From: Stigmatella erecta
GTDB taxonomy: Bacteria; Myxococcota; Myxococcia; Myxococcales; Myxococcaceae
Direction: 5' to 3'
Assembly: GCF_900111745.1 (NCBI RefSeq)
Contig: NZ_FOIJ01000008.1
Coordinates: 1-64,000 of the forward strand
DNA length: 64,000 nucleotides
Part shown: one piece after another, positions 1-64,000 of the stretch
Position numbering within the stretch: position 1 is the stretch's first letter
Layout: every line of letters starts with the position of its first letter
The notes under the pieces: generated by a model
Seen by the model: only the letters and a program-made list of their open reading frames with translations
What the model was told of the DNA's origin: nothing
Databases searched by the model: none
Program-made: the position numbers and the translations under genes

Positions 1-428
1 GCCAGGAACACGCCCACCTGACTGTTCTCAATGCGCCCGGCCGTCCCCGTGTACTGGCGCGCCACTCCTGCGGACTTGTCCCCCTTCTTCAGAAATCCCG
101 TCTCATCCACTGCCAGCACGCCTCCTTCGCCCAAGCTCTGGCGGGCGTAGGTGAGCACATCGTCCCTCACGGTGCTCTCGTCCCAGCTGGCTCTCAACAG
201 AAGGTGCTGGAAGGCGTAGGGCGCTTCTTTACCTGCCTCCTGGGACAGTCCCCACGTGTTCTTCCTCTCCGCTCGGGACAACAGCGCCTTCACGTAGCTG
301 CTGGCCGCCTCGGGCGCCTCGCGCCGACGAAAGTGGGGCTCCATCCACTCGGTCAACCGCTCCAACTCGGCCGAGAGTTTCTCAAGGAGGACGACCTCTT
401 CGAACTGGGTTGCTGCCTGGGCTGCCAT
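1..428 (-). CDS. IS701-family transposase, N-terminal part (cut by window edge)
   Basis: Read on the minus strand, an ATG at 428 opens a continuous frame of 142 codons that runs off the left edge. The last visible part contains AVDETGFLKKG and, after a short gap, the stretch GTAGRIENSQVGV. These are the first catalytic aspartate region and following signature of the IS701/DDE group. The N-terminal 100 residues are the usual helical part of these transposases (LTEWMEPHFRRREA). No stop or frameshift is visible, so the copy could be intact outside the window. Its upstream end is marked by the 8-mer at 500-507. It stands back to back with a second, deleted element to its right. The function, cut-and-paste DNA transposition, is taken from the family. 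Confidence 0.85.
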   Translation of the reverse strand, partial: MAAQAATQFEEVVLLEKLSAELERLTEWMEPHFRRREAPEAASSYVKALLSRAERKNTWGLSQEAGKEAPYAFQHLLLRASWDESTVRDDVLTYARQSLGEGGVLAVDETGFLKKGDKSAGVARQYTGTAGRIENSQVGVFL

Positions 429-499
429 GGGAACACTCCGCACTACCTTCTCTGTTGGCTCAACAGAGGACTACCCATGAGGTCTTCCCATCTACAACT

Positions 500-530
500 G
501 TAGTACTTAGTACTACCCGGTCGTAGTACT
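500..530. repeat. IS701-type terminal motifs (GTAGTACT) at the junction of two elements
   Basis: The 8-mer GTAGTACT occurs at 500-507. Its exact reverse complement AGTACTAC occurs at 509-516, so the two form a palindrome around one central base. A further direct copy lies at 523-530. Another GTAGTACT lies at 947-954, just after the transposase remnant. The simplest reading is that 500-507 is the outer end of the left element, and that 509-516 and 947-954 are the inverted ends of the deleted right element. The terminal sequence is inferred from position only. Confidence 0.5.
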
Positions 531-954
531 GGCTGTCCATGGTCCCGGAAGCCACCACCATGGAGGAGCTCATCTACCTGGTGAAGAGCCGTTGGCGCAT
601 CGAGCGCGACTACCAGGAGATGAGGGACGAATTGGGCCTGGACCGTTACGAAGGCCGGAACTGGCGGAGCTTCCACCATCACGGAGTGCTCTGCATTGCC
701 GCCTACGCCTTCCTCGCAGCCGAGCGTGCTCGGCTTTCCCCCAGCACCTGTTGCCTTCTTGCGCCCCGCTACCTTACCTGCGGAGTTCAAGGGGCGGGGG
801 GCTGCCGCTGCGCCCCGAGCGTCACAACCCGGCGTCCATCACCACCCAACGGCTTTGCCAGGCGCGCATGTGGCTGCTGCGACTCCCCTGCTGCCCGTGG
901 TGCGGGAGCATCACCAGCACCGGCAAAGCCTACCGTTTATGACACAGTAGTACT
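509..954 (+). mobile_element. Internally deleted IS701-like element (446 bp)
   Basis: This segment is bounded by AGTACTAC (509-516) and GTAGTACT (947-954), a perfect 8-bp inverted pair. It carries only the C-terminal third of a transposase. Full IS701 elements are usually about three times longer, so most of the interior is missing. It abuts the minus-strand transposase on its left, with a single base between the two terminal motifs. That suggests two insertions or a rearranged duplicate. It cannot encode an active transposase; mobilisation in trans is possible only if both ends are genuine. Confidence 0.5.
539..942 (+). pseudogene. IS701-family transposase, C-terminal remnant with a frameshift
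   Basis: From 539 the frame reads MEELIYLVKSRWRIERDYQE and, a few residues on, LDRYEGRNWRSFHHH, then CIAAYAFLAAERA. This is the conserved C-terminal region of IS701 transposases, with the catalytic glutamate in the WRIERDYQE motif. About 70 residues later the similarity moves to another frame, where RPERHNPASITTQRL and a Cys-rich tail (LPCCPWC) appear and end at 942. The N-terminal two thirds, including the DDE aspartates, are absent. It is a non-functional remnant of the same family as the minus-strand copy on its left, and a different copy because its orientation is opposite. Confidence 0.75.
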
Positions 955-957
955 AGA

Positions 958-1113
958 CTGCACCGCATCCGCCAGCCCTTTGGGGCCTTACAGGCGCCGT
1001 CGATTTCGGCACCTGTAGACACCACTTCGGACACTGAGTTCCAGCGCTTGGGCAATGCGGCGGGCGCTCTGGCCCTCGGCGCGCCACAAGAGCAGGGTGG
1101 CTCTCAGCGCTAT
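958..1113 (-). pseudogene. IS630-type transposase helix-turn-helix fragment
   Basis: On the minus strand a short coding-like stretch reads LRATLLLWRAEGQSARRIAQ followed by ALELSVRSGVYRC. This is the N-terminal helix-turn-helix of IS630/Tc1-type transposases (consensus around EGQSARRIAQALG, then TVYRW). The frame then meets a stop before the usual GLADA motif, which is still recognisable (GPKGLADAV). Nothing of the DDE domain is present. It is the eroded 5' end of a third, unrelated insertion sequence, so this spot has received repeated insertions. Confidence 0.6.
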
Positions 1114-1393
1114 GCCTTCCTGTGGCCTTGGCGCCGCGCTGTGCGCAGACGGCGTCGGTGTTCAAGACTCAGTTCGATTCTCTGGGAATCCAAGTCCACT
1201 AGGGCTACTCTTCACGGGCACTTCCGAGGCTACCCCCTGATAGAACTTACTTCCACTGGCTTAGCGCACGCTCTACTGTATGCCTGCCCCTTTCAAGATG
1301 CATAATGCTACTGAAACCGTTTAGGATGTACTCATCCCGGGAAGTTCACACCATAAGGAGTCTCATCTGTCTCTACCCCCTCAACCAAGCCAC
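1114..1393 (+). other. Upstream region of the hamAB operon
   Basis: This 280-base stretch has no convincing gene. Base composition falls from GC-rich to more balanced toward its right end, which marks the left edge of the lower-GC defence module. A CATAAT at 1301-1306 is a possible -10 box, but no good -35 is visible. AAGGAG at 1355-1360 is the only strong ribosome-binding site. It sits 6 bases before an in-frame CTG (1367) and 33 bases before the TTG (1394) used here as the hamA start. Confidence 0.4.
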
Positions 1394-2203
1394 TTGTCCT
1401 TGACGGCTGAGGACATTCTAGGTCCACATCCGCAGGTCTCGCATTTTTTTGGACAATGGCTTCAAGCTAGTGATGGGCAGACTGCAAAAAGTCTTCTTCA
1501 TCGTACACTGATCGTGAATTCGGCGGTTGCAAGCGATCCAATTCCTGCGGTTCGTGCCCTAATAAAAAAGCATCATGCGTCTGAAGGGAAACTCAAAAGG
1601 CTTCAGGCAAAGCGAGAAGCGCTTATCAAGCTAGGCTATACACGAGCTGCTCAAGCGGTCCAAGCATTTCCGGTTTCTGAGATAACGCGTAAGGGCAACC
1701 TAGCGGAAGTCATTCTGGCAGAATATTTATTGGCTCAGCCTGGGGTCCAAGTTCCCGTATATCGGCTTCGATACAATCCCAATACAGATCAGTCCATGAA
1801 GGGCGATGATGTCTTGGCATTTGAATTTAATCAAAAGACAGTTCGAGTGATTGTCGGCGAAACTAAATACAGGGGCACGCCCGCAATCGCTGCGATAAGA
1901 GACATTGGTGATGCGCTGACGGCGTCGCATAAGTCTGGCATGCCGGCATCGCTTGAGTTTGTCGCGGATCGCCTATATGAAGAGGGGAACGAAGAACTCG
2001 GAAATAAGGTCTCCCTTTGCACAAGTTTGTTTGCGGAGGGCAGGCTTCAGTTGGATTTTGCTGGCCTGCTAGTGAGTACCACAGGCGCGGCTGCATGCGT
2101 TGAAAGGGCCGAAGGCATCAACCTTCAACGGCTAGTGATTATCTCGTTGGGCATAGACCAGCCAGATATGTTTGTTCAGAATTGTTATAACGGGCTGGAG
2201 TAG
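1394..2203 (+). CDS. hamA: HamA-like nuclease subunit (DUF1837) of a Hachiman-type defence system
   Basis: The protein is 269 aa. Residues about 100-165 carry KGNLAEVILAEYLL, then a GDD (residues 137-139) before LAFEF, then IVGETKYRG with E156 and K158. That is the acidic-x-Lys arrangement of PD-(D/E)XK nucleases as found in DUF1837/HamA proteins. In Hachiman, HamA is a DNA nuclease held inactive by its HamB helicase partner and released when phage or damaged DNA is sensed. The helicase gene follows 2 bases after the stop, so the two are co-transcribed. The start is uncertain: TTG 1394 lacks a ribosome-binding site, while an in-frame CTG at 1367 has AAGGAG 6 bases upstream. An in-frame stop at 1322 limits the extension. 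Codon use is clearly less GC-biased than in the core genes to the right, a sign of horizontal transfer. The family assignment is by motif and gene order. Confidence 0.78.
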   Translation: MSLTAEDILGPHPQVSHFFGQWLQASDGQTAKSLLHRTLIVNSAVASDPIPAVRALIKKHHASEGKLKRLQAKREALIKLGYTRAAQAVQAFPVSEITRKGNLAEVILAEYLLAQPGVQVPVYRLRYNPNTDQSMKGDDVLAFEFNQKTVRVIVGETKYRGTPAIAAIRDIGDALTASHKSGMPASLEFVADRLYEEGNEELGNKVSLCTSLFAEGRLQLDFAGLLVSTTGAAACVERAEGINLQRLVIISLGIDQPDMFVQNCYNGLE

Positions 2204-2205
2204 CC

Positions 2206-5200
2206 GTGTCGCCACTTCCATATGACCACGCGGTGAAGAAGATTGCGTTGATCGATCAGTCTCATGTTTTGCGCAATCTGACTGCTCAACTTCATGCTAA
2301 ATATATACTAAAAGAAGTAGGAGAGCTTCCCGAGCGATTCCCTAAATTTGTTACGAGCCTTGAGGAGCGGGCGCAGTCCCTGGCGTACGCGCTGCTGTCA
2401 AGCGGTTGCAGTTTGGAGGAGACGGGCAGCAGAGGATCTGGCGCAGAGGCATTGACTAGAGCTGCTTCTCTTCTGCAAGAGGCATTCTTTTATAGTAATA
2501 GCACAACGCTCGACAGTAGGTTTCAACTGCTGATTGCGGGAATGGCATTTTACTCCGCTGGCCAATATTCTCGCGCATTCGTGACAATGCGCGAGGCAGT
2601 TCAACCGCTTTTAGCCGGGAAAATAGTACGCGCATTCCTCCAAAAAGACATTCCGGTGTTAGTAAGAGGAATCAACGAGGCCCTGCTCTCGACGGATAAT
2701 CTTGATGGAAGGATCGCCGAGGCAATTCAGGCAGAGAGTCTTGATGAGGAGTGGATGACTATTCTCGCAACCAGTCTCATTGCGAGGGCGCTAAATCTTC
2801 ATTTGGAGTCCCTGTATTCAGGACAAGGACAATCCGAGGAAGCCCTCGGTGTTTTGTCTAACGGCATGACCTGTATGTCCGCAGAAGATAGCCCAGGGTG
2901 GTGGTGGATCATGAGGTTGCTTAAGCTCATGATCCAGGATGGTGCCTCCAATTCACCCTATCTTCTATTGGGGCCATACTTTGAGGGTGAGACACACGCT
3001 ATTCTCGAACGCTATTGTCGCAGTCTCGCGTTTTTGGCGCGCCCCTCTTTCGAAATCTGGGCCTCGCAGAGAGCTGCGTTGCCACTTGCATTATCAAGTG
3101 AGGTGCGCGGTGGCGCAATTAGTCTGAGAACTAGCGCTGGAAAGACACGAGTAGCTGAAATTGCAATCGTCCACGCGCTTGCATCGGATCCTCAGGCAAA
3201 GGCTCTATACATAGCTCCATTTCGTTCTTTGGCTGCTGAGATTGAAAGCGCACTCTCCTCTACTTTGGAGCCACTGGGGTTTGGTGTGTCTCAACTTTAT
3301 GGCGGCTCAGTTGCAAGCAAGATGGACGAAAACATTCTTGGGCAGTCGCGTGTCGTCATAGCGACTCCCGAAAAAATTAAGAGCCTGTTGCGATTTGCGC
3401 CGCACATTAAAGATGACATTAGGATTTTTATAGTCGACGAGGGCCATCTGATTGGACTGAATGAACGCCTAATCCGTAATGAAGTATTCTTGGAAGGATT
3501 GTTGGCGCGCACCAAGGAATCGAAAGCCCGAATACTCTTGCTGTCGGCAGTCTTGCCAAACGCCGAACAGATTGGGGCATGGATAGGGGAGACGCCAAAA
3601 GCATCTGTCCGCTCACCATGGAAACCCTCTGGTGAGCGTTTTGGCCTTCTTTTATGGAACGGCAAAAGGGTAAAGCTTGAGTGGCGTGGGGACGAGCCGT
3701 CGTTTAACCCGGCCTTTGTGGATGCTGCGCCACCCCGCAAGAAAGGGCGCAGAAAACTATTTCCGGCCGATAAGCGTGAAGCTGTTGCTGCGACCGCAGT
3801 TCGCCTCAGCAACACAGGCCCGGTTTTGATCTTCACCGGGATGGCAAAGTCAGTCAAAGGCTTAGCACAGGCCGCTATCGAGGCGATGGGGCCGGGCGTA
3901 AACAACCACGATTGGCCACTAACAGAATGGCAAGTTTTTGAAGCAGCTTGTGCAGAGTCGCTAGGGCCAAATTCGATTGAGTTGCGTGCAGCTCGTGTCG
4001 GAGTGATTTGCCACCATGCGCAACTGCCATCTGAGGTTCGGTTTACCATTGAGCGGCTGATGCGTTCCCGTGCCCCTCGAATCATAGTTGCAACAACGAC
4101 GCTTGCCCAAGGTGTTAATGTAGGTGTCTCGTCAGTGATTATAGCCAATCACTTTGTTGACCAGAGGCCGATGTCTAATCGCGACTTCTGGAACATTTGC
4201 GGCAGAGCAGGCCGGGCATTCGTTGATATCGAAGGGAAGATCTTGTTTGCTCTCGACGAGACAGGAAAGGCTTGGCAAGTCGAGCGTGATAGAAAATTGG
4301 CTGATGATTACTTTCAGCTCAGTAAGATTGAGCCCGCCGTCAGTGGCGTCCTGGCGATGCTCCGTGGCCTGCGCTCGATTGCGAAGAAGTCTGGTGTTGA
4401 CTTTGCCCAGCTTCTAGAAATGGCGGCCAATAATGACTTCAGCGTTCTTAGTGCTGACGCTGGGTTTGCAGAGGTTTGTTGTGATTTGCTGGATGATGAG
4501 ATTTTGGCGCTAATTGAAGAGAATTCTTCAACGCCTCTTGAGGATTTTATTGATCAAACATTTGGGCGCTCGTTGGCCGCCCTTCAGGCTGCTCATGAAC
4601 CTCAATCACTTGGTGTTGGCGACCTGCTTTCTTTTATTAAGGCTCGTGCCAAGGCGACTATGCAGATGGCTCCATCCCAGGCGCGCCCAGCTATCATATC
4701 CTCTGCACTACCATTTCGCGCAGCAGTAAAGCTCTATGGCTTTCAAGAGCAGATAAAGCAGGTTGCTGCTCATTTTCTTGAGTCGGCTGGAGAATTGAAA
4801 GATCTTTGTACGCTCGTTAAACAATTTGAGCCGCTGATTCACTTGCTGCCGTCCGAGTTTCTTCAGACCGTTCCTGCGACAGAACACCTTGAGTTGATTA
4901 GAGAGCTGTGGCTGGGAGGGAGCCCTCTGGTTGAAATTGCCAAGCTGACATCTCAAGCTCAGCCCATCACTGCTCGATTTTATGGTCATGTGTTGCCTTG
5001 GATCATGAGCGGGGCTGCCCAGCAACTTAGGACGGCGGGTGATATTGCTTTGGCTGAAGTGCTGGACAAGGCTGCCGCCTGCGTCGAACTGGGGCTGCCC
5101 TCCGATGCCGCAGTTCGTGTGTTCTTGGCTGGCGTCATGGCACGTTCGGCCGCTACTGAAATAGCTTTAATTCTAAGCGATTATGTTGTTGGGCTTAGTG

Positions 5201-5574
5201 GCCGGATCCTACGTGCTCAACTGATAAGTCCAGACGTGCGTAAAGCCGCCAGCGGGAAAATATCACCATCGTCTCTTCATTGGCTTGAAATACTAGTTCT
5301 CCAAGATGCTGCACTCCCTAAGCCTCCACCGCCGCTTCCCAATCTCAGGATTACTGGTGTCGACAAAAATGTGTCACTGCATTTGCGAAGCTCCAGTGGC
5401 GGAACCGTCTGGATTGTTGATGCTTCGTACAAGGTGCTTCTTTCTCCTCCACGAGTAGCAGCGGCTGAATGGGATCGTGCCGCAAACGACCCTAGGCTTG
5501 TTTATCGGTGGAGCGAGCCGGATCAGTGTTGGAAAGCATTCTGTCGACAGCCCTTCTTTGAAGCTCAATATTAA
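2206..5574 (+). CDS. hamB: HamB-like SF2 DEAD/DEAH-type helicase of a Hachiman-type defence system
   Basis: The protein is 1122 aa. The first 280 residues are helical with no clear family. The helicase core follows: a Q-like segment (FEIWASQRAALP, near 282), Walker A LRTSAGKT (307-314), motif Ia IAPFRSLAAE, motif Ib ATPEK, and DEGH (411-414) in place of DEAH. Next come LLSAVLP, then TTTLAQGVNV, and the arginine finger motif ICGRAGRA near residue 665. The last 450 residues form a long helical region. In Hachiman, HamB is the ATP-dependent DNA-sensing helicase that controls HamA. It starts with GTG 2 bases after the hamA stop, with CTGGAG upstream acting as ribosome-binding site, so translation is probably coupled. 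Lower GC than the flanks supports acquisition as a module. A general DNA-repair helicase paired with a nuclease is the main alternative. Confidence 0.8.
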   Translation: MSPLPYDHAVKKIALIDQSHVLRNLTAQLHAKYILKEVGELPERFPKFVTSLEERAQSLAYALLSSGCSLEETGSRGSGAEALTRAASLLQEAFFYSNSTTLDSRFQLLIAGMAFYSAGQYSRAFVTMREAVQPLLAGKIVRAFLQKDIPVLVRGINEALLSTDNLDGRIAEAIQAESLDEEWMTILATSLIARALNLHLESLYSGQGQSEEALGVLSNGMTCMSAEDSPGWWWIMRLLKLMIQDGASNSPYLLLGPYFEGETHAILERYCRSLAFLARPSFEIWASQRAALPLALSSEVRGGAISLRTSAGKTRVAEIAIVHALASDPQAKALYIAPFRSLAAEIESALSSTLEPLGFGVSQLYGGSVASKMDENILGQSRVVIATPEKIKSLLRFAPHIKDDIRIFIVDEGHLIGLNERLIRNEVFLEGLLARTKESKARILLLSAVLPNAEQIGAWIGETPKASVRSPWKPSGERFGLLLWNGKRVKLEWRGDEPSFNPAFVDAAPPRKKGRRKLFPADKREAVAATAVRLSNTGPVLIFTGMAKSVKGLAQAAIEAMGPGVNNHDWPLTEWQVFEAACAESLGPNSIELRAARVGVICHHAQLPSEVRFTIERLMRSRAPRIIVATTTLAQGVNVGVSSVIIANHFVDQRPMSNRDFWNICGRAGRAFVDIEGKILFALDETGKAWQVERDRKLADDYFQLSKIEPAVSGVLAMLRGLRSIAKKSGVDFAQLLEMAANNDFSVLSADAGFAEVCCDLLDDEILALIEENSSTPLEDFIDQTFGRSLAALQAAHEPQSLGVGDLLSFIKARAKATMQMAPSQARPAIISSALPFRAAVKLYGFQEQIKQVAAHFLESAGELKDLCTLVKQFEPLIHLLPSEFLQTVPATEHLELIRELWLGGSPLVEIAKLTSQAQPITARFYGHVLPWIMSGAAQQLRTAGDIALAEVLDKAAACVELGLPSDAAVRVFLAGVMARSAATEIALILSDYVVGLSGRILRAQLISPDVRKAASGKISPSSLHWLEILVLQDAALPKPPPPLPNLRITGVDKNVSLHLRSSSGGTVWIVDASYKVLLSPPRVAAAEWDRAANDPRLVYRWSEPDQCWKAFCRQPFFEAQY

Positions 5575-6174
5575 GAGCAGCTAACAAAAAAACCACCTGC
5601 AGGGGCGGGATTCCCCTTGGCACTGCTTGGTCATATCGAGTTCCCGCTCCGAAGGAGCCGTTCCTCTGAAGCGCCAGTATCCGGAAAGCCCTTTCCGGGA
5701 AGAAGGCCGCTTGGAGGCTGTTGGAAGTGACCGCGTATAAAAAGCTCCAAATTCTGGTGGTGTGCTCCCGGACCTGCGCTCGTCTTGGGTGGTGTCACAC
5801 TTGCGCACTTCTCAATACGAGCGCTGCGGTGAATTCCAACGAGTCATATCCTGATGGATGGCGTGCTGTCTGAATTCATGCTCGCAACACAGAAGGTGAG
5901 TCGAAGGCGACCGAACTCTGTAGGTTTGAAGTGGGGAAGTCGATTCGCAACGCTCAGATAAATTCCTCTGTGGAGCGAGCTACAGACGGCCGCAGTGGTA
6001 GCGAATAAGGCCGCTCATTCGGCGCGGCGAGATGATCGCCATTCTCTGCCGCCGTTTCAAGCTTCGATACCAGCAACTCCTTGCCGAAGAGATCAGTGGG
6101 GCACGTGTGTCTCAGTGCGAACTCTAGAGCTTGGAGATCGTGTACTTTGATATTCCCGGGAACCCAAGGTCCCA
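5575..6174. other. 600-base stretch with no supportable gene
   Basis: No frame here shows both a credible start and codon bias. A minus-strand frame at 5954-6190 (about 78 codons from a GTG) has protein-like segments such as KVHDLQALEFALRH, and a plus-strand frame near 6029 has about 31 codons. Neither has a recognised family or a ribosome-binding site. The sequence may hold the worn remains of a gene lost when the defence module inserted. No insertion-sequence ends or tRNA are seen. Confidence 0.35.
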
Positions 6175-6802
6175 ATGAGCGAGTTGACACAAGATGAACT
6201 GGTCGAACTGGTTCACCAGTACTATGCGAAGGGTTTCCCAGCCGAAGAGGACGACCACAGCCAAGCCCTTCTTGCCTATCAGCGGACTCCGGAGCATGAG
6301 CGGTGGCGCTTGTGTTGGGAAAGAGCCTTGGCCTGGGATGAGTGGCGAACCTTGCTCAAGGACCTGCCGCGCGCTTTCCCAGGGCAGGGAATAGGCGTCG
6401 GCACTCAGCAATTTGCTTCAGCCTGTCTTCGTTGTTTTGTTTGTCGCAAGGAAGTCCAATTCCAAGGGGGAGCTTCGTTACGCGCATTGCTGTCGCCGTG
6501 AGCGTTCTTGTTCCGCTCTATGTGGTTTACGTGACGGCCAGAAAATAATATGGAGCAGCGCGAGAAGGCGAGGAGCAGCGCCGTTATCGCTCTTCCCGCC
6601 CTGAGATTTCCTTCGAGTTCTCTGGTGCATTGAAAGCTGAAACTGACGCGCTCTCCCGCTTGGTGGAGCAAGTCTTGGGCTGCCGTCCATTTCCCCTGTC
6701 CTTGGCGCAAGTGCCTTTGCCTGGAATTCGAGTTGGATTCTTCAATGGGGAAGAGGAGCCGACGTTGCTAGATGCGCTCTTCTCTGACGGCTTGGAGAAC
6801 CG
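6175..6802 (+). pseudogene. Decayed small cytoplasmic protein gene, 3' end interrupted by IS66 element
   Basis: ATG 6175 starts a frame reading MSELTQDELVELVHQYYAKG, with Cys-containing sequence (SACLRCFVC) near residue 82. Around 6440-6480 the coding signal moves to another frame, which reads FVTRIAVAVSVLVPLYVVY. That frame is broken by TAA at 6546-6548, then continues as ISFEFSGALKAETDA, then VLGCRPFPLSLAQVPLPG, and ends DALFSDGLEN. An IS66 element sits after 6802. When it and one copy of the target duplication are removed, the frame continues Leu-Pro-stop at 8287-8294, giving an original C-terminus of LFSDGLENLP. I believe this belongs to an uncharacterised myxobacterial family of roughly 200 residues but cannot name a function. 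One frameshift and one nonsense mutation show that decay was under way apart from the insertion. Confidence 0.6.
6795..6802. repeat. Target site duplication, left copy (GGAGAACC)
   Basis: GGAGAACC lies immediately before the left end of the IS66 element and is repeated exactly at 8281-8288, immediately after its right end. An 8-bp duplication is the size typical of IS66-family insertion. Its perfection indicates a fairly recent insertion, more recent than the internal damage to the transposase would suggest unless the element moved in trans. Confidence 0.9.
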
Positions 6803-8280
6803 TAACCGTTCACCGGATTGGGCTGCTTGAGGGGTGAGCAGGAGCGGACAGAAGGGAGAGAAACCTATCGACAGGGTAGGCCGAGGACTGTACTACCTGT
6901 GAGGTGAGCCCTGCAGATGCCAAAGATGTCCGAATCGCGGAGCTGGAAGCGCAGCTGGCGCAGAGGGACGAGCGCATTGCGCAGTTGATGGCGCTGGTGG
7001 GTACCCTTACCCAGCGGGTGGCAGAGCTGGAGCAGCGGCTGGCGCAGAACTCCAGCAACTCCTCGCGCCCACCCTCGTCCGATGCGCCTGGCAGCGCGCG
7101 GCCATGGGAAAAAGCCCACGGGGAGGCGGCCGGGCGGGCAGCCCGGACACAAGAAGCATGAGCGAAGGCTATTAAGTCGTCGAGGTGCCACCGCTGTCTG
7201 CCATCGTCACTGAGTATCGCAGCCACGCGTTGGAGTGCAGCGCGTGCGGGACGGTGACGCGACAGCCTGTGCCTGCGCATGCGCGCAGCGCCTTCGGCGA
7301 CAGGTTGGGTGCGCTGGCCAGCCTCCTGGTGGGCAAGTACCGGTTGTCCAAGCGGCTGGTGAAGCACGCGCTCTCGGACATGTTGGGTGTCGAACTGTGT
7401 GTGGGCAGCGTCATCAACCTCGAAGAGGAGATGGCCGACGCTCTGGCGTCGGCGGTGCTCCAGGCCACCCAGTACGTGCAGGCGGCGGACACGGTGCACG
7501 CGGACGAGACGGGGTGGGTGGAGGGGCGCGAGGACGGCCGGGGCAAGCGCGCCTGGCTGTGGAGGGTGGCGAGCGCGCGGGTGGCCCTCTTCCACATCGC
7601 CGCGAGTCGAGGCGGCAAGGTGGCACGTGCCCTGCTGGGTGAGGACTTCACAGGCTTCCTCGTCACCGACAGGTGGAGTGGCTACGCGTGGTACGACGCG
7701 GGGCTTCGGAAAGTGTGCTGGGCCCACCTCACCCGCGATTTCCAAGGCTTCATCGACCGTGGCGGTAGGGGCGGCCGCCTGGGCAAGAAGCTGATGCGCC
7801 AGAGAAACCTCTTCTTCACCTGGTACCACCTCGTGCGCGATGCAACCCTGACTCGCCAAGAGTTCGAGAAGAGAATGCCGGAAGTGGAGCGCGAGGTGGG
7901 ACGGCTGCTGCGCCGGGCCGCAGCGCGCGCGGAGAAGAAGACGGCCGGTATGGCCTGGGAGATTCTCCAGTGGGAGAAGTGCCTGTGGACGTTTGTCGAT
8001 GTGCCGGGCCTGGAGCCAACCAACAACTTCGGCGAGAGGTGCCTGCGTCACGCCGTCATTTACAGGAAGACTTTCTTCGGGACGCAAGGCCCCCAGGGCA
8101 GCCGCTTCGTGGAACGGATCCTCACGGCGGTCACCTCTCTCAAACTTCAACAGCGCGGCGTACTGACCTTCCTGACGGACACGCTGCACGCTCACTGTCG
8201 AGGCCTTCCAACACCCTCGCTGCTACCCATTGCGGACACGCCTCAGCTTGCCAACGCTGCCTGAGGCGGTGAACGGTTAC
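6803..8280 (+). mobile_element. IS66-family insertion sequence (1478 bp, single-gene type)
   Basis: The left end GTAACCGTTCACCG (6803-6816) is the exact reverse complement of the right end CGGTGAACGGTTAC (8267-8280), and both are flanked by the 8-bp duplication GGAGAACC. The element encodes only the large transposase and lacks the accessory tnpA and tnpB genes of classical IS66, so it is of the shorter ISBst12-like type. The transposase gene is broken, so the copy is probably non-autonomous. It landed in the last two codons of the decayed gene at 6175 and replaced the terminal Leu-Pro with a few element-encoded residues. Confidence 0.92.
6904..8264 (+). pseudogene. IS66-family transposase, frameshifted and internally deleted
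   Basis: The first frame (GTG 6904 to 7161) encodes the N-terminal coiled-coil segment (RIAELEAQLAQRDERIAQL) and the linker SSNSSRPPSSDAPG. The expected next motif (GKKPTGRRPGGQPGHKKHER) is present, but one frame over. It is followed almost at once by VVEVPPLSAIV, so about 30 residues containing the first half of the zinc ribbon are missing. The second frame (7185-8264) has the remaining CSAC pair and the DDE core. The catalytic residues look intact: Asp in HADETGW, Asp in VTDRWSGYAWYD, Glu in NNFGERCLRHA. As it stands the gene cannot make a normal transposase. Confidence 0.88.
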
Positions 8281-8288
8281 GGAGAACC
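8281..8288. repeat. Target site duplication, right copy (GGAGAACC)
   Basis: This is the exact repeat of 6795-6802, directly after the right inverted end of the IS66 element. Together with the following bases it restores the last codons (Leu, Pro, stop) of the interrupted gene. Confidence 0.9.
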
Positions 8289-8314
8289 TTCCGTGAGGCT
8301 GAATGTCTCCGCGA

Positions 8315-8347
8315 GCATAGACAGGGCAAGCGCAGCTCTGTCCATGC
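8315..8347. terminator. Hairpin between convergent genes
   Basis: GCATAGACAG (8315-8324) pairs with CTGTCCATGC (8338-8347) with one mismatch, leaving a 13-base loop. It lies just after the end of the interrupted plus-strand gene and 16 bases past the stop of the minus-strand deoxyhypusine-synthase-like gene, so it could end either transcript. There is no strong T-run on either side. Confidence 0.4.
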
Positions 8348-8362
8348 GTGCGAGGCAGTTGT

Positions 8363-9331
8363 TTACTGGTTGAGCACGTAGGCGAAGAGGAGCGGCGCCA
8401 CGATGGAGGCATCGCTCTCCACGATGAACTTGGGCGTGTCGAGCCCCAGCTTGCCCCAGGTGATCTTCTCGTTGGGCACTGCGCCGGAGTAGGAGCCGTA
8501 GCTCGTCGTCGAGTCGCTGATCTGACAGAAGTACGCCCAGAGCGGGACGCCCGTCCTCTGGAGATCCTGGTGCAGCATGGGCACGACGCAGATGGGGAAG
8601 TCCCCGGCGATGCCGCCGCCAATCTGGAAGAAGCCCACGGGGCTCCGGGGCGCGGTCTCCGTGTACCACTCCGCGAGCGAGATCATGTACTCGATGCCCG
8701 TGCGCACGGTGTGAACGTTCTTCACGTCTCCCGAGATGCAGTGCCCCGCGTACATGTTGCCGAGGGTCGCGTCCTCCCAGCCCGGCACCCAGAGCGGCAG
8801 GTTCTTCTCGCACGCCGCGAGCAGCCAGCTGTTCTTGGGATCGATCTGATAGCTCCCGGCCAGCTTTCCCCCCCGCAGCACGCGGTAGAGGAACTCATGC
8901 GGAAAGTGCCGCCGTCCTTCCCGGTCCGCTGTGATCCACTCCTCCAGCACCGCCGTCTCGATGCGGCGCATGGCCTCCATCTCCGGGATGCAGGTGTCGG
9001 TGACCCGGTTCATGTGCCGCTCCAGCAGCGCCTGCTCATCCTTCGGCGTGAGGTCCCGGTAGTGGGGCACGCGCTCGTAGAACGCGTGGGCGACGAGGTT
9101 GAAGAGGTCCTCCTCCAGGTTCGCGCCCGTGCAGCTGATGGCGTGAACCCGGTCTTGCCGGATCATCTCCGCCAGCGAGATGCCCAGCTCCGCCGTGCTC
9201 ATCGCGCCCGCCAGGGTGACGAGCATCTTTCCGCCCGAGTCCACATGGCGGATGTAGCCGTCCGCCGCATCGACCAAGGCCGCGGCGTTGAAGTGCTTGA
9301 AGTGCGTCCGGCAAAACTCCCTGATGTTCAT
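8363..9331 (-). CDS. Deoxyhypusine synthase-family protein
   Basis: The protein is 322 aa from ATG 9331, preceded by GGGAGCGG; an upstream in-frame start would add 19 poorly coding residues. Family landmarks are LAGAMSTAELG near 40-50, SCTGANLEED (66-75), the glycine-rich IGGGIAGDF (237-245) and SYSGAVPNEKITWGKL. In the last of these, K294 matches the active-site lysine that forms the imine with the aminobutyl group. DASIVAPLLFAYVL ends the protein like eukaryotic DHS. The reaction class is NAD-dependent transfer of an aminobutyl group from spermidine. Bacteria have no eIF5A, so the acceptor is probably a diamine (homospermidine-type synthesis) or unknown. No polyamine gene adjoins it here. 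It is the first core-like gene to the right of the mobile island. Confidence 0.85.
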   Translation of the reverse strand: MNIREFCRTHFKHFNAAALVDAADGYIRHVDSGGKMLVTLAGAMSTAELGISLAEMIRQDRVHAISCTGANLEEDLFNLVAHAFYERVPHYRDLTPKDEQALLERHMNRVTDTCIPEMEAMRRIETAVLEEWITADREGRRHFPHEFLYRVLRGGKLAGSYQIDPKNSWLLAACEKNLPLWVPGWEDATLGNMYAGHCISGDVKNVHTVRTGIEYMISLAEWYTETAPRSPVGFFQIGGGIAGDFPICVVPMLHQDLQRTGVPLWAYFCQISDSTTSYGSYSGAVPNEKITWGKLGLDTPKFIVESDASIVAPLLFAYVLNQ

Positions 9332-9491
9332 GGCTACCGCTCCCGGTGACGAGGGTTCGGCATGGGAGCTGTCACCAGGGCGCGCCACACCGAACGCCCT
9401 ACGGCACGGGAACGTGCCGCCATCGAGGCGTTGGGTGGCAGAACGCGCCCGTTATAAAGACCGCGGGCGCTGGGTGCAACCGGAGGGCTGC

Positions 9492-9859
9492 CTAGGGGGT
9501 GGCGGCCACCTCGAACACCTCGGCCTCCGGAAGCGTCAGCACCTCGCTGCCGGCGTCCGCCAGGTGCTCGCGAGGGATATGGAGGTAGCGCTCGAAGAAG
9601 CGCGCCGCGGGCCGCAGCGTGAGGGTCTGTCCCGTGGCCCGGTTGCGGAAGGCCGTGGCGGTGCCCTCGGGATGGGCCACCTCCCGAGGGACAGGTTGAG
9701 CTTGCCGAGGCTGACGCCTGTCGCTGCCGCCGCCCCGTCCGCCACGCAGGCGTACTGCACCTGCTTCGGGCTGTGGTGCACGACCTCCAAGTCAAAGCTG
9801 CCCGCGGGCAGCCCCAGGAAGCAGGCGGGGGGCGGCGAGCATGAGCGGCTCCAGGACAA
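9492..9859 (-). pseudogene. Frameshifted fragment of an unrecognised gene
   Basis: Two minus-strand frames join into one plausible protein segment. The first reads LPAGSFDLEVVHHSPKQVQY, then VADGAAAATGVSLGKLNLSL. Near 9685 the coding signal moves by one base to EVAHPEGTATAFRNRATGQT, then LTLRPAARFFERYLHIP and a stop at 9492. G/C-rich third positions and absence of charge clustering suggest real coding in the past. There is no credible start: the visible TTG at 9859 sits on a hairpin (9859-9878). It may be the leftover C-terminal half of a gene once lying between the pao genes and the deoxyhypusine-synthase-like gene. No family recognised. Confidence 0.4.
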
Positions 9860-9878
9860 GAGAGGGGCGGCCCTCTCT
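9859..9878 (-). terminator. Hairpin downstream of paoC
   Basis: AGAGAGGG (9859-9866), loop GCGG, then CCCTCTCT (9871-9878) form a perfect 8-bp stem 43 bases past the paoC stop. This suggests the end of the pao transcript, although no T-run follows. Confidence 0.4.
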
Positions 9879-9920
9879 ACCTGGAAGTTGGATCCTTGGC
9901 ACGCCCCGGGAGCCGGTGGG

Positions 9921-12119
9921 TCAGGCCGTCAGAAGCTTGTCCAGCGTGAGCGGGAGCGCCCGGAGGCGCTTGCCCGTGGCGTGGTAGACGGCGTTGGCGA
10001 CGGCGGCGGCGGCGCCCGTGATGCCGATCTCGCCGATGCCCTTGACGCCGATGGGATTCACATACGGATCGTTCTCGGGCACGAACGTGATGTCGATGTC
10101 CGGCACGTCCGGGTTCACCGGCACGTGGTAGTCCGCCAGGTCATGGGTGATGAAGCGCCCATTGCGCGGATCCACCACGGATTCCTCCATCAGCGCCATG
10201 CCGATGCCCATGATGATGCCGCCCATCAGCTGGCTCCGGGCGGTCTTCTCGTTGAGGATGGTCCCGCCCCCGAAGGCGCCCACCCAGCGGCTCACGCGGA
10301 TCTCCGCCAGGTCCGGATCCACCCGCACCTCGGCGAACTGAGCGCCGAACGAGTGCATCGAGTACTTGCGGCTGTCCGGGCCGGGGCCGGAGCTCGCCTG
10401 CGCCTCGAGCGAGGGCAGCTTCTGGCGCTTCATCAGCGCGGCATAGCTGTCCCGCTTTCCACCCGCGACCAGCTCTCCTCCCTCCACCTGCACCTGCTTG
10501 GCCTCCAGGCCGTGCAGCGGCGAGGCCGCGTCTCCCACGGCGAGCGCGATGGCCTTGTCCCGCAGGGCCAGTGAGACGAGCTTCACCGCGGAGCCCACGC
10601 TGGAGGCGGTCCACGAGCCTCCCGAGATGGGCCCCTCGGGCATCTGGGTATCGCCCAGGTCGAAGCGCACCTTCGCCGGGGCCAGGCCCAGCGCATCCGC
10701 GGCGATCTGCGTCATCACCGTGTACGTGCCGGTGCCCAGGTCTTGCGAGCCGCAGAGCACCTGCACGCTGCCATCGGGCTGGAGGGACGCCTTGGCCGAG
10801 GCCTTCATCTGGCGGGCGGGGTAGGTGGCGCTCGCCATGCCCCAGCCAATCAGCGTGCGACCGTCCTTCATGGAGCCTGGCGTGGGGTTGCGCTTCGCCC
10901 ATCCGAACTTCTCGGCCCCCACCCGGTAGCACTCCTTGAGTGACTTGCTGCTCCACGGGTTGCCGGACTCGGGGTCCTGGTCCGCGTGGTTCTGGAGCCG
11001 CAGCGCCACCGGGTCCAGGTTGAGCTTGTAGGCCAGCTCGTCCAGGGCGGATTCGAGCGCGAAGGTGCCCGTGGACTCGCCCGGGGCCCGCGTGAAGGTG
11101 GGCGTGCCCATCGTCAGCCGCACCAGCCGGTGGGAGGTGATGATCTGCTCGCTCGCGTACAGGATGCGCGTCTGCATGCTGGACGGCTCGGCGAACTCAT
11201 CGAACGTGGAGGTCGAGCTGGTCGTCTCGTGGCGGATGAGCAGCAGCTTGCCGTCCTTGCGCGCCTTGAGCTGCACCCGCTGCTCGGTCTCCGGGCGGTA
11301 GCCCACCGGGCCGAACATCTGGTCCCGCCGCAGCACCAGCTTCACCGGCCGGGAGACGGTCTTCGCCGCCAGTGCCGCCAGCGCCGTGTGCTCCCACACG
11401 GAGCCCTTGCCGCCGAAGCCACCGCCCAGGAACTTGGTGATGACCCGCACGTTCTCCGGAGGAATGCCGAGCAGCGTCGCCAGCCTCGTGCGGGTGCCGA
11501 ACACGCCCTGGGTGGCGTCGTACACCGTGAGGTGGTCTCCCTCCCAGACGGCCGTCGTGGCGTGAGGCTCCATCGGGTTGTGGTGCTCGAAGGGCGTCAC
11601 GTAGGTGGCGTCGATCTCCGCGTCCGGCTTCTCGGCGGAGGCCTTGCCCTGCTCGTGGTCCGGCGGTTTGCCCAGGATGGCCTTCGGCTTGTACGCCTGC
11701 GCCTTGCTGGCCTTGAGGACCGCCTTCGTTTTACCCGCCTTGTATTGCACCTTCACCAGCGCGGCGGCGTGGGTGGCGCGCTCGAACGTGTCGGCGATGA
11801 CCACCGCCACGGGTTGGTGCTGGTAGTCCACCCGCTGGGTCTGCAGGAGGTGAACGACGCGGTCCACGTCGCCCTGCTTCTTCGTGGGATCGCTGCCGAG
11901 CTTGGGGGGCTTCTGGGGCGAGAGCACCGCGAGCACCCCCGGCGCCTTCTCCGCGGCCGCGGTGTCCAGGCGCGTGATGGTGCCGTTGGAGATGGTGCTG
12001 GTGACGAGCACCGCGTGCGCCAGATTCTCCGGAGAGAACTCGGCGGAGTACTTCGCCCCGCCCGTCACCTTGAGCCGTCCATCCACCCGGTCCAGCGGTT
12101 TTCCGACTGACTTGTCCAT
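9921..12119 (-). CDS. paoC: Aldehyde oxidoreductase molybdenum-binding subunit (PaoC/YagR-type)
   Basis: The protein is 732 aa of the xanthine dehydrogenase family, large subunit. It opens with GKPLDRVDGRLKVTGGAKYS, the usual start of PaoC-type subunits. Molybdopterin-site landmarks follow: FLGGGFGGKG (near 228), GGFGGK-type contacts, and the C-terminal GVKGIGEIGITGAAAAVANA. The Glu in GEIG corresponds to the catalytic base of this family. The subunit holds the Mo-cytosine-dinucleotide centre where aldehydes are oxidised to acids. It starts 17 bases after paoB and completes the paoA-paoB-paoC order of the periplasmic E. coli enzyme. It lacks its own signal and would be co-exported with PaoA. 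The PaoD-type insertion chaperone is not in this window. Confidence 0.9.
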   Translation of the reverse strand: MDKSVGKPLDRVDGRLKVTGGAKYSAEFSPENLAHAVLVTSTISNGTITRLDTAAAEKAPGVLAVLSPQKPPKLGSDPTKKQGDVDRVVHLLQTQRVDYQHQPVAVVIADTFERATHAAALVKVQYKAGKTKAVLKASKAQAYKPKAILGKPPDHEQGKASAEKPDAEIDATYVTPFEHHNPMEPHATTAVWEGDHLTVYDATQGVFGTRTRLATLLGIPPENVRVITKFLGGGFGGKGSVWEHTALAALAAKTVSRPVKLVLRRDQMFGPVGYRPETEQRVQLKARKDGKLLLIRHETTSSTSTFDEFAEPSSMQTRILYASEQIITSHRLVRLTMGTPTFTRAPGESTGTFALESALDELAYKLNLDPVALRLQNHADQDPESGNPWSSKSLKECYRVGAEKFGWAKRNPTPGSMKDGRTLIGWGMASATYPARQMKASAKASLQPDGSVQVLCGSQDLGTGTYTVMTQIAADALGLAPAKVRFDLGDTQMPEGPISGGSWTASSVGSAVKLVSLALRDKAIALAVGDAASPLHGLEAKQVQVEGGELVAGGKRDSYAALMKRQKLPSLEAQASSGPGPDSRKYSMHSFGAQFAEVRVDPDLAEIRVSRWVGAFGGGTILNEKTARSQLMGGIIMGIGMALMEESVVDPRNGRFITHDLADYHVPVNPDVPDIDITFVPENDPYVNPIGVKGIGEIGITGAAAAVANAVYHATGKRLRALPLTLDKLLTA

Positions 12120-12136
12120 GACGAACCCCGCTCCGT

Positions 12137-13123
12137 TCAGGTGATGCCGGCGGCCAGTGCCAGCGCGCGCACGAGCGTGCGCCGCGCGAGTTCAACTTTG
12201 AAGGCGTTGTGGGTCCGGGGGCGGGCGCCCTTCAGCGCCGCCGCGGCCGCCGCCTTGAAGCGCACCTCGTCGGCGGGCTGGCCCACGAGCGCCTTCTCGG
12301 CCTCGGGCGAGCGCCAGGGCTTGGTGCCCACGCCGCCCAGGGCCACGCGCGCCTCCTTGATGGTCTTCCCGTCCAGCTCGAGCGCGACCGCCGCCGAGGC
12401 CAGCGCGAAGGCATACGAGGCCCGGTCCCTCACCTTCACGTAGCGGGAGCGCGCCGCGAAGCGCGAGGCCGGCAGCGACACGTAGGTGATGAGCTCGCCC
12501 GGCGCGAGCACCGTCTCCCGCTCGGGGGTCGAGCCCGGCAGGAGGTGGAAGTCGCCGAAGGCCACCGTGCGCTCGCCCTTCGGTCCCGTCACGTGCACGG
12601 AGGCGTCGAGGGCCGCCAGGGCGACGTTCATGTCGGAAGGGTTCGCGGCGATGCACTGGGGACTGGTTCCCAGGATCGCGTGCATGCGGTTGAAGCCCTC
12701 CATCGCCCCGCAGCCCGAGCCAGGCTCGCGCTTGTTGCAGGGCTGCGAGAGATCCCGGAAGTACGCGCAGCGCGTGCGCTGGAGGAGGTTGCCTCCCGTG
12801 GTGGCCATGTTGCGCAGCTGGGGTGAGGCCCCCGCGAGCACGGCCTCGGAGAGCACCGGATAGCGCTCACGCACGAGGGGATGGTTGGCCAGGTCGCTGT
12901 TGCGCACCAGCGCGCCAATGCGCAGGCCGCCCTCCACCTCCTGGATCTTGTCGAGCGGCAGCCCGTTGATGTCCACGAGCAGCGCGGGGTTCTGCACGTG
13001 GATCTTCATCAGATCCAGGAGGTTGGTCCCTCCGCCAATGGGGGCGGAGTCCGTGGGCTGCGCGGCCAGGTGCTGGAGCGCGCCCTTCACATCTTGCGCC
13101 GTGGTGTAGCGGATGGGCCTCAT
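12137..13123 (-). CDS. paoB: Aldehyde oxidoreductase FAD-binding subunit (PaoB/YagS-type)
   Basis: The protein is 328 aa. It begins MRPIRYTTAQDVKGALQHLA and has the FAD-binding loop IGGGTNLLDLMK (residues 29-40) and ATTGGNLLQR near 107. Four cysteines follow in the pattern TRCAYF, QPCNKR, GSGCGAM, SPQCIA. In E. coli PaoB the corresponding insertion binds an extra [4Fe-4S] cluster, so the same cluster is expected here. The subunit passes electrons from the 2Fe-2S subunit through FAD to the final acceptor. It starts 12 bases after paoA and ends 17 bases before paoC, so it is co-transcribed. Confidence 0.92.
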   Translation of the reverse strand: MRPIRYTTAQDVKGALQHLAAQPTDSAPIGGGTNLLDLMKIHVQNPALLVDINGLPLDKIQEVEGGLRIGALVRNSDLANHPLVRERYPVLSEAVLAGASPQLRNMATTGGNLLQRTRCAYFRDLSQPCNKREPGSGCGAMEGFNRMHAILGTSPQCIAANPSDMNVALAALDASVHVTGPKGERTVAFGDFHLLPGSTPERETVLAPGELITYVSLPASRFAARSRYVKVRDRASYAFALASAAVALELDGKTIKEARVALGGVGTKPWRSPEAEKALVGQPADEVRFKAAAAAALKGARPRTHNAFKVELARRTLVRALALAAGIT

Positions 13124-13135
13124 GGCGGAAGCTCC

Positions 13136-13804
13136 TCAGGCCTGCTTGCCGCGCCCGTCGCGAACGGCGGCCACGATATGGGGGTAAGCGCCGCAGCGGC
13201 AGATGTTCCCACACATGCCTTCGCGGATGTCCGCGTCGGTCTGCCCCCACGGCTCACTGGAGAAGCCCACCGCGCTCATGATCTGGCCCGGCGTGCAGTA
13301 GCCACACTGGAAGCCATCGTGCTCGAGGAAGGCCTGCTGCATCGGGTGGAGCGTCTCGCCCTGCGCCAGCCCTTCGATGGTGGTGATGCGCTTGCCCTGC
13401 TGCATCACGGCGAGCGTGAGGCAGGCGTTCACGCGGCGCCCGTTCACGAGCACGGTGCACGCGCCGCACTGGCCCATGTCGCAGCCCTTCTTGGAGCCGG
13501 TGAGGCCCAGGTTCTCGCGCAGCGCATCCAGCAAGGTGACGCGGGGCTCGACCTCCAGGGCGTGCTCCCGGCCATTGACCTGGAGCTTGAGGGGCACGGC
13601 GGGCACCGGGGGGCCCTCGAAGGCCGGGGCCTTCGCGCTGCCCTGGGCGCTGGCCTCCAGCGAGAGCAGGCCGCTGGCGAGCAGGGCACTGCCCACCACG
13701 GCGGTCCCGACGAACTCGCGCCGGGTCGTCTTCCCCTCGTCGAGCGCGTTGGGCGCATTCCCGGGTGCTTCCGGCTCCTGGGGAGGCTGCTTCGGGTCGG
13801 ACAT
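13136..13804 (-). CDS. paoA: Aldehyde oxidoreductase 2Fe-2S subunit with Tat signal (PaoA/YagT-type)
   Basis: The protein is 222 aa from ATG 13804, with AGGAAGG 9 bases upstream; an earlier in-frame start would precede the signal peptide by 39 unlikely residues. Residues about 26-57 carry the Tat motif TTRREF followed by a hydrophobic stretch, so the complex folds with its cofactors and is exported. Two 2Fe-2S clusters are indicated by GCDMGQCGACT with a later NAC, and by CGYCTPGQ with CGNICRCGAY. It is first gene of the paoABC operon and faces mutA divergently across 376 bases. The likely role is detoxifying aldehydes in the periplasm. Confidence 0.93.
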   Translation of the reverse strand: MSDPKQPPQEPEAPGNAPNALDEGKTTRREFVGTAVVGSALLASGLLSLEASAQGSAKAPAFEGPPVPAVPLKLQVNGREHALEVEPRVTLLDALRENLGLTGSKKGCDMGQCGACTVLVNGRRVNACLTLAVMQQGKRITTIEGLAQGETLHPMQQAFLEHDGFQCGYCTPGQIMSAVGFSSEPWGQTDADIREGMCGNICRCGAYPHIVAAVRDGRGKQA

Positions 13805-14180
13805 GCGGGCAAACCTTCCTGGAGGGCTCGCAGCCCCCCCGGCCGGGAAACGTGCCACGGTGCGGCGAAGGTCCGGGAGCCAGGACGTGTCCCAGGGCAG
13901 GGGCCGTGTCCGGTGAGGCACAATTCGCGTGGGCCGCGCGCTCCCATCGTTTCCAGGAAGTCATTTCGGGAGCTCCTGGCCTCGCGGGTTCAGGCACGCC
14001 CCCGGCGGGTTCCGCCCCATGCCTTGGGGCTAGGAGAACGGCGGCGGGCCGGGTACTTTCTCCACGGGTGGTGGGAGGGGCAGCGAGAGCTTCCGCGCGA
14101 GCGCCTTGGCCATCCGTCTTTAGGATGCCCCTCCGGGCGTCCCTTGTTGGGGGAATCCGCAGACCCCCGGAGGACGCAGC
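13805..14180. other. Divergent promoter region between paoA and mutA
   Basis: This stretch of 376 bases holds no supportable gene. It must contain both promoters. GGATGCCC (14123-14130) and GGGCGTCC (14135-14142) form an 8-bp stem with one wobble pair and a 4-base loop about 38 bases upstream of mutA; this could be an operator or leader hairpin. No cobalamin riboswitch was recognised by eye. Confidence 0.4.
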
Positions 14181-16082
14181 GTGTCCCAAGAGCCTCTTCG
14201 CATCGCTACGGACTTCGCCTCGCCTGCAGTGGAAGACTGGCGCAGGCTCGTGGACAAGGACTTGAAGGGCAAGCCTTTCACGTCGCTCCAGTCGCCGCTG
14301 GAGGGGGGCTTGCTCCTTCAACCCCTCTACACAGGGCAGGACGTGGCCGCGCTGCCCCCGCCGTCTCCCCCGGGGGTCGCACCCTATGTGCGAGGCATCC
14401 ACCCGCTGGGGCTCACCGAGGGGGGGTGGATGGTATGCCAGGAGTACACCGAGCCGGACGCCGCGCTCGCCGCGGGGGCCCTCCGGGTGGATCTGGAGCG
14501 GGGCGCCTGGGGGGTGTGGCTGTGTCTGGGGGAGGCGTCCGGCATTCGCGTGAGCGACGCGGCCGGGATGGAGCGGCTGCTGGCCCACGTTCCCCTGGAG
14601 AGGACCCCGGTCTATCTGGAGCCCGAGGACGGCCTGCTGGCGGCCTCCGCCCTCTTTCTGCACGCCGCAGAGCGGGCGCGAGTCCCCCGCGCTTCCCTCC
14701 GGGGCTGCCTGGGGCTTGATCCGCTGGGGGCCCTGGCCCGCACGGGCGTGCTGCCCGAGGGGCTCGCGCCGGCGCTGGCCTCCGGTGCGCCGCTCATCAC
14801 GTCCCTGCGTCAGGAGGCCGCCCACCTGCGCGTGCTGCTCGTCTCCACACGGGCCTACGCGGACGCGGGCGCCACGGCCGTGCAAGAGCTTGCCTGGGCC
14901 ATCGCCACGGGCGTGGAGTACCTGCGCGTGCTGGAGCGGGCGGGCGTGCCCCCGGAGGAGGCGGCCCGCTCGATGCAGTTCGCGCTCTCGGTGGGAGGCC
15001 AGTTCTTCCCGGAGATCGCCAAGCTGCGGGCCGCGCGGCTGCTGTGGTCCAAGACCGTCAACACCTGGGGAGGCTCATCCGAAGCGCAGGCCATGGCGCT
15101 GCACGCGCGGACGGCCAGCACGACCAAGACCCAGCGCGACCCCTGGGTGAACATCCTGCGGGCCACCACCGAGTCTTTCGCCGCCGTGGTGGCGGGCGCC
15201 GACAGTGTGAGCACGGCGCCGTTCGATGCGGTGCTCGGAACGCCGGACGAGGGCGGCCGCCGCCTGGCGCGCAACACGCAGCTCATCCTGCGTGACGAGT
15301 CCAACCTCAACCGGGTCGCGGATCCCGCCGGGGGCAGCTACTACCTCGAACAGCTCACGCAAGAGATGGCGCGGGCGGCGTGGACCGAGCTGCGGCGCAT
15401 CGAGTCCCTGGGGGGCATGGCCCAGGCGGTCTCCAGTGGGGACGTGGGGCGGGCCCTCGCCGAGACACGCGCGGCGCGCGACAAGGCCATCCGCAACCGG
15501 CGGATCCCGATCGTGGGCGTGAGCGAGTTTCCCTTCCTGGGCGAGGCGGCCGTCCACCGGGAGGCCCGGCCCCCGGCCCCGGCGCGGGGCGCGGCCCCGG
15601 CCGACCCCCACCTCCCGCCGTTCCGGCCCACCCGGTTAGCCGAGGCCTTCGAGGCCCTGAGGGATGCGAGTGACCGGTACCTCGCCGCCCACGGCGCCCG
15701 CCCGCGAGCCTTCATGGCGAACCTGGGCACCGTGGCGGAGCACACCGCGCGCTCCACCTGGATCGTCAACGTGCTGGCGGCGGGCGGCATCGAGGCGCAG
15801 GAGCACCATGGCTTCCCGGATGCGTCCGCCGCCGCGGCCCTGTTCGCGGGCTCGGGGGCAGGGCTGGCGCTCATCTCCGGTCCGGATGCGTTCTATCCCG
15901 AGTGGATTCCGCCCCTGACCGCGGCGTTCAAGGCGAAGGGGGCGCGCACCGTGGCCGTCGCGGGCCGTCCGGGTGAGCACGAGGCCGCCTTCCGGGCGGC
16001 CGGGGTGGATCTCTTTCTCTATGCGGGGGCGGACCTGTTCGCGCTCCTGTCCTCGCTGCACGCGCAGCTCGGAGTCTCCTGA
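14181..16082 (+). CDS. mutA: Methylmalonyl-CoA mutase small (beta) subunit
   Basis: The protein is 633 aa from GTG 14181, with GGAGG about 8 bases upstream. It has the mutase TIM-barrel (LRFDLERGAW-like start, [46 protein letters not shown]). Its C-terminal Rossmann-like domain has [12 protein letters not shown] where the large subunit has the cobalamin-binding DxHxxG, so it does not bind B12. This is expected for the non-catalytic subunit of the heterodimer. The enzyme interconverts succinyl-CoA and (R)-methylmalonyl-CoA in propionate, odd-chain and branched-chain catabolism. Its stop overlaps the mutB start (TGATG), so translation is coupled. Confidence 0.95.
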
Positions 16083-18271
16083 TGGCTACCTCCGTTCCGG
16101 ACTTCTCCGGCATTGATTTCGATGCTCCCGAGACCCGGCCCTCCGCGGACTTGCTCGAGGCACAACAGCGCCGGGTGCGGGAGGCGATGGCCGGCTCCGA
16201 GCGCTGGGAGACCCCCGAGGGCATCTCCGTGAAGCCCGTTTACACGCCCGAGGACCTGAAGGACGTGGAGCACCTGGGCTCGTTGCCGGGCCTGCCCCCG
16301 TTCGTGCGGGGCCCGTACTCGACGATGTACGTGCAGCAGCCGTGGACCGTGCGGCAGTACGCTGGGTTCTCCACGGCCGAGGCCTCCAACGCCTTCTATC
16401 GGCGCAACCTCGCGGCTGGGCAGAAGGGGCTCTCCATCGCCTTCGATCTGGCCACGCACCGGGGCTACGACAGCGATCACCCGCGCGTGGCGGGCGATGT
16501 GGGCATGGCGGGGGTGGCCATCGACTCCATCAAGGACATGCGCATCCTGTTCGACCGCATCCCGCTCGATCAGATGAGCGTGTCGATGACGATGAACGGC
16601 GCGGTGTTGCCGGTGCTGGCGCTGTACGTGGTGGCGGCCGAGGAGCAGGGCGTGCGCGCCGAGCAGCTGAGCGGGACCATCCAGAACGACATCCTCAAGG
16701 AGTTCATGGTCCGCAACACGTACATCTATCCGCCCGGCCCCTCGATGCGCATCATCGGCGACATCTTCCGCTACACGGCGGAGCGGATGCCGCGCTTCAA
16801 CAGCATCAGCATCAGCGGCTACCACATGCAGGAGGCCGGGGCGACGCAGGACCTGGAGCTGGGCTACACGCTCGCCGACGGCGTGGAGTACATCCGCGCG
16901 GGGCTGGCGGCGGGGCTGAGCGTGGATGCGTTCGCCCCGCGGCTCTCGTTCTTCTGGGCCATCGGCATGAACTTCTTCATGGAGGTGGCCAAGATGCGCG
17001 CGGCCCGGATGCTCTGGGCGAAGCTGGTCCAGGGCTTCTCGCCGAAGAGCAGCAAGAGCCTGGCGCTGCGCACCCACAGCCAGACCTCGGGGTGGAGCCT
17101 CACCGCGCAGGACGTGTTCAACAACGTCGTGCGCACCTGCGTGGAGGCCATGGCGGCGACCCAGGGGCACACCCAGAGCCTGCACACCAACTCGCTCGAC
17201 GAGGCCATCGCCCTGCCGACCGACTTCAGCGCGCGCATCGCGCGAAACACCCAGCTGTACCTGCAGATGGAGAGTGGCACCACGCGCGTCATCGATCCGT
17301 GGGGCGGCAGCTACTACGTGGAGCGGCTCACCCACGAGCTGGCCCACAAGGCGTGGGGGCACATCCAGGAGATCGAAGCGCTGGGGGGCATGACCAAGGC
17401 CATCGAGGCCGGGGTGCCCAAGCTGCGCATCGAGGAGGCCGCGGCGCGCACCCAGGCCCGCATCGACTCGGGCCGCCAGGCCATCATCGGCGTGAACAAG
17501 TACCCGCCCGAGCGCCCGGACTCCATCGAGATCCTCAAGGTGGACAACTCCGCCGTGCGCGAGGCCCAGGTGGCCCGGCTGCGGGAGCTGCGCGCCGAGC
17601 GGGACGCGGGCGAGGTGCGGCGGCGGCTCGACGCGCTGACCGAGGCCGGGGGCCGTGGGGAGGGCAACCTCCTGGCGCTCGCCATCGACGCGGCGCGGGC
17701 CAAGGCCACGGTGGGGGAGATCAGCGACGCGCTCGAGAAGGTGTTTGGGCGCTACGAGGCCACGGTGCGCAGCGTGTCCGGGGTGTACTCCAGTGAGGCG
17801 GGCAAGCATGCCCAGGGGATCGCCGAGGCGCGCGCGGGGGCGGACCGGTTCCTGGCTCGCTACGGGCGGCGGCCCCGCATCCTCATCGCGAAGATGGGGC
17901 AGGATGGACATGACCGGGGCCAGAAGGTCATCGCGACGGCGTTCGCGGACCTTGGCTTCGATGTGGACATCGGGCCGCTTTTCCAGACGCCCGAGGAGTC
18001 GGCGCGGCAAGCCGTGGAGAATGACGTGCACGTGGTGGGCGCCAGCTCGCTGGCCGCGGGCCACCTCACGCTGGTGCCCCAGCTCAAGCAGGCGCTCCAG
18101 GCCCTGGGACGCGAGGACATCATGATCGTCGTGGGCGGGGTCATCCCCGCCCAGGACTATGACGCCCTGCGCGCAGCGGGGGCCGCGGCCATCTTCGGCC
18201 CCGGCACGGTCATCGCCAAGGCGGCCCTCGAGCTGCTCGAGAAGCTCTCGGCGGCGATGGAGGCGGCGTGA
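16082..18271 (+). CDS. mutB: Methylmalonyl-CoA mutase large (alpha) subunit, B12-dependent
   Basis: The protein is 729 aa and collinear with known large subunits. Substrate-side barrel motifs include [34 protein letters not shown] and MNGAVLP. The C-terminal domain contains [10 protein letters not shown], with H610 as the lower axial ligand of adenosylcobalamin, then [11 protein letters not shown] and VVGGVIP. It catalyses the carbon-skeleton rearrangement between succinyl-CoA and methylmalonyl-CoA. Its ATG overlaps the mutA stop, and its own stop overlaps the GTG of meaB, so the three genes form a tightly coupled operon. Confidence 0.97.
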
Positions 18272-19263
18272 AGGTCCTTCCTGCCGACGCCTACGTGGAG
18301 GGCGTGCGGGCAGGGGATCGCGCGTTGCTCGCGCGCGCGATCACGCTGGTGGAGAGCGCGCATCCCCGCCACGAGGCGCTCGCCCAGGAGGTGCTCTCGC
18401 GGCTGCTGCCCTACACGGGGCGCAGCCGGCGCGTGGGCATCAGCGGCGTGCCCGGCGTGGGCAAGAGCACGTTCATCGACGCGCTGGGGATGCACCTCGC
18501 CGGGCTCGGGCACCGCATCGCGGTGCTGGCCATCGATCCGTCCAGCACCGTCTCGGGGGGCAGCATCCTGGGCGACAAGACGCGCATGGCGCGGCTGGCC
18601 CGCGAGCCCTCGGCCTATATCCGCCCCAGCCCCTCCAGCGGAACGCTCGGAGGGGTGGCCCGAAAGACGCGCGAGACGCTGCTGCTGTGCGAGGCCGCTG
18701 GCTTCGATGTGGTGGTGGTGGAGACGGTGGGGGTGGGCCAGTCGGAGACCGTCGTCGCCAACCTGGTGGACTTCTACCTGGTGCTCATGCTCGCGGGGGC
18801 AGGAGACGAGCTGCAGGGCATCAAGCGGGGCATTCTTGAAGTGGCGGACATGCTCGCCATCAACAAGGCGGACGGAGACAACGCGCTCCGGGCCGAGCGG
18901 GCGCGGGCCGAATACCGCGCGGCGTTGCACTTGATGCGGGCGGGCGCCGAGCCCGAGGTGACCACGTGCAGCGCCCTGGAGGGAAAGGGCATCCAGGACC
19001 TGTGGTCCTCGCTCGCGGCCCAGCTCGACCAGCGGCACGCTTCCGGAGAGCTCGAGCGCCGCAGGCGGGCTCAGCAGACCGGCTGGATGTGGTCCATGGT
19101 GGAGGATGGCCTGCGGGCCGCCCTGAGGGCGCATCCCGCGGTGGCGGCGCTCGTGCCCGTCCTGGAGGCGGACGTGCGTGAGGGCCGCACCCCCCCGGCC
19201 TCCGCGGCCCTGCGCATCCTGGGCACCTTCCTCCCAGGCGCGTGGCCCAGCCACACCTCGTGA
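18268..19263 (+). CDS. meaB: Methylmalonyl-CoA mutase-associated G3E-type GTPase
   Basis: The protein is 331 aa from GTG 18268, overlapping the mutB stop by 4 bases. Walker [10 protein letters not shown] lies at 60-68, the magnesium/switch region ETVGVGQSE and base-specificity motif NKAD follow, and [19 protein letters not shown] is diagnostic of the MeaB/ArgK family. MeaB loads adenosylcobalamin into the mutase and protects it from inactivation using GTP. Position directly after mutAB fits this exactly. Confidence 0.96.
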
Positions 19264-19305
19264 GCAGGGAGGCCGTGGCCCGCGCCGCGGGGGGAATGGG
19301 GCTCC

Positions 19306-20316
19306 TCAGGCGGCAATCGCCTCGGTGATGCTGAGGGACACCGGGGTGGGGATGATGCGCGACAGCTGAAGTCCCGCCTGGGCGAAGAGCTTGCGGAAGT
19401 CCTCCTCGGTGCGCTCGCGGCCGGGCAGCGAGGCCATCATCATGACGTCCAGCACCTTGCCGCCATGGGGCTCATTGCCCGGGGGGATGACCGCATCGAT
19501 GACGAGGACGCGCCCGCCAGGCTTCATGGCGTTGCGGCAGTTGCGCAGGAGGGTGACGCACACCTCGTCGCTCCAGTCGTGGAGGATGCGCTTCAAGACG
19601 TACACATCCGCGTTCGCGGGGACCGTTTGGAAGAAGTCTCCCACCACCTCCTCGCAGCGGTCCGCGAGCCCGGAGCTGGTGAGCCGGGAGCCGCTCAGGA
19701 CATGGGCATGGTCGAAGAGCACGCCCCGGAGCGAGGGCGTGGAGCGGAGCGCCTCGATGAGGAACCCCCCGTGTCCACCGCCGACATCCACCACCTGCTG
19801 GAAGGGGCGAAAGTCATAGCTGCGCGCGATGGGGCCATTCTCCAGATCCGAGAGGCTGGACATTCCCTGGTGGAAGGTGGCTGCCTCCGCCGCATCGCCC
19901 GCGAGGTAATCGAAGAAGGGCTTGCCGAAGATGTGATCGAAGGGCGTCTGTCCTGTCCGCACCGTCTCCGCCAGCTCTCCGGCCGGGAGCCAGAAGACTT
20001 TCTGGGTGATCATCAGCACCGCATCCCGCAGCGAGCCAGGGACTTGCGAGCGCAGCAGACTGGCGGCGGGGGTCAGGCCAAAACGTCCCTCGGCGTCTTC
20101 GATGAACACGTTCACGCTCGCCAGCAAGCGGAGCAGCCGGAAGAGCGAGCGCGCATCGGCCCCCAGTTCCTTCGCGAGCGCCTCGGGATGCTTGGGGCCT
20201 TCGGCCAGCCGGTCCGCGATGCCCAGCTGCGTGGCCGCCGCGAGGGCTCCGGAGAGGATGAATCCAAAGCCGAGATCGACGAGGAGCTGAGCTGGGGAGG
20301 GAGGGGACGGGTTCAT
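19306..20316 (-). CDS. SAM-dependent O-methyltransferase (acetylserotonin/hydroxyneurosporene type)
   Basis: The protein is 336 aa from ATG 20316, with GGAG 8 bases upstream; a TTG 5 codons earlier is less likely. The N-terminal third is the winged-helix dimerisation domain (LGIADRLAEGPKHPEALAKE). The SAM-binding motif VVDVGGGHGG starts at 175. LKRILHDWSD contains H246, the family's catalytic base, and NAMKPGGRVLVIDAVI is the usual late motif. It methylates a hydroxyl of a small molecule, substrate unknown. It converges with meaB and diverges from the ATP-grasp gene across 81 bases, so the two may share control. A role in a small secondary-metabolite or pigment modification is an inference. 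Confidence 0.85.
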   Translation of the reverse strand: MNPSPPSPAQLLVDLGFGFILSGALAAATQLGIADRLAEGPKHPEALAKELGADARSLFRLLRLLASVNVFIEDAEGRFGLTPAASLLRSQVPGSLRDAVLMITQKVFWLPAGELAETVRTGQTPFDHIFGKPFFDYLAGDAAEAATFHQGMSSLSDLENGPIARSYDFRPFQQVVDVGGGHGGFLIEALRSTPSLRGVLFDHAHVLSGSRLTSSGLADRCEEVVGDFFQTVPANADVYVLKRILHDWSDEVCVTLLRNCRNAMKPGGRVLVIDAVIPPGNEPHGGKVLDVMMMASLPGRERTEEDFRKLFAQAGLQLSRIIPTPVSLSITEAIAA

Positions 20317-20397
20317 GAGCACACTCTCCAAGGGTGAAGGGAGACGTACGGACAGTACTCATTTGTGCGCGCAACCGGAGGGGTATGCTCGCGCGCC

Positions 20398-21588
20398 ATG
20401 AATTTCGTCTTCATTTCCCCCCAGTTCCCGCCGCATTTCTATCTCTTCGTCCAGGCGCTGCGGGAGCAAGGGTTCAAGGTGCTCGGCATCGGGGATGCCC
20501 CCTACGACAGCCTGCGCCCGGAGCTGCGTGACGCGCTGCAGGAGTATTTCTACACACCCAACCTCACCGACACGGACGCGATGCTGCGCGCGGTGGGCTA
20601 CTTCACCTGGAAGCACGGCCTCGTGCACCGCATCGAGTCGCTCAACGAGAGCTGGCTCGCGGTGGAGGCCACCCTGCGCGAGCACTTCAACGTTCCGGGC
20701 CTGCGTCCCCCGGACATTGCCCGTTTGCGCACCAAGTTCGGCATGGCCCAGGTCTTCCGCGCGGCGGGCATTCCCCATCCGCTGTGCGAGCGCGCGGTGG
20801 ACGCCCCCCAGGTGAAGGCGTTTGCCCAGCGCGCGGGCTATCCCGTCGTCATCAAGCCGGACGTGGGCGTGGGCGCGGTGCGCACCTTCAAGCTGTCGTC
20901 GGACGCGGAGGTGGACGCCACCCTCATCCAGCCGCTCGCGGATGCCGTGGTGCAGAACTTCGTGAAGGGGCAGATCTTCACCTACGACGGCTTCGTGGAT
21001 CCCCAGGGCCGCGTGGTCTTCGCCATCAGCCACCAGTACCTCGACGGCATCATGGAGGTGGTCAACGAGGTGCGGGACTCGGCGTTCTGGACGCTGCGCG
21101 AGATGCCCCAGGAACTGGAAGCCATCGGGCGCAAGACGCTGGCGGCGCTGGGGCTGCGCGAGCGCTGGTTCCACCTGGAGTTCTTCCGGGGCGAGGATGG
21201 GCGCTTCCTGGTGCTGGAGGCGAACCTGCGGCCGCCCGGGGCCACGATGACGGACACCATGAACTACGCGTGCGACGTGGACGTGTACCGGCTCTGGGCG
21301 AGGATGCTCACCGGCGAGACGATGGATGGGGTGCGCATCGAGGCGCACTACCACGCGGCCCACATCACCCGGCGCCACGCCAACCGCCACTACCGGCTGT
21401 CCCGCGAGGAGCTGCTCTCCCGGCTCGGGGAGAACCTCATCCTCTTCGGGGAGACACCGCCCGCCTACCGGGTCAACCTGGGCGATGAGATGTACCTGGT
21501 GCGCTACAAGCGCCTGGAGGAACTGCGCGAGGCCATTTCCTGGGCACATGCGCAGGTGGGTTCGGAAATCCAAGGCAATACAAATTAA
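20398..21588 (+). CDS. ATP-grasp family carboxylate-amine ligase-like protein
   Basis: The protein is 396 aa from ATG 20398. It opens MNFVFISPQFPPHFYLFVQA, a preATP-grasp fold. The ATP-grasp core has VVIKPDVGVGAVRTFKL (nucleotide-binding lysine loop), the FHLEFF strand, and VLEANLRPPGATM with the Glu-x-Asn magnesium ligands. It probably joins a carboxylate to an amine with ATP hydrolysis; the substrates cannot be told from sequence. TATGCT 10-15 bases upstream may be a -10 box of an almost leaderless transcript, because no Shine-Dalgarno lies at normal spacing. The divergent O-methyltransferase hints at a shared small-molecule pathway. Confidence 0.8.
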   Translation: MNFVFISPQFPPHFYLFVQALREQGFKVLGIGDAPYDSLRPELRDALQEYFYTPNLTDTDAMLRAVGYFTWKHGLVHRIESLNESWLAVEATLREHFNVPGLRPPDIARLRTKFGMAQVFRAAGIPHPLCERAVDAPQVKAFAQRAGYPVVIKPDVGVGAVRTFKLSSDAEVDATLIQPLADAVVQNFVKGQIFTYDGFVDPQGRVVFAISHQYLDGIMEVVNEVRDSAFWTLREMPQELEAIGRKTLAALGLRERWFHLEFFRGEDGRFLVLEANLRPPGATMTDTMNYACDVDVYRLWARMLTGETMDGVRIEAHYHAAHITRRHANRHYRLSREELLSRLGENLILFGETPPAYRVNLGDEMYLVRYKRLEELREAISWAHAQVGSEIQGNTN

Positions 21589-21753
21589 TACAGACGCATC
21601 CCAAGAGGCGGTGGACGCCGTGAAACGCCCGTAACCCACCGAAACCTGGGGATAATCTATTGAAACACCTGACATGGGAAGGTTCCGGGGTCTTCATCCG
21701 ATGACTCCAATGAGCCCATGGGGGGCTCACTTGCGTGATTCCTGGAGCCGCTC

Positions 21754-22106
21754 ATGTCTTCCCGCATCGCTTCGAAGTCCGTTGCCGCCGTCCCGCAGTC
21801 TCCAGCTTCGGTGGACAGGCAGCCAGCCGTCAGCCCTGCCCCCAAGCCTTCCTCCGCTGAGGCCAGCCAGCGGCGGGAAGGCGCCTCCTCCTGAGCTTTC
21901 CGGGACGCAGGACGCCGAGGCGCTCTCCGAGCAATGACAATGCCGGGAGCACGGGGGAGGCGGAGGCGGGACTGGATGCGATCGTCCAGCTCCTCTCGGC
22001 GTTGATGGCTCAGAGCCCAGAGTTGGCGAAGCAGCTCACGCAGGATCCGGAGTTCATGACGCAGCTCGTGCAGAATCCCGAGCTGGTGTCCGCCCTCACG
22101 GCCTGA
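21754..22106 (+). pseudogene. Small myxobacterial protein gene split over three frames
   Basis: ATG 21754, with GGAG upstream, opens MSSRIASKSVAAVPQSPASV and stops at 21894. The coding signal continues in a second frame (ELSGTQDAEALSEQ, to 21937), then in a third from 21936. That third frame reads GLDAIVQLLSALMAQSPELA, then KQLTQDPEFMTQLVQNPELV, and stops at 22106. The last part is a helical segment with a repeating Q-x(2)-DP/NPE pattern. Two frameshifts in about 350 bases make an intact product unlikely unless there is unusual recoding or sequence error. Its 3' end overlaps the end of the minus-strand hydroxylase by 11 bases. No known function. Confidence 0.45.
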
Positions 22107-22884
22107 CGGTGGGAACCGGGAGGGGTTGTGGCCCCGTGTCTGGTTGGGCCCGGGCGAACGAGGCCTCATAGTCCGGTGCGAGCGTGCCGAAGAGCCGGTC
22201 CCACACCAGGGTGTAGAAGCCGTAGTGATGCGCCGGGTCCAGGTGGTGCCGGGCATGGAACGTGGTGGTGGCGACGGCCCGGGCAACGGGCCAGCGCACC
22301 CAACCGTCCGGGAAGGGCTCCACCCCGAGGTGGCCCAGCACGCCCCAGACGGTGTTGAAGACGAGGTAGAGCATCATGGCGAGCCAGGAGGCCTCGTACG
22401 CCACGCACAGGGCCAGCCACAGGGCGCCGAAGCCCAGGACTTCCAGAGGGTTCATCACGAAGAGCGTGAGGGGCCGGGCGCGCGTGTAGCGGTGATGGGC
22501 CGCGTGCAGCCAGCCGTAGAGCCACCGTGCGTGGGCCGCGCGGTGCATCCAGTACATGGCCAGGTCCATCACCCCCACGAGTACCACCAGGTCCACGAGC
22601 ACGCGCGGGCCCGTGTCGAGCCGGAAGCGGATCCACCCCTGCCGCCACAGCAGGAGGCCCGCGAAGGTGACGGCGCTGTTGAGCAGGACGCACACCCCCG
22701 CGAGCACGAGTTCCTGTGGCTGGAGGGCCAGCGCCTCGGGGGCCACGCGGCGGTGGGCGAAGCGCCGCACCAGCCCCTCGCCCAGCATGACGGCCAGGGC
22801 GAAGACGCCCACGTTCTGGAGGAGAAAGAGCCCCGCGGCGTACCCCAGCGGCACGGTGTGGAGCGCGTCGATGGCCCACTGCAT
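22096..22884 (-). CDS. Sterol desaturase / fatty acid hydroxylase superfamily membrane protein
   Basis: The protein is 262 aa with several membrane segments in the first 150 residues. The di-iron histidine boxes are present: HRAAH near 137, HAAHH near 150, and HARHH near 224. They define the integral-membrane hydroxylase/desaturase superfamily, which uses O2 to oxidise lipid substrates. The preceding stretch MDLAMYWMHRAAH is typical. Myxobacteria make sterols, carotenoids and unusual lipids, so several substrates are possible. It follows the kelch gene by 31 bases on the same strand and may be co-transcribed. Confidence 0.85.
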   Translation of the reverse strand: MQWAIDALHTVPLGYAAGLFLLQNVGVFALAVMLGEGLVRRFAHRRVAPEALALQPQELVLAGVCVLLNSAVTFAGLLLWRQGWIRFRLDTGPRVLVDLVVLVGVMDLAMYWMHRAAHARWLYGWLHAAHHRYTRARPLTLFVMNPLEVLGFGALWLALCVAYEASWLAMMLYLVFNTVWGVLGHLGVEPFPDGWVRWPVARAVATTTFHARHHLDPAHHYGFYTLVWDRLFGTLAPDYEASFARAQPDTGPQPLPVPTVRP

Positions 22885-22915
22885 GGCGAGGCTCCTTCTG
22901 CGTCAGGCTTGCCGG

Positions 22916-23953
22916 TCAGCGCGTGTAGCGCACCGCGCCGGGCTGGTCTCCAGGCATGAAGAATACCTGGCCCGTGTAGAGCAGGACCGCAGGCCTCAAA
23001 TAGGAGGAAGGCGGGGAGGGCTCCAACTGCCAGGCATTTTGGGAGGGCGAGTACAGCGCTGCCTGCCCACTGTTGTTCGTGACCAGCACTTCGTGGGTGG
23101 TGAGCAGCGTCGCGCTGGACGGCTGCGCGAAGGGAAGGGCAGGACCCGCGTACCAGCGCTGATTGTACGGGTCATAGATGTCCACGGCGGTCTGGGTGGA
23201 GTTGTCCTGACCGCTCAGGACCATCACGTGACCCGAACCCAGCCGGATCGCCTGGTGACGTTCCCGGGGGTGTGACAGCGTGCCCGCCGCCGTCCAGGTG
23301 CCGGTGGCGGGATCGTACAGTTCGGCGGAGGCGAGCGGCTGCCGGTCCGACGTGAGCCCCCCGGTGACCAAGACCTTGCCCGAGTAGAGCACCGTCGCGG
23401 TGTGGTTACTCCGGGCCGTCAGCATCTTCCCTGGCAGAAGGGTCCAGGTCTCCGTGGCGGGGTCGAATTCCTCGGCGCTTGACAGGGCGGTGGCCTGCGG
23501 GATTTCCGAGTAATTGTATCCTCCGGTCACGAGGGCCCGGCCCGAGGGGAGCAACGTGATGGCTGGATCCATGCGGTAGACCTTGAAGCCTTGCGTCAGG
23601 TAGGTCCACTGATCCGTCTCTGGGTTGTAGGTGCTCAGCCTCACCTCCCCACCCATCCGGCCTGGGGCCCGTGAGATGGCCAGCACCTTGCCTGAGGGGA
23701 ACTCGGTCAGCACGGGATTGCTGCACATTCCGGGAGGACACATGGGACTCGTGATTCGCCACGTGTCCGTGTAGGGATTGTAGCGCTGCACGAATCCCGC
23801 CCAGATGGTCATGGCCTCCCCCGTGCCACTGAGCCGAAGGATCGCCTCGGCTGCATAGGGCATGGGCGCTGGTGACGTGGGCGACCACGTTCCTGCCTGG
23901 GCGTTGAGGGAAAGCAATCCTGCCAATGCCAGAGCTGACCTAAAGCGCTTCAT
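22916..23953 (-). CDS. Secreted kelch-repeat protein
   Basis: The protein is 345 aa from ATG 23953. Residues 1-20 form a signal peptide (MKRFRSALALAGLLSLNAQA). The remainder is a series of kelch blades with motifs such as LVTGGYNYS, SSAEEFDPATETWTLLP, VLVTGGLTSD and ASAELYDPATGTWTAAG, consistent with a six-bladed beta-propeller. It is exported to the periplasm or surface, probably for carbohydrate or protein binding. A comparable copper-radical oxidase domain is absent, so this is a bare propeller. A hairpin-ended peptidase gene lies upstream on the same strand; the hydroxylase gene follows closely. Confidence 0.8.
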   Translation of the reverse strand: MKRFRSALALAGLLSLNAQAGTWSPTSPAPMPYAAEAILRLSGTGEAMTIWAGFVQRYNPYTDTWRITSPMCPPGMCSNPVLTEFPSGKVLAISRAPGRMGGEVRLSTYNPETDQWTYLTQGFKVYRMDPAITLLPSGRALVTGGYNYSEIPQATALSSAEEFDPATETWTLLPGKMLTARSNHTATVLYSGKVLVTGGLTSDRQPLASAELYDPATGTWTAAGTLSHPRERHQAIRLGSGHVMVLSGQDNSTQTAVDIYDPYNQRWYAGPALPFAQPSSATLLTTHEVLVTNNSGQAALYSPSQNAWQLEPSPPSSYLRPAVLLYTGQVFFMPGDQPGAVRYTR

Positions 23954-24039
23954 GATGAGAACCCCCATGAGCTTGCAATGACTTGCAGGAGCGTGCTCAT
24001 TCCCCACCGTCAAAAGCAATCCCCCTCCAGGCCCAGTGA

Positions 24040-24065
24040 CAGGCCGCGGACCTTGCCGCGGCCTG
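24040..24065 (-). terminator. Hairpin after the M3 peptidase gene
   Basis: CAGGCCGCGG (24040-24049) and CCGCGGCCTG (24056-24065) form a perfect 10-bp stem with loop ACCTTG, 15 bases past the stop of the minus-strand peptidase gene. No clear T-run follows, as is usual in this GC-rich DNA. Confidence 0.6.
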
Positions 24066-24080
24066 CCACCGGTGCGTGCG

Positions 24081-26252
24081 CTACTTGGGAACGGGGAAGC
24101 CGCGCTTGCGCATCAGCGCGTCGATGCCTGCGTCCTTGCCCCGGAAGGCCCGGTAGGCCTCCGCCGGATCCACGGTGTTGCCGGCCGAGAAGACGTTCTT
24201 CCGCAGCCGCCCGGCCACCTCCGGATCATACGGCCCCTTGCCCTGCGTGAAGGCCTCGTACGCGTCGGCCGTGAGGGTGTCGGACCAGAGGTAGCTGTAG
24301 TACCCGGCCGAGTACCCGTCGCCCGAGAAGATGTGGCCGAACTGGGGCGTGCGGTGCCGCATGACGATTTCCTCGGGCATGCCGAGCTTCTTCAGCGTGT
24401 CGCGCTCGAACGCGTCGGGATCGATCTTCTGGTCACCGGCCGTGTGCAGCTTCATGTCCACCAGCGCGCTCGACAGGTACTCCACCGTGGCGAAGCCCTG
24501 GTTGAAGGTGGAGGCCTTGTCGATCTTCGCCACCAGCGCGGGCGGGATGGGCTTGCCCGTCTGGTAGTGCAGGGCGTAGCGGTTGAGCACCTCGGGCGTG
24601 GACAGCCAGTGCTCCAGGAGCTGGGAGGGGAACTCCACGTAGTCGCGCGCCACGGACGTGCCGGACAGCGACGGGTAGGTGACGTTGGAGCTCAGCCCGT
24701 GCAGCGCGTGGCCAAACTCGTGGAACAGGGTGGAGGCGTCCTCCCAGCTGATGAGCACGGGCTCGCCGGGGTTGCCCTTCAGGAAGTTGGAGTTGTTCGA
24801 GACGATGGTGGTGATGTCGCCCTTGAACCGCTCCTGGTTGCGGTAGGCGTTCATCCACGCCCCGGAGCGCTTCCCGGCGCGGGCGTAGGGATCGAAGTAC
24901 CAGAGCCCCACGTGCTTGCCGCTGGCCTTGTCCTTCACCTCCCAAACGCGCACGTCCGGGTGGTAGACGGGCACATCGCTCACGGGCGAGAAGGTGAAGC
25001 CAAACAGCTCCCCGGCCACCCAGAACATGCCCTCGCGCAGCTTCTCCAGCTGGAGGTAGGGCTTCACCTCGTTCTCGTCGAGGTCGTACTTCGCCTTGCG
25101 GACCTTCTCGGCGTAGAACCGGTAGTCCCAGGGGGCGATCTTCAGCTTGGTGCCTTCCTTGTTGGCGATGGCCTGCATGTCGGCCACTTCCTCGCGGACG
25201 CGGGCGACGGCCGCGGGCCACACGGCCTCCATCAGGGCCGTGGCGCGCTCCGGCGTCTTGGCCATGGCGTTCTCGAGCCGCCAGTGCGCGTGCGTCGGAT
25301 ACCCCAGCAGCTTGGCGCGCTCGGCGCGCAGCTGGAGGATCTCCGTGATGAGCGCGTTGTTGTCGCGCGAGTCCCCGTTGTCACCGCGGTTGACGTAGTT
25401 GCGCCAGACCTTCTCGCGCAAGTCCCGCCGGGTCGAGTAGGTGAGGAACGGCTCCATGGCGGAGCGCGTGTTGGGGACGGCCCACTTGCCCTTCTGGCCC
25501 CGCGCCTCGGCGGCGGCCGCCGCGGCATCCCGGATGGAGCTGGACAGGCCCGCCAGGTCGGCCTCCGTCTCCAGGATGACGGCGTAGCCCTCCTCGTCGG
25601 CGAGCACGTTCTGGCTGAAGGAGGTGTAGAGCGTGGCGAGGCGCTGGTTGATGTCCGCCAGGCGCTTCTTGGCGGTGGCGTCGAGCTTGGCGCCCGAGCG
25701 GACGAAGTTCGTGTAGTAGTACCACGCCAGGCGCTGCTGCTCGGGGCTCAGCTTCGCCTTGCCGGGCGAGGTGTAGACGGCCTCGATGCGCTGGAAGAGC
25801 TTCTCGTTCTGGAAGATCTCATCCGAGAAGGCCGCGAGCTTGGGGGCCATCTCCCGCTCGATGGCCTGGAACTCCGGCCCATTCAGCGTCGAGGCCCAGA
25901 CGCCGAAGACGGTGCCGACGTCGTTGAGCGTCCGCCCGGAGTCCTCCAGCGCGGCCAGGGTGTTCTCGAAGGTGGCGGGCTCCGTGCTGGCCGTGATGGC
26001 GGCGATGTCCCGGCGGTTGGCCTCCATGGCCTCTTCCAGGGCGGGCCGGAACTGCGAGAGGGCGAAGCGATCAAAGGCCGGAACCCCCCCGTAGGGGCCG
26101 GTCCAGGAGGCCAGCAGGGGGTTGGTCTCCTGGGCCTTCGATTCGGATGGGCTGCTGCTCATGGGGGGACGGCCCTCCTGGGCCGTGGTCGCGCACGCGG
26201 TGGACAGGAGGGCGGCGACACCCGCGCTGGCGAAGAAGAACGTTCGTCTCAA
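24081..26252 (-). CDS. dcp: M3-family peptidyl-dipeptidase, lipoprotein
   Basis: The protein is 723 aa. TTG 26252 is chosen because GGAGG lies 7 bases upstream. The signal MRRTFFFASAGVAALLSTAC ends in a lipobox cysteine, so the enzyme is probably membrane-anchored, unlike the E. coli Dcp enzyme, which has no lipobox. The zinc site is TLFHEFGHALHG, with H511, E512 and H515; the second metal region and YSAGYYSYLWSD near the end are typical of M3 enzymes. It cleaves dipeptides from C-termini of short peptides, likely to feed on peptides from lysed prey. A 12-bp inverted repeat (26306-26374) lies in its leader. Confidence 0.9.
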   Translation of the reverse strand: MRRTFFFASAGVAALLSTACATTAQEGRPPMSSSPSESKAQETNPLLASWTGPYGGVPAFDRFALSQFRPALEEAMEANRRDIAAITASTEPATFENTLAALEDSGRTLNDVGTVFGVWASTLNGPEFQAIEREMAPKLAAFSDEIFQNEKLFQRIEAVYTSPGKAKLSPEQQRLAWYYYTNFVRSGAKLDATAKKRLADINQRLATLYTSFSQNVLADEEGYAVILETEADLAGLSSSIRDAAAAAAEARGQKGKWAVPNTRSAMEPFLTYSTRRDLREKVWRNYVNRGDNGDSRDNNALITEILQLRAERAKLLGYPTHAHWRLENAMAKTPERATALMEAVWPAAVARVREEVADMQAIANKEGTKLKIAPWDYRFYAEKVRKAKYDLDENEVKPYLQLEKLREGMFWVAGELFGFTFSPVSDVPVYHPDVRVWEVKDKASGKHVGLWYFDPYARAGKRSGAWMNAYRNQERFKGDITTIVSNNSNFLKGNPGEPVLISWEDASTLFHEFGHALHGLSSNVTYPSLSGTSVARDYVEFPSQLLEHWLSTPEVLNRYALHYQTGKPIPPALVAKIDKASTFNQGFATVEYLSSALVDMKLHTAGDQKIDPDAFERDTLKKLGMPEEIVMRHRTPQFGHIFSGDGYSAGYYSYLWSDTLTADAYEAFTQGKGPYDPEVAGRLRKNVFSAGNTVDPAEAYRAFRGKDAGIDALMRKRGFPVPK

Positions 26253-26305
26253 CGAGCTACCTCCGGAAGGAACTGCGGGAACCGGTGACCGCAGTCATCG
26301 GCAGG

Positions 26306-26374
26306 GTCTTTTCGCACAGGGCACGGCACTGCGCCTCTCCTTCCCGCCAGGGCGGCGGAAGGGTGCGAAAAGAC
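26306..26374. promoter_or_regulatory. Large inverted repeat upstream of the peptidase gene
   Basis: GTCTTTTCGCAC (26306-26317) and its exact reverse complement GTGCGAAAAGAC (26363-26374) are separated by 45 bases, which themselves contain a smaller stem (CCGCC, AGG, GGCGG at about 26345-26357). The spacing is too wide for a simple terminator. It lies 54 bases before the TTG start of the minus-strand peptidase gene, so it could be a structured leader or a paired operator. Confidence 0.45.
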
Positions 26375-26424
26375 AGGCGAATGGAAGGGATGTGCCCGGA
26401 AGGAGGCCTGGCGCGGCGGGCTGC

Positions 26425-26450
26425 CCCCTGGTGACGGGCGTCACCAGGGG
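26425..26450 (-). terminator. Hairpin after the gene at 26460
   Basis: CCCCTGGTGACG (26425-26436) and CGTCACCAGGGG (26439-26450) form a perfect 12-bp pairing, with the central bases serving as loop. It begins 9 bases past the stop of the minus-strand hypothetical gene and probably ends its transcript. Confidence 0.6.
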
Positions 26451-26459
26451 CAGGGGACC

Positions 26460-27656
26460 TCAGACGTAGAGCTGCTCGACCGCCTGGAGCTTCAGGAGCT
26501 GGCGGGCCATGTGCTGCACCTGCTCCACTTCCATGTTCCCCATGAGCTTGCGGCCCATGGTCTTCAGGTCCGTGGAGGCGTTGAGGAGGATCTGCCGCAC
26601 CTGCTTGTTGGTCAGGCGGGGGTTGAGGCGGCGCATGTGGGCCACGAGCGTGCCGAGCTGGGCCACGGTCAACCCGGCGACCATGATCTGCGTGTCCGAG
26701 CCCTCATCGGGGTTGAGCCCCACGGCGAGCAGCAGCGGGTCCACCAGCAGCGAGCGCGAGAAGCTCTCGGGGGCGGTCATCTTCAGCCCGGCCAGCTCGG
26801 CCAGCATGGGGCCTGTGTCGTGGCCGGGCACGATGGGCAGCACGCCCGCCTTGTCGTAGGCCTGGAGCACTGCCTCGTACTGGGCCCGGGTCTCCTTGCC
26901 GGGACGGCTGGCCTGGTAGTCCACGAAGGCCTGGTGGACGATGGACATCAGCTCCCCGAGGAGGACGGAGTTGTCCGAGGCCGGGGACACCCCCAGCGTC
27001 AGCGCCATGCGCTCGCGGCGGGCGGGGACGGAGCTGGGCTCCTTCCAGAGCTCATAGGTGATGGCGCTCTCGCTGAGCACCAGGGTCAGGTTGACGACGC
27101 CCAGGCGGCCGGGGCTCTTGATGAACTTGTTCAACCGGCCCAGGACATCCTGCATGCCGGCCTGGATGCGCTGGGCCAGGGCGGCCTGGAGCTTCGCGCG
27201 GCCCTCGAGGGCCTGCCGCGCGGCATTATGGGAGTGCTCCCGGTCCTCCGCGGCCTTCTTCTCGCGGGACAGCTCGGGCGCGGCCGGCGCAGGCTGCTCG
27301 CGCGCGGGGCCCTGGGGAACCGGCTTGGAGTGGGTGGACTCGCCCTGGAGCATGTCGAACCGGCCCCGGCCCTGGCCCTGGGCCTCGCGCTTGTCCAGCG
27401 AGCCCGCTCCACCCCCGGCCTGCGCCCCGACGGAGCCGCCCGACTCCATGCCATCCTGGTTCTGAAGGCCCTGGGCCCCGGCGCCCTTGCTGCTGCCCGC
27501 GGACTTGCCGGCGGCGGCGCCGCCCGTGGCGCCCTTGCCCGTGCCGGGCTTCGCGGGCTCCTTGCGGACCTCCTCCTTGGCGGCGGGGGTCCGGGTGGGC
27601 GTTCCCGTCGTCCTCGCGATGATTGCCGCCTGTGCCTGTGCTGATCGGACGCTCAT
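26460..27656 (-). CDS. Uncharacterised protein with Ala/Gly/Pro-rich N-terminus and helical C-terminus
   Basis: The protein is 398 aa and not recognised. The first 150 residues are low-complexity (Gly, Ala, Ser, Lys, Pro, Gln) with a charged stretch (LSREKKAAEDREHSHNAARQ), and look disordered. Residues about 150-398 are a folded, mainly helical domain with segments such as AGMQDVLGRLNKFIKSPGRL, VPGHDTGPMLAELAGL and VAQLGTLVAHMRRLNPRLTN. There is no signal peptide, membrane segment or Cys cluster, so it is cytoplasmic, unless it is exported by a specialised system. Codon bias is strong, so the gene is real. Its own terminator (26425-26450) and 107 bases of upstream DNA suggest a single-gene unit. 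Confidence 0.7.
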   Translation of the reverse strand: MSVRSAQAQAAIIARTTGTPTRTPAAKEEVRKEPAKPGTGKGATGGAAAGKSAGSSKGAGAQGLQNQDGMESGGSVGAQAGGGAGSLDKREAQGQGRGRFDMLQGESTHSKPVPQGPAREQPAPAAPELSREKKAAEDREHSHNAARQALEGRAKLQAALAQRIQAGMQDVLGRLNKFIKSPGRLGVVNLTLVLSESAITYELWKEPSSVPARRERMALTLGVSPASDNSVLLGELMSIVHQAFVDYQASRPGKETRAQYEAVLQAYDKAGVLPIVPGHDTGPMLAELAGLKMTAPESFSRSLLVDPLLLAVGLNPDEGSDTQIMVAGLTVAQLGTLVAHMRRLNPRLTNKQVRQILLNASTDLKTMGRKLMGNMEVEQVQHMARQLLKLQAVEQLYV

Positions 27657-27763
27657 GGTGGGCCTCGGAAGAGGTGCTGCGCGCGGAAGTGTACTGCAAC
27701 TGGTGTTCCCAAGTCCGGGGCTTCACTTTAAGTCCGTTTGAGCTCAGACTGTCCGCAACCCCA

Positions 27764-29029
27764 TCAGGCCGCTGGGGGGCGTTCGGTGACTTCGAACGTC
27801 ATCCCGGCCTTTCGCAGCCGCTCGATGAGCGTGGAGCCCATGCTGGAGGCGGGGGTGAGCACACCGCCCCCGGTAGCGGGCGTGTCGAAGGCCAGGCACA
27901 GGGCGGACTGGGAGAGCATCCGGGCCGTCGCCGCGTAGCCCGGGTCGCCCTGGGAGGCCACCTTGCCCTCCAGGCGGAGGGTGCCGCCCTTCGGGGAGGT
28001 GCCCTCGCCGCGCAGCCGCACCTCGAAGAAGCCATTGTCGCGCGCCTCGGCCGAGGGGCCCTCGCCCGGGCCCGGCAGGACGCGCTGCTCGAGCAGGCGC
28101 CGCACCGGCGTGATGCTCGCCGCCGCCATGAAGGCGCCCATTCCCGCCGTCATGCCCGCGGCGGTGAGCAGCCCCTTCACGCCGGGGGCGAAGCTGGAGG
28201 ACTCCGCGTAGAAGAAGTCCCGGCCCCAGGGGTAGCCGAGCAGGGCATTGGAGCGGCGGACCACGCGCGTGTTGACGGAGGCCATCAGGAAGGGGGCCGT
28301 CCACCGGCCCAGCTCCGCGCTGTAGCGAACGCCCATCTGGTCGCGCTCCTCGCGGGTGCCCCGCCGGGGCTCCGGGTCCAGCGCGTGGGGATTGCCCATC
28401 ACCCGGCGGACGGAGGGGTCCGCCGCCATCTCCTCCATCATCTGCATCATGCTCGCCAGGGTGCCCCCGCTGATGCCGCCGCGCATGCGCGTCATGTAGT
28501 AGTTCACGCGGTGGCAGTGCGTGCCGTGGCGCTCCTTCATGGCCTCCTGGAGCATCAGCACGCCCAGGTCCGAGGGGATGGAGTCGAAGCCACAGGTGTG
28601 GACGATGCGCGCGCCGCTCTTCTGGGCCTCCTCGTGGTGCGCGTCGATCATCCGGCGCATCCAGTGCACCTCGCCGGTCAAGTCACAGTAGTCCGTGCCG
28701 CTCCGGGCACAGGCCGCCACCAGCTCGTTGCCATGGCGGGCGTAGGGGCCCACGGTGGAGATGACCACGCGCGTGCGCGCCACCATCGCATCCAGCGAGG
28801 CGGCGTTCCGGGCGTCCGCGAGGACGATGGGCAGGTGGGCGCTGGCGGCGTTGAGGGCGCCCAGCGACGCGCGGATCTGCTCCAGCCGGGTGCGGTCCCG
28901 GCCCGCCAATGCCCAGGTGGCGCCGTGGGTGTCCTGGGTCTTGGAGAGGTACTCGGCGACGAGGCGGCCGGTGAACCCGGTGGCGCCCCAGAGGATGATG
29001 TCGAACTCGGTTTTCTCGGATTTGGGCAT
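27764..29029 (-). CDS. Saccharopine dehydrogenase-like / trans-acting enoyl reductase family protein
   Basis: The protein is 421 aa. The N-terminal Rossmann motif FDIILWGATGFTGRLVAEYL (9-28) binds NAD(P)H, followed by GRDRTRLEQI, then VVISTVGPYARHGNELVAAC, YCDLTGEVHWMRRMI and TCGFDSIPSDLGVLML. These match the family that includes the mycobacterial trans-acting enoyl reductase of phenolic lipid synthesis and human SCCPDH, rather than true lysine-pathway saccharopine dehydrogenase. It probably reduces a lipid or polyketide intermediate; the substrate is unknown. It is divergent from nudK across 136 bases. Confidence 0.85.
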   Translation of the reverse strand: MPKSEKTEFDIILWGATGFTGRLVAEYLSKTQDTHGATWALAGRDRTRLEQIRASLGALNAASAHLPIVLADARNAASLDAMVARTRVVISTVGPYARHGNELVAACARSGTDYCDLTGEVHWMRRMIDAHHEEAQKSGARIVHTCGFDSIPSDLGVLMLQEAMKERHGTHCHRVNYYMTRMRGGISGGTLASMMQMMEEMAADPSVRRVMGNPHALDPEPRRGTREERDQMGVRYSAELGRWTAPFLMASVNTRVVRRSNALLGYPWGRDFFYAESSSFAPGVKGLLTAAGMTAGMGAFMAAASITPVRRLLEQRVLPGPGEGPSAEARDNGFFEVRLRGEGTSPKGGTLRLEGKVASQGDPGYAATARMLSQSALCLAFDTPATGGGVLTPASSMGSTLIERLRKAGMTFEVTERPPAA

Positions 29030-29165
29030 GGCCAGGCCGCGATTTGCCCGGATGTGATTCTTGGGTCAATCATCATCGAATAGCTGCTATTCATTCCTGG
29101 CCATATGCGGCGCTGGGGCGCGGGGCGCATTCTTCCCGCCAGACGCAGGCTCCTGGAGACACGCC

Positions 29166-29756
29166 ATGGCTGAACCCGAGATTCGCATCCAATCCGTTCA
29201 GGTTCTCTCGGACGATTGGGCCATCCTGAAGAAGACCGTGCTCGACTACCGGCGCCGCGACGGGACGTGGCAGACCCTGGTGCGGCAGACGTATGACCGG
29301 GGCCATGGCGCCGCCGTCCTCCCGTATGACGCGCAGCGGGGCACGGTGCTGCTCATCCGCCAGTTCCGCTACCCGGCCTATGTGACGGGGCACCGCGAGC
29401 CGCTCATCGAGGCGTGCGCCGGGCTGCTCGACAAGGATGACCCGGAGACGTGCATCTGCCGGGAGGCCGAGGAGGAGACGGGCTATCGCATCCGCAACGC
29501 GCGCCGCGTCTTCGACGTCTTCATGAGCCCGGGCAGCGTGACGGAGCGCCTGGCGTTCTTCCTGGCGGATTACTCGCCGGCGGACCGGCTCCACACGGGC
29601 GGAGGGGATGCAGGGGAAGGGGAGGACATCGAGGTGCTCGAAATGCCCCTGGCGGAGGCCGTCGCGATGATTGGCCGGGGCGCCATCATCGATGGAAAGA
29701 CCATCATGCTCCTGCAGCACCTGGCGCTGGAGCGGCTCCAGACGCCGTCCCGATGA
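29166..29756 (+). CDS. nudK: NudK-type NUDIX hydrolase (GDP-mannose pyrophosphatase-like)
   Basis: The protein is 196 aa from ATG 29166, with CTGGAG 9 bases upstream. The Nudix box runs GLLDKDDPETCICREAEEET (GX5EX7REUXEE pattern) in the context LIEACAGLLD, and MSPGSVTERLAFFLADY follows, as in NudK of enterobacteria. NudK-type enzymes hydrolyse GDP-mannose and related sugar nucleotides or ADP-ribose. The stop overlaps the next gene's ATG (ATGA), so it is co-translated with a LysR regulator. The exact substrate cannot be told. Confidence 0.82.
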   Translation: MAEPEIRIQSVQVLSDDWAILKKTVLDYRRRDGTWQTLVRQTYDRGHGAAVLPYDAQRGTVLLIRQFRYPAYVTGHREPLIEACAGLLDKDDPETCICREAEEETGYRIRNARRVFDVFMSPGSVTERLAFFLADYSPADRLHTGGGDAGEGEDIEVLEMPLAEAVAMIGRGAIIDGKTIMLLQHLALERLQTPSR

Positions 29757-30703
29757 GCCAGCGCCTGTCCAACTGGGACGACCTGCGTGTCTTCCTGGCC
29801 GTGGCGGAGACCGGCTCGCTCAGCGCCGCGGCCCGGCAGCTCCAGATGAGCCAGCCCACGGTGGGGCGCAGGCTCCGCGCGCTGGAGCAGGACGCGGGCG
29901 TGCGCCTCTTCGACCGGGTGTCGAACCGGATGGAGTTGACCGAGGCGGGACGGGAGGTGCAGCGCGTGGCGGCGCCCATGCGCGGTACCGCCGATGCCGT
30001 CGAGCGGCGTCTGGGTGGACTCCTGGCTGGTGAGCAGGATCCGGTTCGCATCACCTCGACGGGCTCGGTGGCCTTCTTCCTGACGCAATTCCTGCCGGAG
30101 CTGATGACGAGGACCGGCGGCATTCCCATCGCCCTCTCGTCCACGAAGGAGCCGCTCAACCTGGCCCGCCGCGAGGCGGATGTGGCCATCCGCATGCGCC
30201 GGTTGCCCGTGGATGGTGACCTCGTCTCGCGCAAGCTCGCGACGCTGCGCTTCTCCATCTATGGGCCCGCGCAGGCCCCTTCCCACGCGTCCATCATCGG
30301 CCTGCCGAAGACGGAGCGGAGGCCCTCTCAGTCCGGGTTTCTCGATGACTGGGCGCAGGGGCGTCCGGTGCCCCTGCGGCTCTCGGACGTGTTCTTGCGC
30401 TACCACGCCGTGCGCTCCGGCCATGGCGTCTCGCTCTTGCCCTGCTGGCTGGGCGATGCGGACCCGGGGCTTGTCCGGTTGATGCCGCCGCCGCCGGAGC
30501 TGGCGGAGGACGTCTACTGCCTCTACCACGGCGACAACCGCGCCTTCGCGCCGGTGGTGAAGGTCTGCCAGGCGCTGGGAGACGTCTTCCGGGTGCACGC
30601 GGGGCTCCTGGCGGGCGAGAGGGGCGAGCCCCGGCGCCGGAAGCGCCGCGAAGGTCCGTCTTCCGCCACGAGACGGGGACGGCCGGGACGCGCCCTGACT
30701 TGA
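29753..30703 (+). CDS. LysR-family transcriptional regulator
   Basis: The protein is 316 aa from ATG 29753, which overlaps the nudK stop. The N-terminal winged helix is clear: NWDDLRVFLAVAETGSLSAA, RQLQMSQPTVGRRLRALEQD, then LFDR. The effector-binding domain follows but is short and diverged. The tail beyond residue 285 is basic and low-complexity (RRRKRREG). Coupling to nudK suggests autoregulation or control of this operon or the adjoining thiolase operon, which starts 51 bases downstream on the same strand. The inducer is unknown. Confidence 0.9.
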   Translation: MSQRLSNWDDLRVFLAVAETGSLSAAARQLQMSQPTVGRRLRALEQDAGVRLFDRVSNRMELTEAGREVQRVAAPMRGTADAVERRLGGLLAGEQDPVRITSTGSVAFFLTQFLPELMTRTGGIPIALSSTKEPLNLARREADVAIRMRRLPVDGDLVSRKLATLRFSIYGPAQAPSHASIIGLPKTERRPSQSGFLDDWAQGRPVPLRLSDVFLRYHAVRSGHGVSLLPCWLGDADPGLVRLMPPPPELAEDVYCLYHGDNRAFAPVVKVCQALGDVFRVHAGLLAGERGEPRRRKRREGPSSATRRGRPGRALT

Positions 30704-30725
30704 CTCCGCTGCGCCCGGCCGACAT

Positions 30726-30739
30726 ATTATGGCCATAAT
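30726..30739. promoter_or_regulatory. 14-bp perfect palindrome, probable TetR operator
   Basis: ATTATGGCCATAAT is a perfect palindrome lying 1 base before AAAGGAG (30741-30747), the ribosome-binding site of the thiolase gene. It is A/T-rich in GC-rich surroundings. The operon's second gene encodes a TetR repressor, whose dimers typically bind palindromes of this size in their own operon promoters. Occupancy would block transcription and would be relieved by ligand. Confidence 0.7.
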
Positions 30740-30754
30740 CAAAGGAGCCGCATC

Positions 30755-31990
30755 ATGGCAATCGGTTACGTCCTCGACGCCGTGCGCACCCCACGGGGCC
30801 GCGGTAAGGCGGGCAAGGGAGCGCTGTCCGGGATTCATCCCCAGGAGCTCTTCGCGCAGGTGTTGCAGGCCCTTCAGGCGAGGGACCGCTTCGATGCGCG
30901 GAGTGTGGATGACGTGATGGTGGGCATCGTGTCGCAGGTGGGGGAGCAGGGCGCCAACCTTGCCCGGAACGCCGTGCTGGCCGCGGGCTGGCCGCAGGAA
31001 GTGTCCGCGGTCTCCCTCAACCGCTTCTGTGGCTCGGGGCTGCAGGCGATTCACTTTGGCGCCATGGGGGTGGGCTCGGGGGCGATGGATCTCGCCGTCG
31101 CGGGAGGCGTCGAGAGCATGTCGCGCGTGCCCATGGGCGCGGATGGCGGAGGCCAGGATGGGGACAACACGCACCTCCGGGAGCGCATCTTCCAGGTGCC
31201 CCAGGGCATCAGCGCCGACCTCATCGCCACGCTCGAGGGTTTCTCTCGCGAGCAGCTGGACGCCGTGGCGCTCCGCTCGCAGCAGAACGCCGCCCGGGCC
31301 ATCGAAGAGGGCCGCTTCTCCCAGTCGCTCTTCGCCGTGAAGGACCCCTTCACCGGGGCCGTGGTGCTCGAACGCGATGAGTTCCCCCGGCCCGATACCA
31401 CCGCCGCGGGGCTGGCCGCCCTGAAGCCCGCGTTCACCGCGCTGGGGGAAACGGCCGTGGGACCCCAGGGGGAGACGCTGGATCAGCTCGCGCTCGCCGT
31501 ATACCCGCGCGCCAAGGCTATCCACCACCTGCACACCGCCGGCAATTCGAGTGGCATCGTCGATGGGGCCGCCGCCGTGGTGCTCGCCTCCGAGCGGTAC
31601 GTCCGCGAGAAGGGCCTCAGGCCCCGGGCCCGCATCCGGGCGATGGCCACCCTGGGCACCGAGCCCGTTCTGATGCTCACCGCCCCGGCGCCCGTGAGCG
31701 AGAAAGCCCTGCGCCTCGCGGGCATGAAGGCGCGGGACATCGACCTGTGGGAGATCAACGAGGCGTTCTCCGGCGTGGTGCTGCAGACCATCCGCGCGCT
31801 GGACATCGATCCGGACCGGGTGAACGTGAACGGTGGCTCCATCGCCCTGGGGCATCCGCTGGGCGCGACGGGCGCAATGCTGTTCGGCACGGCGCTCGAT
31901 GAGCTGGAGCGCACCGGCAAGCAGACCGCCCTCATCACCATGTGTATCGGGGGCGGCCAGGGCATCGCCACCATTCTGGAGCGGCTCTGA
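30755..31990 (+). CDS. Thiolase family acetyl-CoA acyltransferase
   Basis: The protein is 411 aa from ATG 30755 with AAAGGAG upstream. All thiolase residues are present: nucleophile C92 in [10 protein letters not shown], the asparagine-histidine region NEAFSG, catalytic His in GHPLGATGA, and second Cys in MCIGGGQG. Its sequence style ([36 protein letters not shown]) is close to degradative 3-ketoacyl-CoA or steroid-type thiolases. It cleaves 3-ketoacyl-CoA with CoA or condenses two acyl-CoAs. The TetR gene follows after 2 bases, and a palindromic operator precedes it, so expression is probably ligand-induced by an acyl compound. Confidence 0.92.
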
Positions 31991-31992
31991 GC

Positions 31993-32571
31993 ATGAACCA
32001 GAAGACGGAGCAGAAGCTGAAGTCCCGGGAAGCCATTCTTGCCTCCGCCGCGGCGCTCCTGCGCGAGCGGGGCATCCGGGCCAGCTCGGTGAGCGACGTC
32101 ATGAAGGGCGCGGGGCTCACGGTGGGCGGCTTCTACAACCACTTCGACTCGAAGGAGGACCTCTTCGCCGCCACCATTCGCAGCTCGGCGAGCATCATGT
32201 GGCACAAGCTGCTCGCGACCGCCAAGGGGGAGTCGCCCCGGGAGCGGGTGATGAGCGTGCTGGGCCGCTACCTCTCGCGCACCCACCGGGACAACGCGGA
32301 GCCGGGGTGTCTGCTGCCCAACACCGTGCCCGAGGCTTCCCGGGAAGGGGAGCCGTACCTGAGCGCCCTGGAGGGCGAGCTGGCCGGGTTCGTGAAGTCG
32401 TTGAGCGAGCTGCTCAGCGAGGGGAGCGGGCGCAGGGAGAAAGCGGTCGGGCTGATTGCGCTGATGTACGGCGCGCTCTCGCTGGCCCGGGCCGTCCGGG
32501 GCACGCCGCTCAGCGACGAGTTCCTGCTGGCGGCGAAGAAGCTCGCCGAGAGATCGCTCGCCGAGGATTGA
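31993..32571 (+). CDS. TetR/AcrR-family transcriptional repressor
   Basis: The protein is 192 aa from ATG 31993. The N-terminal helix-turn-helix has the standard pattern [39 protein letters not shown], then [11 protein letters not shown]. The C-terminal ligand domain contains [10 protein letters not shown], typical of the AcrR-like subgroup near fatty-acid genes. It starts 2 bases after the thiolase gene and is translated with it. It likely binds the palindrome at 30726-30739 and represses its own operon. Confidence 0.93.
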
Positions 32572-32597
32572 GCTTCGGGGTGGAACGTCTAAGGTCT

Positions 32598-32626
32598 CCC
32601 ACTCCTGGCAACATTCGAGGAGTGGG
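32598..32626 (+). promoter_or_regulatory. Hairpin masking the ribosome-binding site of the first SPFH gene
   Basis: CCCACTCCT (32598-32606) and AGGAGTGGG (32618-32626) form a perfect 9-bp stem with an 11-base loop. The 3' arm contains the Shine-Dalgarno AGGAG and ends 2 bases before the ATG at 32629. In the transcript the site would be paired and translation reduced until the stem opens. The same inverted repeat could be a protein operator in DNA. Confidence 0.55.
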
Positions 32627-32628
32627 TG

Positions 32629-33657
32629 ATGGGAATCTTTCAAGCCTTGGGGCTGGAGCTCGCGGGTCTGAGCGCCGGTCTTTTCGCCGGCGCATTGGCC
32701 TGGTTCGCGGTGCGGTGTGTCCTCACCGGTTTCTTCAGCGTGGACCAGAGCGAGCGGGCGGTGAAGGTCCGGTTCGGCCGCGCCGTGCGCCTGGCCGGTG
32801 AGCCCACGACGAGGACCGGGCCCGTCAGCGAGGGGTTGGCCCGCGCGGACGAGGACCGCTATGTCTACCCGCAGGTGGAGGTGATTCCGCCCGGGGGCCC
32901 GTACTTCAAGTGGCCCTGGGAGCGGGTGGTGAAGGTCTCGGTGGCCACCCAGACGCTCAACATGGCCTATGACCCCGAGTCCTCCGAGGCCAACGAGGGC
33001 GGCACGGTGCTGGAGGCGGTGACGAAGGACCAGCTCAACACCGGGCTCTCCGGGCAGATCCGCTACCGCGTCTCGGAGCAGAACCTCTACGCCTACCTGT
33101 TCGCCGTGAAGAACCCCATCGCGCACGTGATGGGCTACTTCATCTCCATCTTGCGCGAGCGCATCGCCAGCTTCGAGGCTCCCCCCCCGGTGGCCGAGGA
33201 GGGCACGGTGCAGGCGGTCGAGGCGACGGCCGTGTCCGGCGTCTCCATCAATGACTTGCGCAAGAACATGCGCGACCTCAACGAGCACATGCTCCGGGAG
33301 AGCCGGGGCAGCCTGTCGCGCTACGGCATCGTGCTGGATGCCTCGCTCATCACCGGCATTGATCCGCCCCCGGAGGTGGACTCCGCCCTCGCGGCCATCA
33401 ACACCGCGCACAACCACGTCTCCTCCGACATCAGCTTGGCGCAGGCCGCGGCGGACCAGAAGATCGTCCAGTCGCACCGGGCGGTGGAGCTGGAGACCCT
33501 GAAGGCCCAGGCGGAGGTGGAGCCCCTGGTGGCCATGTCCGCCCAGCTCTCCCTGCTCAAGCAGAGCGGCCCCGGAGCCCTGGAGGCCTACCTGCGCAAC
33601 ATCCGCCTCGGCCTCTTCTCCAAGGCCAGCCAGGTGGTGATGGGGGTGAAGCCATGA
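32629..33657 (+). CDS. SPFH/band-7 domain membrane protein, first of a pair
   Basis: The protein is 342 aa from ATG 32629; the GTG one codon before is less likely. A membrane segment lies at about 10-33 ([21 protein letters not shown]), followed by the SPFH domain ([41 protein letters not shown]). A later helical region ([34 protein letters not shown]) resembles the flotillin/HflK coiled part. Such proteins form large ring or cage assemblies in membranes and modulate proteases or lipid domains. It overlaps the second SPFH gene (ATGA), like hflK-hflC. No protease gene is adjacent. Confidence 0.82.
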
Positions 33658-34556
33658 GCGGCTTCGCCGTGGGCGTGGTCCTGGGGTTCCTGGCGATGCT
33701 GATGGGCGTCCCCGTGCTGCTGGGGATCTGCCGGATGCTGGGGCTCTACACGACCGTGGAGGAGCGCACCTGCCGGGTCTATGTGCTGCTGGGCCAGGTG
33801 GTGGCGGTGCTGGATGAGCCCGGCCTGCACTTCCTGTTGCCCCGGCTCGGGTGGAAGGCGCTGCTGGTGAACTGGTTCGGGCGCTGCCAGGTGATTGATC
33901 TGCGCATGGACCAGCAGTACCTGCGCAGCCAGCCGGTGAACTCCGAGGAGGGCGCGCCCATGGGGATCGGCATCTGGTACGAGATGTCCATCTCGGATCC
34001 CCTCAAGTACCTGTTCGAGAACGCGGACCCCCGGGGTTCGCTGGCCTCCAACGTGAGCAACGCCACGGTGCGCTGCCTGTCCAACATGAAGCTCGCCCGG
34101 ATGATGGAGAACCGGCACGAGATGAGCCGCACGGTGCGCGCCGAGGTCTCCCCCATGTCGCATGCCTATGGCTACCAGCTGGGCTCGGTCTACATCCGCA
34201 AGGTGCACTTCCGCGATCAGGGGATGATTCACCAGATCGAAGAGAAGGTCGTGAACCGGCTGCGGCAGGTGACGTCGGCCATCCGTCAGGATGGCGCCAA
34301 CCAGGTGAGCATCCTCACGAGTTCCGCCGACCGGCAGGCCGCCATCGAGTTCGCCAAGGCGGCGGCCCTGCGCCCGCGCATCGTGGGCGAGGCCCTGCAG
34401 CGCATCTCCCATGATCCGGAGGTCGCCTCGGCGATGTTCGAGATCCTGGAGCTGCAGCGGCTCCAGGAGGGCTCCGCGAAGCTGATCCTCATTCCGGAGA
34501 ACCAGAAGGAGGGGCTGCTCGCGCAGATGCTGGTGGCGTCCCCGGTGGGGCGCTGA
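33654..34556 (+). CDS. SPFH/band-7 domain membrane protein, second of a pair
   Basis: The protein is 300 aa and its start overlaps the preceding stop by 4 bases. It has an N-terminal membrane segment ([20 protein letters not shown]) and the SPFH core ([40 protein letters not shown]). A C-terminal helical part follows ([20 protein letters not shown]). The pairing of two unequal SPFH proteins is like HflK-HflC, suggesting a hetero-oligomeric membrane complex. It ends 1 base before the convergent SDR gene's stop, so transcripts collide here. Confidence 0.82.
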
Positions 34557-35324
34557 TCAGAAGGCGCGGCCCTGGCCTCCATCGATGGGCAGGGTGGCTC
34601 CGGTCACCCAGCGCGCGCGCTCCGAGCACAGGAAGGTGACGACATCCGCCACCTCCTCGGGGGTTCCGAAGCGGCCCCAGGGCATCTCTTCCCGGAGCAG
34701 CTTCTCCACCTTCTCGGGCTGGGCCTTCTGGCGCCGGTCCCAGCTGCCCCCCGGAAAAAGGATGGAGCCCGGGGCCACGCCGTTCACGCGGATGCGGTAG
34801 CGCGCCAGGTCGATGGCCATCTCCTTGGTCAGGGCGGTGAGCCCCGCCTTGGCGGCGGTGTAGGGCGCGCTGGTGGCGTACTCCCGGCCGTAGATGGAGT
34901 TGATGTGCACGATGCAGCCGCCGCGCTCGCGCATGGTCTCCACGGCGCGCTGGCTGCACCACACGGCGGCCAGGAGGTTGCGGTCCAGCACGTCCGTCCA
35001 CTGGGCCGCGGTGGCGTGCTCGAAGGAGCCCGCGCCGCCGCTGCCCCCCACGTTGTTGACGAGGATGTCCACGGTGCCGAACGCGTGGACCGTGGCCTCC
35101 ACCGCGGCCCGGGCCCCCTCGGGCGTGGCCACATCTCCCACGGCGGTGGTGACCTGGACGCCTGAAGCCCGGAGCTCCGCGGCCGTCTGTTCCAGGGGCT
35201 CCGCGTTCCGGGCGCTCAGGCACAGGCGTGCCCCCTCCCGTGCCAGCGCGAACGCGATGGCGCGCCCAATGCCTCGGCTGCTGCCGGTAACGAGTGCCGC
35301 CTTGCCCGTGAGTTCCAGGTTCAT
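34557..35324 (-). CDS. Short-chain dehydrogenase/reductase (SDR)
   Basis: The protein is 255 aa, a classical SDR. It has the coenzyme motif TGSSRGIG near 14-21, the structural NNVGG near 90, catalytic Ser in INSIYGRE, and the YTAAK Tyr-Lys pair near 154-158. The C-terminal PIDGGQG is standard. It reduces or oxidises a hydroxyl or keto group with NAD(P)(H); the substrate is unknown. It is divergent from the DUF885 gene with only 32 bases between starts, so their promoters overlap. Confidence 0.92.
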   Translation of the reverse strand: MNLELTGKAALVTGSSRGIGRAIAFALAREGARLCLSARNAEPLEQTAAELRASGVQVTTAVGDVATPEGARAAVEATVHAFGTVDILVNNVGGSGGAGSFEHATAAQWTDVLDRNLLAAVWCSQRAVETMRERGGCIVHINSIYGREYATSAPYTAAKAGLTALTKEMAIDLARYRIRVNGVAPGSILFPGGSWDRRQKAQPEKVEKLLREEMPWGRFGTPEEVADVVTFLCSERARWVTGATLPIDGGQGRAF

Positions 35325-35356
35325 GCCGGGGGTTTTACCTGAAAGACTCGGCGCCC

Positions 35357-37147
35357 ATGAACGCCCGGCTCACGTTGGTGGTGGTGGGGTGGCTGGCTTC
35401 GGCCTGTGCCCCTTCTTCCGCAGTCCGTCCGTCCTCCGCTGAGAGCTCGAGCCCCGAGGATGCGCGCTTCACCGCCCTCCTGGCGGAGGAGTGGGAGAAG
35501 AACCTGCGCGAGTACCCCACGCTCGCCACGTTCGTGGGGGATCCCCGCTACAACGGCCTGCTGACGGACGAGTCCTTCGAGGCCATCGCCCGCCGCAAGC
35601 AGGAGCAGCGGGAGCTGTTCGAGCGGGTGAAGGGAATTGACCGCTCGCGCCTGTCGCCCGTACAGCGCCTCAACTACGAGCTCTTCCGCCGGGATGTGGA
35701 GAGCGGCCTCGAAGGCCAGCGCTTTCCCGAGGAGTACCTGCAGATCAGCCAGCTTGGCGGCGTCCACGCCCAGATGGCGGAGCTGGCGCAGGGCGCGCCC
35801 AAGCGCACGGTGAAGGACTTCCAGGACTTCGTGAAGCGCCTGCGCGCGGTGCCCGGGATGGTGGATCAGTCCCTCGCGCTGATGCGCAAGGGGCTGGAGA
35901 GCGGGGTGACGCCCCCGAAGGTGACGCTGCGCGATGTGGCGAGCCTCATTCGCAACCAGATCGTCGAGGCCCCCGAGCAGAGCCCCATCTACCGGGCCCT
36001 CTTCGAGGGCTTTCCGCCGTCCTTGAAGGCGGATGAGGCCTCGCTGCGCGCCGAGGTGGCCACGGCCCTGCGCGAGGCGGTGGTGCCCGCCTACCGGAAG
36101 CTGCTTGTCTTCTTCGAGACCGAGTACGCCCCGAGGGCGCGGGAGTCGATCGCCATGTCCGCGCTGCCGGACGGGGCCGCCTGGTACGCCTACCGGGTGA
36201 AGGAGCTGACCACCACGGACCTGACGCCCGAGGCGATTCACCAGCTGGGCCTGGCCGAGGTGAAGCGCATCCGCGCGGAGATGGAGAAGGTGAAGGCCGA
36301 AGCGGGCTTCCAGGGCTCCCTGGCGCAGTTTTCCCAATTCCTGCTCAAGGACCCGCGCTTCACCTTCCGCTCCAAGGAGGAGCTGTTGATGACGTACCGG
36401 GACCTGACCAAGCGCCTGGATCCCGAGCTCCCCAAGCTGTTCCGTGTCCTGCCGCGCCTGCCCTACGGCGTGCTGCCCATTCCCGAGTACTCGGAGAAGA
36501 CGGTGTCCGCCGGCTACTACATGCCGGGCTCGCTGGAGGCGGGCCGTGCCGGGTACTTTTTCGTCAACACCTATGACTTGCCCTCCCGGTCCACGTGGAT
36601 GGTGGACGCGCTGGTGCTGCACGAGACCGTGCCGGGGCATCACTTCCAGATTGCCCTCGCGCAGGAGCAGGGCGGGGTGCCCGCCTTCCGCCGCCACGGC
36701 TACTACGGGGCGTTCATCGAGGGCTGGGGCCTCTATGCCGAGTCGCTCGGTGCCGAGCTGGGCGCCTACCGGGACCCCTATGCGAAGTTCGGCCGGCTGG
36801 CCTCGGAGATGCTGCGCTCCATCCGGCTGGTGGTGGACACGGGGATTCACTCCCAGGGCTGGAGCCGCGAGCAGGCCCTCGCGTTCTTCCGGGAGCACTC
36901 GGGCGAGCCCGAGCACGATCTCACCGTCGAGGTGGACCGCTACATCGTCAATCCCGGCCAGGCCCTTTGCTACAAGCTGGGCGAGCTGAAGATCCAGGAA
37001 CTGCGCGCCTTCGCCACCCGCGAGCTGGGCGCCCGCTTCGATGTGCGCGCCTTCCACGAGGTGGTGCTGCGCGCAGGCGCGCTGCCCTTGCCCGTGCTGG
37101 AGCAGCAGGTGAAGGCGTGGGTAGCCCAGGGGGCTCTCACACCCTGA
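35357..37147 (+). CDS. DUF885 family lipoprotein, probable zinc metallopeptidase
   Basis: The protein is 596 aa. The signal MNARLTLVVVGWLASAC ends in a lipobox cysteine (residue 17), so it is a membrane-anchored lipoprotein. DUF885 features run throughout: EYPTLATFVGDPRYNGLL, and the motif VLHETVPGHHFQIALAQEQG with H422, E423 and H428/H429 as likely zinc ligands and base. FIEGWGLYAESLGAELG and VNPGQALCYKLGELKI follow. The family is distantly related to M3/M32-type peptidases and may degrade peptides. It shares a short divergent promoter region with the SDR gene. Confidence 0.88.
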   Translation: MNARLTLVVVGWLASACAPSSAVRPSSAESSSPEDARFTALLAEEWEKNLREYPTLATFVGDPRYNGLLTDESFEAIARRKQEQRELFERVKGIDRSRLSPVQRLNYELFRRDVESGLEGQRFPEEYLQISQLGGVHAQMAELAQGAPKRTVKDFQDFVKRLRAVPGMVDQSLALMRKGLESGVTPPKVTLRDVASLIRNQIVEAPEQSPIYRALFEGFPPSLKADEASLRAEVATALREAVVPAYRKLLVFFETEYAPRARESIAMSALPDGAAWYAYRVKELTTTDLTPEAIHQLGLAEVKRIRAEMEKVKAEAGFQGSLAQFSQFLLKDPRFTFRSKEELLMTYRDLTKRLDPELPKLFRVLPRLPYGVLPIPEYSEKTVSAGYYMPGSLEAGRAGYFFVNTYDLPSRSTWMVDALVLHETVPGHHFQIALAQEQGGVPAFRRHGYYGAFIEGWGLYAESLGAELGAYRDPYAKFGRLASEMLRSIRLVVDTGIHSQGWSREQALAFFREHSGEPEHDLTVEVDRYIVNPGQALCYKLGELKIQELRAFATRELGARFDVRAFHEVVLRAGALPLPVLEQQVKAWVAQGALTP

Positions 37148-37163
37148 AATTCCGGTAATTTCA
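37145..37163 (+). terminator. Small A/T-rich hairpin at the end of the DUF885 gene
   Basis: TGAAATT (37145-37151) and AATTTCA (37157-37163) form a perfect 7-bp stem with loop CCGGT. It starts at the stop codon itself and is followed by CTTTTCT. The position and T-rich tail suggest a weak terminator, but it could equally belong to the promoter region of the kinase gene that starts 47 bases further on. Confidence 0.35.
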
Positions 37164-37210
37164 CTTTTCTGTTGTCCTTTGCGCGTCCAGAGGGCATAGA
37201 AAAATCCAAT

Positions 37211-38173
37211 ATGAATGCAACCGCTCGAACTGGCACGCAGGCTTCAGCTGGGTGGACGCCGTGGGGCCTGCAGGGAAACTCCAGTGGTTCTCAGGACTTG
37301 CCCACATTGAGTGTGGGTGGCCCGTCCGAGAGCCGTCCGTTGGAGAAGGGGCTCTTCGCCGAGCGGTACGCGTTGCGGCGGGTGATTGGCCGGGGCGGGA
37401 TGGGGACGGTGTACCAGGCGTGGGATGAGCTGTGCGGCCAGTCCGTGGCGCTGAAGGTGCTGGAGGCCACGGGCCCGCTGAGCCCCGTGGCCCAGGAGCG
37501 CTTCCGCCGCGAGGCGAAGCTGGCGCGGCGCATCTGCCACCCCAACGTGGCCCGCGTGTTCGAGCTGGGCAGCCACGAGGGGCGCTCCTTTCTCACCATG
37601 GAGTACGTGGAGGGAGAGGACCTGCGGACCCTGCTGGCGCGCGAGGGCATGCTCTCGCCGGTGCGCGCGGCGCGGCTGGCGGTGGAGGTGTGCTCTGGGC
37701 TGGGGGCCGCGCACCAGGCGTCGGTGGCCCACCGGGACCTGAAGCCGGCCAACGTGCTGGTGGAGCGTGGCGGCCGGGTGGTGCTGACGGACTTTGGCAT
37801 CGCGCGCGCGCTGGAGGACTCGCCCGAGGAGGGGCTCACGCGCATCCACGGCGTGGTGGGCACCCCGCAGTACATGGCGCCCGAGCAGCTCACCGAGGGC
37901 AAGGTGGACGCGCGCACGGACCTCTATGCGGTGGGGCTGCTGCTCTACGAGACGCTGGTGGGTCAGCCCGCGTTCGCCCAGGCCACGTCCCTCAAGGCCG
38001 CCTTCGAGCGGCTGGCGGCCCCGCCTCCGGACCCGCGCAAGCACCGCGACGTTCCCGCCGAGCTCGCGCGGGTGGTGTGCCAGTGCCTGTCCGTGTCTCC
38101 CGCGGGGCGGCCCTCGGATGCCCGCGAGGTGGCCCGGTCGCTGGAGACGTGGTTGACGGGAGGCAGCGCCTAG
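37211..38173 (+). CDS. Soluble Hanks-type serine/threonine protein kinase
   Basis: The protein is 320 aa from ATG 37211; an in-frame TTG at 37172 lacks a ribosome-binding site. After a 50-residue polar leader comes a complete kinase domain: IGRGGMGTVYQA (59-70), ATP-binding K82, HRDLKPAN with D176, DFG (194-196), and GTPQYMAPEQL. No membrane segment or extracellular sensor is present, and the protein ends shortly after the kinase domain, so partners must supply input. Kinases of this type are abundant in myxobacteria, where they control development and stress. Neighbours do not reveal its target. The dioxygenase gene follows by 16 bases and may be co-transcribed. Confidence 0.93.
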   Translation: MNATARTGTQASAGWTPWGLQGNSSGSQDLPTLSVGGPSESRPLEKGLFAERYALRRVIGRGGMGTVYQAWDELCGQSVALKVLEATGPLSPVAQERFRREAKLARRICHPNVARVFELGSHEGRSFLTMEYVEGEDLRTLLAREGMLSPVRAARLAVEVCSGLGAAHQASVAHRDLKPANVLVERGGRVVLTDFGIARALEDSPEEGLTRIHGVVGTPQYMAPEQLTEGKVDARTDLYAVGLLLYETLVGQPAFAQATSLKAAFERLAAPPPDPRKHRDVPAELARVVCQCLSVSPAGRPSDAREVARSLETWLTGGSA

Positions 38174-38189
38174 GTTTCTGCTCGGGGGC

Positions 38190-39263
38190 ATGCCCATCAC
38201 CCGCGTTGAGCCGCATGATGAGTTCCTGCGCGTCCACTTCGCTCCGGGCGAGAGCCCCCGCCACGCCGACTTCCACTGGTTCTGGCTGAGGCACAACTCC
38301 GAGCTCGACCGGCACCCGCTCACCCAGGAGCGCATCGTCTGTTCGTCGGAGCTGCCGCTCGACCCCGAGCCGCGCAGCGTGCACATCGCCGAGGGGGCGG
38401 ATGCGCTCGACATCGACTGGGGGGACCGCTCCGACGGCAAGGTGAGCCGCTACGCCACCGAGTGGCTCCGGGCGAATGCCTATGCGGCCGACCAGGAAGC
38501 GCCCGCCGCCCCACCGTCCAACATCGAGGCGGTGACGGTGGACTTCGCGCGTCTGGAGGCGCCGCTCGGGCCCACGATTTTTCGCGCGCTGGAGCAGCAG
38601 GGCCTGCTCATCGTCCGGGGCTATGGGACGGACACCGAGGCCCTCATCGAGACGATTGGCCAGCACGGCCTGTCCGTCATCGAGACCCACTTCGGCCGCA
38701 TCGAGGACCTGCGCACCGACAACACGACGAACCGCAACACGGACCAGCTCGGCTACACCGACAGCGCCGTCCAGCTCCACACCGATCAGCCCTTCCTGGA
38801 GCGCCCTCCGCGCTACCAGCTGCTGCACTCGCAGCGGCCCGCGGAGACAGGGGGCGCCAACGCGGTGGTGGATGCGCTCGCCGCGGCCCGGTACCTGGCC
38901 GCGCTGGACCGGCCGGCGTTCGACTTGCTGCGCACGGTGCCGGTGACGTTCCACCGCAAGCAGAAGGCCTTCGAGCGGGTGCTCGTCTCGCCCATCCTCG
39001 ACTTCGACGCGCCGGGGGGCTTCCGGGTCCGCTACAGCTACTTCACGCTGGCGCCGCACCGGCGGCCCTTCGCGGAGATGGAGGCGTGGTACCGGGCCTA
39101 CAACCGCTTCGCCAGGCTGGTGCGCGACGAGCGCCACCAGTACCGGTTTCTCCTCCAGGCCGGCGACTTCCTCATCTATGACAACTGGCGGATGCTCCAT
39201 GCGCGCACGTCCTTCACCGGCGCGCGCTGGGTGAGGGGCGTCTACTTCGACAAGCGGGGCTGA
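38190..39263 (+). CDS. TauD/gamma-butyrobetaine hydroxylase-like Fe(II)/2-oxoglutarate dioxygenase
   Basis: The protein is 357 aa. The first 95 residues form the small N-terminal domain found in gamma-butyrobetaine hydroxylases, here with little of the zinc-binding Cys set (only C51). The TauD fold carries the iron ligands H197 and D199 in LHTDQPF and a distal His in RMLHARTSF, followed by the arginine that binds 2-oxoglutarate (GARWVRGVY). It hydroxylates a small carboxylate with O2 and 2-oxoglutarate, releasing succinate and CO2. The substrate is not identifiable; carnitine biosynthesis is one option. Confidence 0.85.
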   Translation: MPITRVEPHDEFLRVHFAPGESPRHADFHWFWLRHNSELDRHPLTQERIVCSSELPLDPEPRSVHIAEGADALDIDWGDRSDGKVSRYATEWLRANAYAADQEAPAAPPSNIEAVTVDFARLEAPLGPTIFRALEQQGLLIVRGYGTDTEALIETIGQHGLSVIETHFGRIEDLRTDNTTNRNTDQLGYTDSAVQLHTDQPFLERPPRYQLLHSQRPAETGGANAVVDALAAARYLAALDRPAFDLLRTVPVTFHRKQKAFERVLVSPILDFDAPGGFRVRYSYFTLAPHRRPFAEMEAWYRAYNRFARLVRDERHQYRFLLQAGDFLIYDNWRMLHARTSFTGARWVRGVYFDKRG

Positions 39264-39354
39264 GCGGCCGGGAGGCCCGGGCGGGCGTCCGGACGTGGAC
39301 GATCGCCCGCCTCGGCGCTTGCGGCCCCCGGCGGCCCCCGTTAGGCCGTGGCCC

Positions 39355-40308
39355 ATGCGCGCCATGGTCCTTCCCCGCTTCGGCGGGCCCGAGCTGTTCG
39401 AGGTTCAAGACGTTCCCGCCCCCACGCCCGGCCCCGGGCAGGTGCTGGTCCGCGTCATCGCGTCCGGCACCAACCCGGTGGACGCGAAGCTGCGCCAGGA
39501 TGGCTCCTGGGCCGGCCTGAAGCCCCCCGCCGTCATCGGCTATGACGCCTCCGGCATCGTCGAGCAGGTGGGCCCCGGCGTCACGGACTTCCAAGCCGGG
39601 GACGCGGTCTTCTACACCCCGGAGATTTTCGGGAACACCCTGGGCACCTACGCCGAGCTCAACACCGTCAACGCCAGCATCGTCGCGAAGAAGCCCTCCC
39701 GCCTGTCGCACGAGGAGGCCGCCGCCGTTCCGCTGGCCGCGGGCACCGCGTGGGATGCGCTCGTGCGGCGGCTTCAGCTGCGCGTCGGGGAGACGGTCCT
39801 CATTCACGGCGGGGCGGGCGGGGTGGGCTCCTTCGCCGTGCAGATCGCCAAGGCAGTGGGGGCCCGGGTGCTCGCCACGTCCGGTCCGGACAACCTGGAG
39901 ACGCTGCGCAAGCTGGGCGCGGACGTCGCCATCAACTACCGCTCGGAGGATGCCGCCCAGGTGGCGCTGCGCGAGACGGGAGGGCAGGGCGTGGACGCGG
40001 TCTTCGACACCGCAGGCCAGAACGTCATCCCCAGCATTCCGGCGGTCCGGCCGTTCGGGCGCATCGCCACCATCCTGGGCGTCAACGGAGACCTCTCCGC
40101 CTTCTACCCGCGCAACCTCACCGTGCACGGCGTGTTCCTCCTGCGCGAGCGGCGTCGGCTGGAAGAGCTCACCGCGCTCATCGAGCGCGGGCAGGTGCGG
40201 CCCCTCGTCGAGCGCGTCCTGCCCCTGGAGAAGCTCGCCGAGGCCCACCGGCAGCTCGACTCGGGCCATGGGCGCGGCAAGTGGGTGCTGACCGTGGGCC
40301 GCCCGTAA
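39355..40308 (+). CDS. NADPH:quinone reductase-like MDR oxidoreductase
   Basis: The protein is 317 aa from ATG 39355; an upstream in-frame start would add 20 Pro/Arg-rich residues of unlikely sequence. Features are the N-terminal GroES-like domain ([35 protein letters not shown]) and the nucleotide motif [20 protein letters not shown]. There are no zinc-binding cysteines. This is the zinc-free quinone oxidoreductase branch of the medium-chain dehydrogenases, which reduces quinones or enones with NADPH. It may share a transcript with the Dha kinase genes that begin 61 bases downstream, although a hairpin lies between. Confidence 0.88.
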
Positions 40309-40324
40309 GGCGGTGTGGACTCCG

Positions 40325-40350
40325 CCGGGAATTCAGCGGAACATTCCCGG
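40325..40350 (+). promoter_or_regulatory. Inverted repeat upstream of dhaK
   Basis: CCGGGAAT (40325-40332) and ATTCCCGG (40343-40350) form a perfect 8-bp inverted repeat around a 10-base spacer. It starts 16 bases past the stop of the oxidoreductase gene and ends 19 bases before the dhaK ATG. It could be an operator for a regulator of the Dha operon or a hairpin in its leader. Confidence 0.5.
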
Positions 40351-40369
40351 CCGAGCCGGGGGTGTCCTC

Positions 40370-41371
40370 ATGAAAAAGCTGATCAACCAGCCGCAGAACG
40401 TGGTGGCCGAGGCGCTGCGGGGCATGGCCGCCGCGCACGCGGACCTGTTGAGGGTGAACGCCGAGCCGCCGTACCTCGTGCGCCGGGACGCGCCGGTGCA
40501 GGGCAAGGTGGGGATTGTCTCCGGCGGTGGCTCCGGGCATGAGCCCCTCCACGGCGGTTTCGTGGGCACGGGCATGCTGGATGCGGCCTGTCCCGGGCCG
40601 GTGTTCACCTCGCCCACGCCGGACCAGATGCTCGCCGCCAGCCACGCGGTCAACGGCGGCGCGGGCGTGCTGCACCTCATCAAGAACTACACCGGGGACT
40701 GCCTGAACTTCGAGATGGCCGCCGAGCTGGCCCGCGCGGAGGGCATCGAGGTGGAGCAGGTCCTCATCAACGACGATGTGGCGGTGCAGGACAGCCTCTA
40801 CACCGCCGGGCGGCGCGGCGTGGGGGCCACGGTGCTGGTGGAGAAGATCGCCGGGGCCGCGGCCGAGCAGCGGCGGCCGCTGAAGGCGGTGGCCGAGGTG
40901 GCGCGCACGGTGAATGACCAGAGCCGCAGCATGGGCATGGCGCTCACCTCGTGCACGGTGCCTCAGGCGGGCAGGCCCACCTTCGAGCTCGCCGAGGACG
41001 AGATGGAGATCGGCATTGGCATTCACGGCGAGCCAGGCCGCCGCCGGATGAAGCGTGCGTCCGCCGCCGAGGTGGCCGTGATGCTGGTGGAGCCCATCCT
41101 GGGGGACCTGCCCTTCCGGTCCGGGGATGAGGTACTGGCGTTCGTGAACGGCATGGGCGGCACGCCCCTGCTCGAGCTGTACATCATGTTCGCCGAGGTG
41201 GCCCGCATCCTGGAGGGCAAGGGCATCCGCATCGTCCGCAGCCTCGTGGGCCCCTATGTCACCTCGCTGGAGATGGCGGGCTGCTCCGTCACGTTGCTGA
41301 AGCTGGATGGGGAGTTGCTCCAGCTCTGGGATGCGCCGGTGAAGACGCCCGCGCTGCGCTGGGGGGCATGA
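40370..41371 (+). CDS. dhaK: Dihydroxyacetone kinase subunit DhaK
   Basis: The protein is 333 aa from ATG 40370. Substrate-binding features are [18 protein letters not shown] (49-66), FTSPTPDQM, and [10 protein letters not shown], in which H219 corresponds to the histidine that covalently holds dihydroxyacetone. [18 protein letters not shown] is also typical. With DhaL it converts dihydroxyacetone to dihydroxyacetone phosphate. The genes dhaK, dhaL and dhaM overlap in series, so the kinase is of the PEP-dependent type. Confidence 0.95.
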
Positions 41372-42003
41372 CGATGGCGGTGACCCGTGAGGCGGCAGAG
41401 CAGTGGATCCGGGCGTACGCGGCCGCCATCGCCGAGCACGAGCAGGCCCTCACGCAGCTCGACATGGCCATCGGCGATGGGGACCACGGGGCGAACATGC
41501 ACCGGGGGTTCCAGGCGGTGCTGTCCCGACTGCCCACCGTGGCCGAGGGGGACCTGGCCGCCCTGTTCAAGCTGGTGGGCATGACGCTGCTGTCCACCGT
41601 GGGGGGCACGAGCGGTCCGCTCTACGGCACGCTGTTCCTGCAGATGGCCCTGAGGGCCCAGGGCAAGCACGAGCTGGCGCCCGAGGAGCTGGAGGCCGCG
41701 CTGCGGGCGGGCCTGGACGGCATCATCGCCCGGGGCAAGGCGGCCCCCGGAGACAAGACGATGATCGACGCGCTGAAGCCCGCCCAGGATGCGCTCCGGC
41801 AGGCGTTGAATCAGCAGGAGTCCCTGCCGGAGGCCCTGCGCCAGGCCGAGGAGGCTGCCCGGAAAGGCCGGGATGCCACCACGGCGATGGAGGCGCGCAA
41901 GGGGCGCGCCAGCTACCTGGGACCGCGGAGCGTGGGCCATCCGGATCCCGGCGCCACGTCGGCCCACCTGTTGATGGAATGCGCCGCAAGGACGTGGGTG
42001 TGA
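41368..42003 (+). CDS. dhaL: Dihydroxyacetone kinase subunit DhaL (ADP-binding)
   Basis: The protein is 211 aa, starting at ATG 41368 in a 4-base overlap with dhaK. The magnesium-ADP site is [17 protein letters not shown], with the three aspartates at 32, 37 and 39. [15 protein letters not shown] and [10 protein letters not shown] follow as in characterised DhaL. In PEP-dependent systems DhaL keeps a bound ADP that is rephosphorylated by DhaM and passes the phosphate to dihydroxyacetone in DhaK. Confidence 0.95.
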
Positions 42004-44540
42004 CGGAGCGCAGCGACAGTTCGCCCCTGGTGGGGTTGGTCATTGTCTCGCACAGCCGCCAGCTCGCGGAAGGCGTCGCGGAGCTCGCGCGCGAGATGGC
42101 GGGGCCCCACGTCCAGATCGCCACCGCCGGAGGGACGGACGCCCCGGACGCCCCCCTGGGGACCGATGCCCTCCGGGTGATGAACGCCATCGAGAGCATC
42201 TACTCGGAGGCAGGCGTGCTGGTGTTGATGGATCTCGGCAGTGCCGTGATGAACGCGGAGCTGGCGCTGGACCTGTTGCCGCCGGACCACCGGGAGCGCG
42301 TGCTGCTGTGCAGTGCGCCGCTCGTGGAGGGGGCGGTGGTGGCGGCGGTCCAGGCGCGCCTGGGGAACCCGCTGGGACGGGTGGCCGAGGAGGCCGGCAT
42401 GGCCCTGCTGGCGAAGCAGGGGCAGGTGGGCGGCCCGGTGGTGCCCGAGGCCCTGGCTTCCCCCCGGCTGCAGGGGGAGCCGGAGGTGACCCTGCGCATG
42501 GCCGTGCTCAACCCCCTGGGGTTGCACGCGCGGCCCGCCGCGCGCCTGGTGCAGGCGGTGGCGTCCTTCCCGGCCGCCATCCAGCTGCGCAACCTCACCA
42601 CCCAGAGCAAGGAGGTGGATGCCCGGAGCATCAGCGCGGTGATGACGCTGGGGGTGCAGCAGGGCCATGAAGTCGAGTTCATCGCCAGCGGGGTGGATGG
42701 GGCGCAGGCGCTGGAGGCGCTGCGCCTGCTGGTGGAGACCCACTTCGGCGAGGCCTCCGCCTCGCGGACCTCCCCTGTGCCCGCGTTGCGCCCCCTGCGG
42801 ATGTCCGAGGCGCCCATCACCACCTGGCTGCCCGGGGTGCTCATCTCCCCGGGCATCGCCATGGGCCCCGCCGTCGTGCTCCAGCAGGAGGTGGACGGGG
42901 GGGATGGGGGCGCCGTGGGCTCCCCTTCTCAGGAGTGGGAGCGGTTGCAGCAGGCCGTCCAGTCCGTGCGCGAGGAGCTGGTGGAGACGCGCGCCGCCCT
43001 GGCCCTGCGCGCGGACCACCAGACGGTGGAGATCTTCGATGCCCACCTGCTGGTGCTCGAGGACTCCGAGCTGCTCCAGTGGCTTCACGAGCGCATCCTC
43101 CGGGGCGCCGAAGGGGCCGTCTCGGCGTGGAAGGCGGCCGTCGAGGGGGTGGCGCTGCGCTACGAGACCCTGCCGGATGAGTACCTGCGCTCCCGCATCG
43201 CGGACATCCGGGACGTGGGCCGCCAGGTGTTCGCGGCCCTGACGGGAGCCTCCCGGGCCGCCCCAGCCGAGCCGCGCGCCGGCATCCTGGCCGCGCTGGA
43301 CTTCGTGCCCTCGGAGATCGCCCGCCTGGATGTGCACCGGGTGCAGGGGCTGTGCGCGGCGCGGGGCACGGCCAACAGCCATGCGGCCATCCTGGCCCGC
43401 TCGCTCGGGATTCCGGCCGTGTTCGGCCTGGGCGAGGGGCTGTTGAACGTCCGTGACGGCGACACCCTGCTCGTGGATGCCACGGCGGCGCGTGTGTGCG
43501 TCCGGCCCGATGAGGCCCTGCTGGCGGAGTACGAGGACCGGGCGCGCGTGGAGCAGACGTCCCGGAGGCTGGCCCATCAGCTTCGCGCCCAGGCGGCGCT
43601 GACGCGGGATGGCCACCGCGTGGAGGTGGCCGCCAACATCGGCCAGGTGGCCGAAGTCCCCGCCGCGGTCGAGGCCGGGGCGGAGGGGGTGGGCCTGTTC
43701 CGCACCGAGTTTCTCTTCCTCCAGCGCACCTCCGCCCCGGACGAGGACGAGCAGTATGCGGCGTACCGCGAGGCGGCGCGGGCGCTCGGCGGGCGCCCGT
43801 TGATCATCCGCACGCTCGACATCGGCGGGGACAAGCCGCTGCCCTACCTCGGCGTGGGGCCGGAGGCGAACCCCTTCCTCGGGGTGCGCGGCCTGCGCTT
43901 TTGCCTGTCGAACCGGGAGCTGTTCGCCTCCCAGCTTCGGGCCATTGCCCGGGCCGCGGTGGATGCCCCCATCCGGGTGATGTTTCCCATGGTGGCCACG
44001 CTGGAGGAATGGCGCGAGGCCCGGGCGCTCTGGGAGGAGGCCGCCCGGCCGTTCCCCGCGGCCCGGCACGTGGAGGTGGGCTTGATGATCGAAGTCCCCT
44101 CCGCGGTGCTCCTCGTGCGGCACCTGGCGGCCGAGGCCCACTTCTTTTCGTTGGGGACCAACGACTTGACGCAGTACCTCTTCGCCGCCGAGCGGGGCAA
44201 TGAGCAGCTGGCGCACCTGTCCGACGCGCTCCACCCGGCCCTGTTGCAGATGGTGGCGCGGGTGACCGAGGAGGCGCACGCGCAGGGCCGGTGGGTGGGT
44301 ATCTGCGGGGAGCTGGCCGGCGAGGCGCTGGCGGTGCCGCTGCTCGTGGGGCTGGGGGTGAATGAGCTGAGCATGAGCGTGCCGTCCATCGCCGCGGTGA
44401 AGCAGGCCCTGCGCGCCTGCCACCTGGGCGAGTGCCGGGCCCTGGTGCGGCAGGCGCTCGCCTGCGGGAGCGCCGCGGAGGTCAGGCGCTTGTTGGCGGG
44501 GGAGGCGTTCGAAGGGATAATGCCGGCGGCGCGCCCGTAG
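42000..44540 (+). CDS. dhaM: DhaM-HPr-Enzyme I fusion phosphotransferase
   Basis: The protein is 846 aa from GTG 42000 (GTGA overlap with dhaL); an in-frame ATG at 41979 would add 7 residues. Three parts are seen. Residues 10-140 are the EIIA-like DhaM domain with active H18 in IVSHSRQLAEG. Residues about 163-250 are HPr with H176 in GLHARPAARL. Residues about 275-846 are a full Enzyme I with H461 in GTANSHAAILA, GLFRTEFLF, IGGDKPLPYLG, FSLGTNDLTQYLFAAERGN and the active Cys in GICGELAGEA. E. coli DhaM has only a truncated EI piece. Here PEP can phosphorylate EI, HPr, DhaM and then DhaL-ADP without separate PTS proteins. Confidence 0.93.
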   Translation: MTERSDSSPLVGLVIVSHSRQLAEGVAELAREMAGPHVQIATAGGTDAPDAPLGTDALRVMNAIESIYSEAGVLVLMDLGSAVMNAELALDLLPPDHRERVLLCSAPLVEGAVVAAVQARLGNPLGRVAEEAGMALLAKQGQVGGPVVPEALASPRLQGEPEVTLRMAVLNPLGLHARPAARLVQAVASFPAAIQLRNLTTQSKEVDARSISAVMTLGVQQGHEVEFIASGVDGAQALEALRLLVETHFGEASASRTSPVPALRPLRMSEAPITTWLPGVLISPGIAMGPAVVLQQEVDGGDGGAVGSPSQEWERLQQAVQSVREELVETRAALALRADHQTVEIFDAHLLVLEDSELLQWLHERILRGAEGAVSAWKAAVEGVALRYETLPDEYLRSRIADIRDVGRQVFAALTGASRAAPAEPRAGILAALDFVPSEIARLDVHRVQGLCAARGTANSHAAILARSLGIPAVFGLGEGLLNVRDGDTLLVDATAARVCVRPDEALLAEYEDRARVEQTSRRLAHQLRAQAALTRDGHRVEVAANIGQVAEVPAAVEAGAEGVGLFRTEFLFLQRTSAPDEDEQYAAYREAARALGGRPLIIRTLDIGGDKPLPYLGVGPEANPFLGVRGLRFCLSNRELFASQLRAIARAAVDAPIRVMFPMVATLEEWREARALWEEAARPFPAARHVEVGLMIEVPSAVLLVRHLAAEAHFFSLGTNDLTQYLFAAERGNEQLAHLSDALHPALLQMVARVTEEAHAQGRWVGICGELAGEALAVPLLVGLGVNELSMSVPSIAAVKQALRACHLGECRALVRQALACGSAAEVRRLLAGEAFEGIMPAARP

Positions 44541-44574
44541 CGAGCGCGCGGACGCTGAGCGTCAGGAGGGTTGC

Positions 44575-45045
44575 GTGGGTATCAAGGTTGGCGACAAGGC
44601 TCCCGGCTTCACGTTGCCGAAGCAGGACGGCACGGCGGTGAACCTGAGTGACTTGCTCCAGAAGTCGGCGGTGGTCCTCTATTTCTACCCGAAGGACGAT
44701 ACGCCGGGCTGCACGCAGGAGGCGTGCTCCTTCCGCGACTCCTACGAGGCCTTCAAGGACGCGGGCGCCGAGGTGGTGGGCATCAGCTCGCAGTCGGCGG
44801 ACTCCCACAAGGCCTTCGCCGCGAAGCACCGGCTGCCGTTCACCCTGGTGAGCGACGAGGGCGGCAAGGTGCGCAAGCAGTACGGGGTGCCGAGCACGCT
44901 GGGGCTCATTCCAGGCCGGGTGACGTATGTCATCGACCGCGGCGGCACCGTGCAGCACGTGTTCAACTCGCAGCTCAACGCCGCCCGGCACGTCACCGAG
45001 GCCCTGAGCATCATCCAGAAGCTCAACGGCGCGCGCTCCTCTTAA
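44575..45045 (+). CDS. bcp: Thiol peroxidase of the Bcp/PrxQ class
   Basis: The protein is 156 aa from GTG 44575, with AGGAGG 5 bases upstream. The peroxidatic Cys is C46 and the likely resolving Cys is C51 in DDTPGCTQEACSFRD, the spacing of the PrxQ class. The fold opens VGDKAPGFTLPKQDG as usual. It reduces H2O2 and organic hydroperoxides using thioredoxin. It has its own ribosome-binding site and lies 34 bases after dhaM. Confidence 0.95.
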   Translation: MGIKVGDKAPGFTLPKQDGTAVNLSDLLQKSAVVLYFYPKDDTPGCTQEACSFRDSYEAFKDAGAEVVGISSQSADSHKAFAAKHRLPFTLVSDEGGKVRKQYGVPSTLGLIPGRVTYVIDRGGTVQHVFNSQLNAARHVTEALSIIQKLNGARSS

Positions 45046-45068
45046 AGAAGGCGCGCCGCGTGTCACGG

Positions 45069-45099
45069 GGAGGGAGGCCCTCGCGGGGAGCCTCCCTCC
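45069..45099. terminator. Bidirectional hairpin between bcp and the DUF3332 gene
   Basis: GGAGGGAGGC (45069-45078) and GCCTCCCTCC (45090-45099) form a perfect 10-bp stem with an 11-base loop. It lies between two converging genes, 24 and 11 bases past their stops, and can serve both. Confidence 0.65.
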
Positions 45100-45109
45100 G
45101 GGCGAAGGG

Positions 45110-45754
45110 CTACGGCTGGCTCGTGCAGAGCGCCAGGCCCTGGCCCAGCGGGGCGAGCTGGGTCTGGGCGTAGTGCGCGAGTCCCACGGCGCCCTCGTTG
45201 AGGAGCACCTGCCGCGCCTGGGCCACGGCCTCGGCCGAGTGCAGCGCCATTGTCTGCCCGGCCGCGTCCGTCACCGCCACGGAGCCTCCGGTCTGCTCGC
45301 GGGCCTGGAGCAGCAGGGCGCCCGCGTCGTCGCGCACGGCGATGCCATCTTCCAGCGGCTCGAAGTAGCGCACCAGCGGGGCCTGGCCCTCGCGCTCCAG
45401 CTCCACCTTCATCACGCCCGAGGCCGCCTCGCGCGACAGCCGCAGCGTCTCGCTGGGCCCCAGCCGCACCACGCGCGTGGTGCCCGGCGTCCCGTCCGCG
45501 TTCGCCACGGGGTTCTCCCCGGTCCAGAACTCGATGCTGTTGATGACCAGGGCGTCCACCAGGGTGCCGATGGCGTACACGGGGACGATCGCCATCACCA
45601 GGAACACGCCCCACTGGGCGAACTTGTTGTCCGAGACGTTCTTGTTGAACTCCCACATGGCCCGCGTCAGCGAGAACTTGCCGAAGCATCCGGACATGTG
45701 AAGCGACAGAACACCCACGCACAGCGTGGCCAGCAGACGGGAAGAGCGCTTCAT
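45110..45754 (-). CDS. DUF3332 family lipoprotein
   Basis: The protein is 214 aa from ATG 45754. The signal peptide ends in LSLHMSGC, a lipobox. The following FGKFSLTRAMWEFNKNVSDN, a hydrophobic segment (FLVMAIVPVYAIGTLVDALV) and NSIEFWTGENPVA match the DUF3332 family. The remainder is a beta-rich domain (TRVVRLGPSETLRLSREAAS). It is an envelope protein with one extra membrane segment; function unknown. It lies 31 bases downstream of the FHA-sigma54 activator gene on the same strand and could be its operon partner. Confidence 0.85.
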   Translation of the reverse strand: MKRSSRLLATLCVGVLSLHMSGCFGKFSLTRAMWEFNKNVSDNKFAQWGVFLVMAIVPVYAIGTLVDALVINSIEFWTGENPVANADGTPGTTRVVRLGPSETLRLSREAASGVMKVELEREGQAPLVRYFEPLEDGIAVRDDAGALLLQAREQTGGSVAVTDAAGQTMALHSAEAVAQARQVLLNEGAVGLAHYAQTQLAPLGQGLALCTSQP

Positions 45755-45785
45755 ACGGTGTGTCCACCTCCAGAGGACCGCGAAG

Positions 45786-47150
<1,365 letters not shown>

Positions 47151-47256
47151 GGGCGGTGCGGACTCTATCCTGGATGGTCCACGAAGGGGTCAGGAGGATT
47201 CGGGCTTCCCGGAAAGCGCGGGGGGAGGACGAGGCCCGTGTTAGACGGGGCGTCGC

Positions 47257-49962
47257 ATGCGCCCTCTCTCTCTGTTGCTGCCCGTGTTGGTCTCGTGTGC
47301 CTCCGTTCCTCCCACATCGGCGCCCCCGGCGCTCCCCGCCCCGGCGCCGGCGCAGGCCGTGGCCACCCGGACGTGGGTCCAGCCGCGCGCCGTGGTCATC
47401 CGCCATGCCACGGTGATGCCCGCCTCGGGCCCGGCCATCGAGGATGGCGCGGTGGCCTTCGCCGAGGGCCGGGTGCTGGCGGTGGGGCGCGACGCGGAGG
47501 TGCAGACGCCGCCCGGCGCGGAGGAACTGGACGGGACGGGGCTCTTCGTCACCCCGGGCATCATCGATGCGCACAGCCACCTGGGCGTGTACGCCACCCC
47601 GGCGAGCTTCGCCAACGAGGAGGGCAACGAGGCCACCGCCCCGGTGACGGCCGAGGTGGATGCCGAGCACGGCTTCTGGCCGCAGGACCCGGGGCTGCGG
47701 CGCGCGGCGGCGGGCGGGGTGACGTCGCTGCTCGTGCTGCCGGGCAGCGCCAACCTGATTGGCGGCCGGGGCTTCCCGGTGAAGCTGCACTTTGGCCGCA
47801 CGGCGGCGGAGATGCAGTTTCCGGGGGCCAAGGACGCGCTGAAGATGGCCTGTGGGGAGAACCCGCGCCGGGTGTACGGCGAGGGCCGCAAGATGGCGCC
47901 CGCCACGCGCATGGCCAACGTGGCCGGTTTCCGGCAGGCGTTCGCCCTGGCGCGCGACTACCTCCAGAAGCGCGAGGACTGGGAGAAGAAGCGGGCGAAG
48001 AAGCCCGACGAGGCGGGGCCGCCGCCCGCGCGGGACTTGAAGCTGGAGACGCTGGCGGAGGTGCTGCGCGGCAACCTGCTCGTGCAGAACCACTGCTACC
48101 GCGCCGATGAGATGGCGGTGATGCTCCAGGTGGCGGAGGAGGCGGGCTTCTCCATCCGCGCCTTCCACCACGCGGTGGAGGCCTACAAGCTCCGGGACGT
48201 GCTGGCGAAGAAAGAGGTGGCGGTGGCCACCTGGACGGACTGGTGGGGCTTCAAGATGGAGGCCTGGGACGGCATCCCCGAGAACCCGGGGCTCTTGTGG
48301 CAAGCGGGGGTGCGGACCGTCATCCACTCGGACTCGGCCTACGGCATCCAGCGGCTGAACCAGGAGGCGGGCAAGGCGATGGGGCGGGCGCGCGAGTCGG
48401 GCATCCCCGTCACCGAGGAGGAGGTGCTGCGCTGGGTGACGCTCCACCCCGCGTGGGTGATGGGGGTGGAGGAGCGCACGGGCTCGCTGGAGCCGGGGAA
48501 GATGGCGGATGTGGTGCTGTGGAAGGGCCACCCGCTGAGCGCCTATGCGCGGGCGCAGCGCGTGTGGGCCGATGGCGTCGTCACCTATGACGCCGCCCAG
48601 GGCGTGGTGGAGGCGAGCGACTTCGAGGTGGGGGAGCGCGCGCGCACCTCGGCCCGGCTCGTGGCGCAGCCCGCGGCCGTACCCACCCGGCAGGCGCTGG
48701 GGCTGGAGGCCCCGTGCGACGGCGTGAAGGACCCGGCCTGCGCCACGCCGCTGGCCCTGGAGGAGGGGGCGTGCACGGCCTTCCAGGGCGTGGCGGTGTT
48801 CACCGGCTCCGAGTGGTGGACGGGCGCCTCGGTGCTGGTGGAGGGCGGCAAGGTGACGCGGGCGCAGAAGGGGGCGCTGGGGACACTCCCCGCCGGGTGC
48901 CGCGCGGTGGAAGGGCGGGGCCGGTTGCTGACACCGGGCCTGATGGATGCCTTCACGGGGCTGGGGCTGGTGGAGGTGCCCGCGGAGTGGTCGGCCTCGG
49001 ACGAGGACTTCCAGGGCGAGGCCGCGGCGAAGACGCCCATCCGGGCCGCGCTGAGGGCCTCCGATGGAATCAATCCGGCCTCGGAGCTCTTCCCGGTGGC
49101 CCGGCTGGGCGGCGTGACGGCGGTGGGGGCGGTGCCTTCGGGGGGACTGGTGCCCGGCCAGAGCGCCTTCGTGGCGGCGGATGGCCGCGTGCTCCGGACG
49201 CCGCTGGCGCTCCACCTCAACCTGGGCATCTCCGGCCGGGCGGCGCTGTCCACCTCGCGCCCTGGCGTGCTCGAACACCTGCGGGAGCTGCTCTCGGACG
49301 CGCGGGAGTACGGCCGGCGCCGGGCGGACTTCGAGCAGAACCGCATGCGGGAGGTGGCCGCGAGCCGGTTGGATCTGGAGGCGCTCCAGCCGGTGCTGAA
49401 CGGCTCGGTGCGGGTGGTGGTGGCGGCGAAGCGGGCAGGGGACCTGCTCGCGGCGCTGGAGCTGGCGCGCGAGTACGGGCTCAAGCTCGTGCTCGTGGGC
49501 GCGGACGAGGCCTGGCAGGTGGCGGGGGCCCTGGCGGCGGCGAAGGTGCCCGTCATTCTCCAGCCCACGCAGAACCTGCCCAGCGACTTCGACAGCCTGG
49601 GCGGGCGGCTGGACCAGGCGGCCCTGCTGCACGCCGCGGGGGTGAAGGTGCTCTTCTCCACGCTGGGAGAGCCGCACCGGGTGCGCACGCTGTCCCAGGA
49701 GGCGGCGAACGCGGTGGCCTGGGGCCTGCCCCATACCGAAGCCCTGCGGGCGATAACCGCCAACGTGGCGGAGGCCTTCGGGGTGGAGGGCGGACGCATC
49801 GCCCCAGGCGCGGTGGCGGACCTGGTGCTGTGGAACGGGGATCCGCTGGAGAGCGCCAGCCGCCCGCTGGGCATGTGGCTCGCGGGCCGGCAGGTGCCGC
49901 TCGTCAGCCGGCAGCAGGCGCTCTTCGAGAAGCACCGCGCGCCCGTAAAGGCAGTCCCATGA
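47257..49962 (+). CDS. Double amidohydrolase-domain lipoprotein
   Basis: The protein is 901 aa. The signal ends LVSCAS, a lipobox, and a Pro/Ala linker follows. The first amidohydrolase unit (about 40-480) has [17 protein letters not shown] with H106 and H108, and a late [20 protein letters not shown] whose Asp probably completes the metal site. The second unit (about 500-890) has the same fold markers ([32 protein letters not shown]) but lacks the HxH pair. The first half may therefore be catalytic and the second structural. Related proteins hydrolyse cyclic amides or imidazolone-like rings; here the natural substrate is unknown. Its stop overlaps the next small gene (ATGA). Confidence 0.88.
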
Positions 49963-50129
49963 AGCTGTGCAGGGCGGCGGTGCTGGCTGTGCTGCTTATC
50001 GGGTGTGCAACGCATCAAGGAGCGGGCGGCTCTGGTTCCTCCCCCTCTTCGGTTGTTCAACCCACCGTGAAGAGGGAGCTGCCTTGGCTCCCAGTTTTCG
50101 GCGGCAGGTTAAAGACGACCCTCTTTTAA
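49959..50129 (+). CDS. Tiny lipoprotein, possibly truncated
   Basis: The protein is 56 aa, starting in a 4-base overlap with the amidohydrolase stop. [20 protein letters not shown] is a textbook lipoprotein signal with Cys 16. The mature part is only 40 residues ([20 protein letters not shown], then LPVFGGRL). The frame then collides with the coding signal of the SMI1-like remnant in another frame, so the original lipoprotein was probably longer or fused to another part. It may be the stump left by a deletion. Confidence 0.6.
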
Positions 50130-50454
50130 GGGCCCTGGCAGTGCAGGCAGGACTTCATGAGGTTTCACGCGACCATTTCCCATATCCATCCGCAGCTCTT
50201 GAGCAAATCAAGGCGTTCGAGAAAAGAGTAGGATGGAAGTTGGATCCGGATCTGCGGGCCTTCTACCTGCACTGTGACGGAGCGGAATTGATCAAGCAGC
50301 GGCCAGGGTGCCCGTACCGCGTCCTCCCACTGTCAGAGGTTGTTCGGGCCCGGGTTGCCATCCGTATTACTGCGGCCCCGTCGCCAGCTGCTTCTCAGAG
50401 TTCTTGGAGAACGTGCTGCGTACCCAGCGCAACCTCTACTGGCTGGGAGATTGA
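50084..50454 (+). pseudogene. SMI1/KNR4-family immunity-like gene with internal deletion
   Basis: TTG 50084 has AGAGGGAG 5 bases upstream. The first 85 residues carry SMI1/KNR4 features: YPSAALEQIKAFEKRVGWKL, DPDLRAFYLHCDGAELI, then YRVLPLSEVVRARVAI. The usual C-terminal block (CGPVASCFSEFLENVL, RTQRNLYWLGD) is present in a different frame and stops at 50454. Roughly 40 residues between the two are missing. The family commonly provides immunity against polymorphic toxins; an orphan copy with a deletion is a likely relic. No toxin gene is adjacent. Confidence 0.65.
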
Positions 50455-50652
50455 AGCACCGCCCCCCTGCGTGGGGCTCAATCACATCTACGCGGAGAGC
50501 CGATAGTCCGCATCTTTCTGACACTGCCAGCGCCTCCCGGAATTGGCTTTGCCGAGCGGCCCGCCGATTTTCTGCATCATTTTCAGCATCGGTGGCTCTC
50601 ACGCGTTCGGGGCGAATCGCTCGCCCTGCCGCGCAAGATGTTTTGAGGCCAC

Positions 50653-53600
50653 ATGAATCAGTTGATGACACGCCGTTGGGTGCACCTGAGCGCTGCCCTG
50701 CTCCTCTTGGGCGGGTGCGGCACGGAGCCGGCCCGTTCTACCTCTGGCACGAGTGAGGCACGCGGTACGGAAGGCCGCTCCGCCGCGCTCTCCGAAGTTC
50801 CTCCCCCAGCGCTTGGCTCTATCCATCCCACCCTGGCCAGGGAGGGGACGCGGATCACTTTGACGGGCACGGGATTCGGCCCGGGCAGTGTGGGCCAGAT
50901 TGGCCAGGTGCCTTGCACCGAGACCGCATTCAGCTTCTCCACGACGCTCACCTGCACGGTTCCCTCCGTCACGGATGGAACCTATGCGGTCTCCGTCATC
51001 AACCCCGATGGGCAGACCTCGCTCCTGGCCGATGCGCTCACCTTCGACGGCACGCCACCCGTGGGAGGAGGCACGCTGCAGCCCGACGCCTTCGTCAAAT
51101 CCCTCACAAGCTCGCCTGTCCTGCGTTGGAGTGCCTTCTCCGATGCGGAGAGCGGGCTCGGCCACTACGAGTACGCCTTGGGCACCATCCAGGGGGGAAC
51201 AGACATCCTGGCGTGGACGCCGTTCACTCCCGGCACGGGCCCGAGTACCGTCATCACGGGGCTCACGCTCTCGGAAGGGACGGCCTACTTTCCGTCGATC
51301 CGCGCTTATGATCGCGCTGGCAATGTCTCCACCCTCCAGGGCAGCGCCTGGACCGTCGATACCCAAGGCCCCTCGGCCCCCACGGGGCTCACGGACGGAA
51401 GCTTCTCGCTTCAGCTGTCGCTCTCCCCGACGGCGAGCTGGAGCGCCAGCAGTGACTCTGGAAGTGGGGTGGCCTTCTACGAGATGGCGATCGGTGCGAG
51501 CCCGGGTGGCACCGATGCCCTGCCCTGGACCCCGGTTGGAAACGTCACCAGCGCGTTCCGCTCGGATCTGAAGCTCACGGTGGGAACCACCTACTTCACG
51601 TCGGTGCGCGCGATCGACCGGCTCGGAAACGTGGGGGCCTTCGCGAGTGGGGACGGCTGGATGACCATGCTGGTCAGCCCCTCCACGCTGGTCTTCCTCC
51701 CCATGGACAACACCTCTTCCGTTGCCGGGGACAACTCCTCCGCGGACTTCGTGAACTTCGCCAACGCGGGGGCCAGCTTCCGTCCCGTGCTGGCACCGGC
51801 CATCTCCACGGTCTCACCGAAGTACGGGGCCGGCAGTGGCTGTTTCAAGAATGGCTATTTGCAGACCCCCAGCAGCGGGGCCAACATCATCGGCTACAGC
51901 GACTTCACCATCGAGTTCTGGGTCAAGTACAGCGGCTCCCTCGAAACGGCTTTCTCCACGGTGGTCTCTGGCAGTGGCTGGGACATCTCCCTGGGCAACA
52001 CGTACTACAACAACGCCGCCGACTTCTCGTATGGCCACCAATCGGCGCGGTGGTGGGGCGGTGCCGTCGGATGGGGGGTGCTGCCCAAGGGAGTCTGGAC
52101 TCACCTGTCGATTTCCCGGTCCGGCACCAGCCTCTACACGCACCTCAATGGCGTCCTCAAGGAGACGGCCGTCATCCCGGCCGGCACCCGCCTGGAGGGG
52201 GAGGACATCGTCTCGAGCCTCACGGTGGGCAACTTCGCCCCGGCGTACCTGGACGATCTGTTGATCACGGTCGGGGCGGCGAGACACTCCACGGCCAACT
52301 TCACGCCCACGCAGGTGACGGGCCTGCCGTCCATCTACCTGCCGATGGACGCGCCGGGGGAGGGGGAGAACGTCTCCGCGGACTTCCGGAACACGGTGCC
52401 GGCCGGAGCCACCCTGTCGCCCTCGGGTTCACCGGTTCTCTCCAGTGCCGGCTGCGGCGGCTGCGGTGATTTCCGTTCGGGCTCCCTGGCCACGGCCCTC
52501 TCCCCGGCGAATGTGCTGGGAACCCGCGACTTCACGATCGAGTTCTGGGTCAACCACAGCTCCCTGGGGGTCGGCGGCTCTCCGGTGCTCGTGGGGGGAA
52601 ACGCCTCGGGCGCCTTCTGGGACATCTCCCTGGGCAATACGCACTACAACGGGGAGGCGAACTTCGCCTTCTACACCACGCAGGTGAGTGGCTACCGGCA
52701 CTGGGGTGGGGACATCGGCTGGGGCGTCCTTCCGCTCAATACCTGGACGCACCTGTCCCTCACCCGCCTGGGCACGACGCTGATCACCCACAAGAATGGC
52801 GTCATGGTGGAGAAGAAGACGATTCTCGCCACGGACAAAATGGAGGGGCCGAACAGCACGTCTGCCTTCACGATCGGTGGCTACCCGGCCTATCTGGATG
52901 ATCTGATGATCACCGTGGGGAAGGCCCGGCACACGGCCGCCAGTTTCCCGGTGGAGCGGGCGGCCAACGCGCCTCGCATCGTCGAGACGCAGCCCTACGT
53001 CTTCCTTCCTCTGGATGGGGCGAACAACTCGGCGGTCTTCCCGAACCTCGCCGCCTCGGGCGTGACGTTCAGCGCCGTCTCGGCGCCGGTCATCACCACG
53101 TCGCCCTCCAGGTTCGGAGGGGCGAGCGGCAAGTTCCATGGCGGTTCCCTGACGACGGCCACCACCGCCGCGAATGTCCTGGGCACCCGTGACTTCACGA
53201 TCGAGTTCTGGGTGAACTTCGCCACGTACGGAGGCGGTGGCACGCCGGTGGTGTCTGGGAATGGGTGGGACATCTCCCTGGGCAACAGCTATTACAACAA
53301 CAGCGCGGACTTCGCGTATGGCAACCAGCCGACGCGGTGGTGGGGCGGCAGCATCGGGTGGGGCGTCCTCCCGCTCAATAGCTGGGTTCACCTGGCCCTC
53401 TCCCGCTCCCAGAACCGGCTCTACACGCACAAGAACGGTGTGCTCGTCTCGGCCCTCGAGATTCCCGCCGACGCGCACATGGAGGGGGGCGCGGCGACGT
53501 CCGCGCTGGCGATCGGTGAGAGCGCCGCATACCTGGACGACGTGATGATCACGGTGGGCAGCGCCAAGTATTCGACCGCCAACTTCCCGGTGGCGCAGTT

Positions 53601-54222
53601 GGCCAAGCCGTTCATGTACTTGCCGATGGACGGGGCGCACCTCTCGGCGGCATTCCCGAATTACGGAACGGGCCCGGCGGTCTCCAACGTGGCCTCGCCC
53701 ACCCTCACCACCGCCACGGCGGTGCACGGCGGAGCGAGTGCCAACCTGACGGCCGGCAGTCTCACCACCGCCACGAGCTCGGCGTACCGCCTGGGAACCC
53801 AGGACTTCACCATCGAGTTCTGGGTGAACAACAGCGTCCTCGGGGCCGCGGGCTCCCCCGTCATCACGGGCAATGGTTGGGACATCTCCCTCGGCAACAG
53901 CCGGTACAACACCGAAGCCAACTTCGCGTCCTACGCCACCCAGGTCAGTGGGTACCGGCACTGGGGGGGAGACATTGGCTGGGGGACGTTGCCCTTGAAC
54001 ACCTGGGTCCATCTGTCCCTGAGCCGCTCGGGCACGCGTTTGTACACGCACAAGAATGGGGTGCTCGTGTCGGCCGTGACGATTCCCGCCAACACTGTCA
54101 TGGAAGGACCCAACACCACGTCGGCCATCGCGATCGGCGCTCACCCCGCCTATGTGGATGACCTGCTCGTGACGATCGGGAAGGTCCGGCACACGACCGC
54201 GAACTTCACGGTCTACCCGTAA
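50653..54222 (+). CDS. Very large lipoprotein with IPT/TIG domain and four LamG-like domains
   Basis: The protein is 1189 aa. The lipobox signal MNQLMTRRWVHLSAALLLLG ends in GC at residues 21-22. Residues about 55-130 are an IPT/TIG-type Ig fold (PTLAREGTRITLTGTGFGPG). Two fibronectin-like segments follow (about 140-340). Four concanavalin A/LamG-like domains of about 205-220 residues then begin near 347, 561, 782 and 987. Each contains DFTIEFWV, WDISLG, WGGxxGWG, HLS and a closing LDDLxITVG. Domains 1 and 3 resemble each other more closely, as do 2 and 4. Such domains bind carbohydrates or other ligands at the surface. It has no enzyme domain, so adhesion or prey contact is an inference. A strong hairpin follows. 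Confidence 0.88.
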   Translation: MNQLMTRRWVHLSAALLLLGGCGTEPARSTSGTSEARGTEGRSAALSEVPPPALGSIHPTLAREGTRITLTGTGFGPGSVGQIGQVPCTETAFSFSTTLTCTVPSVTDGTYAVSVINPDGQTSLLADALTFDGTPPVGGGTLQPDAFVKSLTSSPVLRWSAFSDAESGLGHYEYALGTIQGGTDILAWTPFTPGTGPSTVITGLTLSEGTAYFPSIRAYDRAGNVSTLQGSAWTVDTQGPSAPTGLTDGSFSLQLSLSPTASWSASSDSGSGVAFYEMAIGASPGGTDALPWTPVGNVTSAFRSDLKLTVGTTYFTSVRAIDRLGNVGAFASGDGWMTMLVSPSTLVFLPMDNTSSVAGDNSSADFVNFANAGASFRPVLAPAISTVSPKYGAGSGCFKNGYLQTPSSGANIIGYSDFTIEFWVKYSGSLETAFSTVVSGSGWDISLGNTYYNNAADFSYGHQSARWWGGAVGWGVLPKGVWTHLSISRSGTSLYTHLNGVLKETAVIPAGTRLEGEDIVSSLTVGNFAPAYLDDLLITVGAARHSTANFTPTQVTGLPSIYLPMDAPGEGENVSADFRNTVPAGATLSPSGSPVLSSAGCGGCGDFRSGSLATALSPANVLGTRDFTIEFWVNHSSLGVGGSPVLVGGNASGAFWDISLGNTHYNGEANFAFYTTQVSGYRHWGGDIGWGVLPLNTWTHLSLTRLGTTLITHKNGVMVEKKTILATDKMEGPNSTSAFTIGGYPAYLDDLMITVGKARHTAASFPVERAANAPRIVETQPYVFLPLDGANNSAVFPNLAASGVTFSAVSAPVITTSPSRFGGASGKFHGGSLTTATTAANVLGTRDFTIEFWVNFATYGGGGTPVVSGNGWDISLGNSYYNNSADFAYGNQPTRWWGGSIGWGVLPLNSWVHLALSRSQNRLYTHKNGVLVSALEIPADAHMEGGAATSALAIGESAAYLDDVMITVGSAKYSTANFPVAQLAKPFMYLPMDGAHLSAAFPNYGTGPAVSNVASPTLTTATAVHGGASANLTAGSLTTATSSAYRLGTQDFTIEFWVNNSVLGAAGSPVITGNGWDISLGNSRYNTEANFASYATQVSGYRHWGGDIGWGTLPLNTWVHLSLSRSGTRLYTHKNGVLVSAVTIPANTVMEGPNTTSAIAIGAHPAYVDDLLVTIGKVRHTTANFTVYP

Positions 54223-54228
54223 AGGACA

Positions 54229-54258
54229 CAGGGCGCTGGACCACCGTCCAGCGCCCTG
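54229..54258. terminator. Strong hairpin after the LamG lipoprotein gene
   Basis: CAGGGCGCTGGAC (54229-54241) and GTCCAGCGCCCTG (54246-54258) form a perfect 13-bp stem with loop CACC, starting 6 bases past the stop. No T-run follows. Confidence 0.7.
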
Positions 54259-54430
54259 CAACCGCCTGGACGCCATAACACAGCGCGCCATCCGGCCCTT
54301 CGCGGCCTCGCTCACGCCCATGAGCGTGTAGTTCTCCACAGCCGGCATGTCCCCCCTTCACCCGCCCACGCTGCGCAAGTATGTGGCCCGTCAGGAAGGC
54401 GTGAGGGCTACGCGTGAAAAGAGGGGCTGA
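54259..54430. other. Short coding-like remnants on both strands
   Basis: On the minus strand an ATG at 54348, preceded by AAGGGGGG, begins a 30-codon segment with strong G/C third positions (MPAVENYTLMGVSEAAKGRM). It reaches the hairpin and then has no further support. On the plus strand an ATG at 54347 opens 27 codons ending at 54430 (segment PTLRKYVARQEGVRATREKR), just before the peptidase start. Neither has a recognised family. They look like fragments of lost genes, or possibly small peptides. Confidence 0.3.
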
Positions 54431-54431
54431 G

Positions 54432-56249
54432 ATGTCTAGAGTTGGGATGCGGGTTGCCGTCGTGGCGTTGTTGGGATTTGTGTGGACGTGTACCTCGACG
54501 GAGGATGAGCCGTCAGATGATGGGAGCGCACAGCTCCATCGCTACATCGACGAGCAGTTGTTCGATGATCTCTCGACCTTCGTCGCGGCCCGGACCTACC
54601 GCGGGGTGGATCTGTCCGAGGCCCAGGTCGTGGCCAACCTCCAGAAGCTCCAGGCGGAGCTGCTGCGCCAGACCGAGCAGTTCAATGAGACGCAGAAGGT
54701 CCACAAGCTCACGCCCTTCGAGTGGAAGAAGACGATCAACGGCCAGGAGTACTGGCTGTTTGGCGTCCGCGTGGGCTCGGGGCCGCGCCGGGTCGCGCTG
54801 AGCAGCCACCTCGACACGGTGTCTCCCGGGAACCAGGAGGGCTGGGAGCCCTTCAAGCTCGTGAAGGAGCAGCGGACCTATTTGGGCAAGGAGCAGGAGT
54901 TCTATGTTGGCCGCGGAGCCATCGACGACAAGGGCCCCGCCCTCATCGCCCTCAACGTCCTGAAGGCCGTGGCCCGGCAGTATGACGGCGATTCCAGGCT
55001 GGACCGGCTCACCCTGGAGGTCATCTTCGATACCTCGGAGGAGACCGACATGTCGATGCACCACTACCTGGAAGACAAGCCGGAGGAGAACCCGGACCTG
55101 GGGGTCATCTTCGATGCCATGTGGTGCATCCGCGCCGAGAAGGGACTGGAGCGCCCCGTCTTCACCATCCAGCGCCGGGGATCGGCGCCTGAACCCGGGC
55201 CCGGGGCCCGGGTGTGGATCGAATCGCTCGATACGCCGAAGGGGCCCGCGAACCAGATTCCCGACTCGGCCACCGCGGTCATCCGCTCGGATTCGCCGGA
55301 GGCCCTCCAGCGCTTCGCCCAGCAGGTGGAGGCGCTGTACCAGGGCCACGGGTTCGACGACCCCGCCTATCGCCGGGCCCCGCTGACCGTGGACACGTCG
55401 GGACTGGCCGATAACCGCCTCGTCCTCAAGACCTCGGTGATCGGTGCGCAGCACGGCTCGGCACCGGATGAGAACCGGCGGGAGGGGACCAACCCGCTGG
55501 TGTCGCTGGCCAACTTCTTGAGCGCGATGGTGGGCAGCCACCTGGAGCGCAACGAGATCAGCGAGCTGAGCCGGTTCCTCACCTGGAGCTGGGGCACCCA
55601 GGTTCTCGGTGAGCACCACCCGGATCTGTTGCTGCGCCACGATGAGGTCTTCAAGGAGGGCAAGGGGACGACGTATGCCGTGACCCGCTTCTACACCCAG
55701 CCGGCGGGCGCGCCCGGCACTGCCGCGCGGGTGGAGCTCGACATCCGCTATGCCCTCGGCCACCACAGCGTGGCGTGGGACGGGAAGACCGAGGGCCTGG
55801 TCGGAGGCAAGGCGTCCCCCAGCCGCTTCCAGGAGACCTTCGCGGAGCTGCTGCGGCGCTTCCCCGCCGAGCCCGGCTACACCGTCGCGTTCCAGACGAC
55901 CAACTTCTTCCCACCCGACGTCCGGCTTCCGGAGAGCACTGCGTTCCGGAGCGTCAGCCGCGCGTTCGAGCAGGTCTTGGGCGAGGCGTGTCCGGCCAGG
56001 GCCATTGGGGGCGGAACGGATGCCAAGGGCAACACGAACCTGATCGCCGCCGGCGCGCTGTTCACCGAGAACATGGGGCCTCCCATCAACTACCACGGCT
56101 TCAACGAGGGCGCCCCGGTCGAGGATCTCCGCAAGAGCGCCGACATCCTCTATCGCCTGTTGACGGATGAGGTGACAGGCACCGCGAAGTCCTCGTCCAC
56201 CGCCCGTCCCCTCTTCACGCCGATGCGTGTCGCGCCGGACTTCCACTAG
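54432..56249 (+). CDS. M20-family dipeptidase-like lipoprotein
   Basis: The protein is 605 aa from ATG 54432, with AGAGGGG 8 bases upstream. The signal ends in WTC with Cys 20, so it is a lipoprotein. The zinc-site motifs of M20 peptidases are present: ALSSHLDTVSPG with H126 and D128, VGRGAIDDKGP with D165, then SEETDMS. A late His in NYHGFNEGAPVEDL completes the set. The insert between resembles the PepV/dipeptidase lid domain. It probably cleaves short peptides in the periplasm or at the surface. A bidirectional terminator separates it from the next, convergent gene. Confidence 0.88.
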   Translation: MSRVGMRVAVVALLGFVWTCTSTEDEPSDDGSAQLHRYIDEQLFDDLSTFVAARTYRGVDLSEAQVVANLQKLQAELLRQTEQFNETQKVHKLTPFEWKKTINGQEYWLFGVRVGSGPRRVALSSHLDTVSPGNQEGWEPFKLVKEQRTYLGKEQEFYVGRGAIDDKGPALIALNVLKAVARQYDGDSRLDRLTLEVIFDTSEETDMSMHHYLEDKPEENPDLGVIFDAMWCIRAEKGLERPVFTIQRRGSAPEPGPGARVWIESLDTPKGPANQIPDSATAVIRSDSPEALQRFAQQVEALYQGHGFDDPAYRRAPLTVDTSGLADNRLVLKTSVIGAQHGSAPDENRREGTNPLVSLANFLSAMVGSHLERNEISELSRFLTWSWGTQVLGEHHPDLLLRHDEVFKEGKGTTYAVTRFYTQPAGAPGTAARVELDIRYALGHHSVAWDGKTEGLVGGKASPSRFQETFAELLRRFPAEPGYTVAFQTTNFFPPDVRLPESTAFRSVSRAFEQVLGEACPARAIGGGTDAKGNTNLIAAGALFTENMGPPINYHGFNEGAPVEDLRKSADILYRLLTDEVTGTAKSSSTARPLFTPMRVAPDFH

Positions 56250-56282
56250 GAAGTGGCGGGGCGCATGTGCGCCATTGCGTCA

Positions 56283-56314
56283 GCGGGCGCGGCTGGTGTC
56301 TCAGCCGCGCCCGC
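56283..56314. terminator. Bidirectional hairpin after the M20 peptidase gene
   Basis: GCGGGCGCGGCTG (56283-56295) and CAGCCGCGCCCGC (56302-56314) form a perfect 13-bp stem with loop GTGTCT. It lies 34 bases past the M20 stop and 6 bases past the end of the convergent minus-strand gene. Confidence 0.75.
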
Positions 56315-56319
56315 GGAAT

Positions 56320-57396
56320 TCAGTAGATGCTCTCGCAGTACTTGTTCACGTAGAAGAAGGAGGAGGCGGTCCCCGTGCTGCTGTAGAGGTTGCAATCGGA
56401 GCCCAAGCCCGGGGTGAGCAAGGCGCCGCTGTTGATGTCCGGCGAGGTCCCAAAAATGGGATACAGCGGCCGCTGTCTCATCAAGCCCGGGTCCCTGCCC
56501 CACTTGTAGTAACCCTGAGCGTCGGAGCCCTGATAGGCGCTGGTGCCAGACTTATAGAGTGAGGACACGTAAGCGGCGTTGACTTCGTAGTTCATGCTGG
56601 GCCCGGAGTACCGTCTGTTGTCCGGAGCAGCCGTCTCGGAGTAGTCCTTCAGCGTGGTGCTTTGATCGAGCGCGGGCAGGCCCGTGTCGAACCATGCCGA
56701 GGGGGGACCAACGTTCTGCCGCAGCCCGCACTGGCGCGCCCAGTCGATCCGTTCCTTGGCCTCTCGCACGCTCAGCCGGTCGATGGTGCACCGATCCGAG
56801 GAGGGGGCTGCCTCGCAGAGTCCATTGACGTAGAAGCTGGAGCCAGCCGCCAGCACCGTGCCGTTCGGATCATGATAGAAGGAGCAATTGAGCAGCTGCG
56901 GGTGGGGGTAGAGCTGCTGGTTGCTGGGGCTGTAGAGATCGTAGTGGTTCCCGAAGACGGGATAGAGCGGGCGGCTCTTGCGCCGGGCGGCTGGGCGCCA
57001 CCACTCGTAGTAGCCATTGGCGTCCAGGCCTTGGTAGGTCGGCCCGCTCATGTAGAGCTTGCTGATGAGCGAGGCGTTCACCTCGAAGTTGTCGCCCTGG
57101 CTGGTATAGGCGTTCATCCCGGACCAGTTCGAGCTGCTATCGGTCTCGGTGTAATCCTTCAGCGTCCCGCCATTGGCGGCAGGGGCGTAGGTGTCGTAAT
57201 AGGCGCCCGGGGCAATGACGTGGGTGGTCAACGCGCACCGGCGGGCCCAGTGGAGACGCGCCTCGGCCTGGCTCGGGTTCCGGCTGTCCGCGCTGCACCG
57301 CTGCTGGAGGATGGGCTGCGCGTCTGCCTGCTGTGGCAGCCATGCGGTCACACAGAAGGCCGCGAACAGGGCACGTGCGTTCGTCAGGAGCGTCAT
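56320..57396 (-). CDS. Secreted protein with two copies of an uncharacterised ~165-residue repeat
   Basis: The protein is 358 aa from ATG 57396. A signal peptide ends near residue 26 (ADA, then QPILQQRC). Two tandem units follow. Each has an initial Cys segment (RCSADSRNPSQAEARLHWAR / RCTIDRLSVREAKERIDWAR), a YxDT/FDTG region with LKDY(T/S)ET, and an asparagine-rich middle (NASLISKLYMSGPTYQGLDA / NAAYVSSLYKSGTSAYQGSD). Each then has RPLYPxFG and ends FYVNxxCE. The same unit occurs once in the neighbouring Hint protein. Conserved cysteines suggest disulphides outside the cytoplasm. No known family is recognised. It lies downstream of the Hint gene on the same strand, separated by a strong hairpin. 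Confidence 0.75.
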   Translation of the reverse strand: MTLLTNARALFAAFCVTAWLPQQADAQPILQQRCSADSRNPSQAEARLHWARRCALTTHVIAPGAYYDTYAPAANGGTLKDYTETDSSSNWSGMNAYTSQGDNFEVNASLISKLYMSGPTYQGLDANGYYEWWRPAARRKSRPLYPVFGNHYDLYSPSNQQLYPHPQLLNCSFYHDPNGTVLAAGSSFYVNGLCEAAPSSDRCTIDRLSVREAKERIDWARQCGLRQNVGPPSAWFDTGLPALDQSTTLKDYSETAAPDNRRYSGPSMNYEVNAAYVSSLYKSGTSAYQGSDAQGYYKWGRDPGLMRQRPLYPIFGTSPDINSGALLTPGLGSDCNLYSSTGTASSFFYVNKYCESIY

Positions 57397-57419
57397 GGGC
57401 GGGGATTCCAAGGCGGAGG

Positions 57420-57451
57420 CCGGTATGCGGCAGGGGTTTGCCGCATACCGG
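57420..57451 (-). terminator. Strong hairpin between the two paralogous genes
   Basis: CCGGTATGCGGCA (57420-57432) and TGCCGCATACCGG (57439-57451) form a perfect 13-bp stem with loop GGGGTT, 20 bases past the Hint gene stop and 23 bases before the start of its paralogue. It would end or attenuate the first transcript. Confidence 0.7.
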
Positions 57452-57471
57452 TCTCACCTGCTGCCACGGGG

Positions 57472-58539
57472 CTACGGAATGACTTCGGCCGGGATCGTCG
57501 CGCTGAACAGGATGACGCGGTTGATGTAGCCGATGTCGTCGTTCTGGAACGTCGAGGAGCCCACGAGGAAGCCCTGGGCCACGAGGATGTTCGTCACGGG
57601 CTGAGCGGTCACGGGGCGCACGTTGTAGACCTTGCCAAAGTAAGAGGTCTGCCGGATGTCGGTGATGCGGTCGCGCGCGCCGTCGACCTTCACCAGCTCG
57701 TCACCCACCTTGAGCGCCTGCGCCTGCACGAGGCGGCCCTCGCCCTGGATGATGGGGTGCGCCCCGGTGACACGCAGATGTCCACCCGACTCGGTGGAGA
57801 TCTCATAGAGGGTGTGCCGGGTGTCGCGGAGCTCTTCGGTGAAGCTGTAGGTCTGGTTGGTCTGCAGCTGGATGGCGTCCAGCGTGGAGTCTTCGGTCAG
57901 GGTGACCAGATCCTCGCGCATCGCCTTGCGCGCCTCGACGATGGCCTGGGGGCCGTCCGAGAACAGCACCTCCTGCTCCGGCGAATAGCAGCTCGCCCGG
58001 CAGTACCCATTCACATAGAAGGCAGGGGCGGCGACGCCGTTCTTGTAGAGGTTGCAGTCCGCCAGGGTGGGGTGGGGGCGAAGCGGGGTGCCTGAGTTGA
58101 TATCCCTGTTGTCGCTGAAGGTCGGGTAGAGCGGGAGCGGCCGGACCCGGGTGGACAACCCCGTCCACTTGTAGAAGCCCTGCGCATCCTTCGAGCTCGT
58201 GATGGGGGAGCTCAGGTAGATCGTATTCAGGTAGGTAGCGTTAATTTCGTTGTACTGAAAGTCTCCCGAAAACATGCGGCTCGCAGGCCCTGCGGTCGTC
58301 TCCGAGTACTCATACAGGCTGCCACCGTTTTGAGCGGGCATACCGGTGTCGAAGTAAGCCTGGACCCCTCCGGAGTTGTAGGTCAAACCGCACTTGCGCG
58401 CCCACTCGTTGCGCTGGATGGCCTGCGCGGGATCGAGGCTGTCGTCGGTGCAGCGCTGCTCCAAGATGGTGGCGCTTGCCACGGTCGAGTAGCCGAGGAC
58501 TCCCACGACGGTCACGACGTGTTTGAGCCGAAATTCCAT
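57472..58539 (-). CDS. Secreted protein with one repeat unit and a C-terminal Hint (hedgehog/intein-like) domain
   Basis: The protein is 355 aa from ATG 58539, with GGAGG 8 bases upstream. A signal peptide ends near A23. Residues 25-181 are one copy of the repeat also found in the downstream gene. At 184 a Hint domain begins: C184 in CYSPEQEVLFSDG (block A), LRVTGAHPI with T258 and H261 as the TxxH of block B, ALKVGDELV, and VYNVRP followed by ILVAQGFLVGS (block F). The final 27 residues extend beyond. Such bacterial Hint domains cleave or splice their host protein through an N-S shift at the first Cys. The usual terminal His-Asn is absent, so N-terminal cleavage is more likely than splicing. 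Confidence 0.82.
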   Translation of the reverse strand: MEFRLKHVVTVVGVLGYSTVASATILEQRCTDDSLDPAQAIQRNEWARKCGLTYNSGGVQAYFDTGMPAQNGGSLYEYSETTAGPASRMFSGDFQYNEINATYLNTIYLSSPITSSKDAQGFYKWTGLSTRVRPLPLYPTFSDNRDINSGTPLRPHPTLADCNLYKNGVAAPAFYVNGYCRASCYSPEQEVLFSDGPQAIVEARKAMREDLVTLTEDSTLDAIQLQTNQTYSFTEELRDTRHTLYEISTESGGHLRVTGAHPIIQGEGRLVQAQALKVGDELVKVDGARDRITDIRQTSYFGKVYNVRPVTAQPVTNILVAQGFLVGSSTFQNDDIGYINRVILFSATIPAEVIP

Positions 58540-58842
58540 TCCGGTTGCCTCCTTGGTTGGGTGATGAACAAGGTTCACAGGGAATGGTCAATGCCGTCAA
58601 TAATTAAAGAGCCTGTTTGGCGAGGAAAGCTTTTGTTGTCACCCTGGCCTGGATACCCACAAGAGCAGACCTCCGTCCCGGGGGCTTGGCCAAACGGTCT
58701 CGGTGGGGGCTGGGTGGATTTCGCCGGGTGACGTCTGGGGCCGTGGCGCTACGGGATTCCCCGTAGGCAATCATTGACGCCAGAGAGGTCATTGGAAGTT
58801 TCTGCAACGGTTCCCGCGAACGTGGCGCGCTGCCGTTGGACA
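58540..58842. other. Upstream region of the Hint gene
   Basis: About 300 bases with no credible gene. The part near 58585-58615 is A/T-rich against its surroundings and on the minus strand includes TTGAC-type hexamers upstream of the Hint gene, so a promoter there is likely. I cannot place it exactly. The rest shows no structure I can support. Confidence 0.35.
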
Positions 58843-58879
58843 AGAAAAAGCCCTGCTTCCGAGACAAGGGAAGCAGGGC
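58843..58879 (-). terminator. Rho-independent terminator of the beta-propeller gene
   Basis: GCCCTGCTTCC (58850-58860) and GGAAGCAGGGC (58869-58879) form a perfect 11-bp stem with an 8-base loop. On the minus strand it is followed by TTTTTC. It lies 41 bases past the stop of the propeller lipoprotein gene and is the clearest intrinsic terminator in the window. Confidence 0.85.
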
Positions 58880-58919
58880 GAGAGGCTCCGGCTGGAATCG
58901 GCCCGCGGGCCAGGAAATG

Positions 58920-60581
58920 TCAGTCCCCGGTGTAGATGCCGATGGAGCCGGCCACCCAGCGCTTGTCACTGCGCTCGTAGCCCATGAAGCCCACGAGGAT
59001 GCGGCGCTTGGCGGCCGAGGTGTCCACCTGGATGTCGGACACGCGGGACATGGCCAGGTCCATGCCAATCACCTGGCTGTTGTAGTGCGTGACGGTGTTG
59101 TCCCGGATGCGGCTGATGCCACCGCCCCAGCTCGTGCCCGCCCACACGCTGCCATCGAGCGGGTCCGCGGAGAGCGAGGCGACGTAGCCCTTGCGGTCCA
59201 CCAGCTCCGTGCTGAAGCGGCGCAGCACCTTGCCCTCGCCGTCGAGCTGGGCCACGCCGTTCGCGAAGGAGCCCACCCACACCGTGCCATCCTTGGCCAC
59301 CGCCATGCCGGAAACGTTGTCGGAGGTGCGCTGCTCGGGGCGCGAGCCGTCCGCCACCGCGTCCGTCCAGATGTCATACCGGTTCCAGGCGTAGGCGCTG
59401 TCCTCGGTCATCGACTGGGCCCGCCAGTAGTTCGGGGCGCCCGTCGCGGTGACGTAGCGGAAGCGCGTGGAGCGGTCCGCGCCGCCGAACCACACGTCCC
59501 CACTGGGGTCCACCGCCACGCCGTAGTAGGCGTCTGTGAGCAGCGCGTTGCGCACGCGCCACTTGGAGGGCTCGTTCGGGTAGAGCTTCGCGTCCTCGGC
59601 CTTGTTCGAATACACGTAGGCGTTGATGGCCGGGTGGACGTGCTCGTAGAGGCCCGCGCACGAGTGCTGCCCGTTGCAGGCCGGGTTGCCCTCGAAGCGG
59701 ATGTCGCCCCAGGCGAAGCCGTGGTTGCCGCCGAACCACACGCTGTTGGTTTTCTTGTCCACCGCGATGCGCAGGATGTTGCAGACCTTCTCCCGGCCGC
59801 GGGGCTCGTCGCGCACCACGTCCGGACCCGAGAAGATGTCGTAGTGCACCGTGGAGAGGGTGCCATCGGGCAGCAGCGTCACCTTGTCCGCGTCCCCGCT
59901 CTTGTAGCGGCTGGCGTCCGGGTTGGCCCCGTCCCAGTTGTTCTCGCAGTGGTTCGCGCCCTCGCCGGGCAGCCCCTCGTAGCCCACGAACACCATGCCC
60001 GAGGCGCCCGCCTTCTTCACGCCGCCGGCCACGGAGATGACCTTGAGGTACTTGGTGCCCGTGGGCGTGCCCCCGCCTGGCAGGTAGCCGTAGGGCCGCA
60101 GGCCGTCGGTCATCGTGAACTTCTGGAAGCTCGTGGCGCCGGGCTTCAGCACGAAGAGGCCCTCCTCGCCGCCCGCTACCCAGATGTTGCCGTCCTCATC
60201 GGACGTCACGCCGTACACCTTCTCCGGGCCCCCCTCGGCCCGGCCGAAGAACTGCCAGCCGGCCGCCGACGGCGGGGGGACGATGATGGGCGGGGTGGGG
60301 GTGGGCGGCGGGGTGGGAGGGGTGCCTCCGTCCGTGGGCGGCGTGCCCCCGTCCGTGGGCGGCGTCCCGGCATCGGGGGTTCCGCCATCGTTCCCCGAGG
60401 AGGGCGGGTCCACCACCACCGGAGGATCCCCCGGCACCCCGGGCGTCTCAGGCCCTGGATTGTCCAGTCCTGGATTGCCCTGCTCCGAGGTGTCGTTGTT
60501 CTCGCCGCCATCCGAGCACGCCGCCGCCGACACCAGCCCCGCCGCCAGCAGTGCTCCCGCCCACTTCCGTCCGCCCTTCAT
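58920..60581 (-). CDS. Beta-propeller lipoprotein with Pro/Gly/Thr-rich linker
   Basis: The protein is 553 aa from ATG 60581. The signal MKGGRKWAGALLAAGLVSAA ends in a Cys (residue 22). A linker of about 85 residues follows, containing tandem GTPPTDG units. The rest is a propeller resembling two-component-regulator propellers, with blades such as GVTSDEDGNIWVAGGEEGLF, NSVWFGGNHGFAWGD, GVAVDPSGDVWFGGADRSTR and MAVAKDGTVWVGSFANGVAQ. It is anchored in the envelope with the propeller exposed. No kinase domain is attached. Its binding partner is unknown. It ends at a clear terminator. Confidence 0.85.
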   Translation of the reverse strand: MKGGRKWAGALLAAGLVSAAACSDGGENNDTSEQGNPGLDNPGPETPGVPGDPPVVVDPPSSGNDGGTPDAGTPPTDGGTPPTDGGTPPTPPPTPTPPIIVPPPSAAGWQFFGRAEGGPEKVYGVTSDEDGNIWVAGGEEGLFVLKPGATSFQKFTMTDGLRPYGYLPGGGTPTGTKYLKVISVAGGVKKAGASGMVFVGYEGLPGEGANHCENNWDGANPDASRYKSGDADKVTLLPDGTLSTVHYDIFSGPDVVRDEPRGREKVCNILRIAVDKKTNSVWFGGNHGFAWGDIRFEGNPACNGQHSCAGLYEHVHPAINAYVYSNKAEDAKLYPNEPSKWRVRNALLTDAYYGVAVDPSGDVWFGGADRSTRFRYVTATGAPNYWRAQSMTEDSAYAWNRYDIWTDAVADGSRPEQRTSDNVSGMAVAKDGTVWVGSFANGVAQLDGEGKVLRRFSTELVDRKGYVASLSADPLDGSVWAGTSWGGGISRIRDNTVTHYNSQVIGMDLAMSRVSDIQVDTSAAKRRILVGFMGYERSDKRWVAGSIGIYTGD

Positions 60582-60771
60582 ACGCCCTCACTTGAGGAAA
60601 ACGGGTGTTGCCCACCCCGTGCTCACTCAGGGTGAGGCAAAACCGGGGCCAACGGGATCGGCTGCGCGGCAGAGGGACGCGTCGGTTCCTGGACAGGCCG
60701 TGGGAAGAGGATTGCTCAGCATGAGCAGGCCCCTGTCCCGGCAAGGTGTCTTTCCGTGCTACGTCCGGGAC

Positions 60772-61467
60772 ATGAGCGGGAATGATGTCCGCGGCCGTGC
60801 GCCCCTGTCCCTGGTGAGCCAGGAGCCGGATCTCCTTTTCTACATGCGCCAGGCGGGTGAGCGGGGCGGGCCGGTGCTCGTGCTGGGCACGGCCAACGGC
60901 CGGGTGCCCTGGTCCCTGGCGGGCCATGGGTTCCAGGTGGTGGGCGTGGACGCCTCCGAGGCGATGATTCGCTCCGCCGAGGAGCGCCGCACCGCGGAGT
61001 CCCCCGAGGTCTCCGCCCGGGTGCGTTTCGTCGTCTCCGACGTGCGGGCCCTGCGCCTGGAGGAGCGCTTCGCGCTGGTGCTCGCCCCCCAGCACGCCAT
61101 GGGGCTCATGCCGAACCGGGACGACCTGGAGGCCTTCCTGGCCACGGTGCGCCACCACCTCGCGCCGGACGGAACGTTCATCTACGACGTGCTCAACCCG
61201 CCCCGCGAGGCCATCCTGCCCCGGGACGACACCCCCACGGCCCCGCTGGAGCCCCGCCGCTCGCTGTTCGCCCTGCACCTGAGCGAGCGCAAGCCCCCCG
61301 GGGGGCCGGCGCCCATCCGCCGGTTGCGGCTGCGCCACTTCTCCCCGGAAGAGCTGGAAACGGCGCTCAGTGCCTGCGGGCTCACGCTGCGCGAGCGCTA
61401 CGGGCGCTTCGACGGCAAGCCGTTCGACCTGGAGGACTCCCGCCAGATTGGCGTCGTGGGGCTGTAG
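60772..61467 (+). CDS. Class I SAM-dependent methyltransferase
   Basis: The protein is 231 aa from ATG 60772. An in-frame ATG at 60721 would add 17 residues; I prefer 60772 because TGCTAC about 12 bases upstream resembles the -10 of a nearly leaderless transcript, and neither start has a good ribosome-binding site. The SAM-binding motif is VLVLGTANGRVPWSLAGHGF, followed by VVGVDASEAMI, VRFVVSDVRALRL and APDGTFIYDVLNPP. The C-terminal half has the pattern of small-molecule methyltransferases. Substrate unknown. It ends 4 bases before a convergent small gene. Confidence 0.8.
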   Translation: MSGNDVRGRAPLSLVSQEPDLLFYMRQAGERGGPVLVLGTANGRVPWSLAGHGFQVVGVDASEAMIRSAEERRTAESPEVSARVRFVVSDVRALRLEERFALVLAPQHAMGLMPNRDDLEAFLATVRHHLAPDGTFIYDVLNPPREAILPRDDTPTAPLEPRRSLFALHLSERKPPGGPAPIRRLRLRHFSPEELETALSACGLTLRERYGRFDGKPFDLEDSRQIGVVGL

Positions 61468-61471
61468 CCTG

Positions 61472-61729
61472 TCAGCTGATGACGGGGAGCTTGAACTTGT
61501 CCGGCCCGTTCGGGTTGGGCGGGGGGCCCTCGGTCTCGATGCCCAGCGCCAGCTCCATCAGGTCGAGCAGCTGGGCGCGGCCGTCCTCGCCATCGGGCGC
61601 CATGACCACCAGCTCCACGGGCAGCCGGTCCTCGGGCGGCACGGGCTCGGGGTCGATGGCCTTGCCCTGGGCGTCGAGTTCCTCCACGAGGAGGTCCCCG
61701 TCTCGGTGGATGGTGTAGCGGCGGCGCAT
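61472..61729 (-). CDS. Small uncharacterised acidic protein
   Basis: The protein is 85 aa from ATG 61729. It opens MRRRYTIHRDGDLLVEELDA and includes ELVVMAPDGEDGRAQLLDLM. It has no signal, Cys or membrane segment. G/C-rich third positions and a tight fit between neighbours support a real gene. It follows the response regulator gene on the same strand by 68 bases. The function is unknown. Confidence 0.65.
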   Translation of the reverse strand: MRRRYTIHRDGDLLVEELDAQGKAIDPEPVPPEDRLPVELVVMAPDGEDGRAQLLDLMELALGIETEGPPPNPNGPDKFKLPVIS

Positions 61730-61797
61730 GGTGTCCTCGGCGGCTCGGCGGGCATCGTGCGGGAGGTGGTGGCTCCCGGGAAGGAAAATGTGCGGCC

Positions 61798-62487
61798 TCA
61801 GCGGTCGAACCGGTAGCCCAGTCCCCGGATCGTCAGAAAGTGGCGGGGCGACTCCGGGTCCGGCTCGAACTTGAGCCGCAGCTGGCGCACGAAGTTGTCC
61901 ACCGTGCGCGCGCTGCCCTCGTAGTCGAAGCCCCAGGCGCCCGACAGCAGCTCCTCGCGGGAGAAGGTCCGCCCCGGGTGGGCCAGGAAGTGGGTGAGCA
62001 GCTTGAACTCCTGCGCCGTCAGCTCCACGGCCTTGCCGGCGCGCGCCACCGTCTTGCCCACCATGTCCACCTCCACGTCCCCGAAGGTCACCGGGGGCGC
62101 GCCGGAGACGGGGTGCCGGCGGCGCAGCACGGCCTTGATGCGCGCCATCAGCTCCTGCAGCCCGAAGGGCTTCACCACGTAGTCATCCGCCCCCAGGTTG
62201 AGGCCGAGAATCTTGTCCGTCTCCATGCCCTTGGCGGAGAGCATCACCACGGCGGTGTCCCGGCCCCGCTGGCGCAGCTCCTTGAGGACATCGAAGCCGT
62301 TGAGTTCCGGCAGCATGATGTCCAGGACGATGAGGTCCGGCGCCTCGTCGAGCGCCTTGGCGAGCCCCACGCGCCCGTCCTGGGCCTGGAGCACCTCGTA
62401 GCCCTCGATGCGCAGGTTGATGGACAGGCCCGTGAGGATGGACAGGTCATCCTCCACGACCAGGATGCGTTGGACCTTGCCGCTCAT
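61798..62487 (-). CDS. OmpR/PhoB-family response regulator
   Basis: The protein is 229 aa from ATG 62487. The receiver domain has VEDD near 11-14, phospho-acceptor Asp in LIVLDIMLPELNG, MLSAKG with the conserved Ser/Thr position, and DDYVVKPF with the Lys. The winged-helix DNA-binding domain follows (AVELTAQEFKLLTHFLAHPG, RTFSREELLSGAWGF, TVDNFVRQLRLKFE). Its start overlaps the histidine kinase stop (TGA/ATG), so the two are translated together and form a pair. Confidence 0.96.
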   Translation of the reverse strand: MSGKVQRILVVEDDLSILTGLSINLRIEGYEVLQAQDGRVGLAKALDEAPDLIVLDIMLPELNGFDVLKELRQRGRDTAVVMLSAKGMETDKILGLNLGADDYVVKPFGLQELMARIKAVLRRRHPVSGAPPVTFGDVEVDMVGKTVARAGKAVELTAQEFKLLTHFLAHPGRTFSREELLSGAWGFDYEGSARTVDNFVRQLRLKFEPDPESPRHFLTIRGLGYRFDR

Positions 62488-64000
62488 GCCTTGCCCGCTG
62501 GCAGCTGGATGGTGAAGAGGCTGCCCCGGCCCAGCTTGCTCTGGACCGAGATGCGCCCCCCGTGGGCCTCGATGATGCGCTTGGTGATGGCCAGGCCCAG
62601 CCCGCTGCCCTCCGTCTTGCGGGTCAGCAGGTTGTCCACCCGGTAGAAGCGCTCGAAGATGCGCTGGCGGTCCCTGGGTGCGATTCCCACCCCATTGTCC
62701 TCCACGGAGAAGGCCACCCACCGCCGGTACGCGCGGACGGTGAGGGCGATGCGCTTGTCCTGCCCACTGTACTTGTAGGCGTTCTGCAGCAGGTTGAGCA
62801 GGGCGCCGGCCATGGCGTGCCGGTCCACGTCCACCGGGGGCAGGCCGCTGGGCACCTCCACCTTCAGGTCCATGCCCCCGTCCAGGCGCTGGGCCCGGAA
62901 GGCCGCCACCGCCGTGTCCACCACGTCGGCCACCGCGATGCGCTCGCGCTGGTACTCCTTGCGCCCGCTCTCCAGGCGCGCCCAGTCCAGCACCCGCTCG
63001 ATGAGGACCGACAGCCGCTCGGTCTCCCGCGTGAGCAGCTGGAGCACCTCCTGTATCTGCGCGGGGTCCTTCAGCCTGCCCAGCGCCAGCGTCTCGATGA
63101 ACATGCGGATGGAGGTCAGCGGGGTGCGCAGCTCGTGGCTCACCAGCGAGACGAAGTCCGTCTTCAGCCGCGACAGCTTCGCCTCCCGGTAGAGGACCCG
63201 GCCGGTGTACACCACCCCGAAGGTGAGCGTCAGGTAGAACAGGCCCAGCAGCACGCCGTACACCACGCGGTTGCGCGTGGAGGCGCGCGCCACCGGGTCC
63301 TCGCCCGTGGGGAGCACCACCAGCTGGAAGTCCTGCAGCGGCGCCGCGAGCACCTGGTCCGCCAGCACCTGGGGGCCCAGGGCGCTCGCCCGGGCCTGCA
63401 CCACCTCGGACATGAGCCGGCCCATGAGCCCCTCGTTGGTCTCCCGGGGGATGGGCCTCAGCGCGAAGAGCACCGGCTCCGGGGAGGCCAGGTAGCGCTC
63501 GGCCAGCTCCGTCAGCAGCGCCTCCACGGCGGTGGTGGACAGCTGGGTGCCGCGCACCCCGTTGCCGTGCCGCTCGGCGGCGATGAGCACCGGCAGGCCC
63601 CCCACATATAAGGAGAAGACGGTGGGGTCCGGGGGCAGGTGGCTCAGGTCGGTGAGCACCGCGTTGAGCGCGAGCGCCAGGGGGGCATCCGAGCACGTCA
63701 CCTTGCCCCCTTCGATCCAGAAGGAGGCGTTGGAGAGCACCCGGCCTGGCGTGTTCACCAGGTCCAGCTCCTCGCCGCGCTCCACGAAGCGGGCCTGGCG
63801 CAGCTCCTGGGGCAGGTCCTTGACCAGCGCCTTGAGGGTGCCGTGCCAGGCGGCCTCCAGGCGCTTCTCCACCGCGGCGCGCTCGTTGATGATGGCCACC
63901 ACGCCGAAGCCCGACAGCCCCGCCGAGGGCAGCACCACCAGCACGATGAGCAGCGCGAAGGTGCGCCGGAAGCTCAGGACGATGGGGGGCGAGGCACGGG
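62484..64000 (-). CDS. Membrane sensor histidine kinase (start at or beyond window edge)
   Basis: About 505 residues are visible. The first membrane segment (FALLIVLVVLPSAGLSGFGV) is followed by an extracytoplasmic region of roughly 200 residues and a second membrane segment (VVYGVLLGLFYLTLTFGVVY). The HisKA domain has FVSLVSHELRTPLTSIRMFI with the phospho-His. The ATPase domain has the N box (LLNLLQNAYKYSG), DNGVGI, and GSGLGLAITKRI. No HAMP is obvious. The frame remains open to position 64000; a GTG at 63997 is a possible start, but the true start may lie outside. It is the partner of the overlapping response regulator. Confidence 0.93.
   Translation of the reverse strand, partial: RASPPIVLSFRRTFALLIVLVVLPSAGLSGFGVVAIINERAAVEKRLEAAWHGTLKALVKDLPQELRQARFVERGEELDLVNTPGRVLSNASFWIEGGKVTCSDAPLALALNAVLTDLSHLPPDPTVFSLYVGGLPVLIAAERHGNGVRGTQLSTTAVEALLTELAERYLASPEPVLFALRPIPRETNEGLMGRLMSEVVQARASALGPQVLADQVLAAPLQDFQLVVLPTGEDPVARASTRNRVVYGVLLGLFYLTLTFGVVYTGRVLYREAKLSRLKTDFVSLVSHELRTPLTSIRMFIETLALGRLKDPAQIQEVLQLLTRETERLSVLIERVLDWARLESGRKEYQRERIAVADVVDTAVAAFRAQRLDGGMDLKVEVPSGLPPVDVDRHAMAGALLNLLQNAYKYSGQDKRIALTVRAYRRWVAFSVEDNGVGIAPRDRQRIFERFYRVDNLLTRKTEGSGLGLAITKRIIEAHGGRISVQSKLGRGSLFTIQLPAGKA

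Follow-up and report, generated by a model that had tools for sequence, protein, structure and literature searches.

The two neighboring genes described here, one for a predicted secreted protein with a C-terminal Hint domain and one for a Hint-less paralogue, belong to a real and conserved family of Hint proteins that would not splice and whose job, judged from the sequences, is most likely to free a small secreted domain. This family is tightly linked genetically to a membrane helper, and the gene pair itself represents one stray copy from a larger gene system. The pair lies in a 64,000-nucleotide stretch (the window) that is part of contig C8 of the Stigmatella erecta genome (G000; 9.2 Mb). 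In the best explanation that we can offer, toward which we lean with some reserve, the Hint domain cleaves itself off without splicing and so frees the domain in front of it, the pair being an outlier of a system that comprises the helper and further partners.

Animal hedgehog proteins cut themselves, and what is known of Hint domains in bacteria comes mostly from inteins, BIL domains, and toxins. The family presented here is a multicopy family of secreted Hint proteins under selection, with a helper that a search of the phylum finds only beside Hint genes; it also includes natural twins that lack Hint, and the end of some of these coincides with that of the expected cleavage product. It provides a bacterial test case for what a non-splicing Hint domain does and for whether hedgehog-like ligation exists outside eukaryotes.

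Anatomy of the gene pair and assignment of the Hint domain

The initial annotation described one gene with a signal peptide, a Cys-containing repeat, and a Hint domain carrying C184, T258, and H261, and Table 1 shows that this anatomy, including the three residue numbers, is correct. The repeat, here called the N-domain, is also shared with the neighboring gene as proposed: the Hint protein aligns with the two halves of its neighbor, which has no Hint domain, at 45% and 41% identity (E 2.4e-34 and 2.7e-31).

Table 1. Features of the Hint precursor gene and its paralogue in the window
Feature	Position	Strand	Remarks
Hint precursor gene, 355 aa	57475-58539	(-)	stop 57472-57474; signal peptide, one N-domain, Hint, short tail
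Signal peptide of Hint precursor, residues 1-23 (..VASA)	58471..58539	(-)	read by eye from the sequence
N-domain (repeat of the initial annotation), residues 24-183, end C180-R-A-S183	57991..58470	(-)	about 160 residues, Cys-containing
Hint domain, residues 184-329	57553..57990	(-)	from profile matches and residue conservation
Hint codons	C184 57988-57990; T258 57766-57768; H261 57757-57759	(-)
Predicted scissile bond of Hint precursor	S183-C184
Post-Hint tail, residues 330-355	57475..57552	(-)	no Asn closing Hint, no conserved +1 nucleophile
Hint-less paralogue, 358 aa	56323-57396	(-)	stop 56320-56322; signal peptide and two N-domains
Two N-domains of Hint-less paralogue	about residues 27-197 and 198-358

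The Hint-less protein stops 4 residues past its last Cys, and in the precursor 3 residues lie between the corresponding Cys and the nucleophile. Searches of Pfam and NCBIfam with the repeat-only protein gave no match up to E 1. AlphaFold2 modeling of the whole Hint protein with nine alignment rows (pLDDT 38.7) yielded no usable fold for the N-domain; for the N-domain alone (seven rows), pLDDT was 50.5 and the best Foldseek match had an E of 1.0.

Using the orthologous gene pair in genome G005 as reference, dN/dS values of 0.23 and 0.24 were obtained for the Hint gene and the repeat gene, respectively, and of 0.19 for the Hint part alone; both genes are under purifying selection. The last 26 residues of the Hint protein gave 0.90, a value that reflects few changes, with no constraint visible. 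Upstream of the Hint gene lies a gene for a propeller lipoprotein of 553 residues (58920-60581, minus strand; Reg_prop by Pfam). In the orthologous locus of G005, this place is taken by a different gene, also lipoprotein-like, so that conservation is seen for the pair alone. The Reg_prop propeller may be a partner of the pair; fuller clusters, described below, often carry another kind of propeller lipoprotein. Elsewhere in the window (50653-54222, plus strand), a lipoprotein-like gene of 1189 residues contains about four similar repeats that, named by eye, are LamG-like.

Searched as a single sequence, the window protein matches PT-HINT (E 0.0011) and Intein_splicing (E 0.0022) in Pfam, as well as TIGR01445 intein_Nterm (E 0.0013, residues 184-263), all under the curated cut-offs, and the best match among solved structures has an E of 0.14. 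A profile built from 16 relatives reaches an intein among the solved structures (E 5.1e-6) as well as 2lwy, a bacterial intein-like domain (E 8.9e-4). Up to E 1, its matches comprise 29 distinct solved sequences, mostly named as inteins or intein hosts and none of them a Hog domain. The match of segment 184-330 to Hint profiles, on which the initial annotation had staked its reading in advance, is thus found at the level of the family. Judged by its family profile, the segment is a member of the Hint superfamily, the matches of the single protein being below threshold.

Residue conservation was assessed in an alignment of 108 Hint open reading frames (ORFs) from fetched loci, 107 of which have a letter at each catalytic position; these ORFs are not independent because they are related and were fetched by similarity. 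The homologues keep both residues whose replacement would have counted against the earlier reading, C184 and H261: the former position holds Cys in 106 of the 107 ORFs and Ser in one (L055_9559), and the latter holds His in 106, the exception being L098_6293 (His to Gln). T258 is equally well conserved (106/107), with a change of Thr to Pro in L130_8438. The two genes with a defective TxxH (L098, 6293-7510, minus strand; L130, 8438-9595, plus strand) are similar to each other and lie within otherwise normal clusters.

Around the predicted junction, the -4 position (C180) is Cys in 105 of 107 ORFs, the exceptions being two long-class proteins of the S. erecta genome, and the residue preceding the nucleophile is Gly (62), Ser (34), or Ala (11; n = 107). 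Nearly all short-class proteins read have the motif C-x-x-[G/S/A]-C at this junction. The other end of the domain differs from that of an intein. The last Hint position is Ser in 87 cases, Asp in 17, and another residue in three, with Asn in 0 of 107, and the +1 position is occupied by V (29), S (24), A (17), L (14), Q (11), G (8), or other residues (4). Because the Asn and the +1 nucleophile of inteins are absent, the window Hint domain would not splice. On these residues, the first half of the reaction known from inteins and hedgehog should be possible for the family, and splicing should not.

Distribution of the family, its helper, and its gene clusters

At E <= 1e-5, the Hint profile matches 63 of the 195 genomes searched in the phylum, that of S. 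erecta included. Among these, 56 belong to the same GTDB family, five to family f22, which has small genomes (1.3-1.8 Mb), and two to others; match numbers per genome are lower bounds, with up to 18 candidates scored in each. A longer class of about 650 aa (L015 and L016 in the S. erecta genome) has the Hint part in common with the short class to which the window protein belongs. The N-domains of the short class are diverse; most of those read by eye start with a pattern like RC..D.L....R..WA..C. No domain follows Hint in the short-class proteins that were read; only a short tail lies behind it.

No match to the family was found in the phages searched. The plasmids searched gave one, on Bdellovibrio plasmid AP029178.1 (L152, 3925-7379), where a protein of 911 residues has a C-terminal part consisting of an N-domain-like region and Hint (32% identity, E 9e-20). 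Its gene is followed by one with the architecture of the helper and without a match to the helper profile. The remainder of this large protein is lipoprotein-like and, by eye, has PKD-like repeats. In two small genomes, similar proteins of 876 and 849 residues are encoded beside a Hint cluster (L116, 3783-6413, and L117, 4103-6652, both on the minus strand).

The helper has about 270 residues, which form a single hydrophobic stretch at the N terminus, a spacer rich in Pro and Ala, and a C-terminal part that is conserved; its Pfam matches are at chance level, the best being DUF5724 (0.0064, below cut-off). Searched with a profile of this C-terminal part, the 195 genomes gave 39 matches, spread over 31 of them, and every one of the 39 is within 3 kb of a Hint match. 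This profile derives from a trimmed alignment whose rows come from Hint loci (two of them from f22), and up to 18 candidates were scored per genome. The main helper profile has no match in 32 of the 63 Hint genomes. A separate full-length profile, built without f22, detects the helpers of two f22 genomes (3e-28 and 1e-22); it also weakly matches some genes of the VIT family described below (best 5e-5), probably through the Pro/Ala-rich part. Of the helper types, TM2 was called in 11 loci, all of which have a divergent subtilase, and TM3 in six, all with an M1 peptidase; three further M1 loci have no called helper. HHalign values suggest that TM1 and TM3 are related (96%) and leave a relationship of TM1 with TM2 doubtful (74%).

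Gene maps of the loci listed show a recurrent series of SEC4, VIT, Hint, and helper genes, followed by genes for subtilases, divergent subtilases, M1 or M4 peptidases, or SBBP propeller lipoproteins. We fetched 62 short-class Hint loci, picked from profile matches and in some cases interrupted by contig ends; 56 of these, from 41 genomes, lie outside f22. Among the 56, a helper was found in 44 and a protease or propeller in 46, VIT in 26, SEC4 in 25, and a Hint-less gene in 17. The window is one of the 12 loci without a helper, and no member of the cluster families adjoins its gene pair; the full cluster of the S. erecta genome is on another contig (C23, L013). The initial annotation had read the two genes as a possible surface system. 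The pair is real, and it represents a stray copy of clusters that, where fuller, add the helper and a protease or propeller; the helper and partners of the cluster could act in trans on it.

Pfam confirms an S8 peptidase in L045, one M4 and one M1 gene in L047, and the SBBP propeller in L013, with the remaining protease and propeller assignments based on likeness or motif. The divergent subtilase is taken to be a protease from its motifs and has no Pfam match. Four loci (L011, L098, L099, and L130) have propeller genes only and no protease within the sequence examined.

VIT is a HEAT-repeat protein for which Pfam Vitellogenin_N is above cut-off in 53 of the 195 genomes; the 14 control genomes gave no such match. 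This match covers the helical part only, and against solved structures the whole VIT profile finds HEAT-type repeat proteins. A lipovitellin-like barrel in the N-terminal half, where large lipid transfer proteins have a β-barrel next to the helical domain, was considered and found unsupported: a profile of this half had two chance-level structure matches, neither to a lipid transfer protein, and five N-terminal fragments had no Vitellogenin_N match. Of 105 VIT matches, 33 (in 30 genomes) have a listed Hint match within 12 kb, with less than one expected by a rough estimate, and 72 have none. In 19 loci fetched for VIT away from Hint, VIT was called in 17 and a SEC4-type gene in 11. These VIT-SEC4 pairs, in L132 (G000:C3:579500-596500) and ten other loci, include SEC4 as a secreted protein of no known family. 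Given the 72 VIT matches and the 11 SEC4-type genes away from Hint, VIT and SEC4 seem to form an independent gene pair, one that is frequently added to the Hint cluster.

Fate of the N-domain

We infer cleavage, its product, and the roles of the helper and partners from sequence. In the mechanism that we favor, the precursor would be exported by Sec, after which Hint would attack the S183-C184 bond by an N-S acyl shift, with C184 as the nucleophile and T258 and H261 assisting, and would thereby split itself from the small Cys-rich N-domain. Water or a small thiol would resolve the thioester, so that the N-domain would be released in free form, its new end lying shortly behind a conserved Cys. 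The Hint-less neighbor would supply two N-domains directly, without a cutter. The TM-anchored helper probably holds or times the precursor at the inner membrane, and a secreted protease or propeller lipoprotein of the cluster may work with the N-domain outside the cell; about half of the fetched loci also encode the HEAT/Vitellogenin_N protein with its secreted partner.

The thioester at S183 could instead be passed to a lipid, an amine, or a partner protein, as in hedgehog, leaving the N-domain covalently attached, for example, to the cell surface. We consider this outcome unlikely, yet it deserves weight. The expected first step and the absence of splicing residues are the same as in hedgehog, for which the processing steps were taken from a portion of PMC9163320. 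The 33 of 105 Vitellogenin_N-like matches within 12 kb of Hint, and a Hint gene within 3 kb of every main-helper match, also speak for it. Moreover, a sterol is thinkable in S. erecta, whose genome encodes a 2,3-oxidosqualene cyclase that scores above the curated cut-off (G000:C9:124810-126684, 1004 bits). However, of the 50 genomes with a listed short-class Hint, only 20 match the cyclase strongly (16 over the cut-off) and 30 do not, and hence a sterol is not required by the family. The association between cyclase and Hint is weak (Fisher p 0.046, calculated with a total of 196 genomes; the true number is 195), and the cyclase distribution rules out a sterol adduct as a family-wide requirement. 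Ligation is further disfavored by the post-Hint region of the window protein, which is only about 26 residues long and apparently unconstrained, and by the VIT protein, whose Vitellogenin_N match is confined to helices and whose N-terminal half shows no lipid-transfer structure. More doubtful still is the specific version, a bacterial equivalent of hedgehog processing, in which a helper-assisted Hint machine, in myxobacteria and on the Bdellovibrio plasmid, would activate the C terminus of the N-domain and join it covalently to an acceptor, either lipid or protein, that the VIT-like and secreted partners of the cluster would carry or supply.

It is improbable that Hint is an inactive pro-domain and that the N-domain is cut off by a secreted protease encoded in the cluster. 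Several protease families do occur in the clusters (S8, M4, and M1, each confirmed by Pfam in one gene), but the self-cleavage residues are kept in 106 of 107 ORFs, and L011, L098, L099, and L130 show propeller genes only within the sequence examined. Release of a toxic tip by PT-HINT during delivery, as in polymorphic toxins, is very improbable: PT-HINT is the top-scoring Pfam model, yet the short-class proteins read have just a short tail behind Hint and, as the initial annotation had already remarked for the window protein, no toxin domain. Least credible is a decaying, functionless intein relic, which two members lacking one catalytic residue might suggest and against which stand the dN/dS of 0.19 in the Hint part and the conserved gene neighborhoods.

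Cleavage without splicing, the reading that we prefer, places the family near several known Hint proteins. With inteins it shares Hint similarity, Cys1, and TxxH, whereas it lacks the C-terminal Asn, a conserved +1 nucleophile, and a protein behind the domain. Dori-Bachash et al. reportedly presented a BIL domain type from predatory bacteria in 2009; the protein on the Bdellovibrio plasmid resembles the window family in the start of its N-domain and in Hint. BIL domains of type B, in the excerpted text of PMC4031507, are Hint domains without similarity to intein block G, and the window family likewise consists of bacterial Hint domains without block G for which cleavage is predicted; according to passages of PMC7664689, BIL domains have no +1 nucleophile and for the most part cleave. 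The likeness to the hedgehog Hog domain lies in a C-terminal Hint of a secreted protein with a nucleophilic Cys, TxxH, and no splicing residues, as well as in the residue before the Cys (Gly in 62 and Ser in 34 of the 107 ORFs), whereas the window protein has a short, apparently unconstrained tail where hedgehog has its sterol recognition region, and its family does not require sterol. In Caenorhabditis elegans, the warthog, groundhog, and ground-like proteins combine other N-domains with Hint and have N-domain-only paralogues (part of PMC1636047), an arrangement that, by description, resembles the present one in a eukaryote.

Also comparable by description is a further Hint subgroup of secreted bacterial proteins with C-terminal Hint, which includes one member from Stigmatella and one from Myxococcus (Burglin 2008, PMC2362128, in the portion available). 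Like the window family, it has signal peptides in at least some members, a conserved upstream Cys, and C-terminal Hint. Its members could, at a guess, be the class of about 650 aa (L015, L016) and not the short class. The proposal that the system is undescribed thus holds in part: a description of the Hint-helper cluster was not found in the literature searched, a scope outside of which most subscription journals lie, whereas secreted myxobacterial proteins with C-terminal Hint were noted in 2008 in the same portion of that paper.

Hint-less paralogues

The earlier suggestion to count repeat-only genes in relatives bore fruit: the N-domain profile finds 19 Hint-less genes in the fetched loci, and such paralogues are a recurrent feature of the family. 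Six of the 19 (window, L010, L044, L060, L014, and L107) stop 3-4 residues past the last Cys of the N-domain, the first four of these forming one related group. The other 13 do not stop at the predicted cut. Five of them are of the PPC type, tested with Pfam in L013_3152 and assigned by likeness in the other four, and eight have other tails, the N-domain profile spanning just the first part of the domain in these eight.

The reading frame of L107 ends directly behind the -1 Gly, and traces of a Hint tail lie downstream of it in another frame. Selenocysteine at the nucleophile position of this gene, considered on account of a TGA after the -1 Gly, was rejected in view of a second stop immediately next to it and the Hint remnants in the other frame. 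By eye, an additional Hint-less gene in the small, distant genome G179 (L117) stops 2 residues past the Cys, 29 bases from a Hint gene. In a tree of 57 N-domains of at least 130 residues, the presence or absence of Hint needs five changes, at least four of which are forced by well-supported branches. One Hint-less paralogue (L047, 2449-2922, minus strand) has an end that, by eye, resembles the post-Hint tail of its neighbor (L047, 5686-6528, minus strand), as if the Hint domain were missing from between.
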